Of a DNA stretch of 29,451 nucleotides, positions 1 to 29,451 are shown in pieces. Below the pieces are notes generated by a model. That model was not told where the DNA came from, searched no databases, and saw only the letters and a program-made list of their open reading frames with translations. Numbering within the stretch: the stretch's first letter is position 1; every line of letters starts with the position of its first letter. The DNA comes from Cyanobacteriota bacterium. Lineage in GTDB: Bacteria > Cyanobacteriota > Cyanobacteriia > Leptolyngbyales > Leptolyngbyaceae. Location of the stretch: contig JAIXVO010000459.1 of the NCBI GenBank assembly GCA_027482985.1, positions 1-29,451 of the forward strand, in the 5' to 3' direction. A program made the translations under genes and the position numbers.

Positions 1-2
1 AC

Positions 3-1199
3 CAGCTGGTTGGCGTGCTGGGGGTAGATTTTATATTGTCACAAATTAGCCAGTTTTTGCGGCGTTTGCAGGTTAGTAAGTCCAGTGAAATTTTTATCAT
101 TGAACGTAATGGCATGATCGTAGCAAGTTCCAGTACAGAAGCGCCTTATCAAATCGTGAACGGCAAAGCGCAACGATTAAATGTTGCCCACAGTCAAAAT
201 ATGCTGATCCAGCAGACAGCGCACCAACTCCGCGATCGCTTTGCTCAGTTTGGACAGATCACCCAACCACAATTGCTAACAGTCGAAGTCAATCAGCAAT
301 CTGCGCTCGTCTCGGTGATGCCCTGGCAAGATCAATTGGGACTGGACTGGCTAATCGTCATCGTTGTGCCCGAAGCGGATTTTATGCAACAAATTCGAGC
401 CAATACTGCGATCACCATTTTGCTGTATGCGTTGGCGCTGTCAATCGCAATTCTGTTAGGGCTATGCACCTCGCGCTGGCTCAGTCAACCCATCCGCCAA
501 CTCGCTCAGGCCAGTCAAGCGATCGCGCGAGGAGAAGCCTATCCCGAACTACAAGTGTATGGCATTCATGAACTCACGTTATTGAGTCAATCTTTCAACG
601 AAATGGCCAGTCAATTGCGGGCTTCTTTTGCTGAGTTAGAAAGTCGAGTGGCAGTCCGCACGGCAGAACTGGCACAAGCCAAAAATGCAGCGGAAGCGGC
701 CAATCAGTCTAAAAGTGAATTTTTAGCCCAGGTGAGTCATGAGTTAAGAACACCACTCAATGCCATTATTGGGTTTGCTCAAATGCTGGAGTCCCATCCT
801 GAATTAAGCGAGCACCATCAAAGCCAAATTGCGATTATGCACCGCAATGGCAGACAACTCCTCACCCTGATTAATGACATTCTCGAAGTCGCCCGCTTGT
901 CCACTCACGAATCCCAACTTCAGTCACTGACAACAGCGCTGGCACAACCGGCCTTACAAAAGGCACAACCGCGCCACTCAGCACTTCCACATCCGTTACA
1001 AGTATGTTTGTCACACATGCCAAGCACCTGGATTGAAGCTCTTCATCAAGCAGCGATTAAAGGATCTGATGATGTCATTTTTTTTTTTTTTTCTGAGTTA
1101 CCACCCCACTGTTCGGCGCTCGCCGATATCCTGAAGGATTGGAGTGAAAATTTTCATTTCGATCAAATTATCCATCTCATTCAATCTCAAACTAAATGA
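3..1199 (+). CDS. Cache-HAMP-HisKA sensor protein without ATPase domain (5' partial)
   Basis: This is a membrane sensor protein whose 5' end lies outside the window; the frame is open from base 3 and the first possible start (GTG at 15) falls inside a domain. Numbering from that GTG: the end of a periplasmic Cache domain (to about 125), one membrane segment (about 130-150), HAMP (about 150-205), a coiled coil, and a HisKA domain with the H-box SHELRTP and phospho-acceptor H242. No N, G1 or G2 box of a HATPase follows. After a short linker the protein ends with a tail (from about residue 325, MPSTWIEAL, then NFHFDQII). That tail matches the extreme C-terminus of the hybrid kinase at 2511-6905, where it comes after HATPase and REC. 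I infer an internal deletion or a deliberately split kinase. The stop overlaps the next start by 4 nt (ATGA), so the two are probably translationally coupled. Confidence 0.85.
1078..1092. repeat. 15-nt poly-T tract inside a coding region
   Basis: An uninterrupted run of 15 T on the + strand encodes four Phe codons in the tail of the truncated sensor protein. Homopolymers of this length are prone to slippage. Gain or loss of one T would shift the last 36 codons and break the ATGA coupling with the next gene. Sequencing error in the run is also possible. Confidence 0.9.
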
Positions 1200-2335
1200 T
1201 GACTCTGGATCCCCTACCAACCTCAGAAACCGCAAAGGCCGACATCCTGATTGTGGATGATACCCCAGATAATCTCCGGGTGTTGTCAGCCATGCTAACG
1301 AATCGCGGCTATGAAGTTCGCAAAGCTTTGAATGGTCAACGAGCGATCGCATCGGTTAAATCTGAGCCTCCAGATCTCATTCTGCTCGACATCAAAATGC
1401 CGGAGATGGATGGCTACGAAGTTTGTAAACAGTTAAAGACAAACTCTCAAACCAGTGCCGTGCCCATCATCTTTATTAGTGCACTAGATGATGCCCTGGA
1501 TAAAGTTAAGGCATTTGCGGCTGGTGGTGTCGATTACGTGACTAAGCCGTTCCAAGAAGCAGAAGTAATGGCGCGCATTGAACATCAAATTCGGATTCAG
1601 CGCTTACAACATCAGCTGATACAACAAAATGAGGATCTATTGCGGTCGAATCGAGAGTTAGAACAATTTGCTTATGTTGTTTCCCATGACTTACAACAGC
1701 CCTTACAAAGTGTCACAGGCTTTGTCAAATTATTGCAGCTAAAATATGACAGCACTTTAGATGCGGTGGCGCAGGACTACCTGAATCGAATCCATGAAAC
1801 AGGTAGCCGAATGCAGCGACTGATTCAAGATTTACTCGCCTATGCGCAAATCGACAAACAAGAGGAAGACCTGCAAATCATTGACTGTAATGATGTTTTA
1901 AAGCAAGTAACAGATAACTTGCGAGAAGCGATCGTGACGCAGCAAGCAATCATTACACATGATCCACTGCCCAAAGTAAAAGGGAATGAAACTCAACTGA
2001 TCCAACTTTTTCAAAATTTGATTAGCAATGGCCTTAAATTTATTCCAGCCAATACAATTCCAACAATTCACATTTCTGTCTCACTCCAGCGACAGACCTG
2101 GCAAATTGGCATCCAGGATAATGGCATTGGGATTTTGCCAGAACATTTAGAAAAGATTTTTGAAGTCTTTCAACGGATTCATTCAGCCCAAAAATATCCC
2201 GGCACTGGCATTGGCTTAGCCACTTGCAAGAAGATTGTCGAACGGCATCATGGACAAATCTGGGTTGAATCTAAGGTTGGCACTGGCACCACCTTCTTTT
2301 TGAGCCTGCCCTTGTGCTTGGAGGCGAACCAATGA
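1196..2335 (+). CDS. Response regulator-histidine kinase (REC-HisKA-HATPase), cytoplasmic
   Basis: This is a soluble two-component protein of 379 aa. An N-terminal receiver domain (about 15-135) has the acidic pair VDD, phospho-acceptor D65 in [13 protein letters not shown] and the conserved K in TKPF. A linker coiled coil (about 135-155) follows. HisKA has the H-box VSHDLQQP with H164, and the HATPase_c domain has N box [10 protein letters not shown]1 QDNGIGI and G2 [12 protein letters not shown]. The HisKA-HATPase part resembles cyanobacterial phytochrome-type kinases, but no GAF or PHY domain is present. It has no sensor domain of its own, so input should come through its receiver. The ATG overlaps the stop of the ATPase-less sensor upstream (ATGA), which suggests the pair acts together. 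The output partner is not visible in the window. Confidence 0.93.
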
Positions 2336-2339
2336 TTTT

Positions 2340-2367
2340 TTGACAAGCTTCTGTAAGCCTGCATAAA
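2340..2367 (+). promoter_or_regulatory. Candidate sigma70-type promoter for the large hybrid kinase
   Basis: A perfect TTGACA at 2340-2345 begins 5 nt after the upstream stop and is followed, after 16 nt, by CATAAA (4 of 6 matches to TATAAT). It lies about 140 nt ahead of the ATG at 2511. This is motif matching only; no start site is known. Confidence 0.35.
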
Positions 2368-2510
2368 AATGATATGATTCTTGTTTTTACTGACGAATCT
2401 TGCCGATTTTTTACAATTTGTCTAATTGCGAAGAACATCAGCTACCGCTGGGGAAATATTTTTTCTCTAGGACAGATACTTGTCTCCAGTAAAATCATGC
2501 CAGTCAAGTC

Positions 2511-5500
2511 ATGCCGATCGCTCCTCGTCCGCGTTTGCCTCAACTCAATAATCTGCCGCTGCGATGGGTGCTCATCTTGCCGTTTGTCTTTCAAACAGCG
2601 GGAGCAGTGGCGTTGGTGGGCTGGTTATCATACCGTGCGGGGCAACAGGCGACTGAAACGCTAGCAAAACAATTATTAGCGCAAACATCAGCCCGGGTGA
2701 GCGATCGCCTGACGCATTTTCTGCACGAACCCCAGGAAATTGTAGCGACAAACCATCTGGCAGTTAAGCAGGGTAGCCTCAATGTGAATGACCCGGAACA
2801 ATTGCGGCAACATTTATGGCAGCAAATGATCCTCAACCCAACCTTGCCCTCAAATGGGTTTGTGAATGCGAATGGGCGAGGTATTTCCTACCATCGCATC
2901 ACTCCAGAGCAAGTGCGCCAATTGGCTGAACAAACAGCTGGCCAACCCATTGCGCTCAACACCATTCTCCTCTCCGATTTTCGCCCCAATCAGCGTCGTT
3001 ATTTTCGGATTGATAGTCAAGGTAAACCAACGCAACCGATTTATCAACTGTCAGATGACATCCGCACAACGCCCTGGTATCGTCTCGCCGAAGACCAGGG
3101 AAAGCAGGGATGGACACCCGTCACCCCGGCTCGAGTTCTCCCCATCTTAAGCACTGTCGCCTTCGCTCCTAGTTACAAGGGGGGAGGGGAATTGCAAGGA
3201 ATTTTCGTATCTCAGTATTTCTTGCCTGAGATCAGTGAATTCCTCAGCAACCTCAAATTTTCGACAACGGGGCAAGTCTTTATTCTAGAGCGATCAGGGA
3301 ATCTGGTGGCCAGTTCGATGCTGACAGACAGCATGAGGAGACCACCCAGGAACGGGCAAACCGGGAACTTCTCCGCCCAACTGCGAGAGGGCCAATCGCA
3401 CGACATGATCCAGCAGTTAATCGGCAAATTTGGCCAGTTGAATAACCTCACAACACCACAACAACTCACCCTCACGACAACGGGGCAACCTGTTTTCGTG
3501 CAAGTGACTCCTTTCCGCGACCCGTTTGGACTGGACTGGTTGATTGTGACCATGATTCCTGAAGCCGACTTCATGGCCGACATTCAGAGCAATATGAGTA
3601 CGACGGTCTGGCTGTGCCTGATGGCATTAGGCGGCGCGATCGCGGTAGGTCTGGCGATCGCCCATCGATTTACGACCCGCATCACCCGCTTAAATCGAGC
3701 CAGTCAGGCGATCGCGGCGGGTGATTTAAGTCAGCAGTTACCCGCTGATAGCTCAATTACTGAAGCCAGAGACTTGGCGCGATCGTTTAATCGGATGGCG
3801 ACTCAACTCAAAACCTCATTTGACCGCTTGGAAACCGCCTTAGAAGAATCAGAAGCAAAATTTACCACTATTTTTCGAGTCAGTCCAGAACCGCTGGCGA
3901 TTATGTCGCTGATTGAGGGCAGATTTTTGGAAGTCAATCAGCGGATGATCGAATTTTGCGGCTACTCGCGGGCAGAATTAGTGGGGCAGACAGCGATCAA
4001 ATTGGATATGTGGCTGGATTTAGCTGACCGCGAACAGTTACGCCATCACCTATTGACAACTGACCGGGTGGATAATCTAGAAATCATCGTACAAACCAAA
4101 TTGAAGGAGGTCAGAACCGTCCTGATTTCAGGGACTGTATGTGAGTTGCAGGGGCAACGTGTGGTGGTGTTTGTCGCCCGTGACATTAGCGATCGCAAAC
4201 AGATAGAACTGGCGCTACAGGCAAGCGAAGCCCGTCTTCAGGACTTAGCCGCCGCCTCGCCCAGTGTCATTTATACTGTCGTGGAAGCAACAGCAGGACC
4301 AACTCGATTTGAATTCCTCAGTCCTGCCTTTGCCGAAATTCATGAAATTCCGCTGGCAGAAGCTTATCAGGATGCCAGTCTGGTAACCCAGCAAATTCAT
4401 GAAGACGATCGCCAGGGGTATCACATTGCTGTCGCTCAGAGTTTACAGGCGATGCAGCCCTTTCGCCACGAATGGCGAATTATCACCCCAACGGGTCGGA
4501 TCAAATGGCTTCGGGCCAGTTCGCGTCCGTCTCATCGCGCCAATGGTGAAACTGTATGGCATGGAGTAGTGAGTGATGTCACCGATCTGAAGCAAACCGA
4601 ACTGGCGTTGCGGCAATCAGAACTAAAATTCTCGATGATTTTCCGGGATGGCCCCCAACCAGCATGGATTGCCACTCTAGCCGAAGGGCAGATCCTGGAC
4701 GTGAACAGCAGTTTTAGCCGGGTGTTGGGCTATTCCATGACAGAGGCGATTGGTCAAACCTGCATCAAACTGGGCTTATGGGCCGATCCCACCGACGTTG
4801 AGCAGTTTTGGGACAGTTTGCTCCAAACGGGGCGGGTATTGGATTTTGAAGTTCAATTTCGGACAAAATCCAATGACCTCAAAACCGTGTTGCTGTTTGC
4901 GCGGGTAATCCATTTGTATGGGCAGGAGTGTGTATTGGGAGTTTTGAGTGATATCAGCGATCGCAAACAAGCTGAGGAGTCGCTCCAAGCCAATACTGTC
5001 CGCCTGCAAGAAGCGCAACGGGTAGCCCAGGTGGGGAGTTGGGAACTGGATGTCGCAACACGTACCAGCCTCTGGTCAGAACAGATGTTTCACATTCTGG
5101 GGCTTGACTCCAGCCAACCCGAACCGTCAGAAGCCCAAATTTTAGCCTTGGTGCCAGTTGAAGACCAAGCTGAACTGGCCGCAGCCGTCGAGCGTGCCAT
5201 TACCACGGGCTGTCCCTACGAAGTAGAACATCGAATTTGCCGTCCTGATGGCTCGACTCGTTACGTTGTTAGTAGGGGGCAACCTGTTTTTGACCGCCAA
5301 CATCAAGTCATTAAACTCAATGGCACAACATTAGATATCACTAAACGGAAACAAATTGAACACGATCTGAAACGCGCCAAAGAAGCTGCCGAGACAGCGA
5401 ACGAGGCGAAAAGTACATTTTTGGCGAACATGAGTCATGAGTTACGCACCCCCTTAAATGCAATTTTGGGATTTTCGCAACTGTTGCAACGCAGCTCCAA

Positions 5501-6905
5501 AGTTTCTGCGGAAGAAAGAGAATATCTTAAGGTGATTCACTCCAGTGGCAATCATCTGTTGAAACTGATCAATGAAATTCTGGATCTCTCCAAGATCGAG
5601 GCCGGCAGAGCACAACTCACACCCCAACCCACGAATCTTTTGGAGCAACTACAGCGGGTGCGCCGAGTGCTCGCCGATCGCGTCCGCCACAAAAACCTCA
5701 ACTTTGACCTAGAGATTCTGCCAGATGTTCCGCGTTATGTGGTGGTGGATGGGCAAAAGTTAGAGCAGATTTTGCTCAATCTGCTGAGTAATGCCATCAA
5801 GTTTACGGAAAAGGGGTTTGTGCGACTTGAAGTCCGGCAACAGGTCACCCAGATTCTTCCACCTGCCCCCCACCCTAATCAGGAATTGCAACCGTTCTTC
5901 AGTCCGGCTCACCCGCTCCCCGAACGCCTCCTCCAGTTCACCGTGGAAGACACAGGCAGCGGCATTGCGCCAGAGGATTTAGACGCGATTTTTGATGCGT
6001 TTATGCAAACGGTGCGCGGGCAGCAATCACTAGAGGGAACGGGATTAGGACTAACAATCACGCGGCAATTAGTGCAGTTAATGGGGGGTACAATTACAGT
6101 GCGCAGTCAAGTGGGGCAGGGCAGCACGTTTGAGTTTACCATTCCAGTACAAACTGTCAGCCGAGCCGCAATTCAGGCGGCCGCGGGCGATCGCGATGTG
6201 GTCAAACTAGCGCCCAACCAACCGCAATATCGGATTCTGGTGGTGGACGATCAGCCCCAAAATCGGTTACTCCTCGTGACATTACTGGAACAAGTCGGCC
6301 TAGAAGTGCAAGCGGTCACCACGGGCGAAACAGCGATTGCGCTCTGGGAACGCTGGCGACCACACTTGATCTGGCTCGATATTCGCCTACCGGATTTGGA
6401 TGGGTATGAAGTGACCAGACAGATTCGAGCACGAGAGCAGCAACAGTTGGCCCAGTCTCCCCGTGCCAGCCTTCCAACGGTTATCATTGCACTGACGGCG
6501 CAGGCCTTACTGAGCGATCGCGATTTAGCACTAGCAGCAGGATGCAACGACTACTTGAGTAAACCCTTCCGCGAAGCCGAATTATTTCATAAAATGGCCG
6601 ATTACTTAGGCTTACAGTATCTTTATGCTGAAGTAGAGAAACCTGCGATCTCGCCCCACGAGCTATTAGATGACAATCCCTTAACCGCCCAAGACCTAGC
6701 CGTGATGCCACCAGACTGGGTTAAAGCACTGTATAACGCAGCGCTTTTCTGTGAACAAAAAGCAGTGAAGGATTTAATTGCAGAAATTCCCTCGGAAGCA
6801 GCTCGGCTCAGTTCACACTTAGATAGTCTGACACAAAGTTTTAATTTCCAGATGATTATGGACTTGAGTCAGACCTATTTAGAACAACATCAATCTCTGA
6901 ATTAG
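2511..6905 (+). CDS. Hybrid sensor histidine kinase: Cache-HAMP-4xPAS-HisKA-HATPase-REC
   Basis: This is a 1464-aa inner-membrane hybrid kinase. Segments in order: transmembrane helix (about 18-40), large periplasmic Cache sensor (about 40-360), second transmembrane helix (about 363-383), HAMP (about 384-440), and four PAS/PAC repeats (about 447-563, 572-698, 704-821, 827-946), each closing with a D-I-x-D/K-R-K-Q type PAC end. HisKA follows with H-box SHELRTPLN (H976), then HATPase_c (about 1077-1213, N box NLLSNAIKF, G1 EDTGSGI, G2 GTGLGLTI). The receiver domain (about 1241-1363) has phospho-acceptor D1290 and K in SKPF. The tail ends with the MPPDWVKAL...FNFQMIMDL segment often seen in cyanobacterial hybrid kinases. 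The ligand is unknown. The Cache and tail regions resemble the truncated sensor at 3-1199, so the two probably arose by duplication. The Shine-Dalgarno before the ATG is weak; an ATG at 2497 is out of frame. Confidence 0.95.
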   Translation: MPIAPRPRLPQLNNLPLRWVLILPFVFQTAGAVALVGWLSYRAGQQATETLAKQLLAQTSARVSDRLTHFLHEPQEIVATNHLAVKQGSLNVNDPEQLRQHLWQQMILNPTLPSNGFVNANGRGISYHRITPEQVRQLAEQTAGQPIALNTILLSDFRPNQRRYFRIDSQGKPTQPIYQLSDDIRTTPWYRLAEDQGKQGWTPVTPARVLPILSTVAFAPSYKGGGELQGIFVSQYFLPEISEFLSNLKFSTTGQVFILERSGNLVASSMLTDSMRRPPRNGQTGNFSAQLREGQSHDMIQQLIGKFGQLNNLTTPQQLTLTTTGQPVFVQVTPFRDPFGLDWLIVTMIPEADFMADIQSNMSTTVWLCLMALGGAIAVGLAIAHRFTTRITRLNRASQAIAAGDLSQQLPADSSITEARDLARSFNRMATQLKTSFDRLETALEESEAKFTTIFRVSPEPLAIMSLIEGRFLEVNQRMIEFCGYSRAELVGQTAIKLDMWLDLADREQLRHHLLTTDRVDNLEIIVQTKLKEVRTVLISGTVCELQGQRVVVFVARDISDRKQIELALQASEARLQDLAAASPSVIYTVVEATAGPTRFEFLSPAFAEIHEIPLAEAYQDASLVTQQIHEDDRQGYHIAVAQSLQAMQPFRHEWRIITPTGRIKWLRASSRPSHRANGETVWHGVVSDVTDLKQTELALRQSELKFSMIFRDGPQPAWIATLAEGQILDVNSSFSRVLGYSMTEAIGQTCIKLGLWADPTDVEQFWDSLLQTGRVLDFEVQFRTKSNDLKTVLLFARVIHLYGQECVLGVLSDISDRKQAEESLQANTVRLQEAQRVAQVGSWELDVATRTSLWSEQMFHILGLDSSQPEPSEAQILALVPVEDQAELAAAVERAITTGCPYEVEHRICRPDGSTRYVVSRGQPVFDRQHQVIKLNGTTLDITKRKQIEHDLKRAKEAAETANEAKSTFLANMSHELRTPLNAILGFSQLLQRSSKVSAEEREYLKVIHSSGNHLLKLINEILDLSKIEAGRAQLTPQPTNLLEQLQRVRRVLADRVRHKNLNFDLEILPDVPRYVVVDGQKLEQILLNLLSNAIKFTEKGFVRLEVRQQVTQILPPAPHPNQELQPFFSPAHPLPERLLQFTVEDTGSGIAPEDLDAIFDAFMQTVRGQQSLEGTGLGLTITRQLVQLMGGTITVRSQVGQGSTFEFTIPVQTVSRAAIQAAAGDRDVVKLAPNQPQYRILVVDDQPQNRLLLVTLLEQVGLEVQAVTTGETAIALWERWRPHLIWLDIRLPDLDGYEVTRQIRAREQQQLAQSPRASLPTVIIALTAQALLSDRDLALAAGCNDYLSKPFREAELFHKMADYLGLQYLYAEVEKPAISPHELLDDNPLTAQDLAVMPPDWVKALYNAALFCEQKAVKDLIAEIPSEAARLSSHLDSLTQSFNFQMIMDLSQTYLEQHQSLN

Positions 6906-6950
6906 AGTCACCAAGTAGAAAGCGATCAGTTCCTTTGTCGGTTGCGGCAG

Positions 6951-6976
6951 AGACCGCCCTAATAGACCGCCCTAAT
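6951..6976. repeat. 13-bp tandem duplication
   Basis: The unit AGACCGCCCTAAT occurs twice without a spacer in the 216-bp gap between the hybrid kinase and the convergent calycin-like gene. I saw nothing else of note in this gap: no clear terminator hairpin and no convincing ORF. Confidence 0.8.
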
Positions 6977-7121
6977 AGCCTTAGTCGTTGTATAACGTAG
7001 CCAAGGCAAGTCAGAATATCAACTCAAGATGCCTTTGTGACTTTGTTCTGCTTCTCAGTGCTCTGACCAAAGCTGTAACTACCATCAATTGGCATCACGC
7101 CTCTCTAGGGAACGGGATCAT

Positions 7122-7568
7122 CTAACCTTGGCGTTCTTCTTGAATGAGGGTGCGTTGGAATAGTTGATGATTTTTGAACCAGTGCCAGGTGCGGCTGCGA
7201 TGCTGATTGCACGGGCTAATTTGAATCATTTCATAGAGGTAGAAGTCGGGAATGGTTTTGTAGGAGAATCGTAGTAGCAACGTGGCATCATCGACTTCCC
7301 AGGCATGACCGTGAATGCGGTCGGTGTCAAACCACAGTTGGCGATCGCGGTAGATGCCTGGAAACCGATGTTCTTCCTGTTTACCATTTGCCCAGGTGTA
7401 GCGATTGATTTGATCGTAGTCATAGTCGCCATCTTCAGGAAACAGGCAGGATAACCGCGCCTCATGCTGATCTAAGATTTGGGCGGCGGGATCAACCAGG
7501 GTATAGGTGCCAGCCCATTCCCCTTCGTGACGGGCAAGGACGGGCATGGCTTCGCGAATGTGAGACAT
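7122..7568 (-). CDS. Small calycin/DUF3598-like protein, function unknown
   Basis: This is a 148-aa cytoplasmic protein without signal peptide or membrane segment. It is rich in alternating aromatic and polar strands (TYTLVD, NRYTW, GIYRDRQLWFDTDRI, TLLLRFSYK, FYLYEMIQI), the pattern of a small beta-barrel. The opening (LARHEGEWAGTY) recalls cyanobacterial DUF3598/calycin proteins; that assignment is from memory. An upstream in-frame GTG at 7574 is possible, but I prefer the ATG at 7568 because the sequence similar to relatives begins there. It is last in the minus-strand run behind the aldehyde dehydrogenase, with a gap of about 50 nt, so it is likely co-transcribed. It could bind a small hydrophobic metabolite of the pathway; that is inference. 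Confidence 0.75.
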   Translation of the reverse strand: MSHIREAMPVLARHEGEWAGTYTLVDPAAQILDQHEARLSCLFPEDGDYDYDQINRYTWANGKQEEHRFPGIYRDRQLWFDTDRIHGHAWEVDDATLLLRFSYKTIPDFYLYEMIQISPCNQHRSRTWHWFKNHQLFQRTLIQEERQG

Positions 7569-7621
7569 GGGCACACCAGATTAACAACAGGCATCCCTCA
7601 AAGTTTGCCAGATGCAGCGGC

Positions 7622-9031
7622 TCAAAACCACCAGGGATCAGCGATCGCCTGGGTTTTGACCAGGTACGCTTTTGGGCGCATGAACCGTTTCAGGGCAGCG
7701 GCACCCATCCGCGAACCACCCAGCCCCGAAGCCTTGAAGGACTGCTTTTCGCCTTCGTGCATGACGGCAGTCAGGGCAGCATCGTTGATACTAATGGCTC
7801 CGGCTTCTAATTGGGCAGCGATCGCGATCGCTGCTGGCTCTGATCCAGCAAAGACGGCAGCACTGAGTCCGTAAATCGAGGCGTTGGCGAGGGCGATCGC
7901 CTCTTCCACGGTGGTAAACGACATCACCGGGAGGATGGGCGCAAAGGTTTCCTCTGTCATCACCAGCATGGAGTGATTCACCTGGGTCAATACGGTCGGA
8001 CGGCACCATAACCCACCGTCCCAAGTTTCGATTTTGCCGCCACAATGAACGATCGCCCCTTTCGCGATCGCGTCTGCCAAATGGGCGGTGATCACGTCAG
8101 CCTGACGGGCAGCAATGATCGGTCCAATCGGGCCAGATTCTACAGTAGGATAGGCCAGTTGCAGAGCTTGAGCTTTAGTCGTCAGTAAGTCTACAAAAGC
8201 GGCAAAGATAGGTGCTGCGACATAAATTCGTTCAATCGATAAGCAGGATTGTCCGGTATTCACGACAGATCCCCAGAGAATGGCAGAAGTCGCTAAATCA
8301 AGGTCTGCCGACGCTAAGACGACTGCCGGATCTTTGCCTCCCAATTCCAAAAATGCCGGAATCATCCGTCGAGCCGCCGCCGCCGCCACCTGCCGCCCCG
8401 TGGCCACACTTCCCGTAAAACAGACGGCATCCACCTGCTTAATCAACTGCGCTCCCGTTTCTGCGGCTCCCGTGACGACAGCTAGGACGGATTCCAACGC
8501 GGGCACTGCCGCGATCGCCTGTTGCAGGGGCACCACAAACCGAGGCGCAATTTCACTCGGCTTCACGACTGCCGCACAGCCTGCCAACAGTGCCGGAATC
8601 AGGTCGATGGTCGCGAGTAAGAGGGGAAAGTTCCAGGGACTAATGATGCCCACTAAGGGATAGGGCACTGCCGTCTGGTGCAGCCGGATGAAGGGAATCG
8701 CCGTGTGCTGCTCCGTGTCTTGCAGCAGTTCGGGAGCACGACGACACCAGCGATCGAGACTCGCGAGAAAGGAATCGACTTCTAACACCGAAACGGACAG
8801 CCGCCCGGTATCTGCCACCAATGCCCGAATCAGCTCAGTCCGCCGCTCCTGGACGGCCTCTTGCCACGCTTGCAAGGCGGCAATGCGAGCCGCTAAACCC
8901 GCCTCAGACCACTGCCGTTGGCCCTGCCGCAACTGCTGACACTGAGTGGTCAATGTCTCCACGCTCGGCGGGGTAATCCAATGATCAATTTGTCCAGTGC
9001 GGGGATTCCGCACCGCGATCGCCTGATTCAT
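7622..9031 (-). CDS. NAD(P)-dependent aldehyde dehydrogenase
   Basis: This is a 469-aa member of the aldehyde dehydrogenase superfamily, which oxidises an aldehyde to the acid with NAD(P)+. The active-site set is intact: N134 in SPWNFP, K157 in VVKPSE, the cofactor loop FTGSVATG (about 205-212), general base E229 in ELGGKDP and nucleophile C263 in GQSCLS. The length is normal for the family. The substrate cannot be read from the sequence. Its neighbours (nitrilase-like protein, oxygenase, divergent cyclic amidohydrolase) suggest a semialdehyde made in a short nitrogen-compound pathway. A strong GAGGAGGAG ribosome-binding site precedes the ATG at 9031, and the upstream gene ends only 27 nt away, consistent with one operon. 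Broad aldehyde detoxification is the main alternative. Confidence 0.92.
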   Translation of the reverse strand: MNQAIAVRNPRTGQIDHWITPPSVETLTTQCQQLRQGQRQWSEAGLAARIAALQAWQEAVQERRTELIRALVADTGRLSVSVLEVDSFLASLDRWCRRAPELLQDTEQHTAIPFIRLHQTAVPYPLVGIISPWNFPLLLATIDLIPALLAGCAAVVKPSEIAPRFVVPLQQAIAAVPALESVLAVVTGAAETGAQLIKQVDAVCFTGSVATGRQVAAAAARRMIPAFLELGGKDPAVVLASADLDLATSAILWGSVVNTGQSCLSIERIYVAAPIFAAFVDLLTTKAQALQLAYPTVESGPIGPIIAARQADVITAHLADAIAKGAIVHCGGKIETWDGGLWCRPTVLTQVNHSMLVMTEETFAPILPVMSFTTVEEAIALANASIYGLSAAVFAGSEPAAIAIAAQLEAGAISINDAALTAVMHEGEKQSFKASGLGGSRMGAAALKRFMRPKAYLVKTQAIADPWWF

Positions 9032-9058
9032 GCTCCTCCTCGGTGTGCCATCCTCAGC

Positions 9059-10108
9059 TTAAATGATGTCAGCGTCTGCTAAACAGGCGATCGTCTGTTG
9101 CTGTGTCTGGCTAAAATGGGCGCGATCGATTTCGCCATCCAGCATCGTGTTGGCGGGATAAAACTGCGCCTGTCGATAACTTTCGGCGTATAGTTCAAAC
9201 CGTTGCCGCGCTAACAAATTGGTTAAGCCCGGTCGCCGCCGATAGCGCCGCAATGCCGCCAGATCAATTTCGGCAAAAGCTGCCATACTCTCTCCCGTCG
9301 CCGTTTCCGCCAGGATCAGCCCCCGGTAGTCAATGATTTTTGACCCGCCATCGGCTGAGGCGATCGGAATCGGAATCTGAGCAATCCCGGCGGTGTTGGC
9401 AGAAACGACATAGGCCATATTTTCGATCGCCCGACTCAGTTTTGCCACATCCTTGGGCGATCGGGATTGTCCGTAAACCTCCGAAGTCGAGTGCAGGAAG
9501 ACTTCCGCGCCGCGCATCATCAAACAGCGAGCGACTTCGGGAAACAGAATTTCATCCGAGGCCAGTGCGGCCAGATTGCCAATTTCTGTCCGCGCCACGG
9601 GAAACACCCCCTCCCAGCCGTAATGCTCCAGGTATTGATCCCAAACGTCATGGGGAGTGGGGGCAAACATGGAATTGAGGCGACGATAACGAAGAATGAC
9701 GGTGCCGCTGGGATCAATCACGAAGCAGGTTTGGAAATATAACTGGGGAAAGTGCGGATCGAGTTCGTAGGCATTGCCGGCCAAAAAAATGCGAAATTGT
9801 TGCGCGATTTGCCCCAAAGCCTCATATTCCGCCCCGCCGATCTCCAGACAAACTTTATCGGCCCACACGGCAAACGGTTCCCCCAGCGGGAAGCCCGTTA
9901 ACCAGTACTCCGGCAACACCACCAGCCGACAGTCGGAGCCAATGAACGCGAGGCTAGCAGCAATTTGGGGCTTGAGCCGAGCGATCGCCTGTTGCATCAG
10001 GGCACGGGCAGTCGCGCGATCGCTGGCCTGATTCACCGCGTGACAGGTGAGTTGGAGCGCTAAGGCTCGATAGCTTTCAAGGGAGGGAGGGTGTGTCATC
10101 GTTACCAT
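9059..10108 (-). CDS. Nitrilase-superfamily protein with substituted catalytic residues
   Basis: This 349-aa protein has the carbon-nitrogen hydrolase fold. The Glu of the usual Glu-Lys-Cys triad is present (E67 in VVLPEYW). The Lys position (normally YRK) reads YRR, giving R143. The nucleophile position (normally C-x-D-x-x-F/Y-P-E) reads S-D-E-I-L-F-P-E, giving S184, encoded by TCG. The surrounding framework is well kept (GNLAALASDEILFPE, then the RGAEVFLHS strand), so this looks like a conserved variant rather than decay. It may be a pseudo-enzyme, a binding protein, or an enzyme using serine; ordinary amidase or nitrilase activity should not be assumed. The ATG overlaps the oxygenase stop by one base (TAATG), implying translational coupling. 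A second in-frame ATG lies 9 nt downstream. Confidence 0.85.
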   Translation of the reverse strand: MVTMTHPPSLESYRALALQLTCHAVNQASDRATARALMQQAIARLKPQIAASLAFIGSDCRLVVLPEYWLTGFPLGEPFAVWADKVCLEIGGAEYEALGQIAQQFRIFLAGNAYELDPHFPQLYFQTCFVIDPSGTVILRYRRLNSMFAPTPHDVWDQYLEHYGWEGVFPVARTEIGNLAALASDEILFPEVARCLMMRGAEVFLHSTSEVYGQSRSPKDVAKLSRAIENMAYVVSANTAGIAQIPIPIASADGGSKIIDYRGLILAETATGESMAAFAEIDLAALRRYRRRPGLTNLLARQRFELYAESYRQAQFYPANTMLDGEIDRAHFSQTQQQTIACLADADII

Positions 10109-10908
10109 TAACCGCCTAATGCTTTATCCCATTCCAACTGATGACTGAATCCATACTTAATAAAGTCTTCCACTGAAGCCGCATCACTTTTGCCAAACAC
10201 CCCCAGGCTATAAGGATTTTCCTGCATCCGCTGAGCGACTGCTGCCTGTTCCCGACTCAACACTTCACTGCGGGGCTGATCCGTCTTAAAGAAGTCTACC
10301 ACCAGCACCGTGCGTTCAAATTCGGTGTAGTTGTGGGGGCAATGGGGATAACTGTGATCGAGTACTAAAAACTCGCCTTCATGCCAATACAGTTTGTCAT
10401 GGCAGATTTTCATTGCGATATCTCCCGCTGGCACAATCAATCCCAGATAGCCCCGATTCATGTGCGGATTATCATTCACATGCAGTTTCACATCGAGTCC
10501 AGGATGAAACGTACCAAAGTAGACATTACGTAAGAGATTATCAGTCTCTTGATTGGTTTCCGCGATCGCAGTTGTTAATGTCGGGAAATATTTTTGTCTC
10601 AGTTCCCATGCTAATTTGGGCACATCCTGATCTGAGTACTGCGGATAGTCAATTTCATGGGCTTGAATATAGTCATCAATCCATAATCCTTGAAATAGGA
10701 CTCCAAACGCACTGTATTTGGAATTGCCTTTAGTTTTCACCGTTTTACTTTTGGGTCCCATCACATCAAAGGCAAATTGTAATTCTGCCGCTGTCGCCTG
10801 CGTCTGAAAGTGCGTAAATTCGGCGCTGATGGCTGACCACTGCTGTTGCAAGCGGTGCAAAAACGGAAATTGCTGGGGGTCTAAATGATACTCATTAAAG
10901 GGTGCCAT
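10108..10908 (-). CDS. Aspartyl/asparaginyl beta-hydroxylase-family Fe(II)/2-oxoglutarate oxygenase
   Basis: This is a 266-aa soluble protein. The catalytic core fits the Asp_Arg_Hydrox family (double-stranded beta-helix, two-His iron site). The FHPGLDVKLHVNDNP segment gives a first iron ligand at H143. LGLIVP is the conserved strand after it. LDHSYPHCPHN gives the second ligand at H189, and ERTVLVVDFF supplies the 2-oxoglutarate-binding R199. Family members hydroxylate Asp/Asn side chains or free amino acids; the substrate here is unknown. It is first in the minus-strand operon and coupled to the nitrilase-like gene by TAATG. AGGAG lies about 9 nt before the ATG at 10908 and supports that start. 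Confidence 0.85.
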   Translation of the reverse strand: MAPFNEYHLDPQQFPFLHRLQQQWSAISAEFTHFQTQATAAELQFAFDVMGPKSKTVKTKGNSKYSAFGVLFQGLWIDDYIQAHEIDYPQYSDQDVPKLAWELRQKYFPTLTTAIAETNQETDNLLRNVYFGTFHPGLDVKLHVNDNPHMNRGYLGLIVPAGDIAMKICHDKLYWHEGEFLVLDHSYPHCPHNYTEFERTVLVVDFFKTDQPRSEVLSREQAAVAQRMQENPYSLGVFGKSDAASVEDFIKYGFSHQLEWDKALGG

Positions 10909-11044
10909 AATCTTTTCTCCTGAATTACCGGGAAGGCCAGCCGCTATAATTTCATTCTAAAAGTTTTGCTGGCAGCGATCGCCCCTGCTCCTACTGCTGG
11001 CAGCTCATCGGTGTTATGGCTGCAATTTCAGGCGAGACAGACCC
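10909..11044. promoter_or_regulatory. Divergent promoter region, oxygenase operon / cyclic amidohydrolase
   Basis: This is the 136-bp gap between divergent genes. A perfect TATAAT at 10945-10950 on the + strand lies about 95 nt before the amidohydrolase ATG, but no good -35 box sits 16-18 nt upstream of it. The nonamer GCTGGCAGC-like stretch occurs twice (near 10968 and 10997) with a HIP1 site between. The shared region suggests joint control of the two sides; the details are inference. Confidence 0.4.
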
Positions 11045-12502
11045 ATGCTCGATCAGTTAATTAAAAATGTGCGGGTGGTGCGCCCTCATCAAACCACCGT
11101 CGAGCGGCTGGATGTGGGAATACAGGATGGCAAGTTTCACCAGATTGCCCCCCACATCGACCCAGAAACAGCGCGGTCAGTCCTGGATGGGCACGATTGG
11201 CTGGGGTTTCCCGGCTTGGTGGATGCCCACATGCACATTGGCATTTATCAATCATTGGATCAGGACGCGATCGCCGAGAGTCAGGCGGCGGCAATGGGGG
11301 GCGTGACGACCAGCCTCAACTATATTCGCACCGGACAATATTACCTGAACAAAGGCGGCAGTTATCGGGAGTTTTTCCCAGAAGTGTTAGCCCTGTCTGC
11401 GGGCAATTTTTATGTGGATTATGGCTATCATGTCGCCCCGATCGCTCCGCAACATATTGAGGAAATGGAGTGGTTATTGGAAAACCACGGCGTGTCTTCC
11501 TTCAAAATTTTCATGTTTTATGGCGGGTATGGGCTGCATGGACTGTCGAATCAACAAAATCTGTTTTTGATGATTAATGAGGGCGATCGCTATGATTTCG
11601 CTCATTTTGAATTCATCATGCGGAGTCTGACTCGCCTGCGATCGCGCTATCCCCAGTTGCAAGACAGCCTCAGCCTCAGTCTGCATTGTGAAGTTGCGGA
11701 TATTCTCAATGCCTACACCAAAATCGTGCAGCAAGATAGCACCCTGACTGGATTAAATGCCTACAGTGCCGCCCGTCCACCCCACTCGGAAGGACTGGCA
11801 ATCTGCATTGCCTCCTACCTGGCGCATGAAACTGAGTGTGCCAACATTAATTTGCTCCATCTCAGTTCCCGGAAGGCGATGGAAGCTGCCCTGCTGATGC
11901 AATCCACCTTTCCCCACATCAACTTTCGGCGCGAAGTGACGGTCGGTCATCTGTTATTGGATGTCAACACCCCCACCGGGAAGTGGGCCAAAGTCAACCC
12001 GCCGATTCGCCCCCGTGCCGATGTGGAGTGGTTATGGCAGGCGGTGCTTCAGGATCAGGTCGATTGGATTGTGAGTGATCATGCCTGCTGTGCGGCGGAA
12101 CAAAAGGCGAGTCGGACTGATCCGGATAACATTTGGCTGGCGAAAGCCGGATTTGGTGGGACGGAGTACCTCTTGTCAGGCGTTTTTAGTGAGGGCAGCA
12201 AGCGCGGCATGACACCCAACCAGATGGCTAAACTTCTGAGCTGGAATCCCGCCCAACGCTTTGGCTTGCCCCAAAAAGGCGATATTGCTGTCGGCTACGA
12301 TGCCGATCTCGTCCTCCTCGATCCCCAGGAAACTTTTGTCGTGCGGGCGGCGGACTCCCTCTCGCAGCAAGGCTACACCCCCTTTGAAGGGATGGAACTC
12401 AGCGGTCGCGTCCAGCAAACCTTCCTACGCGGTCAATTAATCTACGATCGCGGTCAAATCATCGGCTCCCCGCAAGGGCAATACTTACCGCGATCTCGGT
12501 AA
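11045..12502 (+). CDS. Cyclic amidohydrolase, dihydropyrimidinase/hydantoinase/allantoinase type
   Basis: This 485-aa metal-dependent hydrolase should open a cyclic amide, imide or ureide ring. The binuclear metal site is complete: H62 and H64 in DAHMHIG, the likely carboxylated lysine K154 in SFKIFM, H214 in LSLHCE, H272 in LLHLSS and D345 in VSDHAC. The small N- and C-terminal beta-sandwich of the family is present (LIKNVRVVRP...; GYDADLVLLDP...). The length suits dihydropyrimidinase or allantoinase better than dihydroorotase. The substrate is unresolved. It is divergent from the oxygenase/nitrilase-like/aldehyde dehydrogenase operon, so it may perform the ring-opening step of the same pathway. 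The ribosome-binding site before the ATG is weak. Confidence 0.9.
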   Translation: MLDQLIKNVRVVRPHQTTVERLDVGIQDGKFHQIAPHIDPETARSVLDGHDWLGFPGLVDAHMHIGIYQSLDQDAIAESQAAAMGGVTTSLNYIRTGQYYLNKGGSYREFFPEVLALSAGNFYVDYGYHVAPIAPQHIEEMEWLLENHGVSSFKIFMFYGGYGLHGLSNQQNLFLMINEGDRYDFAHFEFIMRSLTRLRSRYPQLQDSLSLSLHCEVADILNAYTKIVQQDSTLTGLNAYSAARPPHSEGLAICIASYLAHETECANINLLHLSSRKAMEAALLMQSTFPHINFRREVTVGHLLLDVNTPTGKWAKVNPPIRPRADVEWLWQAVLQDQVDWIVSDHACCAAEQKASRTDPDNIWLAKAGFGGTEYLLSGVFSEGSKRGMTPNQMAKLLSWNPAQRFGLPQKGDIAVGYDADLVLLDPQETFVVRAADSLSQQGYTPFEGMELSGRVQQTFLRGQLIYDRGQIIGSPQGQYLPRSR

Positions 12503-12504
12503 AG

Positions 12505-12533
12505 GGCAGAAGGCGGAAGGCAGAGGGCAGCAG
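12505..12533. repeat. Cyanobacterial heptamer repeat (STRR type)
   Basis: Four consecutive 7-mers, GGCAGAA, GGCGGAA, GGCAGAG and GGCAGCA, lie in the short gap between the convergent amidohydrolase and DAHP synthase genes. Short tandem heptamers of this kind are common between genes in cyanobacteria. Confidence 0.85.
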
Positions 12534-12541
12534 GTAGGACT

Positions 12542-13618
12542 TCAAACGGCGGCGGCGACTCGTTGAGCGGGGGATTTGGCGACGGCTTCGGCTAAGGTCC
12601 GTAAGAGGGTAGTGGTGGTCGCGAAATCGACACAGCCGTCGGTGATACTTTGCCCGTAGGTGAGCTGACTCAGATCCTGGGGAATGCGTTGATTGCCGGC
12701 CACCAGATGACTTTCCAGCATCACGCCCATGAGGTGGGGGGAGCCTGCCATCACCTGTTCGGCCACACTCTGCAGGGCGATCGGTTGGCGAGTGTAATCC
12801 TTACTGGCATTGTCGTGGCTACAATCCACCATGACGCGAGTGTTCAGCCCTTTACCACTCATTTCCGCCACGGCTTTTTCCACATGCAGCGCATCGAAGT
12901 TGGGGCCATCCTTGCCGCCGCGCAACACCAAATGGGTGTCGGCATTGCCCGTCGTCGTGACGATACTGGCTAACCCGTGGGAGTTGATCCCCAGGAAACG
13001 GTGGGGCTGGCTGGCAGAGAGCATCCCGTTAATCGCAATATTGCAGCCGCCATCGGTGCCATTCTTGAAGCCAACAGGCATTGAGAGGCCGGAAGCCATT
13101 TCCCGGTGGGTCTGACTTTCGGTCGTCCGAGCGCCGATCGCCGTCCAGGAAATCACATCTGCAATGTATTGAGGAATAATCGGGTCTAACAATTCCGTGG
13201 CTGCTGGCAAACCATTGTTCGCCAGATCCAGGAGCAATTGCCGCGCCCGCCGCAGCCCCGTATTGATGTCGTAGCTGCCATCCAGATGGGGATCATTGAT
13301 CAAGCCTTTCCAGCCCGTGGTCGTCCGGGGCTTCTCAAAGTAGACCCGCATCACGATTTCTAGATGGTCCTCTAACTCCGTCCGCAAGAGGGCTAACTTT
13401 TCGCCATACTCATGGGCGGCATTCACATCATGAATCGAGCAAGGCCCGACAATCACCAGCAGGCGATGATCCGCTCCACGCAGAATGCGGCGAATGCGAT
13501 CGCGCGTCGTTGCGACTAACCCCGCTGCCGTCTCACTGATTGGTAGCTCCCCATGCACAAACGCTGGACTCAACAAAGGTCGTGTTTCAACAACGTGTAA
13601 ATCAGCAGTCTTTAGCAT
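12542..13618 (-). CDS. aroG: 3-deoxy-D-arabino-heptulosonate 7-phosphate (DAHP) synthase, class I alpha
   Basis: This is the first enzyme of the shikimate pathway, condensing phosphoenolpyruvate with erythrose 4-phosphate. At 358 aa it has the normal size of the E. coli AroF/AroG/AroH family. Family hallmarks are visible: VGPCSIHD (metal-binding Cys), RVYFEKPRTTTGWKGLINDP, the substrate loop PVGFKNGTDG, LRGGKDGPN, VDCSHDNASKD and the closing ITDGCVDF. It begins at the ATG at 13618 with GGGAGA about 9 nt upstream. The feedback specificity (Tyr, Phe or Trp) cannot be decided, so the letter of the symbol is nominal. It stands alone, bracketed by heptamer repeats in opposite orientation. Confidence 0.95.
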   Translation of the reverse strand: MLKTADLHVVETRPLLSPAFVHGELPISETAAGLVATTRDRIRRILRGADHRLLVIVGPCSIHDVNAAHEYGEKLALLRTELEDHLEIVMRVYFEKPRTTTGWKGLINDPHLDGSYDINTGLRRARQLLLDLANNGLPAATELLDPIIPQYIADVISWTAIGARTTESQTHREMASGLSMPVGFKNGTDGGCNIAINGMLSASQPHRFLGINSHGLASIVTTTGNADTHLVLRGGKDGPNFDALHVEKAVAEMSGKGLNTRVMVDCSHDNASKDYTRQPIALQSVAEQVMAGSPHLMGVMLESHLVAGNQRIPQDLSQLTYGQSITDGCVDFATTTTLLRTLAEAVAKSPAQRVAAAV

Positions 13619-13930
13619 GGTTCTCCCATCTCATTTCAGCAACAAATCGAGCCGTTGCTACCCAAATCGCCCTAATTCAGCGTGGGCAGCGATTCATTCC
13701 TTGTCAATCTTAGTGCAATCTCAGACCTGTGTCTCCATCCTTACCAACTCCACACAGACGCGGTAGTTCCATTCGGGCATCAGTTCATCTTGCGCCCGAT
13801 CGCGCCGCAGAGCGATCGCCCGTGAAGCTGATTGCGATAAGCTCAAAAGGTAGCCTGCGATCAACACTGGACACTCCCACCCTACCCAGGCTGTTTCCCT
13901 CTGCCCTCTGCCCTATGCCTTTCTCCCACC
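13619..13930. other. Divergent intergenic region, DAHP synthase / msrA
   Basis: These 312 bp contain no convincing gene; overlapping ORFs here lack codon bias and recognisable motifs. The region should contain both divergent promoters, but I could not pick out a strong -35/-10 pair. Its right end holds CCCTCTG heptamers, and two HIP1-like GCGATCGC sites lie near 13800-13820. Confidence 0.6.
13897..13917. repeat. Heptamer repeat, inverted relative to 12505-12533
   Basis: Three tandem 7-mers read CCCTCTG, CCCTCTG and CCCTATG. Their complement is the GGCAGAG family found at 12505-12533, so copies in opposite orientation lie on both sides of the DAHP synthase gene. Confidence 0.8.
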
Positions 13931-14473
13931 ATGACGATCGCCATTGCCACTTTTGGAGCCGGATGTTTTTGGGGCGTGGAAGCCGCCTTTCGCCGCGTGC
14001 CGGGAGTCGTTGCCACCTCCGTCGGCTACATGGGCGGACACTTTGAAAATCCCTGCTATCTGGATGTCCTGTCGCGGATCACGGGGCATGCGGAGGTGTG
14101 TCAGGTGGAGTTTGATCCCGCGATCGTGAGTTATGCCGAACTCGTGGATTTGTTCTGGCAAATTCATGATCCCACCAGCCTGAATCGTCAGGGTGCCGAT
14201 CGCGGTGAACAATATCGCTCCGTGATTTTTTACCACACGCCGGAACAAGCCCAAATTGCCCAACGCTCGAAAGCCGATCGCGCCGGGGCTTATGAGCAGG
14301 CGATCGTCACCCAAATTCAACCCGCCTCCACCTATTGGCTGGCGACTGAAGATCATCAACAGTATTTCGAAAAGCAAGGTCAACGGGCGCAAACGGATAA
14401 GCGACAACAACATCCCAGCGATGCGTTACGGCTAACGCCTAACACATCCGACGGTGGGGACACGATGACCTAA
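13931..14473 (+). CDS. msrA: Peptide methionine sulfoxide reductase A
   Basis: This 180-aa cytoplasmic repair enzyme reduces methionine-S-sulfoxide in proteins. The catalytic motif GAGCFWG with nucleophile C12 sits at the N-terminus, followed by GYMGG, GHAEVCQVEFDP and the DRGEQYRSVIFYH segment, all diagnostic of MsrA. The body ends with the usual TYWLATEDHQQYFEK. The final 25 or so residues are not family-like and are partly encoded by a palindromic-repeat fragment (14420-14449), so the C-terminus appears extended by repeat DNA. The stop overlaps the end of the convergent dihydroorotate-dehydrogenase-like gene by 4 nt. The Shine-Dalgarno is weak. Confidence 0.94.
   Translation: MTIAIATFGAGCFWGVEAAFRRVPGVVATSVGYMGGHFENPCYLDVLSRITGHAEVCQVEFDPAIVSYAELVDLFWQIHDPTSLNRQGADRGEQYRSVIFYHTPEQAQIAQRSKADRAGAYEQAIVTQIQPASTYWLATEDHQQYFEKQGQRAQTDKRQQHPSDALRLTPNTSDGGDTMT
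14420..14449. repeat. Fragment of GCGTTACG...TAACACA intergenic repeat inside msrA
   Basis: GATGCGTTACGGCTAACGCC followed by TAACACATCC closely resembles the repeat arm between hoxF and hoxU (GGTGCGTTACGCGATCGC then TAACACACCC, 22519-22546). Here it is translated as part of the MsrA tail. Confidence 0.7.
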
Positions 14474-15486
14474 AAACTCGCGATCGCGGATTCCCATTGC
14501 AAACTTTGAATCGCCTTCATGTACTGTGCCCGTTCAAAGGCACTCGCATCTGGGCAATGTAACTGGCTCATACTGCCCTGCATTTGCTGGATCGAGACGT
14601 ATTCATGTTCCTCCATCCAGCGGCGCATTTCCGCCTCTAACACCTGAATGTGACCAATGCCATGCCGCAACAAGACCGCACAAAGTTGCGTAATTTTCGC
14701 CCCTACCATCAGCATTTTCAAGGCATCCTGACCTTTTTGAATCCCACTGGTAGCGGCTAAATCGGCTTGAATGCGTCCATACAGGATGGCAATCCAGCGC
14801 AGCGGTAAGCGTCCGGCTTCCGGCGTACTCAAGATCAGATGGGGATAAACTTCCAACTGTTCCAAATCAATATCCGGTTGGTAGAACCGATTGAATAACA
14901 CCAGCCCATTCGCGCCTGCCGCCACCAAGCGTTTCGCCATGTTCGCCAAATTGCTGAAATAGGGACTCAGTTTGATCGCCACCGGAATCGTCACTTCCGC
15001 CTTCACTTCGCGCAAAATGTCGATGTAATTCTGCTCCACCTCCGCGCCGCTCAACTCCAGATCCGTCGGCACATAGTACACATTCAACTCGATCGCGTCT
15101 GCCCCCGCCTGCTGCATCAGTTGGGCATATTCCACCCAACCTCCCGGCGTATAACCATTCAGACTGGCGATGATCGGGATCGAAACCGCCGCCTTCGCCT
15201 GCCGAATATGCTCCAGATACAATTCGGGTCCCACATGAAATTCTTCCGGCTCTGGGAAGTAGGTGAGGGATTCGGCAAAACTTTCGGTGCCGTAGGTGAG
15301 GTGATGATGCAGTTCAAATTTTTCCCGCAGCAATTGTTCTTCAAATAGAGAATGCAACACGACCGCACCCGCTCCGGCATCTTCCATGCGGCGAATGTTG
15401 TCGATGTCTTCACTGAGGGGCGCTGCGGCGGCGGGCACTAGGGGCGATCGCAGGGTTAAGCCCAAATAGGTTGTCGTGAGATCCAT
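14470..15486 (-). CDS. Dihydroorotate dehydrogenase-like flavoprotein
   Basis: This 338-aa FMN-dependent TIM barrel related to PyrD starts at MDLTTTYLGLTLRSPLVPA (ATG at 15486). The longer upstream frame to 15546 runs through a palindromic repeat and is unlikely to be translated. Segments SPLVPA, SLNGYTPGGW, ELNVYYVP, VAIKLSPYFSN and NGLVLFNRFYQPD match the barrel and flavin-site pattern. This type is usually distinct from the housekeeping PyrD and is often annotated only as dihydroorotate dehydrogenase-like. It lies directly downstream of nifJ on the same strand (gap 114 nt), so a role linked to pyruvate:ferredoxin oxidoreductase or fermentative redox balance is an attractive inference. A role in pyrimidine synthesis is the alternative. 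Confidence 0.85.
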   Translation of the reverse strand: MDLTTTYLGLTLRSPLVPAAAAPLSEDIDNIRRMEDAGAGAVVLHSLFEEQLLREKFELHHHLTYGTESFAESLTYFPEPEEFHVGPELYLEHIRQAKAAVSIPIIASLNGYTPGGWVEYAQLMQQAGADAIELNVYYVPTDLELSGAEVEQNYIDILREVKAEVTIPVAIKLSPYFSNLANMAKRLVAAGANGLVLFNRFYQPDIDLEQLEVYPHLILSTPEAGRLPLRWIAILYGRIQADLAATSGIQKGQDALKMLMVGAKITQLCAVLLRHGIGHIQVLEAEMRRWMEEHEYVSIQQMQGSMSQLHCPDASAFERAQYMKAIQSLQWESAIASF

Positions 15487-15532
15487 AGTGAATTCGGGAA
15501 TGAAGGGATGATCGGTGAGAAACCCAGGGTCG

Positions 15533-15552
15533 GGGCGAATGGCCATTCGCCC
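15533..15552. repeat. 20-bp perfect palindrome between nifJ and the downstream gene
   Basis: GGGCGAATGGCCATTCGCCC is its own reverse complement. From memory, it resembles a widespread cyanobacterial intergenic palindrome. In RNA it would form a strong hairpin between nifJ and the dihydroorotate-dehydrogenase-like gene, where it could affect read-through or mRNA stability. Confidence 0.85.
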
Positions 15553-15600
15553 TGACCGCAGACCAGTTTGAATACCAGGAAACGGTTTAACCGCAGCTGC

Positions 15601-18600
15601 CTAAGTGGGTTGGTCAGGAGCGGGGCGATCGCCCGTTGCGGCCTTGCCATTGGCAGCAGGCGATCGCGCTGCCAGATATTCGTAGAACTGCCAGCGGTTG
15701 TTCACATCCGCCTGGGCTTCTGCCAGCAAATGTTTCGCCTCAGCCGGGTTGCTCTTGGTCAGCATCTTGAACCGATTTTCTTCGTACATCGACTGGCTCA
15801 CCGGACGCTTCGGCGATCCCGTATCGAGATGTAGGGGATTCTTGCCAGCCGCTTTCAGGGCGGGATTGTAGCGGTAGAGCAACCAGCGGCCACTGTCGAC
15901 GATCGCTTTTTGGTGGGTCATGGCAGTTTGCATGTTGATGCCGTGGGCGATGCAATGGCTGTAGGCCAGGATCAACGACGGGCCATCATAAGCTTCCGCC
16001 TCCATAAAGGCTTTGAGCGTGTGTTCATCCTTCGCCCCCATCGCCACACTCGCCACATAGACATTGCCATAGGTCATGGCAATCATGCCCAAATCCTTCT
16101 TCGGTGCGGGTTTGCCACCTGCGGCAAATTTTGCCACTGCCCCGCGTGGGGTTGCTTTCGAGGATTGTCCCCCCGTGTTGGAATACACTTCCGTATCCAT
16201 CACCAGAATGTTGACGTTCCGCCCGCTGGCAATCACATGATCCAGTCCGCCAAAGCCGATGTCGTAAGCCCAGCCATCCCCACCAATGATCCAGACACTT
16301 TTCTTGACTAAATAATCCGCTACGGCTTGCAGTTGTTTCGCTTCCGGTGAGTGGAGGTGTTGCAGCGCTTGTTTCAACGCCTGCCCCCGTTCGCGTTGCT
16401 CCCAAATATCCGCTTCCGATCGCTGCTCTGCCGTGAGAATGCCCGTGACCAGCGTATCCCCCAGTTCCCCACTCAGTTTTTGCAGCAATTCCGCCGCAAA
16501 CTGTGCCTGTTTATCGATCGAGATGCGGAAGCCCAGCCCAAATTCGGCGTTGTCTTCAAACAAACTATTCGACCAGGCTGGCCCCCGTCCCTCCGCGTTT
16601 TTCGCCCAGGGTGTGGTCGGCAAATTGCCCCCATAAATCGAAGAACAACCCGTCGCATTCGCCACCAACATGCGATCGCCAAACAACTGGCTGACCAACT
16701 TCAGGTACGGCGTTTCGCCACAACCACCGCACGCCCCCGAGAACTCAAACAGAGGTTCTTCCAGTTGTTGCTGGCGGATCAGGTGTAGTTTCAGATCGCG
16801 GCGATCGGGGTTAGGCAAACTCAGGAAAAAGTCCCAATTAGCCCGTTCCTGATCCCGCAGCGGCAATTGTGGCTCCATGTTGATCGCCTTTTTCGACGGC
16901 ATGGATTTGTTCTTCGCCGGACAAATGTCCACACAAATGCCACAGCCCGTACAATCCTCTGCCGCCACCTGGATCGTAAATTTCTCACCCGCAAAATCGT
17001 GATCCCGCGCATTCGCTGTTTTGAAGCTGGCAGGGGCATTCACCAGCGCTGCCGGGTCGTAAGCCTTGCCACGAATCACCGCATGGGGGCACATCAGCAC
17101 ACACTTGCCACACTGAATACAGACCTCCGGTTCCCAAACGGGAATTTCCTGGGCGATGTTGCGTTTTTCCCATTGGGTGGTGCCTGTGGGATAGGTGCCG
17201 TCGATGGGCAGGGCACTCACGGGTAAGTCGTCGCCCTGGGAAGCCATGATTTTGCCCAAGACTTCCCGCACAAAAGCAGGCGCAGTATCGGGGATGGGCG
17301 AGGTGGGTTTGGCGATCGCGCTAGTCACCGTCGCAGGCACCGCCACCGGATGCAGATTGACCAGCGTATTATCTACCGCTTGCAGATTCAGGCGGACAAT
17401 TTCTGCTCCTTTTTTGCCATAGGTCTTTTCAATCGAAGCTTTAATTTTCGCGATCGCCTCCTCCCTCGGCAACACGCCCGCCAGCGCAAAGAAACAGGTC
17501 TGCATCACGGTATTAATCCGCCCGCCCATGCCATTGTCTCGCGCCACCTGATTCGCATCGATCACAAACACTTTGATCTGGTTGCGAATGATCTGCTCCT
17601 GCACCTCAATCGGCATCTGATCCCAAACTTCTGCTTGGGGATAAGGACTATTCAGCAGCAAGACTGCGCCCGGAGCCGCTGCTGCTAGAACATCTAACCG
17701 TTCCAGGAAATTCCATTGGTGACAGCCGATGAAGTTGGCTTGTTGAATCAGATAGGTGGAGCGAATCGGGGCAGGGCCAAACCGGAGATGAGAAACCGTC
17801 GTCGAGCCGGACTTTTTCGAGTCGTAGACAAAATAGCCCTGAGCATAGTTGTCCGTTTCTTCGCCGATGATTTTGATCGAGTTTTTGTTCGCGCCCACCG
17901 TTCCATCGGCTCCCAAGCCGTAGAACATCGCCCGGACAACACTTTCCGGCTCCGTCGAAAAGCTGGGATCGTAATCCAGCGAAGTCTGAGAGACATCATC
18001 GTGAATACCGATCGTGAAGTGATTTTTCGGTTTGGGCTGCAACAGATGCTCAAACACAGCCTTGATCATAGCGGGGGTAAATTCCTTCGAGGACAACCCA
18101 TAGCGCCCACCGACCACCCGTGGCAATGACCCGTCCCAGGCTTCATTCAAGGCAGTCACCACATCTTGATACAGCGGCTCACCCCCTGCACCGGGTTCTT
18201 TGGAGCGATCGAGTACCGCGATCGCCTGTACCGTCTGCGGCAACGCAGCCACCAGTCGCTCTGCTGACCAGGGACGATAGAGCCGCACCTTCAGCACCCC
18301 CACTTTTTCACCCGCTGGGAGCAGGGCATCCACCGTTTCATGCACCGCTTCACAGCCCGATCCCATCAGGATGATCACCCGTTCGGCATCCGGTGCCCCG
18401 TGATACTCAAACAGTTGATACTGCCGCCCAGTCAGGGTTGCCAACTGATCCATTGCTTGCTGAATGATGTCGGGGCAAGCCTCGTAAAAGGGATTGACCG
18501 TTTCCCGCGCCTGGAAGTAGACATCTGGGTTTTGAGCTGTGCCGCGCAACACAGGACGATCAGGCGTGAGGGCGCGATCGCGATGAGCCAACACCCCTTC

Positions 18601-19200
18601 ATCCTGAATCAAAGCGCGATAGGCGGCAGTGTCCAGCAGTTCGATTTTCTGGACTTCGTGGGAAGTTCGGAAGCCATCAAAAAAGTGAATGAAGGGCAGG
18701 CGCGATCGCAACGTTGCAGCATGGGCAATCAAGGCAAAATCTTGCGCTTCCTGCACGGAGGCTGAACAGAGCAACACAAAGCCCGTCCCACGCACTGCCA
18801 TCACATCACTATGATCCCCAAAAATCGACAGTCCTTGCGCCGCCAGCGATCGCGCCGCCACATGAATTACGGCACTGGTGAGTTCCCCCGCAATTTTGTA
18901 GAGGTTGGGAATCATCAGCAGCAGTCCCTGCGAGGCGGTGAAAGTGGTCGTGAGAGATCCCGTTTGCAGTGCCCCGTGAACAGCTCCCGCCGCACCGCCC
19001 TCACTCTGCATTTCCACCACGCTGGGCAAGGTATTCCAGAGGTTTAAGCGACCTTCCGCAGCCCAAGCGTCCGCCCATTCCCCCATCGGTGAGGCGGGCG
19101 TAATGGGGTAAATCGCAATCACTTCACTCAAGGCATAGGCGACCCGAGCAACCGCCTCATTCGCATCCAACGTGGCACAGGTTTTACTAGTCATATCCAT
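15601..19200 (-). CDS. nifJ: Pyruvate:ferredoxin (flavodoxin) oxidoreductase
   Basis: This 1199-aa single-chain PFOR converts pyruvate and CoA to acetyl-CoA and CO2 with reduction of ferredoxin or flavodoxin. Order of domains: pyruvate-binding domain I (NEAVARVAYALSEVIAIYPITPASPMGEW), domain II and gamma-type domain, the [4Fe-4S] ferredoxin domain near residues 690-760 (CIQCGKCVLMCP and CTGCGICVDICP), and a C-terminal thiamine-diphosphate domain (ACGGCGETPY, ANATGCSSIYGG, GDGWAYDIGFGG, YSNTGGQSSK). I chose the ATG at 19200, preceded by AAGGA, because the family sequence begins at MTSKTCATLDANEA; the open frame extends 61 codons further without similarity. It is transcribed away from hoxE across a long intergenic region, which fits a fermentative H2-producing module. 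A role in nitrogen fixation is not indicated, since no nif genes are in view. Confidence 0.96.
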   Translation of the reverse strand: MDMTSKTCATLDANEAVARVAYALSEVIAIYPITPASPMGEWADAWAAEGRLNLWNTLPSVVEMQSEGGAAGAVHGALQTGSLTTTFTASQGLLLMIPNLYKIAGELTSAVIHVAARSLAAQGLSIFGDHSDVMAVRGTGFVLLCSASVQEAQDFALIAHAATLRSRLPFIHFFDGFRTSHEVQKIELLDTAAYRALIQDEGVLAHRDRALTPDRPVLRGTAQNPDVYFQARETVNPFYEACPDIIQQAMDQLATLTGRQYQLFEYHGAPDAERVIILMGSGCEAVHETVDALLPAGEKVGVLKVRLYRPWSAERLVAALPQTVQAIAVLDRSKEPGAGGEPLYQDVVTALNEAWDGSLPRVVGGRYGLSSKEFTPAMIKAVFEHLLQPKPKNHFTIGIHDDVSQTSLDYDPSFSTEPESVVRAMFYGLGADGTVGANKNSIKIIGEETDNYAQGYFVYDSKKSGSTTVSHLRFGPAPIRSTYLIQQANFIGCHQWNFLERLDVLAAAAPGAVLLLNSPYPQAEVWDQMPIEVQEQIIRNQIKVFVIDANQVARDNGMGGRINTVMQTCFFALAGVLPREEAIAKIKASIEKTYGKKGAEIVRLNLQAVDNTLVNLHPVAVPATVTSAIAKPTSPIPDTAPAFVREVLGKIMASQGDDLPVSALPIDGTYPTGTTQWEKRNIAQEIPVWEPEVCIQCGKCVLMCPHAVIRGKAYDPAALVNAPASFKTANARDHDFAGEKFTIQVAAEDCTGCGICVDICPAKNKSMPSKKAINMEPQLPLRDQERANWDFFLSLPNPDRRDLKLHLIRQQQLEEPLFEFSGACGGCGETPYLKLVSQLFGDRMLVANATGCSSIYGGNLPTTPWAKNAEGRGPAWSNSLFEDNAEFGLGFRISIDKQAQFAAELLQKLSGELGDTLVTGILTAEQRSEADIWEQRERGQALKQALQHLHSPEAKQLQAVADYLVKKSVWIIGGDGWAYDIGFGGLDHVIASGRNVNILVMDTEVYSNTGGQSSKATPRGAVAKFAAGGKPAPKKDLGMIAMTYGNVYVASVAMGAKDEHTLKAFMEAEAYDGPSLILAYSHCIAHGINMQTAMTHQKAIVDSGRWLLYRYNPALKAAGKNPLHLDTGSPKRPVSQSMYEENRFKMLTKSNPAEAKHLLAEAQADVNNRWQFYEYLAARSPAANGKAATGDRPAPDQPT

Positions 19201-19403
19201 GAATCCTTGCAATGGGAGTAGCCATTCATCCTGGCGATCACAGTCCAAGCACGATCTGAAGCTTGATCCTGACACCGCGATCGCACCTACAAAAAACTGA
19301 TTCCAACCAAACTCAAAACTTTTTGTGAGAAATTCGCAAAACGATGTCGATTTCACCTTCAGAGCGCTGAAACCAGCCACCAAAATCGGGATTCAAACAA
19401 TCT

Positions 19404-19423
19404 CTTATAACAATCAGATTGTT
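19404..19423 (-). promoter_or_regulatory. Candidate operator and -10 box upstream of nifJ
   Basis: AACAATCAGATTGTT (19409-19423) is a perfect 7-1-7 inverted repeat. Read on the minus strand, it runs straight into TATAAG (19409-19404), a possible -10 element. A further AACAATC half-site lies at 19396-19402. The site is about 205 nt before the nifJ ATG. A repressor-type operator is inferred from geometry only. Confidence 0.35.
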
Positions 19424-19824
19424 GTTTTAATCCTCCAACTTAACCACTGATTCCAAGGATACCCACCAGACGCTTCCTCAAACTTCCGACTCAACCACTT
19501 TCAGCTCACGATTTCAACCTTGAATTCACCTTCTATTATCGGTCGAATCACTGGGGATACTTGAGATTTGCTGTTAATTTTTTTGTTTGTCATTTCTTGA
19601 GAACAATGAAGTTTCGCCGGAATTCTGAGTCTTGAGAACCCTCTAGAGAGGGCATCGTCGCCCCTGTACTCATACCTCTCAGCCACCCTATGCATGATTC
19701 TCCACTACTTTCTCTGATGCTCGTTAGTCACATGAGAAGGGTATTACATTTAGTGAATTCATCACCGCGATCGCGCCTAATCAGCCGCTTAAGCAGGACA
19801 ATGAGTTTAAAGAAAATATTAACC

Positions 19825-19852
19825 TTTACTTTCATTTCTCAAAGTAGATAAT
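19825..19852 (+). promoter_or_regulatory. Candidate promoter for the hox operon
   Basis: TTTACT at 19825-19830 is followed after 16 nt by GATAAT at 19847-19852, about 240 nt ahead of the hoxE ATG. Long hox leaders are known in cyanobacteria. Support is motif matching alone, and other pairs in this AT-rich stretch could serve. Confidence 0.25.
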
Positions 19853-20094
19853 AGGGTAGATACGAAGACAGCGACACGATTCTGGTAGCGGTTTGCATCC
19901 CTGAATTAAATTGAAAATTAGGATTAAACGATCATATTTTTGGACAAAAACAACATTAGTTTTGTTTAATTGATTCTTTAGAAACTCCAATCTTCACAAC
20001 CTCAATCAGAATCACAAACTTGTATTCGCGATCGCGACAATTTCCATGGCTGACGCTGGTTTCATCGATTGCAAAAGGATTAGGGCTATACCGT

Positions 20095-20622
20095 ATGCAA
20101 GCTGTAACAAAGACGACTCAAGCCACACCGAAACCCGCCAAATCTGATCATCCCAGTGGCGATCGGCGCTTCAAAACCTTAGACATGACGATGAAGCGGC
20201 ATCAATACAAGCCCGATGCGTTGATTGAAGTGCTGCACAAGGCGCAAGAATCCTTTGGGTTTCTGGAAGAAGATGTGCTGACCTACATCGCCAGAGGGCT
20301 GAAATTGCCTCTCAGCAAAGTCTACGGGACTGCTACCTTTTATCATTTATTTTCCCTCAAGCCCAACGGCGCACACACCTGCGTGGTCTGCCTGGGCACC
20401 GCCTGCTATGTCAAAGGTAGCAATAAAGTCTCAGCAGCCCTGGAGGAAGAACTGGGCATCAAACTGGGCGAAACCACAGCGGATGGCAAAATTTCACTGA
20501 TGGCCGCTCGCTGCATTGGTGCCTGTGGCATTGCGCCAGCGGTGGTGTTTGATGGCACCGTGGCAGGCAAACAAGAGCCGGAAATGGCATTGGCAAAAGT
20601 CAAAGATTGGGAATTGGAGTAA
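20095..20622 (+). CDS. hoxE: Bidirectional [NiFe] hydrogenase diaphorase subunit HoxE
   Basis: This 175-aa thioredoxin-like [2Fe-2S] protein is homologous to NuoE and belongs to the diaphorase HoxEFU. It carries electrons between the NAD(P)H/ferredoxin side and the hydrogenase or a membrane/ferredoxin partner. The four cluster ligands are C99-x4-C104 (CLGTAC) and C140-x3-C144 (CIGAC). The three-helix N-terminal region (KPDALIEVLHKAQESFGFLEEDVLTYIARGL) and YGTATFYHLF are typical. I chose the ATG at 20095 (AAGGATTAGGG upstream) over a TTG 75 nt earlier, because the extension is not family-like. It is the first gene of the hox operon. Confidence 0.95.
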   Translation: MQAVTKTTQATPKPAKSDHPSGDRRFKTLDMTMKRHQYKPDALIEVLHKAQESFGFLEEDVLTYIARGLKLPLSKVYGTATFYHLFSLKPNGAHTCVVCLGTACYVKGSNKVSAALEEELGIKLGETTADGKISLMAARCIGACGIAPAVVFDGTVAGKQEPEMALAKVKDWELE

Positions 20623-20699
20623 TCAAGAACAGGAATTGCGATCGCTGCTAACCCGTCCGATACCCCTTACGCAAAAAGCGCTCTAATGCATATCAGATG

Positions 20700-20810
20700 C
20701 CACTTGCCCTCATCCCCCAACCCCTTCTCCCAGAACAGGAGCAGGGAAGCCAGAGTATCTTTCCCCTCGCCCAAAATGGGCGAGGGGAACACAAGGGGTG
20801 AGGGCGGTTT
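20700..20810. repeat. Palindromic intergenic repeat between hoxE and hoxF
   Basis: A perfect 13-bp stem (20761-20773 with 20777-20789, TTCCCCTCGCCCA and its complement, loop AAA) sits inside a larger imperfect inverted repeat that begins GCCCTCATCCCCCAACCCC and ends GGGGTGAGGGCGG. It resembles CCC-rich, MITE-like repeats scattered through cyanobacterial genomes. In the transcript it would fold between hoxE and hoxF. Confidence 0.8.
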
Positions 20811-20840
20811 AGCAATTTCAACTCAGAGGACACTGAGATT

Positions 20841-22478
20841 ATGGATTTAACCGAACTACTAGACGTGGGGGAAGCCCATCGAGCCGCCCAAAAAGCGACC
20901 CGTGTGCATTGTTGTACTTCGACCGGATGTCGTGCCGCCAGTGCAATGGAGGTGTTCAAAAACCTCAAAACTGCTGTGCAAGACGCAGGCTTGGAGGCCG
21001 AAGTGGAGGTGGTCGGAGTCGGGTGTATGGGCTTTTGTGGGCGAGGTCCTTTGGTGCAAATTGACCCGCAGCAAGCTCTGTACGAAGAGGTGAAGCCAGA
21101 AGAAGCCACCAGCATCATTGACACGTTGCAGGGCGGCACTACACCTGCTCTGAAAGGGGATTTGCAGCATCCGTTCTTTGCCCGTCAGGTCAAAATTGTG
21201 CGGCAACATAGCGGCAAAGTTGACCCCGAAAGTATTGAGGATTACATCTCGGTAGGCGGTTATCGATCGCTCTACAAAGCAATCTACGAGATGTCTCCAG
21301 GCGAAGTCGTGGACGAAATCATCGCCAGCGGCATTCGCGGTCGGGGCGGTGGGGGTTATCCCACGGGCTTGAAATGGGCAACCGTGGCGAAGATGCCCGG
21401 TGATCAGAAATACGTCATTTGCAATGGGGATGAAGGCGATCCGGGGGCATTTATGGATCGCAGTGTGTTGGAAAGTGATCCCCATCTGGTGTTAGAAGGA
21501 ATGGCGATCGCGGGTTATGCGATCGGGGCGAATCATGGTTTTATTTATGTCCGGGCTGAGTATCCGTTAGCCATTCAACGGTTACAAAAAGCGATTCAAC
21601 AGGCGAAGAAATACGGATTACTAGGGAGCCAAATTTTTGATTCGCCCTTTGATTTCAAAGTCGATATTCGGATTGGTGCGGGAGCGTTTGTTTGTGGCGA
21701 AGAAACTGCTTTGATTCAGTCGATTCAGGGTGGGCGCGGCAATCCGATTCCCCGTCCGCCTTATCCCGCACAATCGGGATTATGGCAATGCCCAACGTTA
21801 ATCAACAACGTGGAAACCCTGGCGAATATCAGCACCATTATTCGTGAAGGCGGTGCCTGGTATGCCAGCATCGGGACGGACAAGAGTAAGGGCACCAAAA
21901 TCTTTGCCTTGACGGGCAAAATTCGCAACAATGGGCTGATCGAAGTGCCGATGGGCATTACCTTACGCGAAATTGTGGAGGAAATGGGCGGCGGTGTGCC
22001 CGATGGCGAAGTGAAGGCAGTGCAAACGGGGGGACCTTCTGGGGGCTGCATTCCGGCATCGTTGCTGGATACACCCGTGGATTACGATTCACTGGTGGCG
22101 ATCGGCTCCATGATGGGATCAGGGGGGATGGTGGTGATGGATCAGGATACCAACATGGTGGAGGTCGCCCAATTTTACATGGAGTTTTGTCGGGGGGAAA
22201 CCTGCGGCAAGTGCGTGCCCTGCCGGACGGGCACGGTGCAGCTCTATGCTCTCCTGACGAAACTACTGAAACGACAGGCGACCCAAGCGGATTTAGCCAA
22301 GCTGGAAAGTCTGTGTCATATGGTGCAGGAAACCAGTTTATGCGGCTTAGGCATTAGTGCCCCCAACCCAATTTTGAGTACGCTGCGATATTTCAACGAG
22401 GAATATCAAGAACTCCTGCAACCACCCGCTTATCTGAATGGCAAAGTTGGTCATGGTCAAGTTACGGTTTCTCAGTGA
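20841..22478 (+). CDS. hoxF: Bidirectional hydrogenase diaphorase subunit HoxF (FMN/NAD-binding)
   Basis: This 545-aa homologue of NuoF with an N-terminal thioredoxin-like [2Fe-2S] domain binds NAD(P)H and FMN and splits hydride into electrons. Ligands in the N-terminal domain are C25-x4-C30 and C62-x3-C66, the same spacing as in HoxE. The nucleotide/FMN part has [49 protein letters not shown] and NNVETLANI. The C-terminal [4Fe-4S] motif is [10 protein letters not shown] with a distal Cys in SLCGLG. The ATG at 20841 begins the family-like MDLTELLDV. It is downstream of hoxE across a repeat-bearing gap of 218 nt. Confidence 0.97.
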
Positions 22479-22485
22479 GGTCATC

Positions 22486-22536
22486 GCGATCGCGTAACGC
22501 GCCGTCACCAGAATCATTGGTGCGTTACGCGATCGC
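22486..22536. repeat. HIP1-containing inverted repeat between hoxF and hoxU
   Basis: Two perfect complementary 15-bp arms, GCGATCGCGTAACGC (22486-22500) and GCGTTACGCGATCGC (22522-22536), flank a 21-nt loop. TAACACACCCTACA follows. This resembles a repeat common between cyanobacterial genes. It begins 8 nt after the hoxF stop and would form a strong mRNA hairpin. Confidence 0.88.
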
Positions 22537-22629
22537 TAACACACCCTACACAATCACAAAAACTTTCAAAATAGATGGAAAAAATCACTGCCAGATTAAT
22601 TTCTACATCGTGATAGGGGAAGGAGAATC

Positions 22630-23346
22630 ATGTCGGTCAAAACATTGAAAATTAATGGGGTTGACATTGCCATAGAGGAAGGTGCAACGGTATTGCAAGC
22701 CGCTCGGCAGGCGGGGGTGCCCATTCCGACATTGTGCCATCTCGATGGGGTGCATGATGTGGGAGCCTGTCGGTTGTGTTTGGTGGAAGTCAGCGGCACC
22801 CGCAAGTTGCTGCCTGCCTGTGTGACGGAAGTGGCGGAAGGGATGGAAGTGCAAACAAACACCCCGAAACTGCAAGAGTATCGCCGGATGACGGTTGAGT
22901 TGCTGTTTTCAGAAGGCAACCATGTTTGCTCCGTCTGTGTCGCGAATGGTAATTGTGAGTTGCAGGATGTGGCGATTCAAGTCGGCATGGATCACAGCCG
23001 CTTTACCTACCGCTTCCCCGATCGCGCCGTCGATATTTCCCATCCCCAATTCGGCATCGACCATAACCGCTGCATTCTGTGTACGCGCTGTGTGCGGGTG
23101 TGTGACGAGATTGAAGGGGCGCATGTGTGGGATGTGGCGCAACGGGGAGCCGCTTGTTACATCGTCTCTGGCTTAAATCAGCCCTGGGGCGAGGTGGATG
23201 CCTGTACGTCCTGCGGCAAGTGTGTGGATGCCTGCCCGACGGGGGCGATTTTCCGGAAGGGCAGTACAACCGGTGAGAAAGAACGCGATCGCGCCAAACT
23301 CGATTTTCTGGTCACGGCACGGGAGAAACACGAATGGACAAGATAA
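22630..23346 (+). CDS. hoxU: Bidirectional hydrogenase diaphorase subunit HoxU
   Basis: This 238-aa iron-sulfur subunit, homologous to the NuoG N-terminus, wires HoxF to HoxY. An N-terminal plant-type [2Fe-2S] fold has ligands C36, C47, C50 and C64. Next is the His-Cys3 [4Fe-4S] motif H98, C100, C103, C109. Two ferredoxin-type clusters follow: C148/C151/C154 with C202, and C192/C195/C198 with C158. All ligands are intact. A strong AAGGAG 5 nt before the ATG fixes the start. The last 13 nt overlap the start of hoxY in another frame. Confidence 0.97.
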   Translation: MSVKTLKINGVDIAIEEGATVLQAARQAGVPIPTLCHLDGVHDVGACRLCLVEVSGTRKLLPACVTEVAEGMEVQTNTPKLQEYRRMTVELLFSEGNHVCSVCVANGNCELQDVAIQVGMDHSRFTYRFPDRAVDISHPQFGIDHNRCILCTRCVRVCDEIEGAHVWDVAQRGAACYIVSGLNQPWGEVDACTSCGKCVDACPTGAIFRKGSTTGEKERDRAKLDFLVTAREKHEWTR

Positions 23347-23882
23347 AATTTGCAACGGTTTGGCTGGCGGGTTGCTCCGGTTGCCATATGTCTTTTTTAG
23401 ATTTGGACGAATGGCTGATTGAGTTAGCTCAGTTTGTGGAGGTGGTCTATAGCCCCGTGGGATGCGACTTGAAGCACTATCCCGACAATGTGGATGTGTG
23501 TCTGGTGGAAGGTGGCATCGCCAACGAGGATAACCTGGAGCTGATTCTACAAGTGCGCCGCCAAACGAAAATTCTGATTTCCTTTGGCGATTGTGCCGTG
23601 ACTGCGAATGTCCCCGCCATGCGAAATATGTTGGGGGGGGCGGAACCCGTGTTGAAACGCGCTTATCTGGAGTTGGGCGACACCTCGCCGCAATTGCCCT
23701 ACGCCCCAGGCATTGTGCCGGAATTGCTCGATCGCGTGTTGCCCGTGCATGAAGTGGTGCCCGTGGATATTTATATGCCGGGATGTCCGCCCCCCGCCGA
23801 TCGCATTCGCGCCACGATCGAACCGCTCTTACACGGAGAAATGCCCGCGATGGTTGGGCGCGACATGATCAAATTTGGTTAG
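23334..23882 (+). CDS. hoxY: Bidirectional [NiFe] hydrogenase small subunit HoxY
   Basis: This 182-aa small subunit carries the proximal [4Fe-4S] cluster next to the NiFe site. Ligands are C14 and C17 (AGCSGCH), C87 (FGDCA) and C151 (MPGCPPP). Like other HoxY proteins it lacks the Tat signal and the medial/distal cluster domain of uptake hydrogenases, as expected for a cytoplasmic enzyme. It overlaps hoxU by 13 nt. A run of eight G (23633-23640) occurs within the frame without disrupting it. Confidence 0.97.
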   Translation: MDKIKFATVWLAGCSGCHMSFLDLDEWLIELAQFVEVVYSPVGCDLKHYPDNVDVCLVEGGIANEDNLELILQVRRQTKILISFGDCAVTANVPAMRNMLGGAEPVLKRAYLELGDTSPQLPYAPGIVPELLDRVLPVHEVVPVDIYMPGCPPPADRIRATIEPLLHGEMPAMVGRDMIKFG

Positions 23883-23903
23883 TTAGCACTGGGAGTGTGT
23901 CGT

Positions 23904-25331
23904 ATGGCGCAAACAATTGTCATTGATCCCATCACCCGCATTGAGGGACACGCCAAGATTTCCGTTTATCTCAATGATGCGGGCACCGTCGATGAGGCGC
24001 GATTTCATGTTGTGGAATATCGCGGCTTTGAGAAATTCTGTGAAGGTCGCCCGTTTACCGAAATGGCCGGGATTACCGCGCGGATTTGCGGCATCTGTCC
24101 CGTCAGTCACCTGTTGGCAGCAGCGAAGACCGGCGACAAAATCCTGGCCGTCAAAATCCCCCCTGCCGCCGCCAAACTGCGACGGCTAATGAATTTAGGG
24201 CAGATTACCCAATCTCATGCCCTGTCCTTCTTCCACCTCAGCAGTCCCGATTTTCTCCTGGGTTGGGATAGCGATCCCGCCAAACGCAATGTCTTTGGCT
24301 TAATCGAATCTGATCCTGATTTAGCCCGTGCTGGCATTCGGTTGCGACAATTTGGGCAAACCGTGATCGAACTCCTGGGTGCCCGCAAAATTCATGCCGC
24401 CTGGACAGTTCCCGGTGGCGTCCGATCGCCCCTCTCCGAAGAAGGTCGCCAGTGGATTCGCGATCGCCTGCCGGAATCCTTTGCCACCACCCAACTGGCG
24501 CTCGACTTGTTCAAACGCCTGATCGATACCCAACTTCAGGCCGAAGTGAATGTGTTTGGGGCGTTCCCGTCTCTCTTCATGGGCTTAGTCGGCAAAGATG
24601 GCGCATGGGAACATTACGATGGACATCTCCGGTTTAAGGACAGTCAGGGCAACATCATCGCCGACCATTTAAGTGAGGATGATTACGCCGATTTTCTAGC
24701 AGAAGCCGTCGAACCCTGGTCTTATCTCAAATTTCCTTACTACAAACCGATGGGCTACCCCGCTGGCATTTACCGGGTGGGACCTTTAGCCCGACTAAAT
24801 GTCTGCGATCGCATCGGCACCCCCGCCGCCGATCGCGAACTCCAGGAATTTCGCGATCGCTCCGGCGGCATGGCAACCTCATCCTTTCTGTATCACTACG
24901 CTCGACTCATCGAAATTCTCGCCTGCCTGGAACATATCCAACAGTTGATCGATGATCCAGACATTGTGAGCGATCGCGTCCGGGCGATCGCTGGAGTCAA
25001 CTCGCTAGAAGGTATTGGCGTGAGTGAAGCCCCGCGCGGGACTTTATTTCACCACTACAAAGTAGATGAAAACGGACTCATTCAAAAAGTCAACTTGATT
25101 ATTGCCACCGGACACAATAATCTCGCCATGAATCAAACCATTACGCAAATCGCGAAGGAGTACGTCAAAGGTACCGAAATCGCCGAAGGCATGCTCAACC
25201 GCGTCGAAGCTGGCATCCGCTGTTACGATCCCTGCCTCTCCTGCTCCACCCACGCCGCCGGACAAATGCCTTTACGCATCGAAATCGTGGCAGCAGATGG
25301 AACAGTAATGAGGGAGATCCGGAGGGATTAG
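23904..25331 (+). CDS. hoxH: Bidirectional [NiFe] hydrogenase large subunit HoxH
   Basis: This 475-aa catalytic subunit houses the NiFe(CN)2CO centre where protons and H2 interconvert. The L1 motif is R-I-C62-G-I-C65 and the C-terminal motif is D-P-C444-L-S-C447-S-T-H450. After His450 comes a 25-residue extension starting AAGQ, the piece removed by the maturation protease (hoxW lies downstream). I use the ATG at 23904 with GGGAG about 9 nt upstream; a GTG at 23895 would add only three residues. It starts 21 nt after hoxY. Confidence 0.97.
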
Positions 25332-25347
25332 GGGGAGGAAGCTTCTT

Positions 25348-25426
25348 CGTAGGTTGGGTTGAACCCCGTGAAACCCAACAGCGGTGTCTGTTCCGTTGGG
25401 TTACGCTAACGCTAACCCAACCTACG
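25348..25426. repeat. GTAGGTTGGGTT-type inverted repeat between hoxH and the insert module
   Basis: Outer arms CGTAGGTTGGGTT (25348-25360) and AACCCAACCTACG (25414-25426) are exact complements. A nested GAAACCCAAC / GTTGGGTTAC pair lies inside. Elements of this form are widespread in cyanobacterial genomes. It starts 16 nt after the hoxH stop and fills most of the 122-nt gap before the regulatory trio. Confidence 0.88.
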
Positions 25427-25453
25427 CAAACGGTTCTTGCTCAGGTACTCGCT

Positions 25454-25720
25454 ATGGCCAAAGAACATTTGATTCTCTGTATGGGTTCCGCCTGCCACCA
25501 ATTGGGGGTGTATGAGGTGTTGCCGAAACTCCAGGCGTTGATGCGAGACTATCAACTGGAAGATCAGGTGGTGTTGAAGGGGTCGTTTTGTTTGGAAACG
25601 TGTAGCGATGGGATTACGATGAAGTTTCGCGATCGCCTGTTTCTCAATATCAATCCTCAGAATATTGAAGCCAAGTTTGTGGAAGAAATTTTGCCAGCAG
25701 TACAAGCTGAGAGAGTGTAG
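25454..25720 (+). CDS. Small thioredoxin-like [2Fe-2S] protein in the hox operon
   Basis: This 88-aa protein consists only of the thioredoxin-like [2Fe-2S] domain of the NuoE/HoxE C-terminal type. Four cysteines are spaced exactly as in HoxE and HoxF: C9-x4-C14 (CMGSAC) and C46-x3-C50 (CLETC). It lacks the helical N-terminal part of HoxE, so it is not simply a second HoxE. It could be an extra electron carrier for the diaphorase or a redox input for the PAS/phosphatase pair behind it; the latter is inference. The next ATG follows its stop after 3 nt. The hoxH stop is 122 nt upstream, across an inverted repeat. Confidence 0.88.
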   Translation: MAKEHLILCMGSACHQLGVYEVLPKLQALMRDYQLEDQVVLKGSFCLETCSDGITMKFRDRLFLNINPQNIEAKFVEEILPAVQAERV

Positions 25721-25723
25721 CCG

Positions 25724-26236
25724 ATGAGCCTGACCGAGGATCACAATCATCTCTGGAAACTGCTGTGGGAGTATGATCCGAATGGCTTAATTGCCGTCGA
25801 TTCCGATTTGTATGTGAGATTGGTGAATCCGGCGTTTTGTCGGATGTTTCGCACCAGCGCTGAGGATGTGATTGGGCAACCCGCGAGTGTGATTTTGGAT
25901 GATGTGGAAGACTTTAAGAAAGTTTGGCAGACTAATTCAGTCATTCGAGGACAATTCAAGGAATATCCTCAATATCAGCTTTATGTGAATCAAGTCATTT
26001 TCGCGATCGAGGATGAAGGCATCATTGCTTCCATCATGGTTGACTTGAGTCACGACTTAGATCGGAAACGGGAATTGGAGAAACTGAAGCGGGAAACAGT
26101 CAAGAAGGTGAATGAAGTCGTTGACCATCAAATGAAAGTAGTCCAGGAGATTGCTGGATTGTTGGGTGAAACGACTGCCGAAACCAAAGTGAGCTTGCTG
26201 AAAATTATCCACATGATTGAACATGACGTGATCTAA
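25724..26236 (+). CDS. PAS-domain protein with conserved helical tail, hox operon
   Basis: This 170-aa cytoplasmic protein has one PAS domain (about 10-118; LIAVDSDLYVRLVNPAFCRMF, then DVIGQPASVILDD). A charged coiled coil follows (about 118-150), and the protein ends with an EIAGLLGETTAETKVSLLKI segment. There is no HATPase, GGDEF or HTH, so it must act by binding a partner. The tail looks like the one I recall in PAS proteins beside clostridial [FeFe]-hydrogenase genes, but this was not checked. Its stop and the phosphatase start overlap by one base (TAATG), pointing to equimolar production and probably a PAS-controlled phosphatase. The ligand or cofactor is unknown. Confidence 0.85.
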   Translation: MSLTEDHNHLWKLLWEYDPNGLIAVDSDLYVRLVNPAFCRMFRTSAEDVIGQPASVILDDVEDFKKVWQTNSVIRGQFKEYPQYQLYVNQVIFAIEDEGIIASIMVDLSHDLDRKRELEKLKRETVKKVNEVVDHQMKVVQEIAGLLGETTAETKVSLLKIIHMIEHDVI

Positions 26237-27423
26237 TGAAACCGTTATATTGTCCCATCACCGTTGATAATTTTTTGGATGTGTATGCCGCCAGCCTCAA
26301 CAAGAAGGGGGAGGAACTGTGTGGCGACAAAATTAAATACCGCCGCACAGATCACAAACTCACGATCGTGTTATCCGATGGGTTGGGCAGCGGGGTGAAA
26401 GCGAACATCCTGGCCACCCTGACCACTGAAATTTTGCTCACCATGCTGGATGCGGATGTGCCGTTGGAAGAAGTGATCAAAACGGTGATCGCCACCCTGC
26501 CCATGTGCAAAGTTCGCAAGATTGCCTATTCCACCTTTACGATTATTCAGGTCAATGCCGAAACTAATCACTTCACAGTGACCAATTTTGATAATCCTGC
26601 CTGTTTCTATTTGCGCGATGGCAAGATTGCCCCCCTCACCACCCGGATTGAAAACATTCTAGATCGCCAGATTTCGATCTCTGAAGGGTACCTCCAGCGG
26701 GGCGACTTTTTGGGGGCGGTCAGCGATGGCGTATTGTATGCCGGAATGGGCATCACGTTGAATTTTGGTTGGGGCTGGGAGCAGATTTCCCAATATATCG
26801 AACAGGTTTTTACGCACAAAGCTCACACCGCGCGATCGATTATTCAGGAAGTGATTCAAAAAACCCACTCGCTTTATCAAGGGGAAGTCGGGGATGATGC
26901 AACAGTGGTGGGAATTTATATCCGTAAACGCAAACCTTTGATGATTTTTACGGGTCCACCTTTGAATCAAGATCAGGATGTTGAATATGTCGAGCGACTA
27001 CTCGACTTCAAAGGCAAAAAGATCGTGTGTGGTGGTACGACGGGCAACATCGTCGCGAACTACTTGAATGAAGCGATCGAAACTGATCTTTCTACACTCC
27101 GCAAAGATGTCCCCCCGATTGGCATGTTGAGTTACGTCAATCTGCTCACGGAAGGCATTTTGACCATTTCCAAAGCGACCGAATATCTCAAGAATTGCGA
27201 CTGTGATTTGTCACATTTACGCTTCGATAATAATGGCGCTTACCTGCTGAGTAAAGAGATTTTGCAAGCTGATTCAATTCTCTTTTTAGTCGGTCAAAGC
27301 ATCAACGAATTCTATCAAAATCCACTACTCCCAAAAAATATTTCGATTCGTCGCAACCTCATTGAAGACTTAGTACAGTTTCTTCGCAGCAAACAGAAAG
27401 AAGTCGTCATTGAATATTGCTAA
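26236..27423 (+). CDS. SpoIIE/PP2C-family serine phosphatase with extra C-terminal domain
   Basis: This is a 395-aa soluble protein. Residues about 1-230 form a PP2C/SpoIIE-type phosphatase core with metal-binding aspartates: D48 in LSDGLGSG, D164 in AVSDGV and D220/D221 in VGDDATV. Such enzymes dephosphorylate Ser/Thr, often on STAS-type regulators. Residues about 232-395 form a separate domain (PLMIFTGPPLNQDQD, KKIVCGGTTGNI, ADSILFLVGQSINEF) that I do not recognise. Its Gly-rich CGGTTGN turn could bind a nucleotide or cofactor. No anti-sigma factor, STAS protein or Ser/Thr kinase is in view, so the substrate is open; HoxEFUYH itself or a distant regulator are candidates. It is coupled by TAATG both to the PAS gene upstream and to hoxW downstream. 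Confidence 0.88.
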   Translation: MKPLYCPITVDNFLDVYAASLNKKGEELCGDKIKYRRTDHKLTIVLSDGLGSGVKANILATLTTEILLTMLDADVPLEEVIKTVIATLPMCKVRKIAYSTFTIIQVNAETNHFTVTNFDNPACFYLRDGKIAPLTTRIENILDRQISISEGYLQRGDFLGAVSDGVLYAGMGITLNFGWGWEQISQYIEQVFTHKAHTARSIIQEVIQKTHSLYQGEVGDDATVVGIYIRKRKPLMIFTGPPLNQDQDVEYVERLLDFKGKKIVCGGTTGNIVANYLNEAIETDLSTLRKDVPPIGMLSYVNLLTEGILTISKATEYLKNCDCDLSHLRFDNNGAYLLSKEILQADSILFLVGQSINEFYQNPLLPKNISIRRNLIEDLVQFLRSKQKEVVIEYC

Positions 27424-27893
27424 TGACAGTAGATCTCGTGATTGGTTATGGCAACACCCTCCGGAGTGACGATGGTGCCGGACAGATTGTCGCGAATCTG
27501 ATTGCGGATTGGGCGTTAGAGACTGTGCGATCGCTCGCAGTGCATCAACTCACCCCCGAACTCGCAGCCGAAATCGCCAGCTCGCAACGGGTCATCTTTG
27601 TCGATGTGTATGTTGCCCCTGAGCAACCCGACCTTCAACTGATTGAACTGACTCCCATGCCGGAACTCCCGGCTGGCTTAGGACATACTGCCGATCCGCG
27701 ATCGCTCCTCACCCTGGCACAACAGCTTTATGGAGCCACGCCTCGCAGTTGGTGGGTGTTGATTCCAGCCCTGAATTTTGAGTTTGGCGAAGAGTTATCC
27801 CCCGTCACCCAGCAAGGTATCGAGCAGGCGATCGCCCAAATTCAGTCCTTACTCATGGCTGCATCATCTCCCAACCCTGAGCCTACAATGTAG
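27423..27893 (+). CDS. hoxW: HoxH maturation protease (peptidase family M52)
   Basis: This 156-aa endopeptidase removes the C-terminal extension of HoxH once nickel is inserted. GYGNTLRSDDGAG at the N-terminus, with D17 as likely nickel ligand, D61 in VIFVDV and H88 in GLGHTADP, is the hydrogenase-protease pattern. I prefer the ATG at 27423, which overlaps the phosphatase stop (TAATG), over a TTG two codons earlier. Its position behind the regulatory trio ties that trio to the hydrogenase operon. No hyp genes are in the window. Confidence 0.93.
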   Translation: MTVDLVIGYGNTLRSDDGAGQIVANLIADWALETVRSLAVHQLTPELAAEIASSQRVIFVDVYVAPEQPDLQLIELTPMPELPAGLGHTADPRSLLTLAQQLYGATPRSWWVLIPALNFEFGEELSPVTQQGIEQAIAQIQSLLMAASSPNPEPTM

Positions 27894-27902
27894 GGGTTAT
27901 TT

Positions 27903-29451
27903 ATGGGAGCACGACCATTGACTCCACCTGTAGACCTTGCCGCCCCCTCCGCCCTGGCCTCCCTCTGGCGCGTCTTAAAGAGTCTGCGGCTCTATCGCTG
28001 GCTGACCTTGGGGGCATTCCTCAGTTTGCTCCTGCTCACTGTCGCTAATGCCATCACGCCCCAACTCTTCCGCTGGGGCATCGATCAGGGCATTGCCAAA
28101 CAAGATTTGCGGATTGTCCTGTATAGTGCCGGGGCGATGGTGCTGGCCGCGATCGCGCGGGGGGTGTTCAACTTTGGTCAGAGTTTTTGGGCTGAAGCCG
28201 CCTCGCAGGGGGTAGCGTTCGATCTGCGGAATCGGATTTTTAGCAAGATTCAAAATCTCAGCTTTAGTTATCACGACCAGGCTCAAACTTCGCAACTGTT
28301 AACCCGCGTCACCAATGACATCGAGCAAATTCGCACCTTTTTAGGCACCAGTTTAATTCAAGTCATTAGTTCCATTGTTACCCTCATCAGTATTGCCATC
28401 ATCCTGTTGATCATGAACTGGGAACTGGCGCTGATTACTCTCACCGTTGTACCGATCTCCAGTTGGTTACTCGCTCGGTTTTTACTCGGTAACGGACAAC
28501 TCTTTCGCCAGGTACAGGAACAACTCAGTGATTTAAATGGAGTCTTGCAGGAAAACTTGGTCGGTATTCGAGTCGTGAAAGCCTTTGTGCGCGAAACTGC
28601 TGAAGCTCAGCGCTACACCCGACTCAATGATGAGTTGATGCACGTCAACATGAAAACGATTCGGGCAATTCGTAATACCTTCCCACTCATTTTCGTCTTA
28701 AGTTATTTAGTGACGCTGGTGGTGTTTGGATATGGGGGCGCACAGGTAATTAACCAACAGTTTTCAGTGGGTGAATTAGTCGCTTTTAATTCCTATCTTT
28801 TATTTATCCTACAACCGATTTTATTGATTGGTTTTGCCGCTCCCGCGATCGCTCAATCAGCGGCTTCTGCCCAACGGGTTTATGAAGTCGTCGATGCCAC
28901 AATTGACATTCGCGATCGCCCCCAGGCTGTGCCCTTTGGTGAGTGTGGCGGACGGATCACCTTTGAGAATGTGTGCTTTCGCTATCCAGGTGCCACCGAG
29001 GAAGCCCTGAAGCATGTCTCCTTTGAAACCCGCCCCAAAGAACTAATTGCCGTCCTGGGTATGACCGGATCGGGCAAAAGTACGATCATGAATTTGATTC
29101 CCCGCTTTTACGATGTCACCACGGGCGCAGTGCGGATTGATGGGCGGGATGTGCGGGACTTTACCCTGGCGAGTTTGCGATCGCACATCGGCATTGTCTT
29201 CCAGGAAACCACCTTGTTTTCCGGCACCCTGCGCGAAAACATTGCCTACGCCAAACCCGATGCCACCCTCGATCAAGTCATCGCCGCCGCCACCACGGCC
29301 CACATTCACGACTTCATCAGCAGTTTGCCAGAAGGGTATGACACGATCGTCGGCGAACGGGGTGTCGGCTTATCCGGTGGGCAAAAACAGCGGATTGCGA
29401 TCGCCCGCACCCTACTCACCGATTACAGCATCCTGATTTTGGATGACAGCA
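27903..29451 (+). CDS. ABC exporter, fused permease/ATPase (3' partial)
   Basis: The reading frame is open from the ATG at 27903 to the window edge (516 codons). It encodes a type I ABC exporter half-transporter. Six-helix membrane domain about 35-320: first helix LTLGAFLSLLLLTVANAI, coupling region NLSFSYHDQAQTSQLLTRVTNDIEQIR and ENLVGIRVVKAFVRE. The ATPase domain starts near residue 350, with Walker A GMTGSGKST (about 386-394), Q loop VFQETTLF, signature LSGGQKQR (from 490) and Walker B ILILDD at the very end. Substrate unknown; this subclass exports lipids, peptides or drugs. AGGGG lies 7 nt upstream of the ATG and only 9 nt separate it from hoxW, so it may be read from the hox transcript. 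Confidence 0.93.
   Translation, partial: MGARPLTPPVDLAAPSALASLWRVLKSLRLYRWLTLGAFLSLLLLTVANAITPQLFRWGIDQGIAKQDLRIVLYSAGAMVLAAIARGVFNFGQSFWAEAASQGVAFDLRNRIFSKIQNLSFSYHDQAQTSQLLTRVTNDIEQIRTFLGTSLIQVISSIVTLISIAIILLIMNWELALITLTVVPISSWLLARFLLGNGQLFRQVQEQLSDLNGVLQENLVGIRVVKAFVRETAEAQRYTRLNDELMHVNMKTIRAIRNTFPLIFVLSYLVTLVVFGYGGAQVINQQFSVGELVAFNSYLLFILQPILLIGFAAPAIAQSAASAQRVYEVVDATIDIRDRPQAVPFGECGGRITFENVCFRYPGATEEALKHVSFETRPKELIAVLGMTGSGKSTIMNLIPRFYDVTTGAVRIDGRDVRDFTLASLRSHIGIVFQETTLFSGTLRENIAYAKPDATLDQVIAAATTAHIHDFISSLPEGYDTIVGERGVGLSGGQKQRIAIARTLLTDYSILILDDS

Follow-up and report, generated by a model that had tools for sequence, protein, structure and literature searches.

A thioredoxin-like, PAS and SpoIIE-type phosphatase gene trio in the cyanobacterial hox operon resembles the signalling part of group C3 sensory hydrogenase clusters

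We analyzed a stretch of 29,451 nucleotides (the window) from an assembly of a member of the Leptolyngbyaceae (838 contigs, 5.2 Mb, 84% complete). Pfam and NCBIfam searches identified hoxEFUYH and hoxW, and reading of the open reading frames placed three small ORFs, here called TRX, PAS and SPO, between hoxH and hoxW, downstream of hoxE-F-U-Y-H (20020-25331; Table 1). The TTG start listed for hoxE is perhaps too far upstream, and hoxW has two start candidates, TTG 27417 and ATG 27423. ORFs and domain searches confirmed the first-pass annotation, which had described a [2Fe-2S] thioredoxin-like protein, a PAS protein without output domain and a SpoIIE/PP2C phosphatase with an extra domain at this position. 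The spacing it reported was also found on the sequence, with 3 nt between the TRX stop and the PAS ATG and TAATG overlaps at both the PAS-SPO and the SPO-hoxW junctions, the last leading into hoxW. The assembly contains a single SPO, and the named close homologues are all cyanobacterial (Elainella, Pantanalinema, Leptolyngbya); the PAS protein also occurs in Cyanothece sp. PCC 7425. The identical gene order recurs in many other genomes and hence is not due to chance. Two further features of the region lie outside the module. The pyruvate:ferredoxin/flavodoxin oxidoreductase gene, divergent from hoxE, is a neighbour, and the 122-nt gap between hoxH and TRX contains a hairpin repeat of ~80 bp (RNA fold -50.9 kcal/mol, z -3.49) with 44 matches in its own genome including itself, some of them short, which looks like a genome-wide REP/MITE-like element.

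Table 1. Features of the hox locus in the window, with coordinates, strand and basis of assignment
Feature	Coordinates	Strand	Basis
Pyruvate:ferredoxin/flavodoxin oxidoreductase	15601..19383	-	Pfam POR_N 1e-84, POR, PFOR_II
hoxE	20020..20622	+	NCBIfam PRK07571 HoxE, 275.7 bits vs cut-off 224
hoxF	20841..22478	+	Pfam Complex1_51K, NADH_4Fe-4S, 2Fe-2S_thioredx
hoxU	22630..23346	+	NCBIfam PRK07569 HoxU, 429 bits vs cut-off 333
hoxY	23334..23882	+	Pfam Oxidored_q6 and position
hoxH, [NiFe] large subunit	23895..25331	+	Pfam NiFeSe_Hases and position
hoxH-TRX gap with hairpin repeat	25332..25453	+	Genome matches, RNA fold
TRX, 88 aa, thioredoxin-like, predicted [2Fe-2S]	25454..25720	+	Best PDB match 7p5h; four Cys
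PAS protein, 170 aa	25724..26236	+	Pfam PAS; alignment with HydS C-termini
PAS-protein C-terminal helix stretch, residues 123-155	26090..26188	+	Alignment with HydS
SPO, SpoIIE/PP2C-type phosphatase, 395 aa	26236..27423	+	Pfam PF07228
SPO C-terminal alpha/beta domain, residues 229-395	26920..27420	+	Structure model of that part alone
hoxW, hydrogenase maturation protease	27423..27893	+	TIGR00072 3.7e-18; ATG overlaps SPO stop

To follow the three proteins we used 388 genomes of the window's class from 160 genera, searched with SPO (E<=1e-30) and HoxH (E<=1e-60). The 26 genomes with SPO in this sample, together with three from a sample of the phylum, make up the 29 SPO genomes considered below. 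TRX was found in all 29 (27 aligned copies and two located separately). It had no Pfam match at 0.01, PF01257 included, and matched NuoE-type families weakly (E 0.006, far below the cut-off). Its best PDB sequence match was the C-terminal part of the Fe-hydrogenase alpha subunit 7p5h (4e-6), presumably Thermotoga HydA. Cysteines 9, 14, 46 and 50 follow the pattern CX4C...CX3C and are conserved in 27/27 aligned copies, suggesting an electron-transfer input. The PAS protein, likewise present in 29/29 SPO genomes in open frames of 170-230 aa, scored E<1e-3 against four Pfam PAS families and passed the cut-offs of three. SPO matched PF07228 over residues 39-227 (3.5e-16); its fold and its metal-binding (catalytic) aspartates, which are conserved in 29/29 genomes, place it among the SpoIIE/PP2C phosphatases. 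It is 31-43% identical to 26 non-cyanobacterial rows of the alignment, C-terminal domain included. This domain had no Pfam match and, modelled alone, reached a pLDDT of 92 with weak fold matches. Across the SPO family, it (26920-27420 in the window) has an alpha/beta fold and conserved GGTTGNI and TEG motifs.

SPO was present in 26 genomes from 17 genera of the 388-genome sample and HoxH in 127 genomes from 72 genera. HoxH accompanied SPO in 26/26 cases, including genomes in which the genes are unlinked, which supports the earlier proposal of a redox/PAS/phosphatase module tied to hydrogenase genes. The hypergeometric values of this association, 4e-14 when genomes are counted and 4e-7 when genera are counted, carry no correction for descent, and the co-occurrence figure is inflated by linked genomes (20/29). 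The first-pass annotation had named close relatives with hox, without the trio and with unchanged hydrogenase behaviour as a finding that would speak against its idea. Many relatives with hox but without SPO do exist, but no SPO genome of this sample lacked hox. Since 101 of the 127 hox genomes have no SPO, Hox works without it. None of the 37 SPO-less hox genomes searched for the PAS protein contained it (E<=1e-15). In the genomes tested, the parts of the trio occur either all together or not at all, and never without hox. Because of this co-occurrence and all-or-none presence, the trio is an optional yet faithful partner of Hox.

The order hoxH-TRX-PAS-SPO is contiguous in 19 of the 29 SPO genomes, and in G474 an adhE-like gene is inserted into an otherwise linked arrangement. 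The whole TRX-PAS-SPO set lies distant from hoxH in five genomes, on another contig in four and 730 kb away in G555, and the parts are dispersed in four genomes of one family; TRX-PAS pairs apart from hoxH occur in G109 and G119. Nine genomes thus retain the set although some or all of it has separated from hoxH. SPO is followed by hoxW in 14/20 linked loci, the window included, and in trio-less controls hoxW comes right after hoxH, or with one ORF between, in 7/11 loci. Presence of the trio changes at least 6 times on the HoxH tree. Distance correlations, all of which are raised by common descent, were 0.87 for SPO-HoxH, 0.88 for SPO-HoxF and 0.84 for HoxH-HoxF, and lower for TRX (0.61-0.68).

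Around the 37 loci of trio genomes we found no kinase or phosphoprotein gene conserved beside the module. HATPase_c_2 had 19 matches in the window's own genome, 6 of them above the cut-off and none on the window's contig. Pyruvate:ferredoxin oxidoreductase genes are near 8/37 of these loci vs 2/11 controls and adhE near 2/37 vs 0/11, which hints weakly at a fermentation regulon. Relatives of the window's oxidoreductase lie near hox in L034, L035, L076, L077, L079, L080, L082 and L083. According to Pfam, an AdhE-like aldehyde/alcohol dehydrogenase adjoins hoxH in two cyanobacteria (L080:9618-12434 and L093:6923-9595), and a relative also adjoins HydS-SPO in L048. Other genes assigned by Pfam within hox clusters are one for a prismane/hybrid-cluster protein, which separates hoxF from hoxU (L034:3917-5566, with an equal-length gene at the same place in L035), and a type ISP restriction-modification gene between hoxY and hoxH that splits the hox genes (L099:6344-9580).

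Outside the window's class, we aligned SPO with distant homologues, scanned a genome collection and kept the best 80 of at least 580 confirmed relatives, mostly from Bacillota with single loci from Planctomycetota and Calditrichota. Together with nine loci from another class of the window's phylum (L042-L050), these form a set of 89. In all 89 (the best 80 of at least 580 plus the nine) a HydS-like ORF immediately precedes SPO; by Pfam, 85 of the loci have the [FeFe] H-domain (PF02906) and all 89 the Fe-S linker (PF04060). The four HydS-like ORFs without H-domain are short (242-288 aa), and three of them start at the contig start. A script detected TRX upstream in 56 of the best 80 of at least 580 relatives. 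HoxH or HoxY was found near SPO in none of these best 80 loci. In a quick, unrooted tree, in which closer outside relatives may be unsampled, the cyanobacterial SPO sequences form a single clade apart from the sampled Firmicutes, leaving a transfer from Firmicutes, as envisaged earlier, unsupported.

The cyanobacterial PAS protein aligns to the PAS domain and C-terminal helix of HydS, and the H-domain and Fe-S linker are absent. The alignment comprised 14 of the 29 cyanobacterial copies (the window's included), 3 other sequences of the same phylum and 14 further sequences. Membership in this HydS-type family is also indicated by tblastn, which reached HydS of R. albus with the PAS protein as query (3e-16). 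A search with the N-terminal part of HydS detected an [FeFe] H-domain in 0/29 cyanobacterial SPO genomes, the window's included, and found HydS in 4/4 control genomes known to carry it (E 5e-69 or better). In 12/29 genomes the query gave weak matches (E 1e-5 to 1e-3), all inside its residues 7-141; 11 are confined to its ferredoxin part (residues 8-85), whereas the one in G601 spans residues 7-141 at 27% identity. The cluster thus has the same SpoIIE-type phosphatase family as group C3 and a PAS protein without [FeFe] H-domain. As this domain defines the group C3 sensory hydrogenases, the trio does not belong to them.

Judged by sequence, TRX, PAS and SPO are homologous to TRX-HydS-SPO, in the same order. 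The group C3 cluster of R. albus 7 likewise has TRX, a PAS-bearing protein and a SpoIIE phosphatase in this order, and the PAS C-terminal helix and the extra SPO domain are common to both systems. Of the earlier suggestion that similar trios stand beside clostridial [FeFe] hydrogenases, the kinship held, but the gene in the middle of the clostridial set encodes HydS, a PAS-bearing sensory [FeFe] hydrogenase of group C3. The cyanobacterial middle gene differs from HydS in lacking the H-domain, the ferredoxin part and the Fe-S linker, and the partner enzyme, unlike that of the group C3 module, is the [NiFe] hydrogenase Hox. The HydS cluster of R. albus adjoins a hydrogenase and adhE, as the trio adjoins a hydrogenase; the order in the R. 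albus 7 plasmid record is adhE, a phosphotransferase, two (2Fe-2S) proteins, an [Fe-Fe] hydrogenase, the SpoIIE phosphatase and a 4Fe-4S dicluster protein. None of the 37 trio-genome loci contains a relative of the phosphotransferase gene. HydDB describes group C3 as putatively phosphatase-linked and lists its role as undetermined (PMC5037454), the R. albus HydS cluster ranked with the genes whose regulation was strongest in co-culture, and a phosphatase output was proposed for it (PMC6776011), and signal transduction of sensory hydrogenases of this kind is called unknown (PMC11376134).

The hfsABCD operon of Thermoanaerobacterium, compared here by its published description, also combines PAS and phosphatase genes with a hydrogenase. 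Here hfsB is HydS-like with PAS, hfsC encodes a serine phosphatase homologue and hfsD is HydA2-like (PMC5707799, PMC11837493). HfsB has the H-domain, unlike the cyanobacterial PAS protein. By its position hfsA may be the counterpart of TRX; HfsA is described as having no good alignment to known proteins (PMC11837493). Deletion of hfsA or hfsB increased ethanol ~1.8-fold with higher adhE expression, deletion of hfsC or hfsD gave no ethanol rise, and hfsC and hfsD were needed for the effect, from which the authors infer a regulatory link (PMC5707799). The genetics show a regulatory role of the operon in ethanol fermentation (PMC5707799, PMC11837493). In T. thermosaccharolyticum lacking hfsABCD, overexpression of hfsD alone also led to high ethanol (PMC11837493). 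Hence, the ethanol output does not always depend on the phosphatase, and it is also plausible that the partner hydrogenase itself is what the module controls.

SPO shares its catalytic fold with the partner-switching PP2C phosphatases SpoIIE, RsbU and RsbP. It differs from them in that the PAS domain is on a separate protein, an extra C-terminal alpha/beta domain is present and no linked kinase was seen. In RsbP, a PAS domain provides the input to PP2C. Hydrogenase-linked PAS signalling exists in Ralstonia, where the regulatory [NiFe] hydrogenase HoxBC acts with HoxJ. The output of that system, unlike the trio, is a histidine kinase and a response regulator, without a SpoIIE phosphatase. HoxJ is mentioned in PMC5707799 and PMC8163306.

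From this comparison, we consider it an evenly balanced proposition that the trio represents the phosphatase signalling module of the group C3/HydS/hfs type, devoid of the H2-sensing [FeFe] domain and now a partner of the cyanobacterial [NiFe] hydrogenase Hox. By analogy, the trio probably does what the signalling half does in a group C3 sensory hydrogenase, and PAS probably gates SPO in cyanobacteria. The PAS protein would bind SPO via the helix common to HydS and set its activity. As the H-cluster, which would provide the input in HydS, is missing, the input must differ; it could be the redox state carried by the predicted [2Fe-2S] cluster of TRX, perhaps derived from the Fe-S chain of HoxEFU. 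TRX is the best candidate for an input link, perhaps to Hox. SPO would then dephosphorylate a protein that an unlinked kinase phosphorylates on Ser/Thr, and the output may tune fermentative gene expression, including hox and pyruvate metabolism, rather than or besides Hox activity. In its full form, this would mean that a switch once built on a sensory [FeFe] hydrogenase has shed the hydrogenase domain and now takes its signal from the [NiFe] hydrogenase Hox by way of TRX, with Hox as the sensor of a Ser/Thr phosphatase pathway governing cyanobacterial fermentation and H2, a possibility that we put forward tentatively.

The trio could instead act on Hox itself, in line with the proposal of the first-pass annotation, with SPO dephosphorylating a Hox subunit or HoxW and thereby switching the enzyme. 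The tight operon with hoxH and hoxW and the co-occurrence with hox even in unlinked genomes point in this direction, as do, in Thermoanaerobacterium, the partner hydrogenase gene hfsD as the key to the phenotype and the increased benzyl-viologen hydrogenase activity upon hfsB deletion (PMC5707799, PMC11837493). However, adhE transcription was altered in the hfs mutants, and the homologous modules adjoin different or no hydrogenases: within 6.5 kb of SPO, the best 80 of at least 580 loci have HydA-like genes in 30 cases, HydABC/NuoEF-like genes in 19 and neither in 31. A shared substrate is therefore unlikely to be a Hox subunit, and we regard Hox as the target as unlikely.

A sensing role of Hox would be dispensable if PAS bound its own ligand or cofactor (flavin, haem or a metabolite) and the trio merely shared the niche of Hox. 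The PAS domain is present while the Fe-S linker and H-domain are absent, and the TRX-PAS pairs distant from hoxH in G109 and G119 fit this explanation, but the four TRX cysteines retained in all 27 aligned copies suggest an electron-transfer input and hox accompanies SPO in every one of the 26 genomes; we find it rather unlikely. That the trio is a relic without present function, retained through its operon position, would agree with the missing H-domain and with the majority of hox genomes that have no module. It is very improbable given the conserved catalytic aspartates (29/29) and TRX cysteines (27/27) and the set kept in nine genomes partly or wholly detached from hoxH.

Among the papers listed in a literature search, which covered sources other than subscription journals and supplements, none was seen to describe the trio in a hox operon. 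The word 'phosphatase' occurs 0 times in the accessible text of a 2016 survey of hox organisation (PMC5186783), and 'SpoIIE' and 'PP2C' occur 0 times in that of a 2026 review, where the hox regulators named, CyAbrB1, CyAbrB2 and RpaA, all act on DNA (PMC13421787). With a Ser/Thr phosphatase arm encoded in the hox operon, regulation would gain a layer beyond these DNA-acting regulators. The missing H-domain also sets the signalling half of the group C3 puzzle apart from the other half, so that it could be studied without the O2-labile H-cluster and in air-growing organisms, and communication between PAS, TRX and the SpoIIE phosphatase becomes testable. If Hox indeed serves as sensor via TRX, a metabolic enzyme would at the same time provide the input to Ser/Thr phosphatase signalling.
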